64,000 bases of DNA from Blautia hansenii (GTDB lineage: Bacteria; Bacillota; Clostridia; Lachnospirales; Lachnospiraceae), in the NCBI RefSeq assembly GCF_013304445.1, contig NZ_JAAITA010000001.1:372001-436000 (forward strand), written 5' to 3'. A model generated the notes under the pieces. It was not told where the DNA came from. It ran no database searches and worked only from the letters and a program-made list of their open reading frames with translations. Position 1 is the first letter of the stretch. Each line of letters opens with the position of its first letter. Both the position numbers and the translations under genes were made by a program. Positions 1-64,000 of this stretch are shown piece after piece.

Positions 1-444
1 CATTTCCGGTTTCTCATATCCGCTGGTGTTATAGACAACAGGGATGGTCAGACGATTTTTTACCAGTTCCAGAGCAGGAAGAATCTGAGGCAGAAAATGG
101 GTAGCAGTTATCAGATTAATATTGTGCGCGCCCTGTTCCTGAAGCGAAAGAAAAATTTCTCCCAGACGTTGGGGCGTCAAGTCTTTTCCGATTTGTCCGC
201 TGCTGATGGCGTGATTTTGACAAAAGCAGCATTTTAAGGTACACCCGGAAAAGAAAACGGCTCCGCTGCCTTTGGTACCGCTGATACAGGGCTCTTCCCA
301 GAAGTGCAGGGCAGCTCTGGCCGCTTTCACGGTGGAGAAACAGCCGCAGTAGCCAACACGATGGTTTCTGTCAATTTCGCAGTTTCTGGGGCAGAGCCGA
401 CAGTGGGAAGTGGAAAGAAGAGGATGTTCAAGTACTTGTTTCAT
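1..444 (-). CDS. Radical SAM protein, PflA/PflX-like (3' end beyond window)
   Basis: The minus strand is open from ATG 444 to the window edge (148 codons, no stop), so the C-terminus is missing. Cys68, Cys72 and Cys75 form a C-x3-C-x2-C motif (SGCTLKCCFCQNH) that binds the [4Fe-4S] cluster and S-adenosylmethionine in radical SAM enzymes. An extra N-terminal group of cysteines (Cys15, 18, 22, 33) resembles the PflX/COG1313 group of uncharacterised pyruvate-formate-lyase-activase-like proteins. An AGGAAAGG ribosome binding site lies about 14 bases before the ATG. The substrate cannot be told from the sequence. Radical SAM assignment is firm; the PflX subfamily is an inference. Confidence 0.8.
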   Translation of the reverse strand, partial: MKQVLEHPLLSTSHCRLCPRNCEIDRNHRVGYCGCFSTVKAARAALHFWEEPCISGTKGSGAVFFSGCTLKCCFCQNHAISSGQIGKDLTPQRLGEIFLSLQEQGAHNINLITATHFLPQILPALELVKNRLTIPVVYNTSGYEKPEM

Positions 445-474
445 AAAATAGATGTTCACCTTTCCTGATAAATT

Positions 475-502
475 TTGTTTTATGCTTTTTTCATCATATA
501 AA
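475..502 (+). promoter_or_regulatory. Candidate sigma-A promoter for the L,D-transpeptidase gene
   Basis: TTGTTT at 475-480 and TATAAA at 497-502 are separated by 16 bases, in the gap between the divergent radical SAM gene and the transpeptidase gene. Confidence 0.4.
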
Positions 503-569
503 AACTTTAGGGATATTTCAAGAGAAAACCAGAAAAGGGTTTCTTTTTGGGATTTTTTGGAGTAAAATA

Positions 570-2123
570 GTGTATGTGAACCGGAGAAATTTGGAAAAGC
601 AGAGAAAAAGGATGTTTATATTCATGTCAGGGAAAAAAGACAATAAGAAAGAAAAATTGAAAAGCTTGAAAAAAGCGGATGAAAGACTGAAAAAAGAGAA
701 AGAAGGTGTAAAGAAAACAAAAAGGAAGAGGGGTTCCGGCAAGAAAATTGCTGTGGGAACAGCGGCGGCAGCGGTATGCATTCTGGCAGCAGGTTATGTG
801 GCTGGGGCTGTGTACTATCAGAATCGATTTTACCCCGGAACGGAAATTAATGGCGTGAAATGCGGCGGACAGACTGTGGCAGAAGTGAAAAAGGACGTTA
901 AGGAAACTTCCGAAACTTATACGCTTACCATTCAGGAAAAAGACGATAAAAAGGAAATTATCAGCGGGGATACGATAAAGCTCACATATAAAGACGATAA
1001 AGGTCTGGAAAAGACCAAGGAGAAGCAAAATTCCTGGATTTGGCCTGTGCAGATTTTTGGAGACAAAACTTATAAAGTCAGTATGGACAGTTCTTATGAT
1101 GAGGCCAGCCTGACCAGTGCAATCGACCAGCTGCAGTGTCTGCAGGATGCCAATGTGACCCAGCCCCAGAATGCTTCCATAGAAGATAACGGAACCTCGT
1201 ATGTGATTGTTCCGGAAGTGTTGGGAACGGCACTGGATAAGGAAAAGACGGTTGCTGCTATTAAAGAGGCAGTGGATACACGAAAGGAAACTCTTTCTTT
1301 GGAAGAGGCAGACTGTTATTTGAAGCCGACAGTGCTGCAGACAGATGAAGCGCTGAAACAGGAGGCGGACAGACTGAATACGCTGACCAGTGTACAACTG
1401 AGTGTGAATTTTGGCAGCGGTACGGAAACCATTACCAGAGACATGCTGAAATCCTGGCTGAAAAAAGGAGAGGACGGCAGTTACAGTTTTGATGAAAGTG
1501 TCGTAAAACCAGTAGTTATCGGCTGGTCTGAAAAATATAATACTTACGGCAAGGCAAGGGACTTTCAGACTTCCGGAGGCGCCACGGTACATCTGACCGG
1601 CGGGGACTATGGCTGGAGAGTGTGGCAGGACAAGACGACAGAAGCGCTTATGGCTGCTTTGAATGAAGGCAAGAGCCAGGAACTGGAAGCTACCTGGCTG
1701 TACAAGGGACAGACTCATGGCGGAAACGACATTGACGGAACCTATGTGGAAATTTCTATCAGTAAGCAGCGTATGTGGTTTTACAAAGACCATGTATGCC
1801 TGGTAGATACTCCTGTAGTAACCGGAAATCCAAACAAAGGAAACGGAACCCCGGCAGGAGGTGTCTGGAGGCTGAAAGATAAAGCCAGTCCCTTTACGCT
1901 GGTTGGAAAGAAGCCGGATGGAAGCATTGATTATGAAGAACCCGTGAATTACTGGATGCCCTTTAACGGAGGAATCGGGATTCACGATTTGACCAAGCGA
2001 AGTGAATTCGGAGGTGATATTTACCTCTACAATGGTTCTCATGGCTGTATTAATACACCTCTTGAGAATGTGAGAACGATTTATGAAAATATTGAAGTGA
2101 ATACGCCTGTTGTTGTGTATTAA
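570..2123 (+). CDS. L,D-transpeptidase (YkuD domain) with N-terminal membrane anchor
   Basis: Likely cross-links or modifies peptidoglycan outside the membrane. The protein has a very basic lysine-rich N-terminus, one transmembrane segment (about residues 66-88), a middle region resembling the peptidoglycan-binding part of VanW/YkuD proteins, and a C-terminal YkuD domain. The catalytic signature SHGCINTP is present with the nucleophile at about Cys493, preceded by the conserved His of GIGIHDL. GTG 570 has a GGAG seven bases upstream; ATG 612 or ATG 624 are in-frame alternatives that would shorten only the cytoplasmic tail. It stands alone between its own promoter and a terminator. The substrate crosslink (3-3 or protein attachment) is not determinable. 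Confidence 0.88.
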   Translation: MYVNRRNLEKQRKRMFIFMSGKKDNKKEKLKSLKKADERLKKEKEGVKKTKRKRGSGKKIAVGTAAAAVCILAAGYVAGAVYYQNRFYPGTEINGVKCGGQTVAEVKKDVKETSETYTLTIQEKDDKKEIISGDTIKLTYKDDKGLEKTKEKQNSWIWPVQIFGDKTYKVSMDSSYDEASLTSAIDQLQCLQDANVTQPQNASIEDNGTSYVIVPEVLGTALDKEKTVAAIKEAVDTRKETLSLEEADCYLKPTVLQTDEALKQEADRLNTLTSVQLSVNFGSGTETITRDMLKSWLKKGEDGSYSFDESVVKPVVIGWSEKYNTYGKARDFQTSGGATVHLTGGDYGWRVWQDKTTEALMAALNEGKSQELEATWLYKGQTHGGNDIDGTYVEISISKQRMWFYKDHVCLVDTPVVTGNPNKGNGTPAGGVWRLKDKASPFTLVGKKPDGSIDYEEPVNYWMPFNGGIGIHDLTKRSEFGGDIYLYNGSHGCINTPLENVRTIYENIEVNTPVVVY

Positions 2124-2159
2124 TATTATGCATCATTCTATGCATAAAAATAGGTGAAA

Positions 2160-2225
2160 AAGGCCGCTGTGCAGCTGATATGTATATATTTGATATTTAC
2201 AGATTAGAAATGCACAGCGGTTTTG
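2160..2225 (+). terminator. Probable Rho-independent terminator with long loop
   Basis: CCGCTGTGCA (2164-2173) pairs exactly with TGCACAGCGG (2211-2220), extended by G-U and A-T pairs, and is followed by TTTT. The 37-base loop is unusually long for a terminator, which lowers confidence. Confidence 0.5.
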
Positions 2226-2238
2226 GCATATTTTTCGC

Positions 2239-2267
2239 TTGCAAAGAGAGAGAAAAGCTGATATAAT
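2239..2267 (+). promoter_or_regulatory. Promoter of the amino-acid ABC transporter operon
   Basis: TTGCAA (2239-2244) and TATAAT (2262-2267) are spaced by 17 bases. The expected transcript start near 2274 lies just before the tandem AT-rich boxes at 2276-2321. Confidence 0.7.
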
Positions 2268-2275
2268 GCATAGCA

Positions 2276-2321
2276 GTTGAATAAATATGCATTATATACA
2301 GAATAAATGAATATTATATGA
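2276..2321 (+). promoter_or_regulatory. Tandem ARG-box-like operator sites
   Basis: Two similar boxes start with GAATAAAT at 2280 and 2301, each followed by ATTATAT (2291 and 2313), a repeat of about 21-22 bp, which is two helical turns. The first (TGAATAAATATGCAT) resembles the Bacillus ArgR box consensus. They lie at the predicted transcript start, where a repressor would act. ArgR or AhrC binding is an inference from the motif and the amino-acid transporter downstream. Confidence 0.35.
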
Positions 2322-2338
2322 ATAAAGGAGAGGCAATT

Positions 2339-3130
2339 ATGAAAAAGAAAATTTTAGTTATGGCAATGACCGCCGCTATGCTGGCGGCAGCAGGATGTGG
2401 AAGTGGAAAGAGCGCAGAACCGGTGGAGATTTCTTCAAAAGAAGACCTGGCAGATTTAAAGATTGGTGTGCAGATTGGTACTACAGGAGACAGCCAGGCG
2501 ACAGAAGCGGTCAAAGAAGATAAGCAGGTAAGCCGTTTTAACAAGGGAGCCGATGCGATTCAAGCGTTGAAAAACGGAAAAATTGACTGTGTGGTTATTG
2601 ACTCTCTCCCAGCAGAAAAATTTGTGGAAGCAAACGATGATTTGAAAATTGTAGACGGCATTTTTGATAAAGAAGAATATGCTATCTGTCTGAAAAAAGG
2701 CAACACAGAACTGAAGGAAGAAATGAATCAGGCGTTGAAAGAGTTAAAGGAAGATGGAATCTTAGAGCAGATTCAGAGCAATTATCTTGGAGATGAAGTG
2801 GGAGAACACCCCTATGAATCTCCTGCGGACGCAGACCATTCTAAAGGAACGCTTACTATGGCTACCAATGCAGAATTTGAGCCATGGGAATACAAAGAAG
2901 GCGATGAAATCGTGGGGATTGATGCGGATATTGCAAGAGCGATCTGCGATAAAATGGGATATGACCTGAAGATTGAGGATATGGCATTTGAAATGATTCT
3001 GGCTACCGTAGATACCGGAAAAGCAGATTTCGGTGCTGCTGGTATGACCGTCAATGCAGAGCGTGAAAAAAGTGTGGACTTTACGGACACTTATGCGGAA
3101 GCTACTCAGGTAGTCATTGTGAAGAAATAA
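2339..3130 (+). CDS. Amino-acid ABC transporter substrate-binding lipoprotein, apparently circularly permuted
   Basis: The extracellular binding protein of the transporter encoded by the next two genes. ATG 2339 follows GGAGAGG; a lipobox ending at Cys20 (LAAAGC) predicts lipid anchoring. The family is SBP_bac_3 (PF00497), but the order of parts is swapped. Residues 31-145 match what is normally the second half (ISSKEDLADLKIGVQIGTTG, then the lobe 2 and C-terminal helix region). A linker follows (about 146-168). Residues 169-263 match the normal N-terminus (KGTLTMATNAEFEPWEY through VDFTDTYAEATQVVIVKK). The break is exactly at the usual hinge between lobes. All expected segments are present once, so this is not a truncation. 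Ligand: polar amino acid, not further resolved. Confidence 0.9.
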   Translation: MKKKILVMAMTAAMLAAAGCGSGKSAEPVEISSKEDLADLKIGVQIGTTGDSQATEAVKEDKQVSRFNKGADAIQALKNGKIDCVVIDSLPAEKFVEANDDLKIVDGIFDKEEYAICLKKGNTELKEEMNQALKELKEDGILEQIQSNYLGDEVGEHPYESPADADHSKGTLTMATNAEFEPWEYKEGDEIVGIDADIARAICDKMGYDLKIEDMAFEMILATVDTGKADFGAAGMTVNAEREKSVDFTDTYAEATQVVIVKK

Positions 3131-3146
3131 TAAGGAGACAGAAGAT

Positions 3147-3839
3147 ATGTTGGAAAATTTACAGGCATGGTTTCAGCGCTACTTTGTGGATAACGGCGCA
3201 ACCTCTTGGTGGCTGGAAGGTTTGAAAACAACCGTTCTGGTTACCCTGCTGGCCCTTTGTATCGGTGTGGTGCTGGGATTTCTCATTGCCATTATCCGTA
3301 CCACTCATGAGCAGACAGGAAAGCTGAAACTCCTGAATCTGCTGGCAAAGATTTATCTGACGGTTATCCGCGGTACACCGTCCATGATTCAGATTTTGAT
3401 TTTCTATTCCGTGGTTTTTGCCAGTGTGAATCTGAATAATATTATCATCGGCGGAATTGCCTTTGGTATTAATTCCGGCGCTTATGTGGCAGAAATTGTC
3501 CGTTCCGGTATTATGTCTATTGACAAGGGACAGACAGAAGCGGGCAGAAGTCTGGGACTTTCTGCAGTGCAGACTCTGTGGCTGATTATTATGCCTCAGG
3601 CATTTAAAAACGTGCTTCCTGCGCTGATTAATGAGTTGATTGTACTGTTAAAAGAAACAGCTATTATTGGTTATATCGGCACTACAGATATTACAAAAGC
3701 GGCAACTCTGGTACAGAGCCGTACTTACAGTGCGTTTGTGCCTTTGATTTCAGCGGCTGTATTCTACCTGGTGCTGGTTATGCTGCTGACCCACTTTATG
3801 GGCAAACTGGAAAGGAGGCTGCGCAAGAGTGAACACTAA
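3147..3839 (+). CDS. Amino-acid ABC transporter permease (HisM/GlnP type)
   Basis: Membrane subunit of a polar amino-acid importer. About five hydrophobic segments lie within 230 residues. The EAA loop that contacts the ATPase is recognisable as [24 protein letters not shown] (motif around residues 132-154, core [15 protein letters not shown]). The length is normal for the family. It starts 16 bases after the binding protein gene with its own AAGGAGA site, and its end overlaps the ATPase gene by 11 bases, so the three genes are one operon. Confidence 0.93.
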
Positions 3840-4572
3840 AGGAGAAGTTTTGATTCAGGTGCAGAACCTGCAGAAATCTTTTGATGGAAATGTGGTTTTG
3901 GATGGAATTTCCACCGAAATCCACAAAGGAGAAGTTGTGGCTATTATCGGACCTTCCGGTTCCGGTAAATCTACGTTTCTGCGCTCTTTAAACCTTATGG
4001 AGGAACCTACAGGGGGAAAAATCCTGTTTGAAAACGTGGATATTACAGATCCCAAGGTGGATATTAACCGTCATCGTCAGAAAATCGGCATGGTATTTCA
4101 GCAGTTTAATCTGTTTCCACATAAGACCGTGAAGGAAAATATTATGCTGGCGCCGGTGACTTTAAAGCTGATGACCCAGGAAGAGGCTTCTAAAAAGGCC
4201 GATGAACTGCTGGAGAGAGTGGGACTGCCGGATAAAGCAGGAGCCTATCCGGGACGCCTTTCCGGAGGTCAGAAGCAGCGTATTGCCATTGCAAGAGCCC
4301 TGGCTATGAATCCGGACGTTATGCTTTTTGACGAGCCTACTTCTGCCCTGGACCCGGAAATGGTAGGGGAGGTTCTGGAAATTATGAAGGAACTGGCCCA
4401 TACGGGTATGACCATGGTAGTGGTAACTCATGAAATGGGATTTGCAAGGGAAGTAGCCAGCCGTGTGCTGTTTGTGGACGGAGGGAACATTCAGGAGGAC
4501 GCAGAACCTCAGGAATTTTTCGGCAATCCGAAGAATCCCCGTCTGAAAGAATTTTTATCAAAAGTACTGTAA
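3829..4572 (+). CDS. Amino-acid ABC transporter ATP-binding protein (GlnQ type)
   Basis: Cytoplasmic ATPase that drives the importer. Walker [10 protein letters not shown], signature LSGGQKQR and Walker [15 protein letters not shown] are all intact, and the 247-residue length is typical of the HisP/GlnQ family. The GTG start at 3829 lies inside the end of the permease gene, ten bases after AGGAGG, which suggests translational coupling. A strong terminator follows directly. Confidence 0.95.
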
Positions 4573-4575
4573 TGG

Positions 4576-4638
4576 AAAACTGCCAAAAGAACAGTTGTCA
4601 TCCCCAAAGACCGCTTGTTCTTTTGGCAGTTTTGTTGT
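4576..4638 (+). terminator. Strong Rho-independent terminator after the amino-acid transporter operon
   Basis: An 18-bp perfect inverted repeat: 4576-4593 pairs with 4616-4633, with a 22-base loop. The right arm ends in TTTT and is followed by GTTGTTT. Confidence 0.9.
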
Positions 4639-4691
4639 TTGAAAAATTTTGTGGGAAATATTTGGAAGAGGCAGAAACGGAAATCTTGGGA

Positions 4692-4719
4692 TTGAAAAAT
4701 CTGGGATTTCTGTTAAAAT
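4692..4719 (+). promoter_or_regulatory. Promoter of gpmI
   Basis: TTGAAA (4692-4697), 16-base spacer, TAAAAT (4714-4719), about 50 bases before the gpmI start. Confidence 0.55.
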
Positions 4720-4771
4720 ATAAACGGGTAAAAAGTTAGTAAATCAAATTTTATATAAGGGAGAAATTACT

Positions 4772-6313
4772 ATGAGTAAAAAACCAACCGTATTAATGAT
4801 TCTCGATGGCTATGGATTGAATGACAAGTGTGAGGCAAATGCGGTCTGCGAAGGAAAAACACCGATTATGGACCAACTGAAAGCACAGTGCCCATTTGTA
4901 AAGGGAAATGCCAGCGGTATGGCCGTAGGTCTTCCGGAAGGGCAGATGGGAAATTCAGAGGTCGGACACCTGAATATGGGGGCAGGCCGTATTGTATATC
5001 AAGAACTGACAAGAATTACAAAAGAAATTGAGGATGGAGACTTTTTCAAAAATGAAGCTCTGTTAAAAGCTGTGACAAATGCAAAAGAACAGAACAGCGC
5101 CCTGCATTTATTCGGTCTGATGTCAGACGGCGGTGTGCACAGCCACCTGACTCATGTATTCGGTCTTCTGGAACTGGCTAAAAGAGAAGGGCTGTCCAAA
5201 GTTTTTGTACACTGCTTCCTGGATGGAAGAGACACACCTCCTACAGGCGGCAAAGGTTATGTGGAACAGCTTTGTGCGAAAATGGAAGAACTGGGTGTAG
5301 GACAGGTTGCCTCCGTTATGGGACGTTACTATGCAATGGACCGCGATAACCGCTGGGATCGTGTGGAACTGGCTTTCAATGCCATGACAAAGGGCGAAGG
5401 CGTACAGGCTGAATCTGCTGTGGAAGCTATCCAGGCTTCTTATGACAATGATAAGACAGATGAATTTGTTCTGCCTACTGTCATTGTGAAAGACGGAGCA
5501 CCAATCGGAACAGTAAAAGACAAGGATTCCGTTATCTTCTTTAACTTCCGTCCGGACCGTGCAAGAGAAATTACAAGAGCCTTCTGTGATGATGACTTCA
5601 CAGGTTTTGCGAGAGACAAGAGATTGGATCTGACTTATGTATGCTTTACAGAATACGACCCGACGATTCCAAACAAAGAGGTTGCTTTCCATAAAGTATC
5701 CATTAACAATACTTTCGGAGAATTTCTGGCAGCAAACGGTCTGAAACAGGCTCGTATTGCAGAGACAGAGAAATATGCCCATGTAACCTTCTTCTTTAAC
5801 GGTGGTGTGGAAGAGCCAAACGAGGGAGAAGACCGTATTCTGGTAAAATCTCCAAAAGTTGCAACTTATGATTTAAAACCGGAAATGAGCGCTTATGAAG
5901 TATGCGATAAACTGGTAGAGGCGATTAAATCTGACAAATATGATGTCATTATCATCAACTTCGCAAACCCGGATATGGTTGGACATACCGGTGTGGAAGC
6001 AGCTGCTATCAAAGCCATTGAAGCAGTGGACGAGTGTGTGGGAAAAGCGGTAGAAGCAGTGAAAGAGGTAAACGGACAGATGTTTATCTGTGCAGACCAC
6101 GGAAATGCAGAACAGCTGGTGGATTATGAAACAGGCGCACCGTTTACAGCACACACCACAAATCCGGTTCCGTTTATTCTGGTAAATGCAGACCCGTCTT
6201 ATGGCTTGAGAGAAGGGGGCTGTCTGGCAGACATTGCGCCAACCCTGATTGAATTAATGGGTATGGAACAGCCGGCAGAAATGACAGGAAAATCTCTGCT
6301 GATTAAAAAATAA
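4772..6313 (+). CDS. gpmI: 2,3-bisphosphoglycerate-independent phosphoglycerate mutase
   Basis: Interconverts 3- and 2-phosphoglycerate in glycolysis using two metal ions and a phosphoserine intermediate. The nucleophile is Ser62 in MGNSEVGHLNMG; the N-terminal metal motif ILDGYG (Asp12) and C-terminal NFANPDMVGHTG and ICADHGNAEQ metal-binding motifs are all present. At 513 residues it has the normal iPGM length. The ribosome binding site is AGGGAGA. It has its own promoter, and the next glycolytic enzyme, enolase, is encoded 4.5 kb downstream after an adhesin gene. Confidence 0.98.
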   Translation: MSKKPTVLMILDGYGLNDKCEANAVCEGKTPIMDQLKAQCPFVKGNASGMAVGLPEGQMGNSEVGHLNMGAGRIVYQELTRITKEIEDGDFFKNEALLKAVTNAKEQNSALHLFGLMSDGGVHSHLTHVFGLLELAKREGLSKVFVHCFLDGRDTPPTGGKGYVEQLCAKMEELGVGQVASVMGRYYAMDRDNRWDRVELAFNAMTKGEGVQAESAVEAIQASYDNDKTDEFVLPTVIVKDGAPIGTVKDKDSVIFFNFRPDRAREITRAFCDDDFTGFARDKRLDLTYVCFTEYDPTIPNKEVAFHKVSINNTFGEFLAANGLKQARIAETEKYAHVTFFFNGGVEEPNEGEDRILVKSPKVATYDLKPEMSAYEVCDKLVEAIKSDKYDVIIINFANPDMVGHTGVEAAAIKAIEAVDECVGKAVEAVKEVNGQMFICADHGNAEQLVDYETGAPFTAHTTNPVPFILVNADPSYGLREGGCLADIAPTLIELMGMEQPAEMTGKSLLIKK

Positions 6314-6363
6314 AAAGTATACAAAGTTATCCTTTTAAAATCCACAGGATTTTGTGTAGTATT

Positions 6364-6387
6364 CCGGGTTGTATTTTTACAGCCCGG
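6364..6387 (+). other. Stem-loop downstream of gpmI
   Basis: CCGGGTTGTA (6364-6373) pairs with TACAGCCCGG (6378-6387) with one G-U pair and a TTTT loop. No T-run follows, so it is a weak terminator candidate. It may end the gpmI transcript, stabilise its 3' end, or belong to the leader of the adhesin gene. The rest of the 250-base gap shows a small ATTTC/GAAAT hairpin at 6406-6419 and no clear promoter. Confidence 0.45.
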
Positions 6388-6563
6388 GTGCTATGATAAA
6401 GTCACATTTCAAAAGAAATCTAAAACATCAGGGTCAGTCGGCCGAACAATCCAAAACATGAAAAATCGAAAGCAGGAAAACAGATAAGACTGTTATATGC
6501 TATGTTTTTATGCTGCATGGCACATCCGTGTTCTTTTTCTGGATTCCTGGGAAAGGGGACACT

Positions 6564-9500
6564 ATGAGCAGTCATGGAAAAAGAAAAATACGTATCTGGG
6601 GAGTAGTGCTTTCGCTGCTTCTCTGTCTTTGCACTTTTGTGCAGGCAGCAGAACTTGGAAAAGTAACTATGGAAAGAGGAAGATGGGTGGAATATCCCCA
6701 TTATTGGGGTGTTCATGGCACCTATTTTTATACGGCTCACACGGAACAGGGAGATTATACCGCGTACTGTCTGGAGCCGGACAAAAATTTTGTGCCGCCC
6801 GGAGAGTATGAGCCGGAGATGCAGTCGGACAATGAAGGCCTAAGAGCAGCTCTTTATTATGGTTACGGAGGACCGGGACAGGGAGCCTATATTGATCAAT
6901 CTGCCTATGAAGGTCTGGGAGATTCTTCGCTGGAGGATGCCAAATATGTGCGTACCCATCTGGCGGTTTCTTATTTTTTTGACAGAGAAAATGCATTTCA
7001 CAACATGGATGAAGCAGATGTGAAAAAATCCGGTGTGTGGGAATTTATTGACTGGCTGGAGGGAAGAGAGATTCCTTCCGTTTCTTCCCGGTTTTCCAAA
7101 ACTTCCTTGTCTGCTTATTATGAAAAGGGGACAGATTATCAGAGAACAGAAAGTATACAGTATCTTTCTGAAAATGGAGAAAACAGGATTTCTTTTACCT
7201 GTCCGGAGGGTGTAAAGCTGCATAAGGAATCTACCGGAGAAATTCAGACCGGACAGGTCAGCGTAAGCGCAGGGGAAAGCTTTTATTTTTCCGCACCTTT
7301 GGATACAGCATCTAAAACAGGCGAAATCTGGCAGTCCGGAAAATTGTATGGGGAAAAGGATGGCAGATGGGAAGCCATGGTATTGCCTGCAAAAGGCGAT
7401 TCCCAGACCTCCGGTTATGGATGCTTCCATATAAAAAATGCACAGCCCACAGAATTTCAGGTGAAGTGGACAGTTCTGGGAAACCTGGAGATACAGAAAA
7501 CCGATGCACAGACAGGGGAAGCCGAGGCCCAGGGAAATGGAAGCCTGCAGGGCGCTGTCTATACGGTGAGTAAAGACGGACAGGAAATCGGAAAGATTGA
7601 GACAGACGAAAAGGGCTACGGAAGATTGGAAAATCTTGCAGCAGGAACTTATACGGTAAAAGAGACAAAGGCCCCTGCAGGATACGAACTGGATGCCCAG
7701 ACGTATACTGTGGCGGTACCAGGGCAGGATGGCAGTACGGATGTAAAAATTCATTCAAAAGAAAAACCCATAAAAGTGCGGCTAAAACTGCAGAAAATTG
7801 ACCATGAGACAGGAAAGCCCGTACCACAGGGAAACGGGTCTTTAAAAGGCGCAGAATATACGGTTTATGCGGCCGAGAACATTGGCAGTCTGAAAAAGGA
7901 CAGTCCGGCCGGGAAAATCGTAACGGATGAAAAGGGAATGGGTGTGTTGGAAAATCTTCTTCCTGGAAGTTATTATGTCCGAGAGACGAAATCCTCCCCA
8001 AAATATTTTTTAGATGAAACCAGATATGAAGTTACTTTTCCACTGGATGGAGGAAAAACAGAAGAAGTGATTACCAGCAGAGAGAAGCCCGTAAGAGGAC
8101 AGATTGAACTGCAGAAACAGGATGCAGAAACCGGGGAACACAAGCCGCAGGTCACAGGAGCTGTGTTTGAAGGGGCTGTTTACGGTATTTATGCAGAAGA
8201 GGACATAGGTTCCTTGAAGAAGGGTGAGAAGGTGACTGAAATCAAGACCGATAAAAAGGGGTACGGAAAAGCGGAAAACCTCTTTTGCGGCACTTACCGG
8301 GTAAAAGAATTATCTGCGCCGGAGGGCTATCTTACAGATGAGAAAGAATATGTTGTTACCATACCAGAGGCGGAAGAAGACAGTACACAGCTGAAAATTC
8401 TCATAAACAGTAAAGAAAAACCCATAAGAGGAGATGTGTCCCTTACAAAACTATTAAAAGAGGACCAGGAGGAGGATGGTTTCAAGAAGCCCGGGGCAGG
8501 CATTTCATTTACTTTTACTGAAGTGGGAAACGAGAAAAACCAAGTGACGATTACTACGGATAAAAACGGCTATGCGTCTACAAAAGACGAAAAGTATCCA
8601 CAAGGGCGGCTTCTCTATGGGACTTATCGGGTAAAGGAATCCAACACACCGCAGGGTTATACACCGGCAGCGCCTTTTGAAATCACAATAAAGGAAAAAA
8701 ATCAGACTTTATATTATATTCTGGAAAATGATGAGATTCTGTGCCCGGTAAAAATCGTGAAGACGGCAGCGGATACGGGAAAAGTAATAGCTAAAGAAGG
8801 AACGAAATTTAAAATTCAGAAACAGACAGAAAAAGGATGGGAGGACCAGGAATTTTTAGTTTCCATGTATCCCCAGGAAACCAGACAGACGATTTTTGAG
8901 ACCGATGAAACCGGAAGTTTCCACTTGCCCCAGAAGTTAAAGGCAGGACAGTACCGTGTGGTGGAAATACAGCCGCCCAAAGGCTACGCTCTAAACCCGG
9001 TGCCCTTGGAATTTTCCGTATATAATGGGATGAATCAGGGAGAAAATCTGGAAGTCCTTTTTGCAGATAAACCACAGCAGGGAAAAATTCGTCTTGTGAA
9101 AAAAGATGAGGATACCAAAGAAAATGTGGGAACAGGGTTTGTATTTTCCGTTACTGCCGGGGAAGATATCTATACTGCAGACGGAACGCTTCGGATGAAA
9201 AAGGGAGTAGAAGCTGAGCGGATTACCACAGGAGAAGACGGGACAGCAGTGACCGGGCCTTTGTATCCGGGAAAATATATTTTAAAAGAAGAACAGCCGG
9301 GAGAATATTATGCAGCCAGTCAAAAGGTTTACGAGGTACTTTTGGAGGCGGGAGAGGGAGAAGAAATTTTCCAGGTGGAGTGTGAAGCAAAAAACAGGAA
9401 AACCAGAATTGAAGTTGTGAAGACCGAAGCAGGAGAAGCGGGAAAAACGCTTCAGGGAGCGGAGTTTATACTGTTTGAAGAAAAACAGCTGACACAGGAA

Positions 9501-10781
9501 CAGATTGCGGGAACGGCAGAATTACCAACAGAAGGCGGACAGGTGCTGGTGACCGATGAAAAGGGAACATGTACGGCCGTGAATCTGAAACACAAAACCA
9601 TTTATTATCTGGTTGAGACAAAGGCGCCGGAAGGGTATGCGCATAATGGGAAGCGCTATAAACTGGCGGTAGATGAAAAGGGGCTGATAGATGGAAAAGA
9701 GACTTGCAGACTGGAAATTGAGAATTATCCCATTGTTTTGGAAGTTTCCAAAAAAAGCCAGGAAAGCAAAAAGGAATTAAAAGGTGCCAAACTGACATTG
9801 GAAGAAGAAAATGGTGCTGTACAGGAAACCTGGGAGACCGGAGAGAAACCTCATGTTATAAAATATCTGAAGCCGGGGAATTATATTATAAGGGAAGAAA
9901 AAGCGCCCAAAGGATATAAAACGGCGGCGGAGATACGGCTGGAGGTAAAAGATACGCCAGAAGTCCAGAAAGTCGAGATGACAGATGAATTTTTAAAAGG
10001 AAAATTGTGGGTTACAAAAAAGGATGAAGAAAGCGGAAAGATATTGGGCTCTGGTTTTGTGTTTGTGGTAACGGCAGCAGAAGACATCTGCAGCCCGGAA
10101 GGGGAAATTGTGTGGAAGAAAGGCGATACGGTGCAGGAGATTGTCACAGATGAGAAGGGCATGGCCTGTGCGGAAAATCTGTTTCCAGGAAAATATCAGG
10201 TTGAAGAGAAGCAATCCGGGGAATATTATGCAGTAGACAAAGGAAAACATGAGGCAGAGATACGAGTGACAGAAGGAAACAGTACAGAAGACTGCAGTTT
10301 TACGGTATTCAACAGCAAAACCAGAATTACACTGGAAAAAACAGATGCCCGAAAGAAGAATCCCATGGAACAGGTAGTATTTGTCGTTGCAGAAGCAGAG
10401 GCGTCACAAAAGGAAATGACAAGAAAAGAACTTTTAGAAAAGGGAAAAGAAATAACAACTGACAGAGAAGGAAAAATTTCCCTTACAGAATTGAAACATC
10501 AGAAAGCGTATTTCTTTACAGAAGTAAAGACAAGAGACGGGTATCAGTTGGACGAAACAGTATATCGGATTCCGGTAGATGAACAGGGATTGATAGACGG
10601 GAAAAAAGAGAAGACCTTAAAGTTGGTAAATGAACCTGTTGTGAAAAAAGAAACACCAAAAGCTGCAGAGGCGGTAAAAACGGAAGATGAGAGCAGAGGT
10701 GTGCTGTTTCTGTTTCTTTTAGCAGGCAGTGCCGGTATTTTGGGGGCAGCTTTAAGAGGCAGAAAGAAGAAAAGACACTAG
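6564..10781 (+). CDS. Large secreted surface adhesin: thioester-like domain plus ten Cna-B-type repeats, C-terminal membrane anchor
   Basis: Predicted surface adhesin or pilin-like protein of 1405 residues. ATG 6564 follows GAAAGGGG; an in-frame upstream ATG at 6510 lacks a good site. A signal peptide ends near Ala28. Residues about 40-300 resemble a thioester (TED) domain with Cys69 in YCLEP, but the usual Gln position is His132 (THLAVSY). Ten Cna-B/SpaA-like modules start near residues 307, 406, 514, 625, 729, 842, 949, 1059, 1147 and 1254, most with a KTD- or KKD-like start and an E-(T/K)-APxGY-like motif near the end, as in domains with Lys-Asn isopeptide bonds. The end has a hydrophobic segment (about 1379-1397) and the tail RGRKKKRH, but no LPXTG motif. 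It lies between gpmI and eno on the same strand; no sortase gene is nearby. Confidence 0.88.
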   Translation: MSSHGKRKIRIWGVVLSLLLCLCTFVQAAELGKVTMERGRWVEYPHYWGVHGTYFYTAHTEQGDYTAYCLEPDKNFVPPGEYEPEMQSDNEGLRAALYYGYGGPGQGAYIDQSAYEGLGDSSLEDAKYVRTHLAVSYFFDRENAFHNMDEADVKKSGVWEFIDWLEGREIPSVSSRFSKTSLSAYYEKGTDYQRTESIQYLSENGENRISFTCPEGVKLHKESTGEIQTGQVSVSAGESFYFSAPLDTASKTGEIWQSGKLYGEKDGRWEAMVLPAKGDSQTSGYGCFHIKNAQPTEFQVKWTVLGNLEIQKTDAQTGEAEAQGNGSLQGAVYTVSKDGQEIGKIETDEKGYGRLENLAAGTYTVKETKAPAGYELDAQTYTVAVPGQDGSTDVKIHSKEKPIKVRLKLQKIDHETGKPVPQGNGSLKGAEYTVYAAENIGSLKKDSPAGKIVTDEKGMGVLENLLPGSYYVRETKSSPKYFLDETRYEVTFPLDGGKTEEVITSREKPVRGQIELQKQDAETGEHKPQVTGAVFEGAVYGIYAEEDIGSLKKGEKVTEIKTDKKGYGKAENLFCGTYRVKELSAPEGYLTDEKEYVVTIPEAEEDSTQLKILINSKEKPIRGDVSLTKLLKEDQEEDGFKKPGAGISFTFTEVGNEKNQVTITTDKNGYASTKDEKYPQGRLLYGTYRVKESNTPQGYTPAAPFEITIKEKNQTLYYILENDEILCPVKIVKTAADTGKVIAKEGTKFKIQKQTEKGWEDQEFLVSMYPQETRQTIFETDETGSFHLPQKLKAGQYRVVEIQPPKGYALNPVPLEFSVYNGMNQGENLEVLFADKPQQGKIRLVKKDEDTKENVGTGFVFSVTAGEDIYTADGTLRMKKGVEAERITTGEDGTAVTGPLYPGKYILKEEQPGEYYAASQKVYEVLLEAGEGEEIFQVECEAKNRKTRIEVVKTEAGEAGKTLQGAEFILFEEKQLTQEQIAGTAELPTEGGQVLVTDEKGTCTAVNLKHKTIYYLVETKAPEGYAHNGKRYKLAVDEKGLIDGKETCRLEIENYPIVLEVSKKSQESKKELKGAKLTLEEENGAVQETWETGEKPHVIKYLKPGNYIIREEKAPKGYKTAAEIRLEVKDTPEVQKVEMTDEFLKGKLWVTKKDEESGKILGSGFVFVVTAAEDICSPEGEIVWKKGDTVQEIVTDEKGMACAENLFPGKYQVEEKQSGEYYAVDKGKHEAEIRVTEGNSTEDCSFTVFNSKTRITLEKTDARKKNPMEQVVFVVAEAEASQKEMTRKELLEKGKEITTDREGKISLTELKHQKAYFFTEVKTRDGYQLDETVYRIPVDEQGLIDGKKEKTLKLVNEPVVKKETPKAAEAVKTEDESRGVLFLFLLAGSAGILGAALRGRKKKRH

Positions 10782-10817
10782 AACCAGAATTTGGCATAAA
10801 GTCAGGAGGTATTTGCC

Positions 10818-12152
10818 ATGAACCGCTATTTACCTATCAGAAAGGTTTACGCCAGAGAAGTGCTGGATTCCAGAGGGAATCCCACAGTAGAAGCAGAAAT
10901 TACGGTAGGAGAAGGTATTGTGGGAAAGGACGGATATACCGGAAGGGCTATTGTTCCCTCCGGTGCATCCACAGGAAAGTTTGAAGCTTTGGAACTGCGG
11001 GACGCAGAACCGCGTTACAGAGGCCTGGGAGTACAAAGGGCAGTAGAGCATGTCAATACCGTGCTGGCAGACGCAGTGCTGGGAGAAAATGCACTTTGCC
11101 AGAGCCGGATTGATTGTCTGCTTCTGGAGGCAGACGGCACAGAGAAAAAGGAGCATATGGGAGCCAATGCCATACTGGCTGTATCTCTGGCGGTGGCAGA
11201 TGCGGCTGCAAAGGCTATGCGCATGCCTTTGTACCAGTATCTGGGAGGCTGCAAAAGCACACAGCTGCCAGTACCTATGATGAATATTTTAAATGGCGGG
11301 AAACATGCAGACAACACTGTAGATTTTCAGGAATTTATGATTATGCCTGTAGGCGCCTGCTGCTTTAAAGAAGGACTTCGCATGTGCGCAGAGGTTTACC
11401 ATACGCTGAAAGAGTTTTTAAAAGAGCGAAAATTGTCTGCAGCTGTAGGAGATGAAGGTGGATTTGCGCCGGATGTACAGGGGGCAAAAGAAGCTTTGGC
11501 TATGATGGCAGAGGCTGTAAAGCGCGCAGGCTATACCCTTGGGAAGGATATCTGTTTTGCCATAGATGTGGCAGCCAGTGAGCTGTACGAAGAAGACAAA
11601 AAGGCTTACTATTTTCCGGGAGAATCTTTTATGACTGGCACAGAAGTCTATCGCACAGCAGAAGAGATGACCGCTTACTACGAAGAACTGACAGAGACAT
11701 TTCCCGTTTTATCCATTGAGGATGGGTTAGACCAGGAAGACTGGGAAGGCTGGCAGAGGCTGACGCAAAGACTGGGGCAGAAAGTACAGCTGGTGGGGGA
11801 TGATTTGTTTGTTACCAATACAGAACGGATTGCCAGGGGAATCACTATGGGCGCCGGCAATGCGGTGCTGATAAAAGTTAACCAGATTGGGACTTTGACA
11901 GAGGCCATGGAGGCTGTGGAACTGGCTCATAAAGCGGGATACCGAACCATTCTTTCCCATCGTTCGGGAGAGAGTGAAGATACGTTTCTGGCTGACTTGG
12001 CTGTGGCAGCGGGCAGCGGACAGATAAAGGCAGGTGCGCCCTGCAGGGGAGAGCGGACGGCAAAGTATAACCGCCTTCTTGCCATTGAGGATATGCTGGG
12101 AGAAACTGCCTGCTATGATTATAAGGGGATAAATGGGAATCTGCGAAAATAA
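10818..12152 (+). CDS. eno: Enolase (phosphopyruvate hydratase)
   Basis: Converts 2-phosphoglycerate to phosphoenolpyruvate. Recognisable blocks are [12 protein letters not shown] at the N-terminus, [27 protein letters not shown], the Lys region [13 protein letters not shown] and [11 protein letters not shown]. The usual GAPSRTDRVAKYN block reads [13 protein letters not shown], a mild divergence. With 444 residues it is slightly longer than most bacterial enolases. AGGAGG lies eight bases before the ATG. Only 36 bases separate it from the adhesin stop codon, with no terminator or obvious promoter, so eno is probably read from a transcript crossing the adhesin gene or from a promoter inside its 3' end. 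Confidence 0.97.
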
Positions 12153-12155
12153 CAG

Positions 12156-12184
12156 TTGAAATCATGCTGCGCCTGTGTTAAACT
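12156..12184 (+). promoter_or_regulatory. Candidate promoter of secG
   Basis: TTGAAA (12156-12161) and TAAACT (12179-12184), 17-base spacer, just after eno. Confidence 0.45.
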
Positions 12185-12214
12185 TTAGATGTTTAGCAAT
12201 TAGGAGGTGTGAAC

Positions 12215-12451
12215 GTGGAAATTTTGAGAATTGTTTTGACCGTACTTTTCGTTATAGATTGTATAGGCTTATCTGTTATTATTCTGATGCAGGAAGGAAA
12301 GTCCCAGGGACTGGGAAGTATTGCCGGAATGGCAGATACTTACTGGGGGAAAAATAAAGGACGCTCCATGGAAGGCGCAATGGTAAAAGCAACCAAAATT
12401 ATGGGGATTTTATTTTTTGTGCTGGCGTTAGTATTGAATCTGAACTTTTAA
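12215..12451 (+). CDS. secG: Preprotein translocase subunit SecG
   Basis: Small membrane subunit of the SecYEG channel. Two hydrophobic segments (about residues 4-24 and 58-78) flank the typical MQEGKSQGLGSIAG loop. GTG 12215 lies eight bases after AGGAGG; an upstream GTG at 12209 would be too close to that site. The order secG-rnr-smpB, with ssrA further on, is a conserved Firmicutes arrangement. Confidence 0.93.
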   Translation: MEILRIVLTVLFVIDCIGLSVIILMQEGKSQGLGSIAGMADTYWGKNKGRSMEGAMVKATKIMGILFFVLALVLNLNF

Positions 12452-12453
12452 AC

Positions 12454-12488
12454 ATGGCACTCTTGCATTGCAAGGGTGTCATCTTTTT
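12454..12488 (+). terminator. Terminator/attenuator between secG and rnr
   Basis: ATGGCACTCTTGC (12454-12466) pairs over 13 bp, two of them G-U, with 12470-12482, three-base loop, followed by CTTTTT. It lies between secG and the ribosome binding site of rnr and would reduce or end read-through into rnr. Confidence 0.75.
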
Positions 12489-12507
12489 AACAGGAAAAGG
12501 AGAAAAT

Positions 12508-14724
12508 TTGAAGAAAAATCAACAGCTGAAAAAGAGGAAAAAAATTTTATATGAGTTGATGTGCTGCAAGGAATATGAGCCTATGAGAGCCAGAGATTTG
12601 GCAGTGCTTCTGCAGATTCCTTCGGGAAAAAGGGAGGAACTGCACAAGGTACTGGATATACTCCTGAAAGAAGGGAAAGTCACCATCAGCAAGCGCGGCA
12701 AGTATGAGGCTGTGAGAAAGCCGGAAAAAGACCGCAGAAAACAGACAGAAAAACAGGAGAAAAAAGAAAAGACCGGTTTGGGATATAAAAAGGGCCATGT
12801 TTATACAGGAACCTTTATCAGTCATCCCAGAGGCTTTGGTTTTGTAGAAATTCCCGGTGAGGAAGAGAGACAGGATATTTTTATACCGGAAGAGCAGGTA
12901 GGACGGGCCTTGCATGGAGATACGGTGCAGGTAACGGTACAGAAGGAAGAAAAGAACGGACGGCGTTGTGAAGGTGCAGTGACAAGGATTCTGGAGCATG
13001 GAATCGAAGAAATCGTGGGAACTTATGAGCAGTCGGCAGGTTTTGGCTTTGCAGTGCCGGACAACCAGCGGTTTGCCAGAGATATTTTTATTCCCCAGGG
13101 AAAGGCTATGGAAGCCGAGGACGGAGATAAAGTTCTGGTGAAGATTAAGGATTATGGTCGGGGAGGAAAATCTCCGGAAGGAATCGTGACAGAAATCCTG
13201 GGAAAGCCGGGAGAAAAAGGCGTAGATGTCCTGTGTGTGGCGAAAAGCTATGATTTGCCCATGGAATTTCCGGAAAAGGTGGCCAATCAGGCCCAGCGCG
13301 TAAAAGAGACGTTAAATGAGGGAGATTTTTATGGCAGAGAAGATTTGAGGGATGTGGTTATGGTTACCATTGACGGGGAAGACGCCAAAGATTTGGATGA
13401 TGCGGTTTCTCTTACAAAGGAAAACGGCCTGTATCATCTGGGGGTACACATTGCAGATGTAAGCAATTATGTGCAGTACAGCAGCGCTTTAGACAGAGAA
13501 GCACTGAAAAGAGGCACCAGTGTCTATTTGGTGGACCGGGTAATTCCCATGCTGCCCAAAAAACTTTCCAATGGTATCTGTTCTCTGAACGCAGGAGAGG
13601 ACAGACTGGCGTTAAGCTGCCTGATGGATATTAATGAAAAAGGAAAAATTGTGTCTCACCGCATTGTGGAGACCGTCATCCGGGTGAATGAGAGAATGAC
13701 ATACACAGACGTAAAAAAGATTCTCCTGGGTGAAGACGAAGCGGTGACAGAGAAATACAGAGAACTGGTTCCCATGCTTTTGGAAATGGGCGAGCTTTCC
13801 GGACTCCTTCGGAAGAGAAGAAAGAAGAGAGGAGCCATTGACTTTGATTTCCCGGAAAGCAAAATTCGTCTGGATGACAGTGGAAAGCCAGTGGAAATTT
13901 ATCCTTATGAACAGAATGTGGCTACCCGGCTCATTGAAGACTTTATGCTGGCTGCAAATGAAACGGTAGCAGAAGAATATGCGCTTTTGGGCCTGCCTTT
14001 TGTATACCGGACACACGATACTCCCGATGGGGAAAAGATGGAAGCTGTACTGGAAATGGTTCATCAGGCAGGAGTAAAAGTGAAGAAAGCAAAAGAAGAA
14101 ATCAGCCCAAAAGAAGTGCAGAAAATTTTAAAAGAGCTGGAAGGCATGGAATGTGAGCCGTTTTTTGCCCGGCTGCTTCTGCGTTCTATGAAACAGGCCA
14201 GGTATACCACCCAGTGCAGCGGACATTTTGGCCTGGCTGCCAAGTATTACTGTCACTTTACGTCTCCTATCCGCAGGTATCCGGATTTGCAGATTCACAG
14301 AATTATCAAGGAACATCTGCGAGGCAAGATGACAGAGGCAAAAATTCGCCACTATGCGGAAATTCTGGAGGAAGTGGCAGGACAGTCCAGTGCTATGGAG
14401 AGAAGAGCCGAAGAGGTAGAGCGGGAAACCGTTAAAATGAAGAAGGCAGAGTTTATGAAGCAGCATATTGGCGAAGTCATGGAGGGAACTATTTCAGGCG
14501 TGACGGAATGGGGACTGTATGTGGAACTGCCTAATACGGTGGAAGGTCTGGTGCATGTGAATTCCATGCGGGATGATTATTACACATATGAGAAAGAAAA
14601 GTACCGCTTTGTGGGAGATATGACGAAAAAGGTATATTCCATGGGGCAGAAAGTAAAGGTTCGGGTAGAACAGGCGGACATTGCCACAAAAACCGTGGAT
14701 TTCAGTTTGGAAAGGGAGGATTAA
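12508..14724 (+). CDS. rnr: Ribonuclease R (3'-5' exoribonuclease)
   Basis: Degrades structured RNA from the 3' end and acts with tmRNA-SmpB on non-stop mRNAs. Order: N-terminal helix-turn-helix-like region (about 1-75), cold-shock/OB domains (about 95-230), RNB catalytic domain with the acidic metal site TIDGEDAKDLDDAV, and a C-terminal S1 domain (about 650-735, EVMEGTISGVTEWGLYVEL). I chose TTG 12508 because GGAAAAGGAG lies just upstream; the open frame extends to 12454 but that part is the terminator hairpin. This gives 738 residues, normal for RNase R. smpB starts three bases after its stop. Confidence 0.95.
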   Translation: MKKNQQLKKRKKILYELMCCKEYEPMRARDLAVLLQIPSGKREELHKVLDILLKEGKVTISKRGKYEAVRKPEKDRRKQTEKQEKKEKTGLGYKKGHVYTGTFISHPRGFGFVEIPGEEERQDIFIPEEQVGRALHGDTVQVTVQKEEKNGRRCEGAVTRILEHGIEEIVGTYEQSAGFGFAVPDNQRFARDIFIPQGKAMEAEDGDKVLVKIKDYGRGGKSPEGIVTEILGKPGEKGVDVLCVAKSYDLPMEFPEKVANQAQRVKETLNEGDFYGREDLRDVVMVTIDGEDAKDLDDAVSLTKENGLYHLGVHIADVSNYVQYSSALDREALKRGTSVYLVDRVIPMLPKKLSNGICSLNAGEDRLALSCLMDINEKGKIVSHRIVETVIRVNERMTYTDVKKILLGEDEAVTEKYRELVPMLLEMGELSGLLRKRRKKRGAIDFDFPESKIRLDDSGKPVEIYPYEQNVATRLIEDFMLAANETVAEEYALLGLPFVYRTHDTPDGEKMEAVLEMVHQAGVKVKKAKEEISPKEVQKILKELEGMECEPFFARLLLRSMKQARYTTQCSGHFGLAAKYYCHFTSPIRRYPDLQIHRIIKEHLRGKMTEAKIRHYAEILEEVAGQSSAMERRAEEVERETVKMKKAEFMKQHIGEVMEGTISGVTEWGLYVELPNTVEGLVHVNSMRDDYYTYEKEKYRFVGDMTKKVYSMGQKVKVRVEQADIATKTVDFSLERED

Positions 14725-14727
14725 GTC

Positions 14728-15198
14728 ATGGCAAAAGAATCAGGGATTCGTCTGATTGCAAATAATAAAAAGGCATACCATGATTATTTTATAGAGGACA
14801 CTTATGAGGCAGGGATTGAACTGGCGGGTACAGAGGTCAAATCCCTGCGCATGGGAAAATGCAGTGTTAAAGAGTCTTTTATTCAGATTGAGAAGGGCGA
14901 GGTGTTTATTTATGGTATGCATATCAGCCCTTATGAAAGAGGCAATATTTTTAACAAAGACCCTTTAAGGGTGCGTAAGCTTTTGCTTCATACCTATGAA
15001 ATTCGGAAAATAGAAGGCAAAATCAGAGAAAAAGGGTATACTTTGGTACCTTTGAAGGTATATTTTAAAGGCAGTCTTGTGAAAGTAGAAATGGGCGTGG
15101 CGAAAGGCAAGAAGCTTTACGATAAGCGGCAGGACATTGCAAAAAAGGACCAGAGAAGAGAGACAGAGAGAGAATTTAAGGTGAAAAACCTGTATTAA
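14728..15198 (+). CDS. smpB: SsrA-binding protein SmpB
   Basis: Binds tmRNA and brings it to stalled ribosomes. The sequence has the family landmarks [28 protein letters not shown] and the basic C-terminal tail [20 protein letters not shown]. The 156-residue length is normal. AGGGAGG precedes the ATG at the rnr end. Its RNA partner ssrA is encoded 8 kb downstream. Confidence 0.97.
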
Positions 15199-15225
15199 CT
15201 GCAGGGCAGGAGAGGAGAACAGAAC

Positions 15226-16902
15226 ATGATGAAATTTAAAGATATGCCGTATGAAAGAATTGATTTTGTACAGGTAAAAGAGCAGCTGAAAAAATTGATG
15301 AAGAAGCTGGAAGAAGCGGGAAGCGGGGAAGAGCAGTTTGCTGTTCACAAAGAGTTTTATAAACTCAATGACAGGGTGCAGACCCAGGTGACGCTTTGTT
15401 CCATTCGCCATACCATTGACACCACAGACGAGTTTTATGAGAAGGAACAGAATTACTATGATGAACAGGTGCCCGAGTATTCCAACTTATGTGTGGAATA
15501 TCAGAAGCGGCTCTTTGCTTCCCCGTACAGGGACGTTCTGGAAGAAAAAATAGGGTCTGTGGCATTTAAAAATATGGAAATTGCCATGAAGTCTGTGTCC
15601 GAGGAAGTCATTCCACTGATGCAGGAGGAGAATGCACTGGTGACAGAATATGAAAAACTTCTGGCCAGCGCTAAAATTGGCTGGGAAGGGGAAATCCTGA
15701 ATCTTTCTCTTTTGACTCCTTATCTGAAAAGTAAAGATCCTGAAGTGAGAAGAAGAGCAGCCCAGAAACAAAATGCTTTCTTTGACAGTATTGCCGATAA
15801 ATTGGATGAGTTGTATGACAAACTGGTAAAAAACAGAACAGAGCAGGCAAAAACACTGGGATTTGAGACGTATACACCTCTGGGATATCTGCGCATGCAG
15901 AGGAACTGTTATGGAAGAAAAGAAATTGAAAATCTGAGACGTCAGGTGAAGGAAGTATGGGTTCCTTTTGCAGAAGAGCTTTTTGAAAAAAGGAGAGAGC
16001 GTCTGGGACTTGAGCATATGACTTATACAGACGAACAGGTATACGGACCAGAGGGAAATCCCCAGCCGGAAGGAACGCCGGAGGAAATTCTGGCAGCAGG
16101 ACAGGAGATGTATGAAGAATTGTCTCCGGAGACAAAAGAGTTTTTTGATTTTATGATGGAAAACGAACTTTTAGATGTCTTTGGCAGAAAGACAAAAGCA
16201 GTGGGCGGATATATGACGTACCTTCCGGACTATAAGGCACCGTTTATTTTTGCCAACTTTAACGGCACCAGCGGAGATGTGGACGTTATGACTCATGAGT
16301 GCGGCCATGCGTTCCAGGGATACCTGGCAGCAGAAGACCCTATCCGGGAACATGCAGATATTGGTATGGAAACTGCGGAGATTCATTCCATGTCCATGGA
16401 ATTCTTTACAGAATCTTGGTATCATCTGTTTTTCGGAAAAGAGAAGACAGCCGATTACACCGGTATGCATTTGGAGGATGCTGTGATTTTTGTACCGTAC
16501 GGCTGTATGGTGGACGAATTTCAGCATGAAGTGTATGACCATCCGGAAATGACGCCTCAGCAGAGGAAAGAGGTGTGGAAAAAGCTGGAGAAGGAATATA
16601 AGCCTCATATGGATTATGCAGGGCTGGACTTCTTTGAAAGAGGCTGTTTCTGGCAGAAACAACACCATATTTACAGTTTCCCTCTCTACTATATTGATTA
16701 TGTGATTGCCCAGCTTTGTGCTTTTGAGTACAAAATCTGGATGGATAAGGACCGCCGGGGAGCGTGGGAGAGTTATCTGAAATTATGCAGGATTTCCGCT
16801 TCCGAGTTTCATACTGATTTGTTACAGCAAAGCGGCATAGAGTCTCCCTTTAAAGATGGAGTTATCCGTAAAATTGTGGAGAATTTAAAAGAAATTGCTT
16901 GA
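15226..16902 (+). CDS. M3-family oligoendopeptidase (PepF-like)
   Basis: Cytoplasmic zinc metallopeptidase that cuts short peptides. The zinc site is H357-E358-C-G-H361 (MTHECGHAFQGYLA), with the third ligand expected in ETAEIHSMSMEFF. At 558 residues it matches the shorter oligoendopeptidases of clostridia (M3 family). Two ATGs are adjacent (15226 and 15229) after GGAGAGGAG. It stands 27 bases after smpB, and the following operon is an oligopeptide importer, so it may process imported peptides. Confidence 0.92.
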   Translation: MMKFKDMPYERIDFVQVKEQLKKLMKKLEEAGSGEEQFAVHKEFYKLNDRVQTQVTLCSIRHTIDTTDEFYEKEQNYYDEQVPEYSNLCVEYQKRLFASPYRDVLEEKIGSVAFKNMEIAMKSVSEEVIPLMQEENALVTEYEKLLASAKIGWEGEILNLSLLTPYLKSKDPEVRRRAAQKQNAFFDSIADKLDELYDKLVKNRTEQAKTLGFETYTPLGYLRMQRNCYGRKEIENLRRQVKEVWVPFAEELFEKRRERLGLEHMTYTDEQVYGPEGNPQPEGTPEEILAAGQEMYEELSPETKEFFDFMMENELLDVFGRKTKAVGGYMTYLPDYKAPFIFANFNGTSGDVDVMTHECGHAFQGYLAAEDPIREHADIGMETAEIHSMSMEFFTESWYHLFFGKEKTADYTGMHLEDAVIFVPYGCMVDEFQHEVYDHPEMTPQQRKEVWKKLEKEYKPHMDYAGLDFFERGCFWQKQHHIYSFPLYYIDYVIAQLCAFEYKIWMDKDRRGAWESYLKLCRISASEFHTDLLQQSGIESPFKDGVIRKIVENLKEIA

Positions 16903-16971
16903 AAAGTTTCGGCCAGAAAGATATTTGTCTTTGTGCAAAAAACACAAATGCGAGAATTTTGCCAGAAACAG

Positions 16972-16999
16972 TTGACAAAACTTCATAATTTATTATAAT
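16972..16999 (+). promoter_or_regulatory. Promoter of the opp operon
   Basis: TTGACA (16972-16977) and TATAAT (16994-16999), both consensus, 16-base spacer. Confidence 0.85.
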
Positions 17000-17082
17000 A
17001 AAGAAGATTGATTCACAACATTAAGAAAACAAAGTATTAAAGTTTTCAGTGTGAAATTCTAGCAGAGAGGAAGGAAATCAAT

Positions 17083-18765
17083 ATGAAAATGAAGAAAGTA
17101 TTGGCAATGGCCCTTGCAAGCGCAATGATTTTATCTTTAGGCGCATGCGGAAGTTCTTCAGGAGACAAAAAAGCAGAAGGCACTTCTGACGGTGGCGCAA
17201 AAACAGAAACAAGCAGTACAGGTTTTGCAGGAACACCGGAGGAGGATTCCTACACAATCGACTTACGTGCAGAACCGCCTGAATTAAACAGTATGCTCAC
17301 TACAGACGTGGCATCAGGAGATATTCTCCGTATGGTTATGTCCGGTCTGTATAAACTGGATGAAAATGATAAACCGGTGCCAGACCTTGCCGAAGAAACT
17401 ACTGTAAGCGATGACAAACGTACTTACACTATGAAACTTCGTCAGGATGCAAAATGGACAAATGGAGAACCTGTAACAGCAAATGACTTCGTGTTCGCTT
17501 ATCAGGCAGTTTGTAACAAAGAGACAGCTTCTTCCTACGCATTTATTATCTATGATAATCTGTTAAATGGTAAAGAAGTATATGAAGGAACAAAAGACCC
17601 TTCTGAACTGGGTGTAAAAGCCATTGACGACTATACTCTGGAAGTTACTTTCGTAAACCCGATTCCATATGCAGAGCACCTGTTCTCATTCTCAACCTAC
17701 TATCCTGTAAACCAGAAGGCTTACGAGGAAATCGGTGCAGAGCACTACGGAGATGAAATGGATCAGCTGGTAACAAACGGTGCGTACACCATCAGCGAGT
17801 GGGTACACAATGACCACATTACACTGACAGCAAATGAAGATTTCTATGACCCGGACAGAGTTGCAGTAAAAACCGTTCGTTATAATATGATGAATGATTC
17901 CAATGCACGTATGAACGCATTCCAGGCTGGACAGATTGACTGTATCAACCTGACAGGTGACCAGACCGTACAGGCAGAGTCTCTCGGCATTCATGTAGAA
18001 AACTATGTAAACAACAGCAACTGGTATATTCAGTTTAACACAAAGAAAACAGACAAAGGCTTGGACAATGCAAATATCCGCCGTGCACTTGGTCTTGCTC
18101 TGGATACACAGAGTCTGTGTGACAATATCTTAAAAGATGGTTCCGTACCGGCTACAGGTCTTGTACCAACCGGTATTGCAGGAGCAAATGATGTGCTGTA
18201 TCGCGAAGCGGCTGGAGATATCACCGGATACAATGCAGAAGAAGCAAAGAAAGCTCTGGAAAAAGGTCTTCAGGAAACAGGACTGAAAGCAGAAGATTTG
18301 AAATTATCTTTCCTCTGTGATGATACTGACGGAGCTCAGAGAGATGCACAGTTTATGCAGGAACAGTGGAAATCCGTACTTGGTCTGAATGTAGAAATTA
18401 CACCACAGCCATTTAAGTCACGTCTGGCTTCTATGAATTCCGGTGATTTCGATATGGTATACGCAGGCTGGGCTCCGGACTACAACGATGCCATGACATT
18501 CCTTGACCTGTTTACTACAACAAATGGAAACAACTATGGTAAATACAGCAACACAGAATATGATAAACTGATTGCTGACGCTATGGTGGAAGCAGACCCG
18601 GCAGCTCGTCAGGATTTACTGGTTAAGGCAGAAACTCTGGTAACACAGACAGACGCAGCAGTTTACCCAATTTACTTCAGTGCTGTTTCTTATGCCGTGT
18701 CTGACAAGGTGCAGAATATGACTCGTACCGGTTTCCAGGAATTTGACTTTACAGACGCTAAATAA
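17083..18765 (+). CDS. oppA: Oligopeptide ABC transporter substrate-binding lipoprotein
   Basis: Captures oligopeptides outside the cell for OppBCDF. A lipoprotein signal ends at Cys22 (LSLGAC), followed by a Ser/Gly/Lys-rich linker. The SBP_bac_5 fold is shown by the RAEPPELNSMLTTD start, LRQDAKWTNGEPVTANDFVFAYQ and DFDMVYAGWAPDYNDAMTFL. Its 560 residues are typical of OppA. The ribosome binding site is GAGAGGAAGG. It is first in the operon, and a strong hairpin separates it from oppB. Confidence 0.93.
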   Translation: MKMKKVLAMALASAMILSLGACGSSSGDKKAEGTSDGGAKTETSSTGFAGTPEEDSYTIDLRAEPPELNSMLTTDVASGDILRMVMSGLYKLDENDKPVPDLAEETTVSDDKRTYTMKLRQDAKWTNGEPVTANDFVFAYQAVCNKETASSYAFIIYDNLLNGKEVYEGTKDPSELGVKAIDDYTLEVTFVNPIPYAEHLFSFSTYYPVNQKAYEEIGAEHYGDEMDQLVTNGAYTISEWVHNDHITLTANEDFYDPDRVAVKTVRYNMMNDSNARMNAFQAGQIDCINLTGDQTVQAESLGIHVENYVNNSNWYIQFNTKKTDKGLDNANIRRALGLALDTQSLCDNILKDGSVPATGLVPTGIAGANDVLYREAAGDITGYNAEEAKKALEKGLQETGLKAEDLKLSFLCDDTDGAQRDAQFMQEQWKSVLGLNVEITPQPFKSRLASMNSGDFDMVYAGWAPDYNDAMTFLDLFTTTNGNNYGKYSNTEYDKLIADAMVEADPAARQDLLVKAETLVTQTDAAVYPIYFSAVSYAVSDKVQNMTRTGFQEFDFTDAK

Positions 18766-18856
18766 TTTCGGAAAGCGGAAAGAAAAAATTTTATAAGGTT
18801 ATTTTAGATAGGAGCTGTTGTTCTGGAATCAGAGTGGTTTCTCACACGGCTCCTGT

Positions 18857-18900
18857 CTGTTTATGTAAAGCGCAAAAACTTTTGCGCTTTACATAAACAG
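18857..18900 (+). other. 21-bp perfect inverted repeat between oppA and oppB
   Basis: Bases 18857-18877 are the exact reverse complement of 18880-18900, with two bases between. No T-run follows. A weaker stem (AGGAGC 18810-18815 with GCTCCT 18849-18854) lies just upstream. In the position where many opp operons carry an mRNA-processing or attenuating hairpin that raises the binding protein relative to the membrane subunits. Confidence 0.85.
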
Positions 18901-18949
18901 AACATAAAAATAATAAAGTAAAGAAAACAAAAGAAAGGAGCTGTCTATT

Positions 18950-19903
18950 TTGTCTAATCGGATACGCTACATTTTAAAAAGAATTATTTATTCTTTTATT
19001 ACTATTTTAGTTCTGGTAACTATCACCTTCCTCTTAATGCAGTTACTTCCGGGCGAACCGTTTACAGCCGGAAAAGCGTTGCCGGATTCCGTTATGCAGG
19101 CCCTGGAAAAGAAATATGGACTGGATAAACCCGTGCTTCAGCAGTTATTTATTTACATAGGAAATGCCTTAAGAGGTGATTTCGGAATTTCTATTCCGGA
19201 CGGAAGAGCGGTGACAGATGTTATCGCAGAAGCTTTCCCGGTATCCTTTAGTCTTGGTATCCGCGCCCTGCTGTTTGCCTTTATTATGGGTATTCTTCTT
19301 GGTGTTGTGGCTGCTGTTAAGAGAGGAACTGTATGGGACAGCGCAGCCATGTTTTTTGCACTGGTTGGTGTTTCTGTACCTTCCTTCATTATGGGTGCAG
19401 TTTTACAGTATTTCCTGGGATTGAAGCTGTATCAGGCAACGGGAGTTCAGGTGTTTGCCGTTATTGGCTGGTCTGACTTTAACAGTAAGATTCTTCCGGC
19501 TTTTGCTCTGGCTTTTGGCTCTATGGCAACGGTAAGCCGTTTGATGCGAACCAGTATGCTGGATGTACTCAGCCAGGATTATATCAAAACAGCAAAAGCA
19601 AAAGGCCTCAGCCAGCGTCAGATTGTTTGGAAACATGCGGTACGTAACGCAGTTATGCCGGTTGTTACCGTTATGGGTCCCCTGGTAGCAGCTGTTTTGA
19701 CGGGTGCTTTCGTTGTAGAGAATATTTTCTCTATTCCGGGACTTGGAAAATACTTTGTAACCAGTGTGCAGACTCTGAATTATACTATGATTGCAGGTAC
19801 TACAGTCTTCTACGGTATGTTTCTGATTCTCGCCAATCTGGTTGTAGATTTGATTTACGGATTTATCGATCCACGTATTAAACTGACAGGCGGAAAGGAG
19901 TAA
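18950..19903 (+). CDS. oppB: Oligopeptide ABC transporter permease OppB
   Basis: One of two membrane subunits of the peptide importer. Six hydrophobic segments are seen, with the N-terminal signature of the family (RYILKRIIYSFITILVLVTI) and the EAA loop DYIKTAKAKGLSQRQIVWKH. TTG 18950 is nine bases after AAAGGAG and gives the family's usual N-terminus. The length of 317 residues is normal. Confidence 0.94.
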   Translation: MSNRIRYILKRIIYSFITILVLVTITFLLMQLLPGEPFTAGKALPDSVMQALEKKYGLDKPVLQQLFIYIGNALRGDFGISIPDGRAVTDVIAEAFPVSFSLGIRALLFAFIMGILLGVVAAVKRGTVWDSAAMFFALVGVSVPSFIMGAVLQYFLGLKLYQATGVQVFAVIGWSDFNSKILPAFALAFGSMATVSRLMRTSMLDVLSQDYIKTAKAKGLSQRQIVWKHAVRNAVMPVVTVMGPLVAAVLTGAFVVENIFSIPGLGKYFVTSVQTLNYTMIAGTTVFYGMFLILANLVVDLIYGFIDPRIKLTGGKE

Positions 19904-19910
19904 GGAACAC

Positions 19911-20909
19911 ATGAGAAAAAAGAATAATAAGACAACCGTACAGACAGAACAGTACACTCCTTATGATGTCAGCGGCAAAATTTCTTCGGATGCCTTTGAG
20001 GTGTTAGGAGCCGATGCAAAAAGTATGGAATCATTGGCAAGACCTTCTGTCAGCTTTATGAAAGATGCCTGGAACCGTATTCGCAAGAGTAGGGTTGCAG
20101 TGATTTGTATGATTATTCTGGGTCTGATTATTCTGGGTGCTATTTTCTGTCCTATGCTGACACCGTTCAGCTATTCTGAGCAGAATGTAGCATTTCAGAA
20201 TAAACCCATTATGAGTCCGGACTCTGTGACCGGTCAGATGCATATTTTTGGTACCGACGCCCTGGGACGCGACGTATTCTCCAGAGTCTGGTACGGAGCA
20301 AGAGTTTCTCTTACCGTAGCGATTGCGGTTGCGCTGATTGACTGTCTGGTAGGTGTTATCTATGGCGGTATCTCCGGTTACTTCGGCGGTGCAGTAGATA
20401 ATGTGATGATGCGTATTGTGGAAATCATCAGCGGTATTCCTTACCTGATTATCGTTATCCTTCTGATGACGGTTATGGAACGTGGTCTGGGAACTATTAT
20501 TGTGGCCTATTCCCTTACCGGATGGACCGGTATGGCTCGACTGGTGCGAGGACAGGTTGTTGGTTTGAAGGAGCAGGAATTTGTTATTGCGGCAAAATCC
20601 ATGGGCGCTTCTCCGGCAAGAATCATTGGCAAACATCTGGTACCCAATGTGCTTAGTGTTATTATTGTCAATATTACGTTGGATATTCCCAATGTTATCT
20701 TTACAGAAGCATTTCTGTCCATGTTGGGTCTGGGTATTGCGCCTCCGAAGTCTTCCTGGGGTATTATGGCCAATGACGCCATTAAGGTTTTCCAGATGTT
20801 CCCCACACAGCTTGTTATTGTAGCGTTATTTATCTGTGTTACCATGTTGTCCTTTAACCTGCTGGGTGACCAGCTTCGTGACGCATTTGACCCGAAATTA
20901 AGGAGGTAA
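19911..20909 (+). CDS. oppC: Oligopeptide ABC transporter permease OppC
   Basis: Second membrane subunit, with a longer hydrophilic N-terminus (about 60 residues) before the first membrane segment, as usual for OppC. The motif FGTDALGRDVFSRVWYGAR and the EAA loop FVIAAKSMGASPARIIGKH are present. It starts seven bases after oppB. Confidence 0.94.
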   Translation: MRKKNNKTTVQTEQYTPYDVSGKISSDAFEVLGADAKSMESLARPSVSFMKDAWNRIRKSRVAVICMIILGLIILGAIFCPMLTPFSYSEQNVAFQNKPIMSPDSVTGQMHIFGTDALGRDVFSRVWYGARVSLTVAIAVALIDCLVGVIYGGISGYFGGAVDNVMMRIVEIISGIPYLIIVILLMTVMERGLGTIIVAYSLTGWTGMARLVRGQVVGLKEQEFVIAAKSMGASPARIIGKHLVPNVLSVIIVNITLDIPNVIFTEAFLSMLGLGIAPPKSSWGIMANDAIKVFQMFPTQLVIVALFICVTMLSFNLLGDQLRDAFDPKLRR

Positions 20910-20913
20910 GGAA

Positions 20914-21921
20914 ATGGAAGAAATATTAAAAATAGACAATCTTCATGTTTCTTTTGATACTTATGCAGGTGAAGTACACGCTGTCAGAGGTGTCAGCCTG
21001 GAGGTAAACAAAGGAGAAGTGCTTGCTATTGTAGGAGAATCCGGCTGCGGAAAGAGTGTAACGGCTCAGACAATTATGAAACTGAACCCTATGCCTCCTG
21101 CAAGAATTAAAGAGGGAAGCATTAAACTTTGCGGTAAAGATATTGTAGCGGCAAGTGAAAAGGAAATGCAGGATATCCGTGGTCAGATGGTCAGTATGAT
21201 TTTCCAGGACCCTATGACTTGTATGAATCCTACTATGCGTGTAGGCAAGCAGCTTACGGAAACTCTGGTAAACAAGAAAAAAATCAGTAAAGCAGATGCG
21301 GAAAAAGAGGCTGTCCGTCTTTTACAGATGGTTCAGATTCCAAATGCCGAGGAGAGAGCAAAGCAGTATCCTCATGAATTTTCCGGCGGTATGCGTCAGC
21401 GTGCCATGATTGCTATGGCTTTGGCCTGTAACCCGCAGCTGTTGATTGCGGATGAACCAACAACAGCTCTTGACGTAACCATTCAGGCGCAGATTATGCA
21501 GCTGATGGGAAAAATTAAGGACGATACCAAAACAGCGATTATTCTGATTACCCATGACCTTGGGGTTGTGGCAAATCTGGCGGATCATGTGGCTGTTATG
21601 TATGCCGGTAAAGTAGTGGAAAAAGGTACCGTAAGAGATATCTTCTACAATCCGGGACATCCTTATACAAAGGCTCTTTTAAAGAGTCTTCCAACGATTG
21701 ATACAAAGAAAGAGGAGCAGCTGGTATCCATTCCGGGTACCCCTCCTGACTTATATGCTCCGCCGCAGGGCTGCGGATTTGCCAGCAGATGTGAATGCTG
21801 CATGAAAATCTGCCGTTCCAATCAGCCGCCGGTATTCCAGGTGAGCGAAGGCCATACGGCGTCCTGCTGGAGACTTCACCCTGATTTTCCGGGAGACAAG
21901 GAGGAAAAGGTAAATGGATAA
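20914..21921 (+). CDS. oppD: Oligopeptide ABC transporter ATP-binding protein OppD
   Basis: ATPase subunit of the peptide importer. Walker A GESGCGKSV, signature FSGGMRQR and Walker B LLIADEPTTALD are intact. The C-terminal cysteine-containing oligopeptide/dipeptide extension (CGFASRCECCMKICRSN) is present and may hold an Fe-S cluster, as seen in related DppD proteins. AGGAGG precedes the ATG; the gene ends inside oppF by eight bases. Confidence 0.95.
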   Translation: MEEILKIDNLHVSFDTYAGEVHAVRGVSLEVNKGEVLAIVGESGCGKSVTAQTIMKLNPMPPARIKEGSIKLCGKDIVAASEKEMQDIRGQMVSMIFQDPMTCMNPTMRVGKQLTETLVNKKKISKADAEKEAVRLLQMVQIPNAEERAKQYPHEFSGGMRQRAMIAMALACNPQLLIADEPTTALDVTIQAQIMQLMGKIKDDTKTAIILITHDLGVVANLADHVAVMYAGKVVEKGTVRDIFYNPGHPYTKALLKSLPTIDTKKEEQLVSIPGTPPDLYAPPQGCGFASRCECCMKICRSNQPPVFQVSEGHTASCWRLHPDFPGDKEEKVNG

Positions 21922-22867
21922 GCTGGTTACTTTAGACCATGTGTCAAAGCACTTTCATGTAGGAAAGGGAAAGAATCTGGTAGCAGTCAATGATATTTCC
22001 CTGGACATTTATAAAGGAGAAACGCTTGGTGTGGTAGGTGAGTCCGGATGTGGAAAATCTACATTGGGAAGAGTAGTTATGGGAATTTATCCGGCTACCA
22101 GTGGAAAAATGCTTTACAATGGAAAGCAGGTAAATTTAAGACACACCAAAGACCGCTATGTGTATTCTCAGAAAGCACAGATTATTTTCCAGGATCCTTA
22201 TGCGTCTTTGAATCCCCGTATGACAGTGGGAAGTATTATTGCAGAAGGTATGGAAATTCACAATATGTATGACAAAGAGAAACGTATGCAGCGTGTTTAT
22301 GAGCTTCTGGAGACAGTAGGTCTGAACCGGGAACATGCAAACCGTTTCCCGCATGAGTTTTCCGGCGGTCAGCGTCAGCGTATCGGAATTGCCCGTGCTC
22401 TGGCTGTAGAACCGGAGTTCATTGTGTGTGATGAGCCGATTTCTGCTCTTGACGTATCCATTCAGAGTCAGATTATAAATCTGCTGAAAGACCTGCAGGC
22501 AGAACACGGATTTACTTATATGTTTATTGCCCATGACTTAAATATTGTCAAATATATTTCAGACCGTATTGCGGTTATGTATCTGGGAAATCTGGTAGAA
22601 CTGGCAGATAGTGATGAGATTTATGCTCATACACTGCATCCATACAGCCAGGCGTTGTTGGCATCTGTGCCGATTCCGGACCCGGATAAAGAAGCGCAGA
22701 AGGAATCCAGCGTACTGTCCGGAGACGTACCAAGCCCTATCAATCCAAAGCCGGGCTGTCCTTTTGCAAACCGTTGTAAGCATGCAACAGAAAGATGTAA
22801 GATGGAATCTCCGAAATTACAGGAAGTTCGTCCGGGACATTTTGTAGCATGTCATTTACATAAATAA
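21914..22867 (+). CDS. oppF: Oligopeptide ABC transporter ATP-binding protein OppF
   Basis: Second ATPase of the importer. Walker A GESGCGKST, signature FSGGQRQR and Walker B FIVCDEPISALD are intact; the C-terminal extension has the CPFANRCKHATERC cysteine motif. The start overlaps oppD, indicating coupled translation. A terminator follows. Confidence 0.95.
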   Translation: MDKLVTLDHVSKHFHVGKGKNLVAVNDISLDIYKGETLGVVGESGCGKSTLGRVVMGIYPATSGKMLYNGKQVNLRHTKDRYVYSQKAQIIFQDPYASLNPRMTVGSIIAEGMEIHNMYDKEKRMQRVYELLETVGLNREHANRFPHEFSGGQRQRIGIARALAVEPEFIVCDEPISALDVSIQSQIINLLKDLQAEHGFTYMFIAHDLNIVKYISDRIAVMYLGNLVELADSDEIYAHTLHPYSQALLASVPIPDPDKEAQKESSVLSGDVPSPINPKPGCPFANRCKHATERCKMESPKLQEVRPGHFVACHLHK

Positions 22868-22878
22868 AATTCAAATAC

Positions 22879-22917
22879 AAAGAGCCATTGCCGGATGATT
22901 TTGGGAATGGCTCTTTT
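22879..22917 (+). terminator. Terminator of the opp operon
   Basis: AAAGAGCCATT (22879-22889) pairs with AATGGCTCTTT (22906-22916), 16-base loop, ending in a T-run. Confidence 0.88.
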
Positions 22918-22943
22918 ATCAATTATTTTTCTGAAATTAACTC

Positions 22944-22972
22944 TTGACAAAAATACAGAAACCAGATAGTAT
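22944..22972 (+). promoter_or_regulatory. Promoter of ssrA
   Basis: TTGACA (22944-22949), 17-base spacer, TAGTAT (22967-22972). The transcript would start near 22980, about 70 bases before the mature tmRNA end, implying 5' processing. Confidence 0.65.
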
Positions 22973-23052
22973 GTAATAAGTTTCCTAATGTACTTACATT
23001 GGGAATGGGAAATCTACTCGTTTGTGTACCATGCAGTGCTTATTTTATATGA

Positions 23053-23399
23053 GGGCTTGTACTGGTTTCGACGGGGGTTTTGAAGTTGAGGAAGCCATCT
23101 GCAGACTCCGGGACTGCATATCAACCTGGAAACTAAATATAAACGCAAACGATAACGTAGCGTTAGCTGCCTAATTGCAGCTTGTCAGCCTCAGGTCACC
23201 CGCTGCTTGAGAATCTGGCATCGACTTTGCGGGGCACTTCGTTTTCAAAGCTTTGAGAAAATGGAAGATTTTATGAAGCTACCAAGTGTAACAGCCTGTT
23301 ATTCGGCGGCTGCATAAGGGAATGTTAAAAGAATAACTGTGATGGGAGATGCCGCAAGGGATAGACTTTCGGACAGGGGTTCGATTCCCCTCAGGTCCA
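23053..23399 (+). ncRNA. ssrA: Transfer-messenger RNA (tmRNA)
   Basis: Rescues ribosomes stalled on mRNAs without stop codons, together with SmpB. The 5' end GGGCTTG (23053-23059) pairs with CAGGTCC (23392-23398) to form the acceptor stem, with two G-U pairs. The conserved 5' block GTACTGGTTTCGACGGG and the T-arm GGGGTTCGATTCCCC are clear. The tag reading frame at 23145-23174 starts with the resume codon GCA and encodes ANDNVALAA then TAA. The sequence after the discriminator A is TAG, so the CCA end must be added after transcription. Confidence 0.97.
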
Positions 23400-23404
23400 T
23401 AGGG

Positions 23405-23449
23405 AAAGGAGTTCGTTCTAAAAGAGATTAGTACGGATTCCTTTTTTGT
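23405..23449 (+). terminator. Terminator of ssrA
   Basis: AAAGGAGTTCGT (23405-23416) pairs with ACGGATTCCTTT (23433-23444) over 12 bp, two of them G-U, followed by a six-base T-run. Confidence 0.8.
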
Positions 23450-23486
23450 TTTTGGAACGGAAACCATGCGAAGAAATTTCACATTT

Positions 23487-23514
23487 TTGACAAATTTGTC
23501 TGCTATACTATACA
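23487..23514 (+). promoter_or_regulatory. Promoter of the 23.5-kb two-component system
   Basis: Consensus TTGACA (23487-23492), 16-base spacer, TATACA (23509-23514). Confidence 0.7.
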
Positions 23515-23539
23515 TTACAGTGCGAAGGAGGAAAAGACC

Positions 23540-24217
23540 ATGGATAAATGCAGAATACTGGTTGTGGATGACGAGAGCAGAATGAGAAAACTGGTAAGGG
23601 ATTTCCTTGTAAAACAGGATTTTGAGGTATTGGAAGCCGGAGACGGGGAAGAGGCTCTTGATATATTCTATAAAAAGAAAGACATTTCCTTGTTGATTCT
23701 GGACGTGATGATGCCCAAGATGGACGGCTGGGAGGTATGCCGGGAAATTCGGAGAGAGTCCAAAGTGCCGATTATTATGTTGACAGCCAGAGGCGATGAG
23801 CGGGACGAACTTTTAGGATTTGAACTGGGAGTAGACGAGTATATTTCAAAACCTTTCAGCCCGAAGATTCTGGTAGCCAGGGTGGAAGCTATTTTGCGGC
23901 GTACCAGTTCTATCGGTGCAGATGAACTTTTGAGCGCAGGCGGTATTGAAATCAATAAAACTGCCCATATTGCGGCCATTGACGGTACCCCTATAGAATT
24001 AAGCTACAAGGAATTTGAACTGCTCAGCTATTTTTTGGAAAATCAGGGAATTGCCCTTTCCAGAGAAAAGATTTTAAATTCTGTATGGAATTATGATTAT
24101 TTTGGCGATGCCAGAACCATTGATACCCATGTAAAGAAACTGAGGAGTAAAATGGGCGATAAGGGAGAGTACATCAAAACCATTTGGGGTATGGGATATA
24201 AATTTGAGGTGTCATGA
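23540..24217 (+). CDS. OmpR/PhoB-family response regulator
   Basis: DNA-binding transcription regulator. The receiver domain (about 1-120) has the acidic pocket VVDDESRM and phosphoacceptor Asp55 in LILDVMMPKMDGW; the C-terminal winged helix (about 130-225) ends in the usual DARTIDTHVKKLRSKMG and YIKTIWGMGYKFE. AGGAGG precedes the ATG. Its stop overlaps the kinase gene by four bases (ATGA), so the pair is coupled. The target genes are unknown; ung and a flippase gene follow. Confidence 0.95.
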   Translation: MDKCRILVVDDESRMRKLVRDFLVKQDFEVLEAGDGEEALDIFYKKKDISLLILDVMMPKMDGWEVCREIRRESKVPIIMLTARGDERDELLGFELGVDEYISKPFSPKILVARVEAILRRTSSIGADELLSAGGIEINKTAHIAAIDGTPIELSYKEFELLSYFLENQGIALSREKILNSVWNYDYFGDARTIDTHVKKLRSKMGDKGEYIKTIWGMGYKFEVS

Positions 24218-25704
24218 TGAAAAAATCCATTAAAATCAGACTGGCAGTTACTTACATTGTGATTATGTGCCTGTCTCTGGCGGTAATGCTGGGGGTGAAT
24301 TCTCTGTTTTTAGAGAAATACTACCTTGCCAGGAAAACAGACAGTCTAAAGAATGTTTATCAGGCCTTAAACAATGTGGACAATTACCAGTACAGTGCTT
24401 TGAATGATGATGACGCATTTAAGAAATATCTGGCAGAAAAAAATTTCCGTTTGATTGTGGTAGACCCTTTTGGAAATTGCTACAGTACCACAAAGGATGA
24501 GGCGGAAATGCTGGCTTACATGCAGTTTGAGTCTCAGTTTTCCAGGGGAAAACGGGTGATTATGGAGCAAAAGGACAATTATGTAGTAACGAAAATAAGC
24601 GGAGACGCCAGTACCATGGACGTGGTCTGCATGTACGGGAATCTGGACGATAAGAGCAGTTTTATGATTCGTACACCGATTCAGAGTATTCGGGACAGCG
24701 CACAAATTTCCAACATGTTTTATCTGTATATTGGCCTTGCTACGATTTTGATCAGTTCAGTGATTATCTGGATTATGTCGAGACGGATTATCAGACCGCT
24801 GCAGACCCTCAGTGATATTTCCAGGGAAATGGCAGACCTGCATTTTGATGTGAAATATCACAGCACCAGCCAGGATGAAATTGGTATTTTAGGAAATAAT
24901 CTGAATAAGCTTTCTGAAGACTTGGAAAAAACCATTTCCGAACTGAAAACAGCCAATAATGAGCTGCAGCAGGATATTGCCAAAAAGGAAGAAATTGACG
25001 AAATGCGGAAGGAATTTCTGGCGAATGTGTCTCATGAGCTGAAAACCCCCATCGCCCTGATTCAGGGGTACGCAGAAGGTCTGCAGGAATGTATCAATGA
25101 CGACGCCCAGAGCCGGGAATTTTACTGCGAGGTCATTGTGGATGAAGCCGGAAAGATGAATCAGATGGTAAAGAAATTGCTGACACTGAACCAACTGGAA
25201 TTTGGTAATGATACAGTTGCTATGGAGCGTTTTGACCTGACAGATTTGGTGAGCGGGGTCGTGCAGTCTGCGCGGCTTCTGGCAGAACAAAAGGGGGCAG
25301 AAATTCATTTTAACCAGACAGAACCTGTATATGTATGGGGCGATGAATTTAAAATGGAGGAAGTTGTTACCAACTATGTGTCCAATGCTTTGAATCATGT
25401 GGACTATGAAAAGAAGATTGAAATTAAGACGGAAATACGTCAGGATACCGTAAGACTCTCTGTTTTTAATACAGGGGACGTCATACCGGAGGAGGATTTG
25501 GATAAGGTCTGGGTAAAATTCTACAAGGTGGATAAAGCCAGAACAAGAGAATACGGCGGCAGCGGTATCGGGCTGTCCATTGTCAAGGCTATTATGGACA
25601 GTATGCACCAGAAATGCGGAGTGAAAAATTACAGCAATGGTGTAGAATTCTGGTTTGAGCTCTCCTGCGCAGACGGTCAAAAAACGGAGTGTCAAAAAAT
25701 GTAA
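24214..25704 (+). CDS. Sensor histidine kinase, partner of the preceding regulator
   Basis: Membrane sensor that phosphorylates the upstream regulator. Order: transmembrane segment (about 9-30), extracellular sensing region (about 31-165), second transmembrane segment (about 168-188), HAMP (about 190-243), HisKA with the phospho-acceptor His near residue 274 (NVSHELKTPIALIQGYAEG) and HATPase with NYVSNALNH, VFNTGD and GGSGIGLSIVKAI. The signal is unknown. Two adjacent ATGs (24214, 24217) are possible starts. Confidence 0.94.
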   Translation: MMKKSIKIRLAVTYIVIMCLSLAVMLGVNSLFLEKYYLARKTDSLKNVYQALNNVDNYQYSALNDDDAFKKYLAEKNFRLIVVDPFGNCYSTTKDEAEMLAYMQFESQFSRGKRVIMEQKDNYVVTKISGDASTMDVVCMYGNLDDKSSFMIRTPIQSIRDSAQISNMFYLYIGLATILISSVIIWIMSRRIIRPLQTLSDISREMADLHFDVKYHSTSQDEIGILGNNLNKLSEDLEKTISELKTANNELQQDIAKKEEIDEMRKEFLANVSHELKTPIALIQGYAEGLQECINDDAQSREFYCEVIVDEAGKMNQMVKKLLTLNQLEFGNDTVAMERFDLTDLVSGVVQSARLLAEQKGAEIHFNQTEPVYVWGDEFKMEEVVTNYVSNALNHVDYEKKIEIKTEIRQDTVRLSVFNTGDVIPEEDLDKVWVKFYKVDKARTREYGGSGIGLSIVKAIMDSMHQKCGVKNYSNGVEFWFELSCADGQKTECQKM

Positions 25705-25742
25705 AAACAGATAAAAAAAGGTAAAAAATCCCTGGGTTGGAT

Positions 25743-25771
25743 TTGCATTTTAAAACGTATTCTGCTAAACT
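25743..25771 (+). promoter_or_regulatory. Candidate promoter of ung
   Basis: TTGCAT (25743-25748) and TAAACT (25766-25771), 17-base spacer, 35 bases before the ung start. Confidence 0.5.
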
Positions 25772-25805
25772 AAGAAAATGTAAAAAAACAAAGGAGGGAA
25801 TACGA

Positions 25806-26480
25806 ATGCCGCCTTTACAGGGACAATGGCTGGAGGCTTTAAAGCCGGAATTTAAGAAAGCCTACTATAAAGAATTGTTTGACAAGGTGGGACAGGAATA
25901 TCAGCAGAGAAAGATATTTCCTGCACCGGATGATATTTTTAACGCGTTTCATTTTACGCCGCTTGATGAAGTGAAGGTTGTGATTTTAGGGCAGGACCCG
26001 TATCACAATGACGGACAGGCTCATGGACTTTGTTTTTCCGTGAAGCCAGATGTGGAAATTCCTCCTTCGCTGGTAAACATTTACCAGGAACTGCATGAGG
26101 ACTGCGGCTGCTTTATTCCGAATAATGGCTATCTGGAAAAATGGGCAAAGCAGGGCGTACTGCTTCTGAATACAGTGCTGACTGTGCGGGCCCACCAGGC
26201 CAATTCTCACAGAGGGATTGGATGGGAACAATTTACGGATGCGGCTATCCAAATACTGAATGAGCAGGACAGACCCATGGTTTTTCTGCTTTGGGGACGC
26301 CCGGCACAGATGAAGCGCAGCATGCTGACCAATCCCAAACATTTGATTCTAGAGGCTCCTCATCCCAGCCCGCTGTCTGCCTACCGGGGCTTTTTCGGGT
26401 GCAGGCATTTCAGCAAAGCCAATGCATTTCTGGAAAGCCAAGGGCTTTCGACCATTGACTGGCAGATAGAAAACAGATAG
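25806..26480 (+). CDS. ung: Uracil-DNA glycosylase, family 1
   Basis: Removes uracil from DNA at the start of base excision repair. The water-activating motif LGQDPYHNDGQAHG and the C-terminal HPSPLSAYRGF loop are intact. ATG 25806 follows AAAGGAGGG; this gives 224 residues, the usual length, whereas an open frame reaching back to 25737 would add a foreign-looking N-terminus over the promoter. The flippase gene follows after 13 bases. Confidence 0.97.
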   Translation: MPPLQGQWLEALKPEFKKAYYKELFDKVGQEYQQRKIFPAPDDIFNAFHFTPLDEVKVVILGQDPYHNDGQAHGLCFSVKPDVEIPPSLVNIYQELHEDCGCFIPNNGYLEKWAKQGVLLLNTVLTVRAHQANSHRGIGWEQFTDAAIQILNEQDRPMVFLLWGRPAQMKRSMLTNPKHLILEAPHPSPLSAYRGFFGCRHFSKANAFLESQGLSTIDWQIENR

Positions 26481-26493
26481 AGGATGAAAATAC

Positions 26494-28119
26494 ATGGGAA
26501 AGAAAAATGACAATACTTTAGTAAAAAATGCTTCGTTTCTGATGGTGGCTGCGCTGATTTCCAAGATTATCGGACTGATTTATAAAAGTCCTCTTTCCAG
26601 TACTATGGGAAAGGAAAGTTTTGGCTGCTTTCAATTTGCTCAAAATGTGTACTTTATTTTGCTGATGATTGCCTCTTTCAGCATTCCCCAGGCTGTGTCT
26701 AAGATTATGGCGGAACGGCTGGCCTTTAAACGATACCGGGACGCCCAGAAAATCTTTAAAGGTGCGCTTTTATATGCAGTGGTGGTAGGAGGCGCAGTAG
26801 CCATTGTCTGTGTTGCAGGCGCACCGATTCTGGTGCCGGAGCGTATGGCAAATGCCAGACTGGCATTGCAGTTTTTAGCGCCTACGATTTTTCTCTCAGG
26901 AATTTTGGGAGTGTTCCGGGGTTATTTCCAGGCTTACCGCAACATGCTGCCGACTTCTATTTCTCAGATTGTAGAGCAGACTGCAGTGGCTGTTGTGGCC
27001 CTTGTTATGGCTAACTTTATGGTACATCATTTTGCCGATGCACCCGAAAATACCCTGCGAAGCTGGAGTGCGGCAGGTGCAACCATGGGAACAGGGGCCG
27101 GAGTGCTTACCGCCCTGTTGTTTATGCTTTTTGTTTATCAGGTAAACCGCAGAGGAATTCAGAAAAAAATAGCCAAAGACAGGGTTTCGGTAGACGAAAG
27201 CTACAGGGCGGTCATGAAGACGCTGATTCTGATTATGGCGCCCATTTTGCTTAGTGCCTTTTTGTACAATGTAAACGGATACATTAACAGTATGATTTAT
27301 ACCACGATTTCCGGAGTGAAGGGAATGAAAAGCAGCGTGGTGGAAGGACTTTATGCAGAGTGCGGTTTCTTTCTGACAATTATTAATATTCCGCTGACCC
27401 TGTCCAGTACAGCCCCTACTTCTATGATGCCGGAGGTATCCGCAGCGTATGCCAGAGGAGATATTTTGACTGTAAAGGAAAAAATCAATAAAGCAACCTG
27501 GCTGAGTATGTTTATTTCTATCCCCTGCAGCGTAGGGCTGTTTGCGCTGGCCGGACCTGTGACGAAGCTGTTGTTTGCTACCACAGACGGTACAGCGGGG
27601 CGCCTGATGATGCTGGGTGTCATTACGGTAATCATGAACGGAATGTCTAATATCTCCAACGGTGTGCTGCAGGGGATTGGCAAAGCCAATTTACCCATGA
27701 TTCACGCGGCCATTGCCCTTGGGGTTGATGTGGTTGTTATGACTGTGTTGATGTTTGCCACAAACTTGGGGATTTATACGGTGGTTATTGCTATGATTGT
27801 CTACGCGCTGGTGATGTGTGTGTTAAATGACCGCTCTATGAAAAAAGAACTGGGATATGAAAATCCCTGGAAGGAAGCCTATCTTCCTTCTTTTCTGGCC
27901 TCTGTACCTATGGGGCTTGCAGCATTCCTGTCATACCAGGGACTGCATGCTGTGCTGAAATCCAATTTCCTGGCTCTGATACCGGCCATTGTACTGGGAG
28001 CAGGCATATATTTTGTGGTATATCTTGCAGCGGCAAAACCTGACGCAGAGACACTGGCAGGAGTGCCGGGAGGTGTGGTTCTGGCAAAAATAAGCCGGAA
28101 ACTCCATTTAGTGAAATAA
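26494..28119 (+). CDS. MOP-superfamily flippase (SpoVB/polysaccharide export type)
   Basis: Integral membrane protein of 541 residues with 13-14 predicted hydrophobic segments and the MVAALISKIIGLIYKSPLS start typical of the SpoVB/YtgP branch of MurJ-like lipid-linked sugar flippases. It probably moves a lipid-linked cell-wall or polysaccharide precursor across the membrane. It is not flanked by glycan synthesis or sporulation genes, so its cargo cannot be named. It shares a transcript with ung and ends at a bidirectional terminator. Confidence 0.85.
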   Translation: MGKKNDNTLVKNASFLMVAALISKIIGLIYKSPLSSTMGKESFGCFQFAQNVYFILLMIASFSIPQAVSKIMAERLAFKRYRDAQKIFKGALLYAVVVGGAVAIVCVAGAPILVPERMANARLALQFLAPTIFLSGILGVFRGYFQAYRNMLPTSISQIVEQTAVAVVALVMANFMVHHFADAPENTLRSWSAAGATMGTGAGVLTALLFMLFVYQVNRRGIQKKIAKDRVSVDESYRAVMKTLILIMAPILLSAFLYNVNGYINSMIYTTISGVKGMKSSVVEGLYAECGFFLTIINIPLTLSSTAPTSMMPEVSAAYARGDILTVKEKINKATWLSMFISIPCSVGLFALAGPVTKLLFATTDGTAGRLMMLGVITVIMNGMSNISNGVLQGIGKANLPMIHAAIALGVDVVVMTVLMFATNLGIYTVVIAMIVYALVMCVLNDRSMKKELGYENPWKEAYLPSFLASVPMGLAAFLSYQGLHAVLKSNFLALIPAIVLGAGIYFVVYLAAAKPDAETLAGVPGGVVLAKISRKLHLVK

Positions 28120-28131
28120 AAAAGTGAAATG

Positions 28132-28172
28132 AAAAAGAGAGTTGCTTTTCTTGTCCATGCAACTCTCTTTTT
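28132..28172. terminator. Bidirectional terminator between convergent genes
   Basis: AAAAAGAGAGTTGC (28132-28145) pairs perfectly over 14 bp with 28159-28172; A- and T-runs on the two sides serve both the flippase gene (+) and the activase gene (-). Confidence 0.92.
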
Positions 28173-28194
28173 CCATAGAAAAAAATAACCGTTT

Positions 28195-31100
28195 TTAAGG
28201 CTGCAGCTTCTTAAATGCAGTGGAAAGCATCAGTTTGATACGGTTTAGCTGATTCACTTCGCTGGCTCCGGGGTCGTAGTCTACGGCTACAATGTTGGCT
28301 TCCGGATAATCGCTGCGAATGGCCTTGATAACGCCTTTACCTACAATGTGGTTAGGCAGACAGCCGAAAGGCTGAATACAGACAATATTTGGCACGTTTC
28401 CGTGAATGAGCTCCATCATTTCTCCGGTGAGGAACCAGCCCTCGCCCGTCTGATTTCCGAGAGAAACAATGGGTTCTGCCATTTTTGCCAAATCTTCAAT
28501 TCTGGCAGATGGCGTAAAGTGTTTACTCTTTTCAAACTCTTTGTTTGCTGCACTGCGGATAAATTCAATAGCAGAAATTCCCAGCTTTCCTTTTTGGGCC
28601 AGCGATTTCTTAAAGCCCAGATAATCGGATTTGAAATTCAGGTTATAGAAGCAGTAACACATAAAGTCAATCAAATCCGGACAAACCGCTTCGGCTCCTT
28701 CCTTTTCCAGCAGTTCTGCCAGATGGTTGTTGGCCGCAGGCAGGAATTTTACCAGAATTTCGCCTACAATGCCGACTCTTGGCTTTTTCTCGTCTGTAAT
28801 AGGCAGAGCGTCAAATTCTCGAATCATTTCCCGGCAGATACGGTTAAACTGTGCGAAAGCCGTATGTCTGCTGCTTAAGAAAGAGATACAACGTTTTTCC
28901 CATTTGCGGTGCAGGGCATTGGCAGAGCCTTTTACCACCTCGTAGGGGCGCATACGGTACACACATTTCATAAGAATATCGCCGAATACAGCGCCGTAAG
29001 CCAGACGTGTGGCCAGCTTTGGCGTAATCTTAAAGCCCGGGTTGGATTCCAAACCGCTTAAGTTGATGGATATAACCGGAATATAGGACATATCTGCTTT
29101 GGCAAGAGCCCGGCGGATAAAGCCGATATAGTTGGAAGCACGGCAGCCGCCCCCTGTCTGGGACATAATAATCGCCACCTTATGTAAGTCATATTTTCCC
29201 GAAAGCAGCGCCTGCATAATCTGTCCGACTACCATAAGGGAAGGGTAGCAGGCGTCGTTGTTTACGTATTTCAGTCCCACATCCACGGCTTCTTTGTTGT
29301 CGTTTGGCAGAACCTCCAGGTTGTATCCGCTGGCACAGAAAGCTGCCTGCAGAATGTTAAAATGAATGGGCGACATCTGGGGACATAAAATGGTGTAATT
29401 CTTCCGCATTTCCTCTGTAAACGGCACACGCTCTATAGAGGAGGGCAGGATATTTCTCTGTTTGTGCTGTTGTTCCTTGGCCTTGATGGCAGCAATCAGG
29501 GAGCGGACGCGGATACGGGCAGCTCCTAAGTTGTTCACCTCGTCAATTTTCAGGCAGGTATAGATTTTTCCGCTTTGGGAAAGAATTTCATTTACCTGGT
29601 CTGTGGTAACGGCGTCCAAACCGCAGCCAAAAGAGTTTAACTGAATCAAATCCAGATTCTCCCGTTCTTTTACAAAGTTTGCGGCAGCGTAAAGCCTTGT
29701 GTGGTACATCCACTGGTCATTGACACGGAGAGGGCGCTCAAGGGGAGCCAGATGAGAAATGGAATCCTCTGTCAGCACGGCCAGTCCATAGGAATTAATC
29801 AAATCCGGGATACCGTGGTGGATTTCCGGGTCAATGTGGTAAGGGCGTCCGGCAAGCACAATCCCCCGTCTGCCGGTTTTGTCCAGGTAAGCCAGGGTTT
29901 CTTCGCCTTTTCTTTTGATGTCCTCTCTGCAGGCAGACAGTTCTTCCCAGGCTAAATGTGCAGCTTTGCGGACTTCTGCAGCGGGAATATCCGGAAATTC
30001 CTGTACCAGCCGGTCGGTTACAGTGTCTTCCCCGGTAAGAGAGAGGAAAGGATTGTGGAACCGGATGGACGGGTCTTTTAATTCATCCACATTGTTTTTA
30101 ATATTCTCCGCATAAGAGGTTACGATAGGGCAGTTGTAGTGGTTGACCGAATCGTCAAACTCCTGTCTTTCGTAAGGGATACAAGGGTAGAAGATATATT
30201 TCACCCCTTGTTTTAACAGCCAGGAAACGTGTCCGTGTGCCAGCTTTGCCGGGTAACACTCGGATTCGCTGGGGATGGATTCAATGCCCAGTTCGTAAAT
30301 TTTCCTGGTAGAAGTGGGAGACAGAACCACCTGATATCCCAAATTGGTGAAAAACGTATACCAGAAAGGATAATTCTCAAACAGATTCAGTACACGGGGA
30401 ATCCCCACCTGTCCTCTGGGGGCCTTGTCAGGAGTAAGCGGCACATAGGAGAACAGCTTTTTATATTTATATTCGTATAAGTTGGGTATATGGTCTTTGT
30501 TCTTCTCTTTGCCGATACCGCGTTCACAGCGGTTGCCGGAAATATACTGGCGTCCGCCGGAAAATTTGTTAATGGTCAGACGGCAGTTGTTGGTACAGCC
30601 TTTACAGTTGGCCATGGTGGTTTTGTATTCCAGGGTATTGATTTTCTCTATAGGTAGCATGGTGGAAGCTTTCTCTTTGTCATAGCGTTCCCTTGCAATC
30701 AGGGCAGCGCCGAATGCGCCCATAATGCCGGCAATATCCGGACGGATGGCTTCGCACTGTGCAATTTTTTCAAAACTGCGCAGCACTGCGTCATTATAGA
30801 ACGTTCCACCCTGTACTACAATGTGTCTGCCCAGTTCCGAGGCGTCAGAAACTTTAATAACCTTGTAAAGGGCATTTTTGATAACAGAATAAGCCAGTCC
30901 GGCGGAAATGTCCGCAACAGAAGCGCCTTCTTTTTGAGCCTGTTTTACTTTTGAATTCATGAAAACCGTACAGCGGGTGCCTAAATCAATGGGGTGTTCG
31001 GCAAAAAGAGCGGCTTTTGCAAAGTCCTGTACACTGTAATTTAAGGATTTCGCAAAGGTTTCGATAAAGGAGCCGCAGCCGGATGAGCAGGCCTCATTTA

Positions 31101-32445
31101 ACTGTACGCTGTCTACGGTCTGGTCTTTGATTTTGATACACTTCATATCCTGGCCGCCGATGTCCAGAATACAGTCTACCTCCGGATCGAAAAAGGCAGC
31201 GGCATAGTAATGGGAAACGGTTTCTACCTCACCTTCGTCCAGCATTAAAGCCGCTTTTATCAGTGCTTCTCCGTATCCGGTAGAACAGGACCAGGCAATT
31301 CTGGCTCCGGCGGGAAGCTGTTCATAGATTTCCTGGATAGCCCGGATAGACGTAGCCAGGGGATTGCCGTTGTTATTGCTGTAAAAAGAGTAGAGCAGAG
31401 AGCCGTCTTCCCCTACCAGCGCGGCTTTCGTGGTGGTAGAACCGGCATCGATTCCCAGATAGCAGTTTCCGCGGTAAGTGGAAAGCTCCCCTGTTTTTAC
31501 GTTGTACTTGCTCTGGCGGCGGTTAAAGGCCTGATAATCTTCTTTGGAAGCAAAGAGGGGCTCCATACGGTCTACCTCAAAGTCCATCGCAATGGCAGCT
31601 CTGAGACGGTCACGCATGGAAAGCAGGCTGACATCCTTTGCGTCCTCTTTGGAATTCAGAGCGGAGCCTATGGCTGCGAACAGGTGGGAATTTTCCGGAA
31701 CAATGGTATGTTCTTCGTCCAGATTTAAGGTGCGGATAAAAGCGGTCTTTAACTCAGAGAGAAAATGCAGGGGACCGCCCAGAAAAGCCACATGTCCACG
31801 GATAGGCTTACCACAGGCCAGACCGCTGATGGTCTGGTTTACCACAGCCTGGAAAATGGAGGCAGCCAGGTCTTCCTTGGTAGCGCCTTCATTAATCAGA
31901 GGCTGAATGTCTGTTTTGGCAAATACACCACATCTGGCTGCAATGGGATAGAGCGCCTTGTAATTTTGGGCATATTCGTTCAAACCCGGTGCGTCAGTCT
32001 GCAGAAGAGAAGCCATCTGGTCGATGAAAGAGCCGGTTCCTCCGGCGCAGATACCGTTCATACGCTGCTCTACATTGCCGCCTTCAAAATAGATAATTTT
32101 TGCATCCTCTCCTCCAAGTTCAATTGCCACATCTGTCTTTGGGGCCAGTTTTTCAAGAGAAGTGGAAACTGCAATGACTTCCTGTACAAAAGGAACTTCC
32201 AGATGATTGGCAAGGGTCAGTCCTCCGGAGCCTGTAATGACAGGTGCCGCAGAAATTTCACCCAGGGAATGGCAAGCTTCGTCCAAAAGGTCCGCCAGCG
32301 TACTCTGGATATCTGCAAAATGCCGTTTGTAATCAGAAAAAAGTAAATGAGAGTCATGGTCTAAAATGGCAATTTTGACAGTGGTGGAACCAATATCAAT
32401 GCCCAGAAGGTGTCGGGGTGTCTGTGTTTTTTTTTCTTCTGACAT
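28195..32445 (-). CDS. Fused 2-hydroxyacyl-CoA dehydratase-type activase/dehydratase-related protein
   Basis: A 1416-residue protein built from parts of the 2-hydroxyacyl-CoA dehydratase system. Two ASKHA ATPase (BadF/BadG/BcrA/BcrD) domains occur in tandem: about 12-275 ([14 protein letters not shown]) and 328-595 ([14 protein letters not shown]), each with the CxxGxGSF-type loop ([24 protein letters not shown]) whose Cys holds a [4Fe-4S] cluster in HgdC-like activators. A cysteine-rich segment ([11 protein letters not shown], about 610) is followed by a DUF2229 region (about 677-910) and an HgdB-like region (about 1017-1370). In known systems the activator uses ATP to push one electron to the dehydratase; here no separate dehydratase or CoA-transferase genes lie nearby, so the substrate is unknown. 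AAGGAGG precedes the ATG. Confidence 0.9.
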
Positions 32446-32561
32446 AGTCAGAAACCTCCTTCTTGTATGTGTTTCTACTTATTTATTATATGTTCATAAA
32501 AAAATCAAGCTACATTATACGACAAAATGTCAAAAAAAACAATTCCCAATATTTTTCTGCA

Positions 32562-32590
32562 TTGCGTTTAAATAAGGGATATGATAAAAT
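32562..32590 (+). promoter_or_regulatory. Promoter of tgt
   Basis: TTGCGT (32562-32567), 17-base spacer, TAAAAT (32585-32590). The leader of about 115 bases carries a small hairpin, 32609-32618 with 32627-32635, of unknown role. The upstream part of the 266-base gap is AT-rich and must also hold the start of the divergent activase transcript, but no well-spaced promoter was seen for it. Confidence 0.55.
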
Positions 32591-32711
32591 GAACTCTGTA
32601 ACAAAAAAGAATTCTGACTATTTTTGGTCAGATTCCATAAAAAGAGAAATCACATTCTCCTATGGCATGTAAAACATAGAGAAAAGACAGGAAGAAGAGG
32701 AAAATAAATTT

Positions 32712-33848
32712 ATGTATACCGTACTGAAGCAGGAAGGCAGGGCAAAGAGAGCCCGTCTGGAAACCGTACACGGAACCATTGAGACTCCCGTGTTTATGAA
32801 TGTGGGTACAGCGGCAGCTATTAAGGGGGCTGTGGCTACCACGGATTTGCACGAAATCAAAACCCAGGTGGAATTGTCCAACACCTATCATCTCCATGTG
32901 CGCCCCGGTGACCACATTGTGAAGCAGTTGGGAGGACTGCACAAGTTTATGAACTGGGACCGCCCTATTTTAACGGATTCCGGCGGATTTCAGGTATTTT
33001 CTCTCTCAAAATTGAGAAAAATCAAAGAAGAGGGCGTGTATTTTAACTCACATGTAGATGGAAGAAAGATTTTTATGGGACCGGAGGAGAGTATGCAGAT
33101 TCAGTCCAATCTGGGCTCCACCATTGCCATGGCGTTTGACGAATGTCCGTCCAGTGTGGCCAGCAGAGAGTATGTGCAGAATTCTGTAGACCGCACCACC
33201 AGATGGCTGCAGAGATGTAAGGACGAGATGGCAAGGCTGAATCAGCTGGAGGATACCGTAAATCCCCATCAGCTTTTGTTCGGAATTAATCAGGGCGCCA
33301 TTTACGATGATATCCGTATTGCCCATGCAGAAACCATTTCCAAAATGGATTTGGATGGTTATGCTGTCGGTGGTCTGGCTGTGGGGGAAACCCATGAAGA
33401 AATGTACCGGATTCTGGACAGTGTAGTACCCCATCTTCCGGTGAATAAGCCCACCTACCTCATGGGAGTGGGAACGCCTGCCAATATTCTGGAGGCCGTG
33501 TCAAGAGGCGTGGACTTCTTTGACTGTGTGTACCCCAGCCGTAATGGACGCCACGGTCATGTGTATACCAATTTCGGCAAGATAAATCTTTTTAATGCGA
33601 AATATGAACTGGATTCCCGTCCTATTGAGGAGGGATGTCAGTGTCCGGCCTGCCGCCATTACAGCAGAGCTTATATCCGTCATCTGTTAAAGGCAAAAGA
33701 AATGCTGGGTATGCGTCTTTGTGTACTGCATAATTTGTATTTCTACAATACGATGATGGAAGAAATCAGAGATGCGCTGGATAAAGGGTGCTACGAAGAA
33801 TATAAGGCACGGAAATTGGAAAGCATGGCTTTAGGAGCAGGGAAATAA
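32712..33848 (+). CDS. tgt: tRNA-guanine transglycosylase
   Basis: Replaces guanine 34 by the queuosine precursor in tRNAs with GUN anticodons. Asp residues in LTDSGGFQVFS and VDFFDCVYPSRNGRHG match the catalytic positions, and the zinc site CQCPACRHYSRAYIRHL with a later His is intact. The length of 378 residues is standard. The following gene is yajC, as in many bacteria. Confidence 0.97.
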   Translation: MYTVLKQEGRAKRARLETVHGTIETPVFMNVGTAAAIKGAVATTDLHEIKTQVELSNTYHLHVRPGDHIVKQLGGLHKFMNWDRPILTDSGGFQVFSLSKLRKIKEEGVYFNSHVDGRKIFMGPEESMQIQSNLGSTIAMAFDECPSSVASREYVQNSVDRTTRWLQRCKDEMARLNQLEDTVNPHQLLFGINQGAIYDDIRIAHAETISKMDLDGYAVGGLAVGETHEEMYRILDSVVPHLPVNKPTYLMGVGTPANILEAVSRGVDFFDCVYPSRNGRHGHVYTNFGKINLFNAKYELDSRPIEEGCQCPACRHYSRAYIRHLLKAKEMLGMRLCVLHNLYFYNTMMEEIRDALDKGCYEEYKARKLESMALGAGK

Positions 33849-33909
33849 GAAAACCGTTTTTCTCCCATATAAAAAAACTATTAAATTTGGGAAAAACCGG
33901 AGAAAATAC

Positions 33910-33938
33910 TTGAAGAAACAAGAAAAATTGTGTATTAT
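33910..33938 (+). promoter_or_regulatory. Promoter of yajC
   Basis: TTGAAG (33910-33915), 17-base spacer, TATTAT (33933-33938). Confidence 0.6.
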
Positions 33939-33993
33939 AACAATAATGTCTATCAGTCTGACAGACAAAGTTTAAGGTTCAGGAGGAAGCAGG

Positions 33994-34308
33994 ATGTTAT
34001 TATCAACAGCAGCAGGCGGCGCAGGAGGCATGATTACTTTGTTCTTACCGCTGGTGGTATTTTTTCTTTTGATGTATTTCATGATTATGAGACCTCAGAA
34101 AAAAGAGCAGCAGAGAGTAAAAAGCATGCTGGCAGCTATGGAAGTGGGCGACAGTGTCGTTACAACAAGTGGTTTCTATGGTATCTTGATTGATATTACA
34201 GAAGAAGATGTCATTGTGGAATTTGGAAACAACAGAAACTGCAGAATTCCAATGAGAAAAAGTGCGATTGCCGAAGTAGAAAAAGCAAGCGACGGAGTTG
34301 CAGAGTAA
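33994..34308 (+). CDS. yajC: Preprotein translocase subunit YajC
   Basis: Small membrane accessory protein of the Sec translocon. One transmembrane segment (about 10-30) is followed by MRPQKKEQQRVKSMLAAMEV and the conserved GDSVVTTSGFYGIL region. AGGAGG precedes the ATG. The tgt-yajC order is widely conserved. Confidence 0.93.
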   Translation: MLLSTAAGGAGGMITLFLPLVVFFLLMYFMIMRPQKKEQQRVKSMLAAMEVGDSVVTTSGFYGILIDITEEDVIVEFGNNRNCRIPMRKSAIAEVEKASDGVAE

Positions 34309-34320
34309 AATGAGAATGAG

Positions 34321-34355
34321 AGGTACTGACGGGATATCCTGCAGTACCTTTTTCT
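34321..34355 (+). terminator. Terminator after yajC
   Basis: AGGTACTG (34321-34328) pairs with CAGTACCT (34342-34349), followed by TTTTC. It lies directly before the sdaAB ribosome binding site. Confidence 0.75.
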
Positions 34356-34377
34356 TTCATAAGAAAAGGAGAAGATT

Positions 34378-35049
34378 ATGACAGGTATCAGTTTGTTTGA
34401 AGTGATTGGTCCTAATATGGTAGGGCCGTCCAGTTCCCACACAGCGGGCGCAGCCTCTATGGCTCTGCTGGCCAGAAAACTGTTTCCGGGAACCATTCGG
34501 CAGGTGCAGTTCACTCTGTATGGTTCTTTTGCCAGAACCTATCGGGGACATGGTACGGACAGGGCGCTTCTGGGCGGTATCATGGGATTTGAAACCGATG
34601 ATTTGCGGATTCGGGATTCTCTGGAATTGGCAAAAAAGGCGGGAATTGCATACAGCTTTTCAAAAGCGGAAGAAGAGCCGGACGATATTCATCCCAATAC
34701 TGCGGATATGGATATTCAGGGAACAAACGGAGAGCGGCTTTTTGTCCGTGGCGTTTCTCTGGGCGGCGGAAAAGTAAAGATTGTGAAGCTGAACCAGATA
34801 GAAGTAGACTTTACAGGAGAGTACAGTACCCTGATTGTCAGTCAGACAGATAAACCGGGTGTGGTGGCCCATATTACAAAGATTCTAAGTGAGGAAGGGG
34901 TGAACATTGCCTTTATGCGTCTGTTTCGGGAGGAGAAAGGTGCGGCAGCGTTTACCATTGTGGAATCAGACGAGAAGATTCCAAAAGAAGTATTGGAAAA
35001 AATCAGAGAAAATCCACTGGTATCGGATATTATGCTGGTGCAGTTATAG
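34378..35049 (+). CDS. sdaAB: L-serine ammonia-lyase, iron-sulfur-dependent, beta subunit
   Basis: With the alpha subunit it converts L-serine to pyruvate and ammonia. The N-terminal part carries the GPSSSHTAGAASMALLAR motif, and the C-terminal part is an ACT domain (about 145-223, LIVSQTDKPGVVAHITKIL), a likely serine-binding regulatory module. At 223 residues it matches the two-subunit enzyme of Firmicutes. AAAGGAG precedes the ATG; sdaAA starts 12 bases after its stop. Confidence 0.95.
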   Translation: MTGISLFEVIGPNMVGPSSSHTAGAASMALLARKLFPGTIRQVQFTLYGSFARTYRGHGTDRALLGGIMGFETDDLRIRDSLELAKKAGIAYSFSKAEEEPDDIHPNTADMDIQGTNGERLFVRGVSLGGGKVKIVKLNQIEVDFTGEYSTLIVSQTDKPGVVAHITKILSEEGVNIAFMRLFREEKGAAAFTIVESDEKIPKEVLEKIRENPLVSDIMLVQL

Positions 35050-35061
35050 GAGGACAGGAAA

Positions 35062-35946
35062 ATGGATTTTAATCATGGAACAGAATTGCTGCAGCTATGT
35101 GCAGAACAAGGACTTTCCATATCTCAGGTTATGAAAATACGGGAAACCGAGATTTCTCAGATGCGTGGAGAAGAAGTAGAAGTAAAAATGAGAAAAGCTC
35201 TGGAAATCATGAAAAATTCGGTAAAAGAACCGTTGATACAGCCGGTGAAGTCCGTAGGAGGACTGATTGGCGGAGAGGCAAAGAAGTTAGAGGAACACCG
35301 CCGTATGGGGAAATCTATCTGTGGAACTATGCTGTCAAAAGCTATGACTTATGCCATGGCCGTCCTGGAGGTCAATGCCTCTATGGGTGTGATTGTAGCT
35401 GCACCGACTGCAGGTTCTTCCGGAGTGGTGCCGGGGGTACTTCTGGCTCTGCAGGAAGAATATCAGCTGAAAGATGAGGAGATTTTAAACGGGCTCTATA
35501 CCGCAGGAGCTGTGGGGTATCTGCTTATGCGCAACGCTTCTGTGGCAGGGGCGGAAGCAGGCTGTCAGGCGGAAGTGGGGGCGGCGTCTGCTATGGCTGC
35601 TGCTGCTGCCGTGGAAGTCATGGGTGGAAGCCCGCAGATGTGCCTGGACGCAGCCTCTACAGCTTTGTCCAATCTCCTGGGACTGGTTTGCGACCCGGTG
35701 GCGGGGCTGGTGGAGGCTCCCTGTCAGACCCGGAACTCCATGGGATCCGCCAATGCTCTTGTGTGTGCGGAGCAGGCGCTGGCCGGTGTGGTGCAGATGA
35801 TTCCCTTTGATGAAATGGCAGAAGCCATGTACCATGTGGGAAGAAGTCTGCCCTTTGAACTGAGGGAGAGCGCATTGGGAGGCTGTGCGGGAACAGAAGC
35901 GGCCTGTAAGAGAACCTGTGAAATTTTCGGAGGAGGAAAAGCGTGA
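35062..35946 (+). CDS. sdaAA: L-serine ammonia-lyase, iron-sulfur-dependent, alpha subunit
   Basis: Catalytic subunit that holds the oxygen-sensitive [4Fe-4S] cluster. Cysteines likely to bind it lie in GAEAGCQAEVG, GLVCDPVAGLVEAPCQTRN and near the C-terminus. The glycine-rich APTAGSSGVVPGVL block is typical. AGGAGG precedes the ATG. The product pyruvate feeds acetolactate synthase, encoded 4 kb downstream. Its stop overlaps the GTG start of the YitT gene. Confidence 0.96.
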   Translation: MDFNHGTELLQLCAEQGLSISQVMKIRETEISQMRGEEVEVKMRKALEIMKNSVKEPLIQPVKSVGGLIGGEAKKLEEHRRMGKSICGTMLSKAMTYAMAVLEVNASMGVIVAAPTAGSSGVVPGVLLALQEEYQLKDEEILNGLYTAGAVGYLLMRNASVAGAEAGCQAEVGAASAMAAAAAVEVMGGSPQMCLDAASTALSNLLGLVCDPVAGLVEAPCQTRNSMGSANALVCAEQALAGVVQMIPFDEMAEAMYHVGRSLPFELRESALGGCAGTEAACKRTCEIFGGGKA

Positions 35947-36815
35947 CCGGTACACAACAAAAAAGACGATATCGTTCTTATCTGCTGATTATTCTGGGAA
36001 CCGGGATTATGTCCGTTGCCATTAATTCTATCTATGATGCCCTGCAGATGGTGACAGGAGGATTTTCCGGTCTGGGAATTGTGATAAAGAGCCTTTCAGA
36101 GAACTGGATAGACGGCGGGATTCCTCTTTGGTTTACCAATGCAGTGCTGAATATTCCTTTGTTTTTCCTGGGTATCTGGATAAAGGGCTGGGAGTTTACA
36201 AAAAAATCGGTTTTTGGCGCTCTGTGTCTGTCTTTCTGGCTGTATTTCATACCGCCCATTCCTCTGATTCAGGATGATATGCTGTTGGCGGCCCTTGCGG
36301 CAGGAGTCATTATGGGAGTGGGAATCGGCTGTATTTTTCTGGGACAGGGAACCACTGGAGGAACGGATATGGCAGCGGCTCTGATACAACATAAGCTGCG
36401 CGGTTATTCCATTCCCCAGATTCTGCAGGTTATAGATGGAAGTGTGGTGCTGCTGGGGATTTTTGTCTTTGGGATTCATAAGGCTCTGTATGCGGCAGTG
36501 GCGATTTTTATTACCTCCTGGACTGCGGACCGCTTTATGGAAGGAATGCATTTTGCAAAAGGGGCTTATGTGATTACGGAAAAGGAAGAACTGGTATCTA
36601 AAAGGATTATGGAAGAGCTGAACCGGGGGCTGACAGGGATTTATGCTCAGGGGATTTATTCCCGTCAGGACAGGAAAATGCTGTTCTGTGTGGTAGGGAA
36701 AAAGGAACTTGTGAAATTAAAAGAAGTGGTGGAAGAAACAGACCCGGAGGCTTTTGTGATTGTGACAGATGTCAGAGAAGTTATGGGGAAAGGATTTACA
36801 AAAGAGAAAGGATAA
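35943..36815 (+). CDS. YitT-family membrane protein (DUF161 + DUF2179)
   Basis: Protein of 290 residues with five or six hydrophobic segments (about 13-205) and a C-terminal soluble DUF2179 domain (about 210-290, RGLTGIYAQGIYS). The family's transport activity is unknown; linkage to serine catabolism through a four-base overlap (GTGA) suggests a role in moving an amino acid or a product, but that is only an inference. GTG 35943 follows GGAGGAAAA. Confidence 0.88.
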   Translation: MTGTQQKRRYRSYLLIILGTGIMSVAINSIYDALQMVTGGFSGLGIVIKSLSENWIDGGIPLWFTNAVLNIPLFFLGIWIKGWEFTKKSVFGALCLSFWLYFIPPIPLIQDDMLLAALAAGVIMGVGIGCIFLGQGTTGGTDMAAALIQHKLRGYSIPQILQVIDGSVVLLGIFVFGIHKALYAAVAIFITSWTADRFMEGMHFAKGAYVITEKEELVSKRIMEELNRGLTGIYAQGIYSRQDRKMLFCVVGKKELVKLKEVVEETDPEAFVIVTDVREVMGKGFTKEKG

Positions 36816-36826
36816 AAAAGTTACTA

Positions 36827-36942
36827 TCTATATAGAAACCTGCAATATGCAGGAGTGTCTTTAGGCGAAGGCCAGCAGCCGCAAACGCGCGTGAACTCTG
36901 CAGCCACTGTCTTCTATTTCTTAACAATACCCAGTATATAGA
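36827..36942. other. Gene-free stretch with probable RNA structure
   Basis: The 323 bases 36816-37138 hold no convincing gene. Within them TCTATATA (36827-36834) pairs with TATATAGA (36935-36942), enclosing a perfect CCTGCA-ATA-TGCAGG hairpin (36839-36853) and a compound stem where GGC and GCAG (36870-36878) face CTGC and GCC (36898-36905) around a CGC/GCG hairpin. This GC-rich, stem-dense element in an AT-rich gap resembles a small structured RNA. No T-box or known riboswitch core was found. 6S RNA is one possibility that could not be tested. Strand is unknown. Confidence 0.35.
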
Positions 36943-36983
36943 ACAAATGTGACCACTGTGTGTCGTCAAAATAAAGGAACTAT

Positions 36984-36998
36984 AAACTTTAGAAAATT
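36984..36998. promoter_or_regulatory. CodY-box-like sequence upstream of leuB
   Basis: AAACTTTAGAAAATT matches 12 of 15 positions of the Firmicutes CodY consensus AATTTTCWGAAAATT. CodY controls branched-chain amino-acid genes in many Firmicutes, but the sequence is AT-rich and chance similarity is possible. Confidence 0.25.
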
Positions 36999-37049
36999 CC
37001 AGGGAATAGAAACCATAACGAAAAGGTATAGCGCAAAAGGGATTATTGC

Positions 37050-37078
37050 TTGAATTATGGCAGGAAAAGGATTATCAT
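37050..37078 (+). promoter_or_regulatory. Promoter of the leuB-ilv-ser cluster
   Basis: TTGAAT (37050-37055), 17-base spacer, TATCAT (37073-37078), giving a leader of about 55 bases before leuB. Confidence 0.5.
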
Positions 37079-37138
37079 ATTACTAATTACATTCTATGAA
37101 TGACAAAAAAATGACAAAACTGCGGAAAGGGTGACAGT

Positions 37139-38224
37139 ATGAAAAGAAATATAGCGTACATTCCCGGTGACGGAATCGGCCCGGAAATTGTAAGAGAAGC
37201 AAAGAAGGTTCTGGATAAAGTCTGCAGTGTGTACGGACATGAGTTTCATTATGAAGAATTGCTTTTAGGCGGCGCTTCCATTGATGCACACGGTGTACCG
37301 CTGACAGAGGAGACGATAAAGAAAGCAAAGGCTGCAGATGCCGTTTTGATGGGTTCTATCGGCGGAGACGCAAAGACTTCCCCCTGGTATCAGCTGGAGC
37401 CGTCCAAGAGACCGGAGGCAGGCCTTCTGGGTATCCGAAAGGCGCTGAACCTGTTTGCTAATTTAAGACCAGCTTATCTCTATGATGAGTTGAGAAAAGC
37501 CTGCCCTTTAAAAGAAGAGGTTATTGGGGACGGCTTCGACATGATTATTGTCAGAGAATTAACGGGAGGTCTGTATTTCGGAGAACGCAAGACGGTAGAA
37601 GAAAATGGCGTGAGAAAAGCCGTGGATACGCTGTCTTATAATGAAGAGGAAATTCGCAGAATTGCCATCAAGGCTTTTGAGATTGCAGGCAAAAGAAGAA
37701 AAAAAGTGACCAGTGTGGATAAGGCAAATGTATTGGATTCCTCCAGATTGTGGAGAAAGGTTGTGGAAGAGGTGGCAAAAAACTACCCGGACATTACACT
37801 GGAACATATGCTGGTGGACAACTGTGCGATGCAGCTGGTACATAATCCGGGACAGTTCGATGTGATTCTCACGGAAAATATGTTTGGAGATATTTTGTCA
37901 GACGAGGCCAGTATGGTTACAGGGTCTATCGGTATGCTGTCATCAGCCAGCTTAAACGAGACCAGCTTCGGGCTTTACGAGCCAAGCCATGGTTCAGCTC
38001 CGGATATTGCAGGAAAAGACGTTGCAAATCCTATTGCCACCATTTTGTCTGCGGCCATGATGCTGCGCTTCTCTTTGGATTTGGATAAAGAAGCGGACGC
38101 AGTGGAGGCAGCTGTGGCACAGGTATTAGAAGAGGGCTACAGAACCCCGGATATTTACTCTGAAGGAATGAAAAAGACAGGAACCGCACAGATGGGGAGT
38201 CTCATTGCAGAGCGGATTCAGTAG
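37139..38224 (+). CDS. leuB: 3-isopropylmalate dehydrogenase
   Basis: Oxidative decarboxylation step of leucine synthesis, NAD-dependent. N-terminal [11 protein letters not shown], the substrate-binding block [31 protein letters not shown], the Lys/Asp region [17 protein letters not shown] and the C-terminal [19 protein letters not shown] are intact. Length 361 is standard. GGAAAGGG precedes the ATG. leuA and leuCD are not in the window. Confidence 0.96.
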
Positions 38225-38263
38225 AGAAGGAACAAATAAAAAGGTCGGAAGGAAGGAAGATAG

Positions 38264-39931
38264 ATGAGAAGTGACGCAGTAAAAAAAGGAATGCAGCAGG
38301 CGCCTCACAGGTCCCTGTTTCATGCTTTGGGCATGACCAAGGAAGAAATGGAAAAACCGCTGGTGGGAATTGTCAGCTCTTATAATGAAATCGTACCGGG
38401 ACATATGAACCTGGATAAAATCGTAAATGCCGTGAAACTGGGCGTTGCCATGGCAGGGGGAACTCCGGTGGTATTTCCGGCCATTGCAGTCTGCGACGGC
38501 ATTGCCATGGGGCATGTGGGCATGAAATATTCTCTGGTTACCAGAGATTTGATTGCAGATTCTACAGAGGCTATGGCTATGGCACATCAGTTTGACGCCC
38601 TGGTTATGGTGCCTAACTGTGATAAAAATGTGCCGGGACTTTTAATGGCAGCAGCCAGAATCAATGTACCTACGGTCTTTGTAAGCGGCGGCCCCATGCT
38701 GGCCGGAAAGGTGCAGGGACAGAAGAGAAGCCTTTCCTCCATGTTTGAAGCCGTGGGCTCTTACAGCGCAGGAACTATGACGGAAGAAGAGGTAGAAGAA
38801 TTTGAAAACCATGTCTGCCCTACCTGCGGTTCCTGTTCCGGTATGTATACGGCAAACAGCATGAACTGCCTGACTGAGGTACTGGGCATGGGATTAAGAG
38901 GAAACGGAACCATTCCGGCCGTCTATTCCGAGCGTATTAAGCTGGCGAAGCATGCAGGTATGCAGGTTATGGAAATGTACAGAAGAAACATTCGTCCAAG
39001 AGATATTATGACAAAGGAAGCTTTGATGAATGCCCTTACGGTAGACATGGCTCTGGGCTGCTCAACCAACAGCATGCTGCACCTTCCGGCCATTGCACAT
39101 GAAATCGGCTGGGACTTTGATATTACCTTTGCCAATGAAATCAGTGCCAAAACGCCAAATCTGTGCCATCTGGCACCGGCAGGCCCTACCTATATGGAAG
39201 ATTTGAATGAAGCCGGCGGCGTGTGGGCTGTTATGAAGGAACTGACCAAGAAAGATTTGCTGAATCTGGATTGTATGACCGTAACCGGAAAGACCGTGGG
39301 AGAGAATATTGCCAACTGTGTGAATAAAAATCCGGAAGTTATCCGTCCTATTGAAAATCCATACAGCCAGACAGGGGGACTTGCCGTACTGACAGGAAAT
39401 CTGGCGCCTCACGGCGGTGTGGTAAAGAGAAGCGCCGTATGCGAGGAAATGATGGTGCACGAAGGCCCGGCCAGAGTCTTTGACTGTGAGGAAGACGCCA
39501 TTGCAGCCATTAAAGGCGGTAAAATCGTGGCGGGAGATGTGGTGGTTATCCGCTACGAAGGACCGAAAGGCGGCCCCGGTATGCGGGAAATGCTGAATCC
39601 CACTTCCGCGATTGCCGGTATGGGACTGGGCTCCAGTGTAGCGCTGATTACAGACGGCCGTTTCTCCGGTGCGTCAAGGGGCGCTTCCATTGGGCATATT
39701 TCTCCGGAAGCAGCAGTAGGCGGTCCTATTGCCTTGGTAGAAGAGGGGGATATGATTCGCATTAACATTCCGGAAACCAAGCTGGAACTGGCAGTGTCCG
39801 AGGAAGAGCTGGCGGCCAGAAGAGCGAAATGGCAGCCAAGAGAGCCGAAAGTGACTACCGGATATCTGGCACGGTATGCCTCTATGGTAACCAGCGGAAA
39901 CAGAGGCGCTGTACTGGAAATCCAGAAATAA
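38264..39931 (+). CDS. ilvD: Dihydroxy-acid dehydratase
   Basis: Dehydrates dihydroxy acids in valine and isoleucine synthesis; an Fe-S enzyme. Cluster-binding cysteines lie in [10 protein letters not shown] and [16 protein letters not shown], and the C-terminal block [20 protein letters not shown] is intact. Length 555 is standard. It is 39 bases after leuB with an AAGGAAGGAAG site. Confidence 0.97.
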
Positions 39932-39950
39932 ACAGAGGGAGGATTTGTCT

Positions 39951-41636
39951 ATGCAGCTGACAGGTGCGCAAATCGTAATGGAATGTCTGAAAGAACAGGG
40001 TGTCGATACGGTTTTCGGGTATCCGGGCGGTACGATACTGAACATATATGATGAATTGTATAAACAGCAGGGAGAAATCCATCATGTGCTGACTTCCCAT
40101 GAGCAGGGGGCGGCCCATGCGGCAGACGGTTATGCCCGTTCTACCGGAAAAGTGGGAGTCTGTCTGGCTACCAGCGGCCCCGGCGCTACCAATCTGGTAA
40201 CGGGAATTGCCACTGCCCATATGGATTCCATCCCCATTGTGGCCATTACCTGCAACGTAGGCCTGCCTCTTCTGGGAAAGGACAGTTTCCAGGAGGTGGA
40301 TATTGCAGGGGTGGTTATGCCCATTACCAAGCACAGTTTTATCGTGAAGGACGTAACAAAGCTGGCCAGAACAATCCGCCGTGCTTTTGTCATTGCAAAA
40401 AGCGGCAGACCGGGGCCGGTACTTGTGGATATTACCAAAGATGTAACGGCAAATAAAACAGAATTTACGCCTTATGTGCCGAAAAAGGTGAAACCTTATG
40501 TAGAAGAAATCACACAGGAAAGTCTGGAAAAAGCGGCGCAGATGATTCAGGAAGCGAAACGTCCCTTTATTTTTGTGGGCGGCGGCGCAGCGGCGGCCAA
40601 TGCCTGGGAAGAAGTCAGAGAACTGGCCCATAAGATTCAGAGTCCGGTGACGGATTCTCTTATGGGAAAAGGCGTGTTTTCCGGTACAGACCCTTATTAT
40701 ACAGGAATGTTGGGTATGCACGGAACCAAAGCCTCCAATCTGGGCGTCACAAAGTGCGACCTGCTCATTGCCATTGGAGCCAGATTTTCTGACCGCGTTA
40801 TCGGAAATCCGCGGAATTTTGCACGAAACGCAAAAATTCTTCATATTGATGTAGATGCAGCGGAAATCAATAAAAATGTGTTGGTGGACTGCAGTGTTAT
40901 CGGAGACGCAAAAGAAGTTTTGAAGCAGTTAAATCATATGGTTCCGGCAGCAGAGCATAAAGAATGGTTGGAAACCATAGAAGAATTGAAGGAGAAATAC
41001 CCCTTATCCTATCATCAGGAAGGACTTACAGGTCCGGGTATTATCGAAGAGTTGTATAAGCAGACCAATGGAGAAGCCATTATTGTGACAGAAGTAGGAC
41101 AGCACCAGATGTGGGCGGCCCAGTATTACAAATATACCATGCCCCGTACGTTTCTGTCCTCCGGTGGTCTGGGCACCATGGGATACGGTCTGGGAGCGGC
41201 CATCGGGGCCAAAATGGGTAATCCGGACAAGGTTGTCATCAATGTAGCGGGAGACGGCTGTTTCCGAATGAATATGAATGAGATTGCCACAGCTACCAGA
41301 AATGACCTCCCCTTGATTCAGGTGGTAGTCAACAATCAGGTGCTTGGCATGGTGCGTCAGTGGCAGACTTTGTTCTATGAGGGCAGGTATTCTAATACAG
41401 TGTTAAGAGACAAGGTAGACTTTGTGAAGCTGGCAGAAGCCATGGGTGCCGTGGGAATCCGCGTTACCCGAAAAGAAGATTTGGCCGGGGCTATTCAGGA
41501 GGCTATTCGGTTAAATACAACAGTGGTTTTGGACTGTATCATTGACAGTGATGACAAAGTATTTCCGATGGTTCCGGCAGGAGCCAACATTGAAGACGCT
41601 TTTGACGAGGCGGATTTGGAGAAAAGACAGAAATAA
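39951..41636 (+). CDS. ilvB: Acetolactate synthase, large (catalytic) subunit
   Basis: Thiamine-diphosphate enzyme joining two pyruvates, or pyruvate and 2-ketobutyrate, at the first common step of branched-chain synthesis. The catalytic Glu region is SHEQGAAHAADGYAR and the diphosphate/Mg motif is GDGCFRMNMNEIATATRNDL. ATG 39951 lies seven bases after GGGAGGA. At 561 residues it is the biosynthetic type. No small regulatory subunit (ilvN/ilvH) gene follows; serC does. Confidence 0.95.
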   Translation: MQLTGAQIVMECLKEQGVDTVFGYPGGTILNIYDELYKQQGEIHHVLTSHEQGAAHAADGYARSTGKVGVCLATSGPGATNLVTGIATAHMDSIPIVAITCNVGLPLLGKDSFQEVDIAGVVMPITKHSFIVKDVTKLARTIRRAFVIAKSGRPGPVLVDITKDVTANKTEFTPYVPKKVKPYVEEITQESLEKAAQMIQEAKRPFIFVGGGAAAANAWEEVRELAHKIQSPVTDSLMGKGVFSGTDPYYTGMLGMHGTKASNLGVTKCDLLIAIGARFSDRVIGNPRNFARNAKILHIDVDAAEINKNVLVDCSVIGDAKEVLKQLNHMVPAAEHKEWLETIEELKEKYPLSYHQEGLTGPGIIEELYKQTNGEAIIVTEVGQHQMWAAQYYKYTMPRTFLSSGGLGTMGYGLGAAIGAKMGNPDKVVINVAGDGCFRMNMNEIATATRNDLPLIQVVVNNQVLGMVRQWQTLFYEGRYSNTVLRDKVDFVKLAEAMGAVGIRVTRKEDLAGAIQEAIRLNTTVVLDCIIDSDDKVFPMVPAGANIEDAFDEADLEKRQK

Positions 41637-41664
41637 AGAAAGAGAAATCAGAGGAGGAAGCATC

Positions 41665-42747
41665 ATGAGCAGAGTTTACAATTTTTCAGCGGGTCCGGCT
41701 GTACTGCCGGAGGAAGTGTTAAGAGAAGCAGCAGATGAAATGTTAGATTACAGAGGCTGCGGCATGTCCGTTATGGAGATGAGTCACCGTTCCGGTATGT
41801 TTGAAACAATTCTAAACGAGGCAGAGGCAGATTTGAGAGATTTGCTGCAGATACCGGACAACTACAAGGTGCTCTTTCTGCAGGGAGGGGCCAGCCAGCA
41901 GTTTGCCATGATTCCCATGAATCTTATGAAGCACGGGGAGGCAGATTACATTGTCACCGGACAGTGGGCAAAAAAGGCATGGCAGGAAGCGCAGAAATAC
42001 GGAAAGGCAAACAAGATTGCTTCTTCTGAGGATAAAACCTTTTCTTACATACCGGATTGTTCCGATTTGGATATCAGTCCCAATGCAGATTACGTGTACA
42101 TCTGTGAAAATAACACCATTTACGGTACAAAATTTAAAAAACTGCCAAATACCAAAGGCAAAACATTGGTGTCTGATGTGTCCTCCTGTTTCCTGTCTGA
42201 GCCGGTGGATGTAAGCAAATACGGCATTCTCTACGGCGGCGTACAGAAAAATATCGGCCCGGCCGGCATGGTGATTTCCATTATCCGGGAAGACCTGATT
42301 ACCGAAGATGTGATGAAAGGCACGCCCACCATGCTGACATTTAAAACCCATGCAGACGCAGGCTCTCTGTACAATACGCCAAACAGCTACTGCATTTATA
42401 TGTGCGGCAAAGTCTTTAAATGGCTGAAAAATATGGGTGGTCTTGCTGTGATGAAAGAGCGGAACGAAAAGAAAGCAAAGCTTTTGTATGATTTCCTGGA
42501 TGAAAGCCATTTGTTTAAAGGAACCGTTGTGCCGAAAGACCGTTCTCTTATGAATGTGCCTTTTGTAACCGGAAATGCGCAGTTAGATGCGAAATTTGTA
42601 AAAGAGGCAAAGGAAGCGGGACTGGAAAATCTGAAAGGCCACAGAAGTGTGGGCGGCATGAGAGCCAGCATTTACAATGCCATGCCGATAGAAGGTGTGG
42701 AAACCCTGGTGGACTTTATGAAAAAATTTGAGAAGGAGAATGTCTAA
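41665..42747 (+). CDS. serC: Phosphoserine aminotransferase
   Basis: PLP enzyme making 3-phosphoserine. The start MSRVYNFSAGPAVLPEEVL, SHRSGMFETI and the Lys region ILYGGVQKNIGPAGM (PLP Schiff base lysine) identify SerC. ATG 41665 follows GAGGAGGAAG; the upstream open frame overlaps ilvB and is not used. Length 360 is normal. serA starts two bases after its stop. Confidence 0.97.
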   Translation: MSRVYNFSAGPAVLPEEVLREAADEMLDYRGCGMSVMEMSHRSGMFETILNEAEADLRDLLQIPDNYKVLFLQGGASQQFAMIPMNLMKHGEADYIVTGQWAKKAWQEAQKYGKANKIASSEDKTFSYIPDCSDLDISPNADYVYICENNTIYGTKFKKLPNTKGKTLVSDVSSCFLSEPVDVSKYGILYGGVQKNIGPAGMVISIIREDLITEDVMKGTPTMLTFKTHADAGSLYNTPNSYCIYMCGKVFKWLKNMGGLAVMKERNEKKAKLLYDFLDESHLFKGTVVPKDRSLMNVPFVTGNAQLDAKFVKEAKEAGLENLKGHRSVGGMRASIYNAMPIEGVETLVDFMKKFEKENV

Positions 42748-42748
42748 T

Positions 42749-43912
42749 ATGTATCGGTATCATTGTCTGAATCCCATTTCTCAGGTGGGTTTAAAGGAAT
42801 TTAATCAGGAATATGAAAAGACAGAAGGCGCAGCAGAGGCAGATGCCATACTGGTGCGAAGCGCAGATATGCACCAGATGGAACTGCCACAGCAGGTATC
42901 GGCCGTAGCAAGAGCCGGTGCAGGTGTCAACAACATTCCCCTGGAGGAACTGGCAAAAAAGGGCGTGGTAGTTTTTAACACACCGGGAGCCAATGCCAAC
43001 GGCGTAAAGGAAATGGTGCTGGCAGGTATGCTTCTGGCTTCCAGAGACATTGTAGGGGGCATTGAGTGGCTGAAAAGTCAGGAACCGGCAGATGATTTGG
43101 CAAAAAAGGCAGAAAAAGAGAAGAAAAAATTTGCAGGATGTGAAATCAGCGGCAAAAAACTGGGCATTATCGGTTTGGGCGCCATAGGCGTTAAGGTAGC
43201 CAATGCAGCGGTACATCTGGGAATGGAAGTTTACGGATATGACCCCTTTATTTCTGTAGATGCAGCATGGAGTCTGTCCAGAAACATTCACCACATTAAT
43301 GAAGTCAGCGAGATTTACCGGGACTGCGACTATATTACCATTCATGTGCCGCTTCTGGAAAGCACGAAAAAAATGATTGGCAGGGAAGAAATCGCACAGA
43401 TGAAGGATGGTGTCGTTCTTCTGAATTTTGCCAGAGACCTTCTGGTGGATGAAGAGGCTTTGTGCAAAGCCCTGGAAGAAGGAAAGGTGAAAAAATATGT
43501 GACGGATTTTGCCAATCCTGTAGTAGCCAATGCTCCAAATACGCTGGTAACCCCGCATCTGGGTGCGTCTACAGAGGAATCTGAGGATAACTGCGCCGTT
43601 ATGGCGGTTCAACAGGTTATGGATTATCTGGAAAACGGAAACATTAAGAATTCTGTGAATTACCCGGATTGTGACGCCGGAAGATGTGTGGATGCGGGAA
43701 GAATTACCATTAACCATAAAAATGTGCCGAACATGATTTCTCAGTTTACCAAAACCCTGGGTGACGCAGGGGTGAATATTGCCAACATGACCAATAAAAG
43801 TAAAGGGGATTATGCTTATACCATGCTGGATGTGGCATCCCCCATTGACGGTCAGGTGGCAGAGGCGCTGAAAGCCATTGAGCACGTATACAGAGTCAGA
43901 ATTGTAAAATAA
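42749..43912 (+). CDS. serA: D-3-phosphoglycerate dehydrogenase
   Basis: First enzyme of serine synthesis, oxidising 3-phosphoglycerate. It is the short form: substrate/NAD domains with LGIIGLGAIGVKVANAA, the catalytic Arg region NFARDLLVDEEAL and the His region TPHLGASTEESEDN, then a C-terminal ACT domain (about 318-387, NVPNMISQFTKTLGDAGVNI) for feedback control. ATG 42749 is ten bases after AGGAG; ATG 42740 is an alternative overlapping serC. 387 residues. Confidence 0.96.
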   Translation: MYRYHCLNPISQVGLKEFNQEYEKTEGAAEADAILVRSADMHQMELPQQVSAVARAGAGVNNIPLEELAKKGVVVFNTPGANANGVKEMVLAGMLLASRDIVGGIEWLKSQEPADDLAKKAEKEKKKFAGCEISGKKLGIIGLGAIGVKVANAAVHLGMEVYGYDPFISVDAAWSLSRNIHHINEVSEIYRDCDYITIHVPLLESTKKMIGREEIAQMKDGVVLLNFARDLLVDEEALCKALEEGKVKKYVTDFANPVVANAPNTLVTPHLGASTEESEDNCAVMAVQQVMDYLENGNIKNSVNYPDCDAGRCVDAGRITINHKNVPNMISQFTKTLGDAGVNIANMTNKSKGDYAYTMLDVASPIDGQVAEALKAIEHVYRVRIVK

Positions 43913-43934
43913 GAGAAGGGAGGCTGCTGTGCCG

Positions 43935-43963
43935 CCTGCATAGGAAAAATTTTCTTGTGCAGG
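43935..43963 (+). other. Stem-loop between serA and the DUF1015 gene
   Basis: CCTGCATAGGAAAA (from 43935) pairs with TTTTCTTGTGCAGG (to 43963) with two G-U pairs. The T-rich stretch after it is interrupted, so it is at best a weak terminator or attenuator. Confidence 0.45.
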
Positions 43964-44006
43964 GGTGCAGGAACCTCTTTTGACATTTTGTGAAAGGGGA
44001 AAAATT

Positions 44007-45254
44007 ATGGCAGATATCCGACCATTTCGGGCAATTCGTCCTATTGCGGCAAAGGCGGCAGAGATTGCGGCTTTGCCTTATGATGTGTACAACAGAGAAG
44101 AGGCGGCAGAGGAAACCAAGATACATCCACACTCCTTTCTTGCCATAGACCGTCCGGAGACGCAGTTTTTGCCGGATATGGATATGTACAGCCCGGAAGT
44201 TTACGAAAAAGCGGCAAAACTTCTGGAACAGCGAATCCGGGAAGGGGATTTTATCGAAGAGAAGGAACCTTGTTTTTACATTTATGAACTGAAACGGGGC
44301 AGCCATGTACAGACGGGAATTGCAGCCTGCGCTTCTGCGGAAGACTATCTGAAGCAGGTTATCCGGCGTCATGAGAACACCAAACCGGAAAAGGAAGCAG
44401 ACCGTATTCGCCACATACAGGCATGCGGAGCCCAGACAGGGCCAGTGTTTCTGGTACACCGCCCCATAGCGGAGCTTCGCAGACTCCTGGAAATCCGCAA
44501 ACGGACAGCACCGGTATATCAATTTGTTTCCGAGGATGGAATTGGACACAGAGTCTGGATTATCCGTGAAAAACTGACTATAGAGAAAATTCAGCAGCTT
44601 TTTTTGAAAGCAGAGGCTCTGTATATTGCAGACGGACACCACAGAGCAGCTTCGGCTGTAAAGACGGCCCTGGAAATGCGAAAAGCCTGCCCGGATAAGA
44701 AGGGAAAGGAAGAATACCAGTATTTTCTCAGCGTTTTGTTTCCTTCCGATGAACTGGAAATTCTGGATTACAACCGTGTGGTAAGGGATTTAAACGGGCT
44801 TGAAAGAGAGGACTTTCTGGAAGCGCTGAAACAATATTTTTCTGTGACAAAGGCAGCAGGTCCGGTGAAACCAAGGAGAAAAGGCAGTTTTGGGCTTTGT
44901 CTGCCCGATGGCTGGTATCAGCTGGAACTTATGGAAGCATTTCGGCCTCAGGATGCGGTAGAGGGTCTGGATGTGTCTGTGCTGCAAAATCTTGTACTGG
45001 CTCCCATACTTGGCATTGAAAAGCCGGGAGAAGATAAGAGAATTTCTTTTATGGGAGGTATCCGTGGGCTGGAAGAACTGGAAGTACAGGTGAAAAAGCA
45101 GGGCGGAGCAGCCTTTTCCCTGTATCCGGTTACTATGGAGGAAATCATGGAAACAGCAGATGAAGGAAGGCTGATGCCGCCGAAATCCACCTGGTTTGAG
45201 CCAAAGCTGCGCAGCGGACTCCTTATCCATAAGATAGCTATGGACGGCTGCTGA
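44007..45254 (+). CDS. DUF1015 family protein linked to serine biosynthesis
   Basis: Soluble protein of 415 residues of the DUF1015 family (PF06245), with landmarks IRPFRAIRPI near the start, ALPYDVYNREEA, the conserved ADGHHRAASA block and FMGGIRGLEEL. ATG 44007 follows AAAGGGG. Its place straight after serC-serA, with no serB phosphatase gene in view, suggests a role in serine or phosphoserine metabolism. This is inference from position only; I see no known catalytic motif beyond the histidine pair. Not a known regulator or transporter. Confidence 0.85.
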   Translation: MADIRPFRAIRPIAAKAAEIAALPYDVYNREEAAEETKIHPHSFLAIDRPETQFLPDMDMYSPEVYEKAAKLLEQRIREGDFIEEKEPCFYIYELKRGSHVQTGIAACASAEDYLKQVIRRHENTKPEKEADRIRHIQACGAQTGPVFLVHRPIAELRRLLEIRKRTAPVYQFVSEDGIGHRVWIIREKLTIEKIQQLFLKAEALYIADGHHRAASAVKTALEMRKACPDKKGKEEYQYFLSVLFPSDELEILDYNRVVRDLNGLEREDFLEALKQYFSVTKAAGPVKPRRKGSFGLCLPDGWYQLELMEAFRPQDAVEGLDVSVLQNLVLAPILGIEKPGEDKRISFMGGIRGLEELEVQVKKQGGAAFSLYPVTMEEIMETADEGRLMPPKSTWFEPKLRSGLLIHKIAMDGC

Positions 45255-45314
45255 TTTTGTATGGTAAAATAAAAAATAATACTGGATTTTACAGGAGAGA
45301 AAGGAAGGACAAAC

Positions 45315-46340
45315 ATGAAGAAAAAGATGGCGGTCATGCTGTTGGCTGTGGCTCTGGCAGCAGTATCCATAAGCGGGTGCGGCAGCAAAGCAGCTACAGA
45401 CATAGAAAAAGAAGAAGAACAGAAAGAAAATCCTGTCGATATAAACATTACAGCCTTAAAAGGGCCTACCGCTATGGGGATGGTGCAGTTTATGGATGAA
45501 GCGGAGCAGGGAAAGCTGACGGATGAAAATTATCAGTTCTCCATTGCCGCTTCTGCAGATGAGGTTTCCCCAAAGCTGGTGCAGGGAGAAACGGACATTG
45601 CTGCGGTTCCGGCAAACCTGGCCTCTGTACTTTATAATAAAACAGAGGGAAAGGTGCAGGTTCTGGCTGTGAATACCCTTGGGGTGCTGTATCTTGTGGA
45701 GAATGGGAACAGTGTGCAGTCTGTGGCGGATTTAAAAGGAAAAACCATTTATGCCAGCGGCAAGGGCTCTACACCGGGGTATGCCCTGGATTATATTTTG
45801 TCTGCAAACGGAATTGACCCGGAAAAAGGCGTAACCATCGAGTGGAAAAGCGAACATTCTGAGTGTGTTGCAGCAATTTCCAGTACGGAAAACGGTATTG
45901 CCATGCTGCCGCAGCCCTTTGTGACCACGGCCCAGACCAAAAATCCGGCTATCCGTACGGCCTTGGATTTGACGGAAGAATGGGAAAAGGTACAGTCCGG
46001 GGAAGATACAAAAAGCAGTATGATTACCGGTGTTGTGGTAGCCCGCACAGAGTTTGTGGAAGAACATCCCCAGGCCGTGGAAGATTTTCTGGAGCATTAT
46101 GAGGACTCTGTGGAATATGTAAACGAGAATACGAAAGAAGCAGCCCAGTTGGTAGGAAAATATGACATTGTTACTGCAGAAATTGCAGAAAAAGCCCTGC
46201 CGGAATGTAACATTGTATATATGGATGGCGAGGATATGAAGGAGCAGCTTTCCGGTTATCTGGAGGTGCTGAAAAACCAGAACCCACAGGCGGTAGGAGG
46301 CGCAGTGCCGGGAGATGATTTCTATTATATCGAAAAATAA
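45315..46340 (+). CDS. ABC transporter substrate-binding lipoprotein, nitrate/sulfonate/NMT1 type
   Basis: Extracellular binding protein for the two genes that follow. A lipobox ends at Cys22 (SISGC), followed by an acidic Glu/Lys linker. The mature part has the features of the TauA/SsuA/NMT1 group: DIAAVPANLASVLYNKT, SVADLKGKTIYASGKGSTPG and IAMLPQPFVTTA. The ligand may be a sulfonate, a thiamine precursor or another small molecule; nothing nearby decides. AAGGAAGG precedes the ATG. Its end overlaps the permease gene by 26 bases. Confidence 0.88.
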   Translation: MKKKMAVMLLAVALAAVSISGCGSKAATDIEKEEEQKENPVDINITALKGPTAMGMVQFMDEAEQGKLTDENYQFSIAASADEVSPKLVQGETDIAAVPANLASVLYNKTEGKVQVLAVNTLGVLYLVENGNSVQSVADLKGKTIYASGKGSTPGYALDYILSANGIDPEKGVTIEWKSEHSECVAAISSTENGIAMLPQPFVTTAQTKNPAIRTALDLTEEWEKVQSGEDTKSSMITGVVVARTEFVEEHPQAVEDFLEHYEDSVEYVNENTKEAAQLVGKYDIVTAEIAEKALPECNIVYMDGEDMKEQLSGYLEVLKNQNPQAVGGAVPGDDFYYIEK

Positions 46341-47082
46341 AAAAAGGCAAATCCGGCTCTGGGCAGTGGCATTTTGGCTGCTTATCTGGCAGGCAGCCAG
46401 TATGGCCATCGGACAGGAGATACTTCTGGTATCTCCTGTTGCTGTCTTACAGAGATTGAAAACACTGGTATGGGAAAGTACATTCTGGCTGTCCTGTGCG
46501 TTTTCCGTCCTGCGCATTGTCAGCGGATTTTTGCTGGGTACGGCCCTGGGGGTGGTACTGGGAGGAGTTTCTTTTGGTTTTTGCAGAATACGGGAACTTC
46601 TGGCACCTCTGGTGCTTACCATGAAATCCATTCCGGTAGCGTCTTTTGTGATTTTGGCGCTTATCTGGATACCTTCAAAGAATCTGTCCGTATTTATTTC
46701 TTTTTTTATGGTTTTTCCGGTGGTTTATACCAATGTGATCCAGGGGATAGAAAGTGTGGATAAAAAGCTGTTGGAAATGGCGCAGGTATTTCAGGTCTCG
46801 CGGATGAGAAAAATCCGCTATATTTATCTGTCGCAGGTGCTGCCCTTTTTCCGTTCCGGCTGTTGTGTGGCTCTGGGACTTTGCTGGAAAGCGGGAGTAG
46901 CGGCAGAGGTTATCGGAATCCCTGACGGCTCTATTGGAGAGCATTTATATCAGGCAAAGGTGTATCTGGACACGCCGGATTTGTTTGCCTGGACGGTGGT
47001 CATTATTGTGATCAGCCTGCTGTTTGAGAAGGTGTTTTTGGGAGTCATTGACTGGGGCGTAAGGAAACTGGAGAGGAGATAG
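46315..47082 (+). CDS. ABC transporter permease, SsuC/TauC type
   Basis: Membrane subunit of the same importer. About six hydrophobic segments and the EAA loop DKKLLEMAQVFQVSRMRKIR identify the family; 255 residues is normal. ATG 46315 lies within the end of the binding protein gene, 14 bases after AGGAGG, so the exact start is not certain. The ATPase gene begins two bases after the stop. Confidence 0.88.
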   Translation: MISIISKNKKRQIRLWAVAFWLLIWQAASMAIGQEILLVSPVAVLQRLKTLVWESTFWLSCAFSVLRIVSGFLLGTALGVVLGGVSFGFCRIRELLAPLVLTMKSIPVASFVILALIWIPSKNLSVFISFFMVFPVVYTNVIQGIESVDKKLLEMAQVFQVSRMRKIRYIYLSQVLPFFRSGCCVALGLCWKAGVAAEVIGIPDGSIGEHLYQAKVYLDTPDLFAWTVVIIVISLLFEKVFLGVIDWGVRKLERR

Positions 47083-47084
47083 GT

Positions 47085-47672
47085 ATGGGAATCCAAATTA
47101 CAAATCTGAACAAAGCCTATGGAGAGCATCAGGTATTGGAAAATTTCTGCGCAGAAATTCCGGAAGGGAAAACCACCTGTGTTATGGCAGCATCAGGAAA
47201 AGGGAAAACCACGCTTCTTAGAATCCTTATGGGACTGGAAAAGCCGGATGGCGGAGAGATTACAGGACTGGAAAACAAAAGAATCAGCGCTGTTTTTCAG
47301 GAGGACAGGCTGTGCGAAAATCTCAGTACAGAAGCCAATATTCGCCTGGTACAGAAGGGAGGGAAAGGCAGAAGCAGGGACTTTTTGCAGCAGCTGCAAG
47401 ACGGGTTTTCGGCAGTGGGATTAGAAGGCTGGGGGAAGCGTCCGGTAAAAGAGTTGTCCGGGGGTATGAAGCGAAGGGCGGCCCTTTTAAGAGCTCTGTA
47501 TGCAGACTGGAATATATTGTTTTTAGACGAGCCGTTTAAGGGACTGGACAGGGAAACAAAGGATAAGGTGCTGGCCTTTGTGCGGGAAAAGTGCAGAGGA
47601 AAGACTGTACTTTGCGTTACCCATGAAAAGGAAGAAGCGGAAATCCTGGGAGCGGAGATTTTAGAACTTTGA
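47085..47672 (+). CDS. ABC transporter ATP-binding protein, short SsuB/TauB type
   Basis: ATPase of the importer, only 195 residues against about 250 for SsuB/TauB. The Walker A loop reads AASGKGKTT, with Ala in place of the first conserved Gly; the signature LSGGMKRR and Walker B ILFLDEPFKGLD are present, and H-loop THEKEEAE ends the protein. The missing part is the C-terminal region after the H-loop. GAGGAG precedes the ATG. It is probably functional, as the catalytic motifs are kept. Confidence 0.9.
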   Translation: MGIQITNLNKAYGEHQVLENFCAEIPEGKTTCVMAASGKGKTTLLRILMGLEKPDGGEITGLENKRISAVFQEDRLCENLSTEANIRLVQKGGKGRSRDFLQQLQDGFSAVGLEGWGKRPVKELSGGMKRRAALLRALYADWNILFLDEPFKGLDRETKDKVLAFVREKCRGKTVLCVTHEKEEAEILGAEILEL

Positions 47673-47711
47673 GATTCACAAGTATGCGAAAAGGAAATAA
47701 TCCTGGATGTA

Positions 47712-47745
47712 AAGAGGCACAAGAAGACATATTCCTGTGCCTCTT
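47712..47745. terminator. Hairpin between convergent ABC importer and hydrogenase genes
   Basis: AAGAGGCACA (47712-47721) pairs perfectly with TGTGCCTCTT (47736-47745). T-runs are short on both strands, so termination may be weak. Confidence 0.55.
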
Positions 47746-47790
47746 AAAAGGTCTGTTTCTTTCTACAGCAGTCTCGTTTATCTATTCATC

Positions 47791-49479
47791 TCAATACTCA
47801 TCTACATGAAGCAGTTCATGCACTTTTCCTTTCAGAAGTCCATCATAAAGAGAGACAATCAATGGATTTTCGTCTGCCTTGCGGATGCTGGTTACGTTGT
47901 CTGCCTGATAGAGCCCCTCCATTCTGGCGGTCTTTGTGCGGCTGCCGGCTCTCGGAGGCTGTCCGCCGCCCATGATACAACCCCTGCGGCAGGCCATAAC
48001 TTCCACAATGTGGTACTGCTTTTTGCCGCTTCGGATATTTTCCATAACGGTATGGGCATTGGCCAATCCGCTGACGACGCAGACATGCAGCGGCGTGCCT
48101 TTATAGGTAACGGTAAATTCTTTGATACCGTCCTCGCCTCTGGCACCTGCTTCCGCAACGCTGTCCATGGTGGCTTTGTCGTGGCGGTCCGCAAAGCGGC
48201 GCAGCATAGCCTCTGTCACACCTCCGGTAACACCGAAGATAACGCCGGCGCCGGAGCCGAATCCAAACGGCATATCGCAGGCTTCCGTAACCAGTGTAGA
48301 GAATTCAATGCCGGAATTGCGAATCATGCGGATGAGTTCTGTAGTGGTAATAACCACATCAGTATCCTGTTCCCCTTTGGTAAAGTTGTTGGGGCGGAGA
48401 ATTTCCATTTTCTTCGCGGTACACGGCATGATGGATACCACAAACGTTTTCTTGCCCTGATTTTTCTCCGGGTCACGGTAGTATTCCTTCATAACAGCAG
48501 AGAACATACCCTGAGGAGAACGGCAGGTGGAAAGGTTATCCTTAAATTCCGGATACTGGTCACTGAGGTATTTCACCCATGCGGGACAGCAGGAAGTAAA
48601 AAGAGGAAGATTTTCACCTTTTTCCACTCTGTCCAAAAATTCCTTGGATTCTTCCATAATGGTAAGGTCTGCGGCAAAGGCTGTATCGTAAACTTCATCA
48701 AAGCCCATGCGGTGCAGAACAGCCACCAGCTTGCCCATGACGCTGTGGCCCCGGGTAAGACCGAAAGCATCTCCCACAGCAACCCGGACAGCGGGAGCGA
48801 CCTGTGCGACTACACGGGTATTGGGGTCTGCAATGGCGTCCCAAACCTCGTCCATCTGCGTTTTAATACTGATGGCCCCGGTTGGACAGAAGACCCGGCA
48901 CTGACCGCAGCTTACACAATCCGTGGCGGACAGGGGTTTGTCAAAAGCAGGCATAACCATGGCGTCCGTACCCCGGTGCGCAAAGCCCAGCACCCCCAGT
49001 CCCTGAAGTTCGCTGCAGGCCCGGACACAGTCTCCGCAGAGGATGCATTTATTGGGGTCTCTTACCAGCGCAGGAGAACTGTCATCCAAAGGACGCGGCT
49101 CTCTGGTGTTCTGGAAACGCACGGAAGTAATATTCATGCGATGTGCCAAATCCTGCAGCACACATTCGCCGCTTTTTACACAAGTGGTGCAGTCCCGGCA
49201 ATGTGCAGACAACAGCAGTTCCACAATCATTTTTCTGTATTTTTTGATTTTTCCCGAGTTGGTATAAATCACCATGCCGTCTCTTGGCTCTTCTGAGCAG
49301 GAGGCAAAGGTGCGTCCCCGGTCATCTTCTACGGTACACAAGCGACAGGCACCGAAAATGGATAATTCCGAATGATAGCAAAGCGTTGGCAAATCAATGC
49401 CGGCATTGCGGATAACAGAAAGGACATTTTTTTCATCGGTAAACGCTACCTTTCTGCCGTCTATTGTCATAAATCCCAT
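47791..49479 (-). CDS. hydA: [FeFe] hydrogenase catalytic subunit HydA (bifurcating trimeric type)
   Basis: Reduces protons to H2. Order: N-terminal [2Fe-2S] domain (CYHSELSIFGACRLC), His-Cys [4Fe-4S] motif (HCRDCTTCVKSGEC), two [4Fe-4S] clusters (CILCGDCVRAC, CVSCGQCRVFCP) and the H-cluster domain with L1 TSCCPAW, L2 MPCTAKKME and L3 ACRRGCIMGGGQP. All H-cluster cysteines are in place. Length 562 is typical of the trimeric group A3 enzymes. It is the last gene of hydC-hydB-hydA, 11 bases after hydB, and has its own GGAGGGA site. Confidence 0.95.
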   Translation of the reverse strand: MGFMTIDGRKVAFTDEKNVLSVIRNAGIDLPTLCYHSELSIFGACRLCTVEDDRGRTFASCSEEPRDGMVIYTNSGKIKKYRKMIVELLLSAHCRDCTTCVKSGECVLQDLAHRMNITSVRFQNTREPRPLDDSSPALVRDPNKCILCGDCVRACSELQGLGVLGFAHRGTDAMVMPAFDKPLSATDCVSCGQCRVFCPTGAISIKTQMDEVWDAIADPNTRVVAQVAPAVRVAVGDAFGLTRGHSVMGKLVAVLHRMGFDEVYDTAFAADLTIMEESKEFLDRVEKGENLPLFTSCCPAWVKYLSDQYPEFKDNLSTCRSPQGMFSAVMKEYYRDPEKNQGKKTFVVSIMPCTAKKMEILRPNNFTKGEQDTDVVITTTELIRMIRNSGIEFSTLVTEACDMPFGFGSGAGVIFGVTGGVTEAMLRRFADRHDKATMDSVAEAGARGEDGIKEFTVTYKGTPLHVCVVSGLANAHTVMENIRSGKKQYHIVEVMACRRGCIMGGGQPPRAGSRTKTARMEGLYQADNVTSIRKADENPLIVSLYDGLLKGKVHELLHVDEY

Positions 49480-49490
49480 AATAGTCCCTC

Positions 49491-51365
49491 CTAATATTCA
49501 ACATAAACTGCATCAAATGCACAGTTTTCCCGGCAGGAATCACACTTGATACAAAGATTCGGATTGATGTGGTAAGTTTCCTTGCGGACGCCGGTAATAG
49601 CTCCCACAGGACAGTTCTTCGCACATTTGCCGCAGCCCTTACAGAATTCGGGATTGATGATATAGCGTCTCATGGCAGTACAGCTTTTCGCCGCACATTT
49701 GTGTTCCAAAATATGCTCCTCGTATTCCTTGCGGAAGGTCTTTAATGTACTGATAACCGGCAAAGGCGCACTCTTTCCAAGACCGCACAGCGCCATGCCC
49801 TTTACCATAGAGGCCAGTTCCTCCAGGGTATCCAAATCTTCCAGCTTTCCTTCTCCGTTTACAATGCGTTCCAGAATTTCCAGCATGCGTTTCGTGCCTT
49901 CCCGGCAGGGAACACATTTTCCGCAGGATTCTCTCTGGGTGAAACTCATGAAAAAGCGGGCTACTTCTACCATGCAGGTGTTTTCATCCATAACTACCAG
50001 GCCGCCGGAGCCCATAATGGCATTGTATTTCTTTACATTGTCAAAATCCAGCCCTACATCCAGGTGTTCACTGGTGAGACAGCCGCCGGAGGGACCGCCA
50101 ATCTGAATGGCTTTGAAGTCTCCGCCGCCTTTGATACCGCCGCCGATGTCGTAAATAATTTCCCGCAGGGTGGTTCCCATGGGAACTTCGATAAGTCCTG
50201 TGTTTTCAATGGAACCGGTGATGGAGAACGTCTTAGTTCCCGGACTCCCCTCAGTGCCGATGGTTCTGAACCACTGGGCTCCTTTTAAGATAATACCGGG
50301 TACATTGGCAAAAGTTTCTACATTGTTTAAAACCGTTGGTTTCGCCCACAGACCCTGGTCAACAGTCCTTGGCGGTTTGGTACGGGGCATACCGCGGTCC
50401 CCTTCGATAGAAGCGGTAAGGGCAGAGCCTTCTCCGCAGACGAAAGCGCCGGCGCCCCGGTTAATATGCATATGGAAAGAAAAATCAGTTCCCAGAATGT
50501 GATTTCCAAGGAGTCCTTTTTCTTCCGCCTGGCGAATAGCATGACGCAGACGGGCTACAGAAAGAGGATATTCTGCGCGAACATAGATATAACCGTTTTG
50601 TGCCCCTGTTGCGTAAGCGGCAATGGTCATACCTTCGATTAAGCGGTAAGGGTCGCCTTCCATTACGCTGCCGTCCATGAAAGCACCTGGGTCGCCCTCG
50701 TCACCATTACATACCACAAAATGTTCCGGTACGTCTTTGTGGGCTGCCACCTGTTTCCACTTTCTTCCGGCAGGGAAACCGCCGCCGCCTCTTCCCCGAA
50801 GCTTAGATTGGTCTACCTCCTCTAAAACATCCTCCGGTGTCATGTCAAAGAGCGCTTTGGCAAGGGCGTCGTATCCGCCGGAAGCTATGTATTCGTCCAG
50901 AGATTCCGCATCGAATTTACCGCAGTTTTCCAATACGATTCTGGTCTGTTTGGCAATGAAAGGAATTTCATCGGGAGTTGCGTAGGATTCTCCGTTTTTC
51001 TTATAAAACAGCCGTTCTACAGGCTCCTGTTTTAAAACCGTGCGCTGGAAGATTTCCTGGCAGTCTTCTTCCTGTACTTTCACATACTGGTAATGGCAGG
51101 GTTCGATTCTCACCAGAGGGCCAAGTTCACAAATTCCCTGACATCCGGTTTTGACAGCGCCGATATGAGGAACATCTTTTTGAAATTCCACGGACACTCC
51201 TTCTAAATCCTGACACAGTTCCAGCATTTTGTTGTATATTTTTTCGGAACCTGAGGCTACGCAGCCGGTTCCGGCACATACCAGGATTCTGCACTTGTAA
51301 GCGTCGATTTCTTTTTGGGCAGCTTCCCGTTCTTTTAATAAGGCATCTCTGTTTTCAATTATCAT
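49491..51365 (-). CDS. hydB: Hydrogenase NADH-binding flavoprotein subunit HydB (NuoF-like)
   Basis: Holds FMN and binds NADH; in the known trimeric complex this is where electron bifurcation between NADH and ferredoxin takes place. The 624 residues comprise an N-terminal thioredoxin-like [2Fe-2S] domain (CAGTGCVASGS, CQGICELGP), the FMN/NADH domain (LRGRGGGGFPAGRKW, NGDEGDPGAFMD), the [4Fe-4S] motif CGKCVPCREGT and two C-terminal clusters (CKGCGKCAKNCPVG, CIKCDSCRENCAFDA). It overlaps hydC by four bases. Confidence 0.95.
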   Translation of the reverse strand: MIIENRDALLKEREAAQKEIDAYKCRILVCAGTGCVASGSEKIYNKMLELCQDLEGVSVEFQKDVPHIGAVKTGCQGICELGPLVRIEPCHYQYVKVQEEDCQEIFQRTVLKQEPVERLFYKKNGESYATPDEIPFIAKQTRIVLENCGKFDAESLDEYIASGGYDALAKALFDMTPEDVLEEVDQSKLRGRGGGGFPAGRKWKQVAAHKDVPEHFVVCNGDEGDPGAFMDGSVMEGDPYRLIEGMTIAAYATGAQNGYIYVRAEYPLSVARLRHAIRQAEEKGLLGNHILGTDFSFHMHINRGAGAFVCGEGSALTASIEGDRGMPRTKPPRTVDQGLWAKPTVLNNVETFANVPGIILKGAQWFRTIGTEGSPGTKTFSITGSIENTGLIEVPMGTTLREIIYDIGGGIKGGGDFKAIQIGGPSGGCLTSEHLDVGLDFDNVKKYNAIMGSGGLVVMDENTCMVEVARFFMSFTQRESCGKCVPCREGTKRMLEILERIVNGEGKLEDLDTLEELASMVKGMALCGLGKSAPLPVISTLKTFRKEYEEHILEHKCAAKSCTAMRRYIINPEFCKGCGKCAKNCPVGAITGVRKETYHINPNLCIKCDSCRENCAFDAVYVEY

Positions 51366-51841
51366 ACATTGTCACCTCGCAGTTCCGCAATTAATTCCAG
51401 CGCCTTTTCCGGCGTCATGGATGGGTGGACTTCGTTGTTGACCGTCATGGTAGGGGCAAGACCGCAGGCACCGAGACAGGATACCGTTTCCACGGTAAAG
51501 AGCATATCGTCAGTGGTGTGTTTTTTTCTGCTGAGTCCCAGTTCTTTTTGCAGGGCTTCCAGAATTGGGATGGACTTACGGACATGACAGGCTGTTCCGT
51601 CGCAGACTTTAATGATGTATTTTCCCTTGGGTTCAAAAGAAAAGTTTTCATAGAAAGTGGCTACGCTGTACGCCTTTGCCTCACGGACACCGATTTCCTT
51701 TGCCACATAGGTCAGCAATTCTCCGGGCAGATAACGGTATTCTGCCTGAATATCCTGCATAATGGGAATCAGAGAACTTGCTTTTCGGCCATAGAATTCA
51801 ATAATCTCGTCAGTTTTTTCATAGTAGCTTTGGTCGAGCAT
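51362..51841 (-). CDS. hydC: Hydrogenase [2Fe-2S] subunit HydC (NuoE-like)
   Basis: Small thioredoxin-fold electron carrier of the hydrogenase. The four cluster ligands lie in CDGTACHVR and SCLGACGLAP. I place the start at ATG 51841, nine bases after GAGGAGG; an upstream in-frame ATG at 51859 is within the ribosome binding site. This gives 159 residues. First gene of the operon. Confidence 0.94.
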   Translation of the reverse strand: MLDQSYYEKTDEIIEFYGRKASSLIPIMQDIQAEYRYLPGELLTYVAKEIGVREAKAYSVATFYENFSFEPKGKYIIKVCDGTACHVRKSIPILEALQKELGLSRKKHTTDDMLFTVETVSCLGACGLAPTMTVNNEVHPSMTPEKALELIAELRGDNV

Positions 51842-51903
51842 GATTGCATACCTCCTCATACATTGTCAATACACCGCCAAAATAGATAAGCGAAGTTGTT
51901 TAT

Positions 51904-51932
51904 ATTATATCTTATATATGGAAAATGCACAA
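51904..51932 (-). promoter_or_regulatory. Promoter of the hydCBA operon
   Basis: On the minus strand TTGTGC (51932-51927) and TATAAT (51909-51904) are separated by 17 bases. Confidence 0.65.
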
Positions 51933-51941
51933 CAATTTTTC

Positions 51942-51963
51942 GACTAAAAATAAAAAATTAGTC
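51942..51963. promoter_or_regulatory. Inverted repeat between divergent hyd and glgB promoters
   Basis: GACTAA (51942-51947) and TTAGTC (51958-51963) form a 6-bp inverted repeat with a 10-base AT spacer, just upstream of both -35 elements. Possible operator; no regulator assigned, and it does not match the Rex box. Confidence 0.3.
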
Positions 51964-51976
51964 ATTATTCTTAAAC

Positions 51977-52005
51977 TTTACAAGGGAATGGTTTGATGAT
52001 AAAAT
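51977..52005 (+). promoter_or_regulatory. Promoter of glgB
   Basis: TTTACA (51977-51982), 17-base spacer, TAAAAT (52000-52005). Confidence 0.55.
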
Positions 52006-52024
52006 GAAAAAAAGGAGGGTGTAT

Positions 52025-54358
52025 ATGTCTGAAAGATTATATGATATGATGGATTGGCCGGAAATTGAGGCTGTGGTATATTCGGAAGAAAGCGAGCCGA
52101 AGCGGATTCTGGGACCCAGGAAAACGCCGGACGGTATTTTGATACAGTGCTTTCGGCCGGGAGCGCAGCAGGTAAAGGTGCTGCTTGGCAGGGGGAAACC
52201 AGAGTATGAAATGGAGATGGAAGACGAGACGGGATTTTTCTCTGTACTGCTTCCGGGGGATAAGATTCCAAAATATAAATATGAAGCAGTGTATGAAGAC
52301 GGCAGAAAGGAAAAAATTTATGACCCGTACGCTTTTGAAAAGCAGATTACCATAGAGCAGGAGCAGCAGTTTGCAGCAGGCATTTGTTATGATATTTATG
52401 AAAAACTGGGGGCACATCCCATGGAGCTTCACGGGGTGGAGGGCGTTTATTTTGCTGTCTGGGCGCCCAATGCCATGCGTGTCAGTGTGGTAGGGGATTT
52501 TAACAGATGGGACGGAAGAGTACATCAGATGAATCGTCTGAATGTATCCGGGATTTTTGAACTTTTTATTCCGAAAGTCAAACCGGGAGCCCTTTACAAA
52601 TATGAAGTGAAAGCCAAAGGCTCTCTGGTGTATTTAAAGGCAGATCCTTATGGCAATCAGGCGGAGGTGCGGCCGAAAACCGCTTCTGTGGTTGCGGATT
52701 TGAATCAGTATCAGTGGCAGGATGACCAGTGGATGAAGGAAAGAGGACAGAGAAACCGGGAGGACAAGCCTTTGGCTGTATACGAAATGCATTTGGGCTC
52801 CTGGAGAAAACCAGAAGAAGAGGGCAGACTGTTTTATAATTACCGGGAACTGGCTCCCATGCTGGCAGACTATGTGAAAGAAATGGGGTATACTCATGTG
52901 GAACTGATGCCGGTTATGGAGCATCCTCTGGACGAATCCTGGGGCTATCAGGTCACTGGATATTATGCCCCTACCAGCCGGTATGGAAGCTGTGAGGATT
53001 TCATGTACTTCATGGACTACATGCACCAACAGGGAATCGGTGTGATTTTAGACTGGGTGCCTGCACATTTTCCAAAGGATACTTTCGGTATGTCTCATTT
53101 CGATGGAACCTGTCTCTATGAGCACTTAGACCCAAGGCAGGGCATGCACCCTCACTGGGGCACGCTGATTTACAATTATGGACGCCCGCAGGTGAAGAAT
53201 TTCCTCATTGCAAATGCCCTGTTCTGGGCAAAGAAGTATCATGCAGACGGAATACGCATGGACGCAGTGGCTTCCATGCTGTATCTGGATTACGGCAAGA
53301 ACGACGGGGAATGGGTTGCCAATATTTACGGAGGTAATGAAAATCTGGAAGCTGTGGAATTTTTGAAACATTTGAATTCTGTGTTTAAGAAACAACATCC
53401 GGATGTGCTGCTGATTGCAGAAGAATCCACAGCCTGGCCTCAGATTACGGGTAAAGTGGAAGAAGAGGGGCTGGGATTTGATTATAAATGGAATATGGGC
53501 TGGATGAATGACTTTATAGATTACATGCAGAAAGACCCTATTTTCCGAGGTGGCGCCCATGATGAACTGACTTTCAGTATGGTGTATGCCTACAGTGAAA
53601 AATTCCTGCTAAGTCTTTCCCATGACGAAGTGGTACATGGAAAAGGTTCTCTTTTAAACAAAATGCCGGGAGATAAGGCGAAAAAAATGGCAAATCTTCG
53701 GGCTGCTTACGGTTTTATGCTGGTACATCCGGGGAAAAAGCTGTTGTTTATGGGACAGGAATTTGCCCAGGAGAGAGAATGGTCTGAGCAGAGGGGGCTG
53801 GACTGGAATCTGCTGGAAGAAACAGACCACAGACAAATGCAGGAATATGTGAAAGCCCTTTGGAAGCTGTACCGGGAACAGCCGGCCCTGTACGAAAAGG
53901 ACTACGAAACAGAAGGCTTTGCATGGATTAATCACATGGACGCAGAGAGAAACCTGCTGACCCTTATCCGAAAGGGGGAAAGGGAGGAGAATACCCTGGT
54001 TGCCGTATGCAATTTTTCGGCAGTGGATTATGAAGCGTATCAGATGGGTGTTCCCTATCCCGGAAAATATAAGGAAATTTTTAACAGTGATAAGGAGGCT
54101 TACGGCGGCAGCGGTATGGGAAATCCCAGGGTAAAAACTGCCAAAAAGGCGGAATGTGATGAGCGGCCTTATTCCATAACGATTCAGGTAGCGCCGCTGG
54201 CTGTACAGATATTTTCTTATACAAAGGCAGAACCTAAAAAGACCGGAAAAAGACCTGCAGCATCTGTAAGAGTGCCGGTGTCCAAAGTGCGGAGACAGCT
54301 TCAGAAGACTATGGAGGAAGAATGGGAAAAAGCTGAAAAACAGAAAATTGAAAAATAA
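52025..54358 (+). CDS. glgB: 1,4-alpha-glucan branching enzyme
   Basis: Makes alpha-1,6 branches in glycogen. Two N-terminal beta domains (CBM48-like, AVWAPNAMRVSVVGDFNRWD) precede the GH13 catalytic domain with VILDWVPAHFPKD, the nucleophile region DGIRMDAVASMLYLDY, the acid region LLIAEESTAWP and LSHDEVVHGKGS. A lysine-rich tail of about 50 residues follows the family's usual end. ATG 52025 follows AAAGGAGGG; 777 residues. No other glg genes are adjacent. Confidence 0.95.
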   Translation: MSERLYDMMDWPEIEAVVYSEESEPKRILGPRKTPDGILIQCFRPGAQQVKVLLGRGKPEYEMEMEDETGFFSVLLPGDKIPKYKYEAVYEDGRKEKIYDPYAFEKQITIEQEQQFAAGICYDIYEKLGAHPMELHGVEGVYFAVWAPNAMRVSVVGDFNRWDGRVHQMNRLNVSGIFELFIPKVKPGALYKYEVKAKGSLVYLKADPYGNQAEVRPKTASVVADLNQYQWQDDQWMKERGQRNREDKPLAVYEMHLGSWRKPEEEGRLFYNYRELAPMLADYVKEMGYTHVELMPVMEHPLDESWGYQVTGYYAPTSRYGSCEDFMYFMDYMHQQGIGVILDWVPAHFPKDTFGMSHFDGTCLYEHLDPRQGMHPHWGTLIYNYGRPQVKNFLIANALFWAKKYHADGIRMDAVASMLYLDYGKNDGEWVANIYGGNENLEAVEFLKHLNSVFKKQHPDVLLIAEESTAWPQITGKVEEEGLGFDYKWNMGWMNDFIDYMQKDPIFRGGAHDELTFSMVYAYSEKFLLSLSHDEVVHGKGSLLNKMPGDKAKKMANLRAAYGFMLVHPGKKLLFMGQEFAQEREWSEQRGLDWNLLEETDHRQMQEYVKALWKLYREQPALYEKDYETEGFAWINHMDAERNLLTLIRKGEREENTLVAVCNFSAVDYEAYQMGVPYPGKYKEIFNSDKEAYGGSGMGNPRVKTAKKAECDERPYSITIQVAPLAVQIFSYTKAEPKKTGKRPAASVRVPVSKVRRQLQKTMEEEWEKAEKQKIEK

Positions 54359-54378
54359 AGTACAGAAAGGTGGAGTGT

Positions 54379-55269
54379 ATGAGAATACTCTTAACAGACG
54401 CATTGACAGAACCGTTAGAAATCGAAAGCATTGATGCTTTTTTTAAACAATATGTGACATGGGATTATTGGGAGAAAAAATTGCCCCTTATCGGAAACTT
54501 TGTAGGCAGGGTTCTGCTGGCTATTTTAGTTTATATCATTGCCAGCAAGCTGATTCATAAAATATGCAGACTGATTGCTGCTTCTATGAACCGGGCCAAT
54601 GCAGATACAGGCGTCATACAATTTGTTTCCTCTTTTGTAAAGGCTGCGCTGTATTTTCTTCTGATTGTAAGCATTGCCACAAGCTTTGGGGTAAAGGAAT
54701 CGTCCATTGCCGCACTTCTGGCATCCAGTGGTGTTGCCATTGGTCTGGCTTTGCAGGGTGGTCTGTCCAACCTGGCTGGCGGTGTGATTATTCTGATTTT
54801 GCGGCCTTTCAGCGTAGGAGATTATATTATTGAAAATGCGGGAAATCAGGAAGGAACCGTTGTCAAAATTGACTTGTTTTACACTACACTGTCCACGGTG
54901 GACAACCGGAGAATTACAGTTCCAAACGGAACCCTGACGAATTCCAGTATTGTCAATGTAACAGCAAAAGACAGCAGAAAGCTGGAAATCAAGGTAGGGA
55001 TTTCTTACCAGGCAGATTTGAGAAAGGCCAAACAGATTCTGCAGGGCCTCCTTGAAGAAGATGCCAGTATTATGTCAGAAGAGGGAATGCAGGTGTTTGT
55101 AGACCAACTGGCAGCAGACAGTGTAATTTTAGGGCTGCGGGCCTGGGTGAAAACAGAGGAATACTGGGCGACCAAGTGGCGGCTCAACGAGGAAATTAAA
55201 CTGGCTTTTGACGAAGCAGGTGTTGAAATTCCCTTTCCTCAGCTGGATGTTCATATCAAAGAACACTGA
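54379..55269 (+). CDS. Small-conductance mechanosensitive channel (MscS family)
   Basis: Opens under membrane tension to release solutes. Three transmembrane segments (about 38-55, 79-100, 107-135) lead into the pore helix with the Gly/Ala-rich stretch ASSGVAIGLALQGGLSNLAG, then the MscS beta domain (FSVGDYI, VPNGTLTNSSIVN) and the C-terminal part. ATG 54379 follows AAAGGTGGAG; 296 residues is standard. It is 20 bases after glgB. Confidence 0.93.
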   Translation: MRILLTDALTEPLEIESIDAFFKQYVTWDYWEKKLPLIGNFVGRVLLAILVYIIASKLIHKICRLIAASMNRANADTGVIQFVSSFVKAALYFLLIVSIATSFGVKESSIAALLASSGVAIGLALQGGLSNLAGGVIILILRPFSVGDYIIENAGNQEGTVVKIDLFYTTLSTVDNRRITVPNGTLTNSSIVNVTAKDSRKLEIKVGISYQADLRKAKQILQGLLEEDASIMSEEGMQVFVDQLAADSVILGLRAWVKTEEYWATKWRLNEEIKLAFDEAGVEIPFPQLDVHIKEH

Positions 55270-55369
55270 CTTTATAGAGTCTTTAGAATATTTAAGAATC
55301 AAGAAATATTTTTTCCATTGGTTTGGTGATACAATAACACTATAACAGACAATGGAAGGACGGATGAAT

Positions 55370-55903
55370 ATGAAAACCCAGGTGTTGTATAAAAGCAGAA
55401 CCGGCAATACAGAGAAGCTGGCAAAAGCGATTTTTGAAGCGATTCCCGGACAGTGCAAGGACATTGCACCTTTGGACGGGCAGATAAATTATGAAATGGG
55501 AGACATTTACTTTATTGGCTTCTGGACAGACAGAGGCAGCGCAAGTGTGGAGGTTCTGGATTATCTGGGAAGTCTGCAGGGAAAGAAAATTGCCCTTTTC
55601 GGAACCTGTGGTATGGGCAACAACCCGGACTATTATAAGAAAATTGAAGAAAATATCAGGGTCTTTATTGAAGATGACAACGAATATCTGGGAGCCTATA
55701 TGTGTCAGGGGAAAATGCCCATATCCGTAAGAGAAAAATACGGACGCATGAAAAATGCGGAGAATGAAAAAATGGTAAATGCCATGCTGCACAACTTTGA
55801 TATGGCTATGCTGCACCCGGATGCAGAAGACCTGCGGGCAGCACAGAGATTTGTGAAAGACATTTATGAAAAGCTGGAAAGGGAAGAGCAGAGTTATGAA
55901 TAA
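55370..55903 (+). CDS. Flavodoxin-like protein
   Basis: Short FMN-binding fold of 177 residues. The phosphate-binding loop is KSRTGNTEKLA, with later blocks FIGFWTDRGSAS and ALFGTCGMGNNPDYY matching flavodoxin-family proteins of gut Firmicutes, including the BilS group found beside bilirubin reductase. No bilirubin reductase gene is in view, so that role is not claimed. Starts at 55364 or 55370 are both possible after GGAAGG. The next gene overlaps its end by eight bases. Confidence 0.82.
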   Translation: MKTQVLYKSRTGNTEKLAKAIFEAIPGQCKDIAPLDGQINYEMGDIYFIGFWTDRGSASVEVLDYLGSLQGKKIALFGTCGMGNNPDYYKKIEENIRVFIEDDNEYLGAYMCQGKMPISVREKYGRMKNAENEKMVNAMLHNFDMAMLHPDAEDLRAAQRFVKDIYEKLEREEQSYE

Positions 55904-56312
55904 GTTGAGAGAAATGCTGGCGAAGTTTATGTATGGCAGGTACGGCACAGACCGCCTGAATATGTTTTTACTGATTGTACTGATAGTGTGTGCAGGCCTG
56001 AATCTCTTTGTGAGAAACGGATATTTCAGTATTGTGATGAGTTCCTGGGAAACTTTGTTAATTGTTTTGATTTATTATCGGATGTTTTCCAGAAATATTC
56101 AGAAGCGGTATGCAGAGAATCAGAAATATCTGAGCCTGGAGAATAAGGTAAAACGCTTTTTTGGCAGAACCAAGTATATACAGGAGCAGAGAAAGGATTT
56201 CCATATCTATACCTGTCCTCAGTGCAGACAAAAAATCCGAATCCCCAAAGGAAAAGGAAAAATCAGTGTCCGCTGTCCGAAATGCGGGGCAGAATTTGTG
56301 AAAAAAAGCTGA
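55896..56312 (+). CDS. Small membrane protein with C-terminal zinc ribbon
   Basis: Unrecognised protein of 138 residues. Two hydrophobic segments (about 22-38 and 45-62) are followed by a basic region and a C-terminal zinc ribbon made of CPQCRQKIRIPKGKGK and CPKCGAEF, so four cysteines likely hold one zinc ion in the cytoplasm. ATG 55896 follows GGAAAGGGAAGAG and overlaps the flavodoxin gene, so the two are co-translated. Function unknown. Confidence 0.8.
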   Translation: MNKLREMLAKFMYGRYGTDRLNMFLLIVLIVCAGLNLFVRNGYFSIVMSSWETLLIVLIYYRMFSRNIQKRYAENQKYLSLENKVKRFFGRTKYIQEQRKDFHIYTCPQCRQKIRIPKGKGKISVRCPKCGAEFVKKS

Positions 56313-56340
56313 AGCAAGTCTTGGTATTATGAAGTACATA

Positions 56341-56412
56341 ACGGCGCTGCCGCATGAAATGCAGATGGGAGATGTCCCGGATTGCTGTTTCATGTGACAG
56401 CGCCGTATTTTA
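56341..56412. terminator. Long two-part hairpin between convergent genes
   Basis: ACGGCGCTG (56341-56349) pairs with CAGCGCCGT (56398-56406); inside it CATGAAA (56353-56359) pairs with TTTCATG (56388-56394), and GGGA/TCCC form a tip hairpin. A T-rich run (ATTTTATTT) follows on the plus strand. Longer than a simple terminator. Confidence 0.7.
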
Positions 56413-57753
56413 TTTGGAAACGCTGGAGAAGCTAATGGTTACCATACCGCCGGAGGGAGTGTTGCTCAGGTTTAAGGTTCCGGCATGGGCCTTTATAACC
56501 TGTGCGGCAAACCACAAACCAAGTCCGTGATGGGAATTGGCACTTCGGGAAGTATCGTCACGCCACAGTCTTTCCGTGGCATGCGCCAGCGCCCCTTTGC
56601 TAAAGCCGGAACCTTCATCCGAGACTCTTATCTGCCAGCTGTTTTTCGTCTCCAGGCCTTCCAAAAACACCGCTTTTCCCGGAGGTGTATGTTCCACCGC
56701 GTTGAGCACCACGTTGAGAAAGGCCCGGAGCAGGCGGTCTTTCTGTAAATTGGCAGTTCCTTTTAGATGATGCTCTGTTCTAAGGGCAATGCCTCTGGAA
56801 ACAGCGAGAGCTTCTGCGCTGCGGCAGAGCTCCTCAAAGAGTTGGGGCAGGCTGGAAGAAACAAAGGGTTCCTCAGCACCTTTGGATACTTCCAGCAGGC
56901 TTGTGACATACCAGATGGCCCGGTCATTGGCAGAGCCAATGGTTTCAGCCATTTTGCGGCTGTTCGGGGGCAAATCTTCTTCCAGCAGAAGTTCGGCATT
57001 GCCTCCGATTAAGGTGAGGGGTGTCTTTAGATCATGGGTCAGAGCGGCAATTTCCGATTCTCGTTCCTGTTGCGCCGTCCACTGGGCAGACAGAGAACGG
57101 GACAATTCCTGCCGCATGTTATCCATGGCCTGTAAGGCCTGGTCAAACTCCCGGATACCTGCATGGGGAAGGGGGAAATCCAGTTCCCGGGCGCCGATTT
57201 TTCTGCTGACCTGGCTGAACAGTTTCAGCTTTTCCTTGAGACGGCGGCCCAGCCACAGCGTATTCAGCAGCAGACACAGAACCCAGAAAATTCCAAGAAT
57301 CGCCCACCACAGGTATTCAAAGGGAGGCAGTGAGCGGCGCAGCAGGGGATTTACAAATTCTCTTCTGTAGTACCAATGCAGCATAAGGGTGGTGCCGTCG
57401 GGGTAAGTATAGCGGTAAAAATGAATGTCATTGGTGTTTTGCTGCAGAACATTGGTAAGAAGGCGCAGCTCCTTTTTGGACGCATTGCTTTCCAGTACCT
57501 TTCCCTTCGGGTCAAACCATCCATAGGCAGGAAGAAAATCGCTGTTCGGGGTTTGGAAAGCGTCTGGTTTCTCTGCCAGCATTTTTTCAGCCTGCTGGTT
57601 GGACACAGAGCCATGGTAGATGATTCCGGTTCTTTGCAGTTGGGTCAGAACCCCAAGCCAGAGCAGAGCGCACAGGAGCATGCTTGCAAGCATAGTCATG
57701 GTAAAACGCAACAGAACCAGGGACAGGCTTATACAGGATTGTCTTTTCGCCAT
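56410..57753 (-). CDS. Sensor histidine kinase of the peptide-resistance-like module
   Basis: Membrane sensor of 447 residues. Two transmembrane segments (about 12-37 and 147-168) flank an extracellular region of about 105 residues; a HAMP-like stretch follows, then HisKA with His240 (ALTHDLKTPLTLIGGNAEL) and HATPase with NVVLNAVEH, VSDEGSGFSKG and HHGLGLWFA. The ATG overlaps the regulator gene by 25 bases. By context with the ABC transporter it probably senses membrane-active peptides or cell-envelope stress, which is an inference. Confidence 0.92.
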   Translation of the reverse strand: MAKRQSCISLSLVLLRFTMTMLASMLLCALLWLGVLTQLQRTGIIYHGSVSNQQAEKMLAEKPDAFQTPNSDFLPAYGWFDPKGKVLESNASKKELRLLTNVLQQNTNDIHFYRYTYPDGTTLMLHWYYRREFVNPLLRRSLPPFEYLWWAILGIFWVLCLLLNTLWLGRRLKEKLKLFSQVSRKIGARELDFPLPHAGIREFDQALQAMDNMRQELSRSLSAQWTAQQERESEIAALTHDLKTPLTLIGGNAELLLEEDLPPNSRKMAETIGSANDRAIWYVTSLLEVSKGAEEPFVSSSLPQLFEELCRSAEALAVSRGIALRTEHHLKGTANLQKDRLLRAFLNVVLNAVEHTPPGKAVFLEGLETKNSWQIRVSDEGSGFSKGALAHATERLWRDDTSRSANSHHGLGLWFAAQVIKAHAGTLNLSNTPSGGMVTISFSSVSK

Positions 57754-58403
57754 TTATATCCCACCCCCCAAACTGTCTCCACAGGATTCAGACTGCAGAC
57801 TTTTAGTTTTGCGCGAATATTCTTAATATGCTCTGCAATGGCAGAGGAATTTCCCTCTGCGTCAAAGCCGAAAATGGCCTCATAAAGCAGTTCTTTGGTA
57901 AAGACCTGTCCGGCATGCAGAGCCAGATATTCGCAGATGGCATATTCTCCCTTTGTAAAAGGCAGAGCATGCTCTTGTGCAAAGGCCGTCTTTGCCTGCA
58001 TATCAAAGCGCACACCGCCCCGTTTCAGAATATGAGCGGGCAGGCGACTTTCCCGCCTGATATGAGCATTTACCCGCGCCCGCAGTTCTGCAAGACTGAA
58101 AGGTTTTTTGATATAGTCGTCTGCGCCTAATCCAAAGCCCTGTACCAGTGCGGCGTCTTCTGTCCTGGCGGTCAGAAAAAGAATGGGGCAGTCCACCTCG
58201 GTGCGGATACGGCAGCACACGGAAAATCCATCTTCACCGGGCATCATAACATCCAGCAGAATCAGGTCGTATTGCTGACAGCGTTCCGGCGAAAGCCTCT
58301 GTCCGTCTGTTTCGGTATGAATCTGATGACCGTCCTTTGCCAGAGCCCTGCGCACTAAATCCAGCATATCAGAATCATCATCTACTATTAATATTTTTGC
58401 CAT
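57729..58403 (-). CDS. OmpR-family response regulator of the peptide-resistance-like module
   Basis: Receiver domain with phosphoacceptor Asp51 (LILLDVMMPGEDGF) and acidic pocket IVDDDSDM, then a winged helix ending in AEHIKNIRAKLK and VETVWGVGYKWRK. GAGGGAAC precedes the ATG. It lies 73 bases after the second permease gene; in similar modules the regulator activates the transporter genes. Confidence 0.94.
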   Translation of the reverse strand: MAKILIVDDDSDMLDLVRRALAKDGHQIHTETDGQRLSPERCQQYDLILLDVMMPGEDGFSVCCRIRTEVDCPILFLTARTEDAALVQGFGLGADDYIKKPFSLAELRARVNAHIRRESRLPAHILKRGGVRFDMQAKTAFAQEHALPFTKGEYAICEYLALHAGQVFTKELLYEAIFGFDAEGNSSAIAEHIKNIRAKLKVCSLNPVETVWGVGYKWRKDNPV

Positions 58404-58476
58404 TTTAGTTCCCTCTTGTGTTTCATATAATTTCTATTCTTAATAGTACCACATTTTTTCTTTGTATTCTCTTTTT

Positions 58477-59211
58477 TTATTCATCCCTGCCATGTTTGAG
58501 TTTTCTTAATATCAAAACGGAAATGCCTCCGCAGGCAAGCAGAACCAGACTGCTTTGTATTCTGGCAAGGCCAGTGGTCTCATAGTAACCGGCAATTCCC
58601 AGCGCTGCGGAAACAGGATAAAAAGTCCTGAGCGTATTGGACATACTTGTAAACAGGCCGGCAAAAGAGTATATTTCGGCCAGAACCAGAGCCAGCCAAT
58701 AGCTTTTTTTCCAGTAAGCTACAAGCGCAATGATAGGGGACACCGCTAAAAATACGCAAATACCCTCCAAAAAGTAGGATTTTAGAAAATGCAGAACCAT
58801 ATTTGTTGACAACGCGTGGATATGGAGAATAGCTTCGCCTAAAAACGTGATGGCAAAAAGCAACAAATAAAGCAGAATACTGAAGACAAAGGTAAGAAGC
58901 ATTTTTGCGGCAGTCAGCCTGGTTTCGCTGACAGGAACCAGCAGCAGGGATTTTAAAGTGTCATCCTCCGCTTCCCGGCAAATCATATAGCTCCCCAACA
59001 GGGCAATCACTGCCGGAAGTACCAGCAGGGTGGCCCATGGCTGGGTCATGGTCATATACCAGCCGGCTTCTTCCAGATAAGGGGGACCATAATCAGTGCT
59101 TTTTCCGCCGATGAAAACCATGAAGGCTATCCCACAGACAGCAAAAATCGTAAGCAGTAAAAGGCTCAGGCGGCGGAGTTTTTGACATTCTGCCCAAAGG
59201 AAGATTTTCAT
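58477..59211 (-). CDS. ABC-2 type permease, lantibiotic-immunity-like (second permease)
   Basis: Membrane subunit of 244 residues with six hydrophobic segments and the N-terminal FLWAECQKLRR start seen in permeases of LanFEG/Cpr-type exporters. It begins four bases after the first permease gene, whose protein resembles it in size and layout. Together with the ATPase it would form a peptide-detoxifying exporter. Confidence 0.85.
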   Translation of the reverse strand: MKIFLWAECQKLRRLSLLLLTIFAVCGIAFMVFIGGKSTDYGPPYLEEAGWYMTMTQPWATLLVLPAVIALLGSYMICREAEDDTLKSLLLVPVSETRLTAAKMLLTFVFSILLYLLLFAITFLGEAILHIHALSTNMVLHFLKSYFLEGICVFLAVSPIIALVAYWKKSYWLALVLAEIYSFAGLFTSMSNTLRTFYPVSAALGIAGYYETTGLARIQSSLVLLACGGISVLILRKLKHGRDE

Positions 59212-59215
59212 ATGT

Positions 59216-59953
59216 TCACCCCTTTCTCTTTAAAGAAATTGTTGCAAAGAAGACAGAAGCAGTACCCCAAATGCCGATACAAAGAAGCGCCCACGGAACA
59301 GAAATGGTTTGCGTAAGAGTCAGTCCCGGAATCTTTCCCTCTCTGGCAAGAATGGCAGAGAGACTGGCTATGGGATGTACATAGAGATTTACCGGCAGGA
59401 TAAAAAATCCAAAGAAAATATAAAGCAGGATGATACAAACCGGCAGGACATATCCCTTTTGTGAAACAGCAGCAGCCAGAATCGGCAGTATAGAACATGC
59501 AGACAGAACAGCGATTTCCAGACATTTTTTCAACAGAAACAGAATGCTTTCCCATTGAAAAGGGGCACAACCGGAGGCGATACCGAACAAAACGGAGGCA
59601 GCCGCTGTTATCAGCATGAAGCAGAAGGAATACATCAAAACTATAAAAAATTTGCTGAAAAAACAGGCCGTTTTAGGGATAGGTATTATCCAAAGCTGTT
59701 TCAGTACATGAGCCTGATTTTCCTCGTGCATGAGTATGGTGCAGACAATACCCAAAATAAAGGGCAAAATCATAAAAACTGTATAGCCAAACGCAGACCA
59801 CTTGTAGAACAGCAAGGGATCAAGGTCTGTTTTTCCAAAGGAACGGAAATAGATAACAGCAAAAAACGGCATGAGAAGAGCCGTAAGCAGCATAAGCCAA
59901 AACAGGCTTTTGCGACGTAGTTTCCAGAATTCTGTTTGAATCAGTTTAAGCAA
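59216..59953 (-). CDS. ABC-2 type permease, lantibiotic-immunity-like (first permease)
   Basis: Membrane subunit of 245 residues with about six hydrophobic segments and the N-terminal LIQTEFWKLRRKSLFW. I choose TTG 59953 because AGGAGG lies eight bases upstream and the protein then starts at the family's usual point; the frame is open to 60004 but that part lies within the ATPase gene. It overlaps the ATPase stop by eight bases. Confidence 0.85.
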   Translation of the reverse strand: MLKLIQTEFWKLRRKSLFWLMLLTALLMPFFAVIYFRSFGKTDLDPLLFYKWSAFGYTVFMILPFILGIVCTILMHEENQAHVLKQLWIIPIPKTACFFSKFFIVLMYSFCFMLITAAASVLFGIASGCAPFQWESILFLLKKCLEIAVLSACSILPILAAAVSQKGYVLPVCIILLYIFFGFFILPVNLYVHPIASLSAILAREGKIPGLTLTQTISVPWALLCIGIWGTASVFFATISLKRKG

Positions 59954-60695
59954 TGCCTTTTCCTCCTGTGATTTTTCTAAAATAGTCTTCCAGTGTGTTT
60001 CCACCAGTCGTCTGCTTTTGGTTTTTCTCCTCCAGTTCTTTCAGACTGCCCTCTTCTAAAAGGACGCCTCGGTGGAGAATCCCAATATCATCTGCCAACA
60101 GGGAAATTTCCGAGAGAATATGGCTGGAAATCAGGATGGTTTTGCCCTGTTTGACACTTAAATCTTTCAGAAAATCCCGTAGTTCGGCAATGCCCACAGG
60201 GTCAAGGCCGTTGGTTGGTTCATCCAGAATCAGCAGCTTGGGGTTATGCAGAAGCGCATTGGCAATGCCCAGGCGCTGCTTCATACCCAGAGAATATTTG
60301 GCAAACAGTTTTTTGTCCCTGTAGGGCAGCCCTACGATATGCAGAGCCTCCTGTACAGCCAGAGGGTCTTTGAGTCCTCTTAGCCGGGCAAAAATCTCCA
60401 GATTTTCGGTTCCCGTCAGATTGGGATAAAAGCCTGGCGCTTCAATGATAGCGCCAATATGGGGATAAAGCTGTTTTTGGTGTCCTTTTATGGGCTTTTG
60501 AAAGATTTTTATCTCTCCGGCTGTGGGGGAAGCCAGACCCAGCAGCAGTTTCATAAGCGTGGTTTTCCCGGCTCCGTTTCGCCCCAGAAGACCATAGATT
60601 TTTCCTCTTTCTACATGGAGACTGACTTTTTCCAACACGGTCTGTTCCCCATAAATTTTTGTCAGGTGTTTTGTTTCTATAACAAAATCATGCAT
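59946..60695 (-). CDS. ABC transporter ATPase, lantibiotic/bacitracin-resistance type
   Basis: Energises the two ABC-2 permeases. Walker A GRNGAGKTT, signature YSLGMKQR, Walker B LLILDEPTNGLDP and the H-loop SSHILSE are intact; the SLGMKQR form of the signature is typical of BcrA/LanF-type exporters. ATG 60695 follows GAGGAATT; 249 residues. First gene of the five-gene minus-strand group. Confidence 0.93.
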   Translation of the reverse strand: MHDFVIETKHLTKIYGEQTVLEKVSLHVERGKIYGLLGRNGAGKTTLMKLLLGLASPTAGEIKIFQKPIKGHQKQLYPHIGAIIEAPGFYPNLTGTENLEIFARLRGLKDPLAVQEALHIVGLPYRDKKLFAKYSLGMKQRLGIANALLHNPKLLILDEPTNGLDPVGIAELRDFLKDLSVKQGKTILISSHILSEISLLADDIGILHRGVLLEEGSLKELEEKNQKQTTGGNTLEDYFRKITGGKGIA

Positions 60696-60860
60696 ATAAA
60701 ATTCCTCGCTTTCCTTTTTCTGAAGCCAGCATAACATTTCTTTTTAAGGAAATTATAAGGAAAAAGAAAAAAGATAGTTGTTTCGGTTTCCAAAAATCTA
60801 TGTTAGAATACAACATATAAGACAAAAAAATGAGTCAAAAGTATAAATGAGGAAATGAAA

Positions 60861-62813
60861 ATGGATAATATGAAACTGAAATACCTGGAACGAATGGCAG
60901 AGCTTTACCCTACCATAGCCAAGGCCTCTACAGAAATCATCAACCTGCAGGCGATTTTAAACCTGCCTAAAGGCACAGAACATTTTCTGACAGATATCCA
61001 TGGGGAGTATGAAGCGTTTTCCCATGTGTTAAAGAATGGTTCCGGCTCTGTGCGGAGAAAAATTGACACGGTATTCGGCCACACCATGAGCCGGCAGGAC
61101 AAGAAAAGTCTTGCCACGTTGATTTATTACCCCAGAGAAAAGATGAATCTCATTAAAAAGCAGGAACATGATAGGAAGGAGTGGTATAAAATCACCTTGT
61201 ACCGCCTTATTGAAGTGTGTAAGAAAACAGCGTCTAAATACACCAGATCTAAGGTGCGCAAAGCTTTGCCGAAAGATTTCGCTTATGTGATAGAAGAACT
61301 GATTACCGAGCGGCCGGATATTACGGATAAGGAATCCTATTATGAGCAGATTATCCACACCATTATTGCCATCGGGAGAGCAGAAGAATTTATCATTGCC
61401 CTGGCAGAGCTGATTCAGAGACTGGTGGTAGACCATCTGCATATCCTGGGTGATATTTACGACAGAGGGCCGGGGTCTCATCAGATTATGGATAAGCTGG
61501 AAAATTATCATTCCCTGGATATTCAGTGGGGAAACCATGATGTTGTCTGGATGGGGGCAGCGGTGGGACAGGCCTGCTGTGTAGCTACGGTGGTGCGGAT
61601 TTGTGCAAGGTATGCGAATCTGGATATTCTGGAGGACGGGTATGGTATCAACCTGCTGCCCCTGGCGACCTTTGCCCTTACTTATTATAAGGATGACCCC
61701 TGTATTTGTTTTAAAATCAAGGGACACAATACCCTGAATCCGGTGGAGCAGGACTTGAACATGAAAATGCACAAGGCCATTTCCATTATTCAGTTCAAAC
61801 TGGAAGGACAGCTCCTTATGCGCCGCAGAGAATTTGGTATGGCAGACAGGGCGCTTTTGGATGATATTGATTATACCGAAGGAACCATTACTTTAAACCG
61901 CAAGACCTATAAGCTGATGGACAATCATTTTCCTACCATTGATCCGGACAATCCTTACGAGTTGTCTAAAGAAGAAAAAGAAGTAGTGGAAAGGCTGATT
62001 TTTGCTTTTGTAAACTGCGAAAAACTCCAGCGGCATATGCAGCTTCTTCTGAAAAAGGGCAGTATGTATAAAATTTACAACCGAAACCTTTTGTATCACG
62101 GCTGTATTCCATTAAATGAAGACGGCACGTTTAAGGAAATTCAGGTATACGATAAGGTTTACAAGGGAAAAGAACTGTACGACGTGCTGGAAACTTATGT
62201 GCGGAAGGCCTTTGTAGCTGTGGATGAACGGGAAAAGGAGAAAGGAAAGGACATTCTGTGGTTTATCTGGAGCAGTCCCTCTTCGCCGCTGTTTGGAAAA
62301 GATAAAATGGCAACCTTTGAACGGTATTTTCTGGCAGAAGAGGAAACGCATAAAGAGAATAAAAATGCCTACTATAAATTTCTGGAAGACGAAGCGGTGG
62401 CGGACCGGATTTTACAGGAGTTCCATGTGACAGGAGAATGTACCCACATTGTAAACGGCCATGTTCCGGTACACCACGGGGCGGGAGAAAGCCCCATTAA
62501 ATGCGGCGGAAAACTGCTGATTATTGACGGCGGATTTTCCAGAGCATACCAGAAAGAAACGGGGATTGCAGGTTATACGCTGATTTACAATTCCTGGGGG
62601 ATGATTTTGGCCGCCCATGAACCATTTACTTCTGCGGCAGACGCCATTAGTAAGGAAAGCGATATTCTCTCAGACAGTATTCTGGTGAAGCGCACCGTGA
62701 AGCGCAAAACCGTGGGAGAAACCGATATTGGTATGAAATTAAAAGAAAGGATAGCAGAGCTGGAGGAACTTCTGGCAGCGTACAGAGACGGCCTGCTGAT
62801 AGAAAAATCATGA
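60861..62813 (+). CDS. fbp: Fructose-1,6-bisphosphatase, class III
   Basis: Gluconeogenic phosphatase of the long Firmicutes type (650 residues). The metallophosphatase motifs are GDIYDRGPGSHQIMD and WGNHDVVWMGAA, and the C-terminal half has VNGHVPVHHGAGESP. ATG 60861 is seven bases after GAGGA; ATG 60855 is an alternative. No well-spaced promoter was found in the 165-base gap. The next gene starts within its stop codon. Confidence 0.96.
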   Translation: MDNMKLKYLERMAELYPTIAKASTEIINLQAILNLPKGTEHFLTDIHGEYEAFSHVLKNGSGSVRRKIDTVFGHTMSRQDKKSLATLIYYPREKMNLIKKQEHDRKEWYKITLYRLIEVCKKTASKYTRSKVRKALPKDFAYVIEELITERPDITDKESYYEQIIHTIIAIGRAEEFIIALAELIQRLVVDHLHILGDIYDRGPGSHQIMDKLENYHSLDIQWGNHDVVWMGAAVGQACCVATVVRICARYANLDILEDGYGINLLPLATFALTYYKDDPCICFKIKGHNTLNPVEQDLNMKMHKAISIIQFKLEGQLLMRRREFGMADRALLDDIDYTEGTITLNRKTYKLMDNHFPTIDPDNPYELSKEEKEVVERLIFAFVNCEKLQRHMQLLLKKGSMYKIYNRNLLYHGCIPLNEDGTFKEIQVYDKVYKGKELYDVLETYVRKAFVAVDEREKEKGKDILWFIWSSPSSPLFGKDKMATFERYFLAEEETHKENKNAYYKFLEDEAVADRILQEFHVTGECTHIVNGHVPVHHGAGESPIKCGGKLLIIDGGFSRAYQKETGIAGYTLIYNSWGMILAAHEPFTSAADAISKESDILSDSILVKRTVKRKTVGETDIGMKLKERIAELEELLAAYRDGLLIEKS

Positions 62814-63634
62814 GACACGAAGAAATTCCTATTCAGGTAGAGGGTTCTGCGCCCGAGACTCATTTGACAACGTATATTTTAGGAGATTATCTGGACGAGG
62901 CGCCAAATGACATCAGACCTTTGGTGCTTATCTGTCCGGGAGGTGCTTATGCCATGACCTCCAACCGGGAGGCCGAGCCGGTAGCCCTGCAGTTTAATGC
63001 CATGGGATACCATGCAGCCATTCTCAGATACTCCTGTGCTCCGGCCGTATTTCCCACTTCTCTTTTGGAGGTGGCAGCCAGTGTGAAGTATATCCGGGAA
63101 CATGCCAAAGCGTGGCGGGTGAGTCCGGATAAAATTCTGATTATGGGATTTTCAGCGGGAGGACATTTGGCAGCCAGTTATGGTGTTTTCTGGGATGAAA
63201 AATTTGTAAGAGAAGCCTTTTCGTGTACCAGAGAACTGCTGCAGCCAAACGGACTGATTCTGTGCTATCCGGTTATTAGTGCAGATGAGAGCATTGCCCA
63301 TGTGCCCAGCCTGCAGAACCTGCTGGGAGAACAGTATGAGGCGAAAAAAGAAGAGATGTCTTTGGAAAAACAAGTGGGAGAACAGGTGCCGGAAACCTTC
63401 TTGTGGCATACTTTTGAGGATAAGACAGTTCCCTTCTGGAACTCTTTTCGTTTTGCAGAGGCGCTTGGAAGAGCCGGAATTCCTCTGGAATATCATCTTT
63501 ATCCCACGGGAGAGCACGGCTTGTCCCTGGCTGTGGACAGTATCCGCAGAAAAGACGGCAGCGGTTCTGAAAAAGGGTGTGAAAGCTGGTTTCCGCTTTT
63601 GAAATCCTGGCTTTTGCGGAAATTTGGCCTGTAA
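62810..63634 (+). CDS. Alpha/beta hydrolase (acetyl-esterase-like)
   Basis: Soluble enzyme of 274 residues, probably an esterase. The oxyanion region is CPGGAYAMTS, the nucleophile motif is GFSAGGHLAASYG, and the C-terminal Asp/His are expected in FEDKTVPFWN and GEHGLSL. This layout matches the xylan or sugar acetyl-esterase-like alpha/beta hydrolases common in gut Firmicutes; the substrate is not known. ATGA overlap with fbp shows coupled translation. Confidence 0.87.
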   Translation: MRHEEIPIQVEGSAPETHLTTYILGDYLDEAPNDIRPLVLICPGGAYAMTSNREAEPVALQFNAMGYHAAILRYSCAPAVFPTSLLEVAASVKYIREHAKAWRVSPDKILIMGFSAGGHLAASYGVFWDEKFVREAFSCTRELLQPNGLILCYPVISADESIAHVPSLQNLLGEQYEAKKEEMSLEKQVGEQVPETFLWHTFEDKTVPFWNSFRFAEALGRAGIPLEYHLYPTGEHGLSLAVDSIRRKDGSGSEKGCESWFPLLKSWLLRKFGL

Positions 63635-63659
63635 AATACCGTATGCGGCAAAAAAATCC

Positions 63660-63689
63660 TTGCAATGACAGGGACAAGTATGCTATAAT
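63660..63689 (+). promoter_or_regulatory. Promoter of rpsB
   Basis: TTGCAA (63660-63665), 18-base spacer, TATAAT (63684-63689) preceded by TGC, an extended -10. Confidence 0.65.
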
Positions 63690-63690
63690 A

Positions 63691-63730
63691 CAGGCGTTGC
63701 CGAGCGCAATGAAGAAAATAACCACGCCTG
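63691..63730 (+). promoter_or_regulatory. Structured leader of rpsB
   Basis: CAGGCGT (63691-63697) pairs with ACGCCTG (63724-63730) at the very start of the predicted transcript. Ribosomal protein S2 genes often have a leader bound by S2 for feedback control; that role here is inferred. Confidence 0.45.
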
Positions 63731-63809
63731 TGAATACCAATGGACGGTGCTTACAAAGTCCCGGAGGTGAAGAAGCAGGTGGAAGTGTAAACCAAAAGGA
63801 GAGAAAAAA

Positions 63810-64000
63810 ATGAGCGTTATTTCAATGAAACAGTTACTGGAAGCAGGTGTTCATTTCGGACATCAGACAAGAAGATGGAACCCTAAAATGGCTCCGTACA
63901 TCTACACAGAAAGAAATGGTATCTACATCATCGACTTACAGAAATCTGTAGGTATGGTTGACGATGCTTACAAAGCAATCGCTGACATCGCTGCTGATGG
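63810..64000 (+). CDS. rpsB: 30S ribosomal protein S2 (3' end beyond window)
   Basis: Ribosomal protein of the small subunit. The 63 visible residues contain the family start [20 protein letters not shown] and [29 protein letters not shown] precedes the ATG. The frame runs off the window. Confidence 0.97.

Follow-up and report, generated by a model that had tools for sequence, protein, structure and literature searches.

A natural circular permutation in a predicted amino-acid-binding lipoprotein of Blautia hansenii, and a second permuted order in the same family

The window analyzed here is a stretch of 64,000 nucleotides from Blautia hansenii (contig NZ_JAAITA010000001.1, positions 372,001 to 436,000 of the forward strand). 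An open reading frame on its plus strand starts with ATG at 2339, stops at 3128-3130 and encodes 263 aa; a second ATG in the same frame, at 2318, could also serve as the start. The protein opens with the lipoprotein signal MKKKILVMAMTAAMLAAAGC. As shown in Table 1, the operon is intact. The permease and ATPase genes reported in the earlier note do follow the binding-protein (SBP) gene, in that order. Upstream of the SBP gene, the gene at 570-2123 has a terminal SHGCIN-type motif, which we take to be that of L,D-transpeptidases.

Table 1. Features of the SBP locus, with positions in the window and residue numbers of the 263-aa protein (query) or of E. coli GlnBP.
Feature	Position	Strand	Basis
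Sigma-70-like promoter match, TTGCAA-17-TATAAT, with TG ahead of the second hexamer	2239-2267	+	Consensus match only
Permuted SBP_bac_3 lipoprotein gene, type A (order lobe 2, lobe-1 C part, lobe-1 N part)	2339-3130	+	Pfam, phmmer, pairwise alignment
Signal peptide with terminal lipobox-like AAGC, Cys codon 2396-2398	2339-2398	+	Sequence
Lobe 2 segment, GlnBP 100-180	2426-2665	+	GlnBP alignment; domain boundaries from PMC7400645
Second hinge crossing, GlnBP 181-185, kept; query 110-114	2666-2680	+	GlnBP alignment
Lobe 1 C-terminal part, GlnBP 186-224	2681-2797	+	GlnBP alignment
New linker from old C to old N terminus, 18 residues by pairwise alignment	2798-2851	+	
Lobe 1 N-terminal part, GlnBP 5-84	2852-3091	+	GlnBP alignment
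First hinge crossing, GlnBP 85-89, kept; query 252-256	3092-3106	+	GlnBP alignment
Lobe 2 first strand, GlnBP 90-95 plus one residue; protein end	3107-3127	+	GlnBP alignment
Polar amino acid ABC permease (BPD_transp_1)	3147-3839	+	Profile search
ABC ATPase; top NCBIfam models GlnQ and TcyN, both under cut-off	3829-4572	+	Profile search

The Pfam family SBP_bac_3 (PF00497) matched the protein with 117.8 bits (cut-off 26.4), split into two stretches. The best stretch, residues 172-263, was aligned to the start of the model. The other Pfam match, Lig_chan-Glu_bd, was below its cut-off, and no sugar-binding type I family was among the Pfam matches of this protein. A whole-genome search found one further SBP_bac_3 locus above the Pfam cut-off in the same genome.

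We aligned the protein with E. coli GlnBP from the MG1655 record. Query residues 30-153 correspond to GlnBP 100-224 and residues 172-262 to GlnBP 5-95, the latter with an alignment score of 180. Apart from scattered gap positions, the alignment misses only GlnBP 1-4, 96-99 and 225-226. Both halves are complete. With phmmer against AncQR (4zv1), query 31-151 matched 109-232 and query 166-263 matched 6-104, again in reversed order. The i-Evalues of the two halves were 1.9e-20 and 1.2e-19, the second for query 166-263; these values, together with the conservation of the order in many genomes, exclude a chance match. The segment order is L2-T-N (lobe 2, then the C-terminal and last the N-terminal part of lobe 1) and not the collinear N-L2-T. 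At the level of sequence, the open reading frame is confirmed as a natural circular permutation of an SBP_bac_3 (cluster F) protein. The earlier note had proposed this order and two complete halves, and the reversed Pfam, phmmer and GlnBP alignments agree on both points. It had ended the first half at residue 145; our alignment extends it over residues 30-153 and leaves an 18-residue stretch (154-171) between the halves.

The earlier note had also placed the new ends exactly at the hinge, which did not hold. In PMC7400645, GlnBP is divided into a large domain (5-84 and 186-224), a small domain (90-180) and a hinge (85-89 and 181-185). In this numbering the window protein begins at about 100 and runs out at 95-96, which places the cut at about 96-99, six or seven residues past the hinge. 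This point is within lobe 2, past its first strand, so the chain keeps both hinge crossings. The old termini, both in lobe 1, are joined by the linker, so lobe 1 is continuous. Lobe 2 is discontinuous and, in the GlnBP alignment, carries the new termini together with the lipid anchor. In LAO-BP both termini are on lobe 1 (PMC5087393), a rule from which the 263-aa protein departs. The linker between the old C and old N termini has 14-24 residues (median 15, 72 units); it is 14 residues between HMM segment ends in the closest relatives and 18 by pairwise alignment in the window protein.

PMC7400645 gives D10, A67, G68, T70 and R75 as ligand contacts of GlnBP. Query residues N177, F180, F217, A234, G235, T237 and R242 align with GlnBP positions 10, 13, 50, 67, 68, 70 and 75. 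The remaining pocket-region positions chosen for the comparison were F13, F50, K115, G117, T118, G119, H156 and D157. Ten of the 13 chosen positions are unchanged (F13, F50, A67, G68, T70, R75, G117, T118, G119 and D157). The other three are altered in the alignment: D10 to N, K115 to Q and H156 to I. D10 is a side-chain contact in GlnBP and is N in the window protein.

We calculated dN/dS for the binding domain. The four unsaturated comparisons of the 12 made with the window gene gave 0.037-0.057, rough values because dS was 1.9-2.9. Four pairs of relatives gave 0.014-0.045 at a dS of 0.39-1.56. The L2-T-N order is conserved and under purifying selection, and a decaying gene was rejected on the low dN/dS. 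The kept pocket positions and the low dN/dS agree with the impression of a working gene given in the earlier note.

A search for relatives with the same order had also been suggested, and it was productive. The closest named relative, with 99% identity, is in an assembly of Candidatus Blautia stercoravium. A scan of named genomes gave 29 loci. By separate tblastn of the halves, fourteen of these had the permuted order and came from Blautia, Fusicatenibacter, Oliverpabstia and others. Another 14 were canonical, followed by an equivalent permease-ATPase pair, with L030 split over frames; the remaining locus, L015, is interrupted by a contig end. In the family of the window, 288 of 299 genomes had some match to the permuted protein, and 63 of 299 had the L2-T-N order, called type A, by a collinear match at E < 1e-54. 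Segment HMMs agreed in 63/63, including L101, which lost its last segment at a contig end. Three genomes stand outside the 63: G195, in which the match spans tandem canonical domains, G209, which is frameshifted, and G080, which has a divergent type A.

The permuted genes sit in the same kind of operon. Of 61 separate type A units, 57 had a permease in the 1.5 kb downstream, as did 46/46 canonical controls. The four exceptions were L101, which runs off its contig; L098, for which the sequence covered only 1.1 kb; and L102 and L170, where more than 2 kb gave no permease match. By a loose pattern, 67 of 71 type A units have a lipobox-like Cys ahead of the domain. The proteins at L098:1093-2469, L102:1994-2794 and L170:2102-2938 are divergent type A proteins that have no permease match just downstream. 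These may be orphans with other roles.

Matches that were limited to query residues of about 100-262 turned out to be proteins with another order: C-terminal lobe-1 segment, N-half, lobe 2. We call this order type B. For example, phmmer of L090 against AncQR matched query 102-279 to 11-174 and query 35-84 to 183-232. Type B proteins begin at GlnBP about 173 and finish near 165-172. This cut (GlnBP about 170-173) is also in lobe 2, directly ahead of the strand returning to the hinge. The type B profile matched 47 of 299 family genomes at 1e-55, of which 32 were collinear and full-length and 15 were partial or the tandem G195. Segment HMMs gave the type B order in 32/32 of the collinear genomes, and a permease was found downstream of 30/32 type B units. 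The type B loci are L083-L096, L107, L125-L153, L190, L201-L213. Among these, L190:1782-2681 (L221; G168) is very divergent and on a long branch, with no lipobox-like Cys by the pattern used and no permease match downstream. With the second permutation, all three cyclic orders exist in the family. The second permutation in the same family is beyond what the earlier reader could have seen.

Both cuts adjoin the pair of strands through which the chain passes out of and into the hinge. In GlnBP the hinge strands hydrogen-bond, with Y185 bonded to Y85/Y86 (PMC7400645), so the type A and type B cuts are probably close to each other in space. Permuted relatives were sought with profiles of these two cut types only, and other cut points would thus have escaped.

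We extended the search to higher ranks. In the taxonomic order of the window, the type A profile found matches at 1e-25 in 166 of 295 genomes, mostly half matches. Twenty-two of the 295 had a collinear row within one frame, either single-domain or fused to the permease; 14 of the 22 were read and all were confirmed. In the class, 20 of 148 genomes matched at 1e-38, namely nine type A, nine type B and two half matches. In the phylum, the type A profile at 1e-40 matched 4 of 398 genomes, which were three of the window's own family (own genome included) and G650 of another family. The type B profile matched 18 of 398, with a collinear full-length match only in G180. Types A and B thus extend past the family, with presumed Clostridia and G650 as the range seen; the family itself has the highest density. 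On plasmids, 497 records had a match, all below 60% identity. One place spans 80% of the query in 6 of them, and the ten of the 497 that were listed each match in two pieces.

Some relatives are fused or repeated. Twenty-three ORFs, each 501-556 aa long, join the permuted binding domain and the permease in one frame; this number includes copies of a single gene. Others carry arrays: L173:1597-3951, L191:731-3856 and L172:571-5154 have 2, 3 and 5 permuted units ahead of the permease, and their frames are 784, 1041 and 1527 aa long. For some of the segments only a lax threshold (E up to 0.5) was passed. In these arrays the N-to-L2 joints are long and variable (21-27 residues), and the T-to-N joints are alike (14-18), which identifies the permuted L2-T-N as the repeating unit. 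The opposite was seen in L063:1410-4331, where three canonical units with 92-93% mutual identity are fused before one permease: its N-to-L2 joints are identical, and the joints between units (T-to-N) vary. L063 is possibly a picture of a duplication intermediate. We also observed an apparent N-terminal membrane anchor before the binding domains of L172, L191 and L173. At L082:2424-4187 (the same place as L046) there is a tandem pair of permuted SBP genes with one permease and one ATPase after it. At L081:1592-3188 a type A SBP-permease fusion is broken over two frames in the C-terminal lobe-1 segment.

The earlier note had suggested an origin by tandem duplication and loss of the outer halves, with tandem-duplicated forms to be looked for. 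Such forms were found in both registers, permuted in L172, L191 and L173 and canonical in L063, and an origin that needs arrays of this kind is plausible. On the other hand, a search that covered 0.7 kb on the upstream side and 0.5 kb on the downstream side of the separate type A and type B units, the window locus included, found no relic of the lost halves. Relic candidates that were rejected were the neighbouring gene copy in the L046 tandem pair and two near L047 (E 6.8 and 21), taken as chance.

The number of origins was examined with trees. With segments in canonical order, neither type A nor type B formed one clade in any of 200 bootstrap trees. In the binding-protein tree with more rows, the type B proteins L083, L203, L210, L205, L201 and L204 are in a clade with seven canonical rows (100/99), and the main type B group is separate (100/100). 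In the smaller binding-protein tree, the type A group L166, L169 and L154 joins the canonical L193 (97/87). On the partner-gene tree the same group is beside the canonical L174, L193 and L181 (80/98). Many deep forks of the tree with more rows are open, also around L166, L169 and L154, and its bootstrap was unsettled. The trees do not include L081 (the frameshifted type A gene of G209), L015 (at a contig end), L030 (canonical, with split frames), L191 (an array of three units) or repeated copies of a single gene.

On the binding-protein tree (209 columns), a single origin per type was not rejected by the AU test (p 0.083 for A and 0.163 for B), nor for A without the array group (p 0.113) or for B with more rows (p 0.161). 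On the permease+ATPase tree (462 columns), a single origin of type B was rejected with 13 rows (AU p 0.0073), as was a single origin of the groups A main and A2 with 11 of 22 type A rows (AU p 0.0024), the groups having been named after the trees were seen. Swaps of binding-protein genes between operons could imitate multiple origins on this tree. At least four changes of order are likely, though not proven.

Judged from sequence, the 263-aa gene very probably encodes a naturally permuted predicted amino-acid-binding protein with a lipid anchor, part of an ABC importer that has a single permease gene and a single ATPase gene. By the alignments, its chain starts in lobe 2, passes over the hinge into lobe 1, completes all of lobe 1, returns over the hinge and ends after the first strand of lobe 2. 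It would be expected to fold as a normal two-lobed binding protein, to close on a polar amino acid, and to dock in the usual way on a homodimeric permease and deliver its ligand. The practical change would be that the lipid anchor, or the permease in the fused relatives, is tied to lobe 2 in place of lobe 1. The order may have arisen by tandem duplication of the binding domain and loss of outer segments, probably more than one time.

Whether the change matters to the cell is a separate question. The permutation may be real and of no functional consequence: with long tethers and a pseudo-symmetric homodimeric permease, the orders would simply drift. We give this reading, which is compatible with the one preferred above, slightly less than an even chance. 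It fits with the finding that canonical, type A and type B proteins all precede the same kind of permease and ATPase, and with the several changes of order in the trees. It fits less well with the position of the ends, which both known types put in lobe 2, within a search limited to these two profiles. Also, no genome of the 63 with type A and the 32 with type B has both, compared with 6.7 expected (hypergeometric 0.0003), a statistic that ignores relatedness and the limit of eight scored candidates in each genome.

That both cuts bring the ends to lobe 2 suggests selection on the geometry of the tether, although plain drift, with a pseudo-symmetric permease as partner, has at least the same likelihood. 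A wider proposal is that amino-acid-binding SBPs of Clostridia were permuted repeatedly (at least A main, A2, B1 and B2) by cuts in two lobe 2 loops beside the strands that lead to the hinge, were selected for a tether that is shifted to lobe 2 from lobe 1 while hinge and pocket stay intact, and passed through permease-fused arrays as intermediates. As a whole this proposal is tentative, and we think it somewhat more apt to be wrong than right.

A domain swap is improbable. In such a swap the N-half would pair with a neighbouring molecule's lobe-2/C-part, so that single units would form a dimer and arrays a string of canonical pairs. The arrangement is open to any permuted or tandem protein, and in (L2-T-N)n arrays every inner N precedes an L2, as in a canonical domain. 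It is opposed by the T-to-N linker, whose length is conserved and is as long as the working 12-residue linker of cpLAO-BP, and by the array joints, which mark L2-T-N as the unit, with canonical L063 the opposite. An assembly or annotation artefact has a negligible chance; many relatives are metagenome assemblies, but the permuted order is in isolate records (Blautia sp. An81, Fusicatenibacter saccharivorans D41t1 and Oliverpabstia intestinalis BSM-380) and in all 63 counted genomes, which refutes it. The notion that the canonical N-half is absent and the C-terminal match is another domain, raised in the earlier note as what would overturn its reading, is equally remote and is refuted by the GlnBP and AncQR alignments of residues 172-262 and 166-263.

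Compared with GlnBP, AncQR and the GlnPQ SBDs (SBP_bac_3, cluster F/type II), the window protein lacks no segment, and it keeps the two hinge crossings and most of the pocket. It shares with them the SBP-permease-ATPase operon, and its lipoprotein signal is like that of the Gram-positive members. It differs from them in its L2-T-N order in place of N-L2-T, in its ends and anchor on lobe 2, and in its continuous lobe 1 and discontinuous lobe 2.

The earlier note knew of no description of such an arrangement. Among the literature matches listed, with most subscription papers out of reach, no natural permuted SBP_bac_3 or amino-acid-binding protein was found, which agrees with that statement. The idea of a permuted binding protein does have precedents, one natural and one engineered. 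The one natural case of a permuted ABC binding protein found among the matches listed is TpMglB-2 (Tp0684), of another fold cluster. As described in PMC4990184, it is a lipid-anchored protein that binds its ligand and was proposed as 'Type Ic / Cluster Bc'. It has a glucose-binding type I/cluster B fold, in which three N-lobe strands are moved to the C-terminus and a fourth crossing is added; its relatives include Gram-positive gut bacteria (same source). On this account, both proteins are natural permutations with a lipid anchor, and the window protein differs in belonging to cluster F, in its unchanged crossings and in having its ends on the other lobe. By its Pfam matches, the 263-aa protein is outside the TpMglB-2-like class, which has a type I sugar-binding fold, MglB homology and a fourth crossing. 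By analogy with TpMglB-2, from another fold cluster, the view that a natural permuted binding protein can work is supported.

The engineered case is the FRET sensor cpLAO-BP. In PMC5087393, one interdomain linker was removed, the old ends were joined by (GGS)4, and the protein binds lysine with a Kd of 107 uM, about 36-fold weaker than the 3 uM reported for the E. coli protein. It has the same fold cluster as the window protein and also has its old ends joined by a linker, of 12 residues. In contrast, it is artificial with one new end per lobe, whereas the window protein is natural and opened within lobe 2. The analogy with cpLAO-BP supports the view that a permuted protein of the cluster F fold can bind ligand. 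Its weaker lysine binding, as given there, indicates that permutation may carry a cost.

Among PDB chains (the best 60 of 76 for the type A profile and the best 60 of 83 for type B), only 6h30 had a best stretch that spans the old C-N junction. This GlnPQ chain shares with the arrays the tandem binding domains of a fused transporter. Its domains are in the canonical register; the arrays L172, L173 and L191 are in the permuted register.

One family thus has the canonical order, two permuted orders, fusions and arrays, all before homologous permeases. With these orders side by side, natural sequences are at hand for testing how permutation affects hinge dynamics, ligand affinity and docking. The proteins also offer natural permuted amino-acid-binding scaffolds for biosensor design. 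Annotation that depends on order can score permuted SBPs as two half matches.

Elsewhere in the window, at 6510-10781, an ORF of 1423 aa is built of repeated domains with a C-terminal membrane anchor. The repeats presumably resemble Cna-B/SpaA pilin modules.
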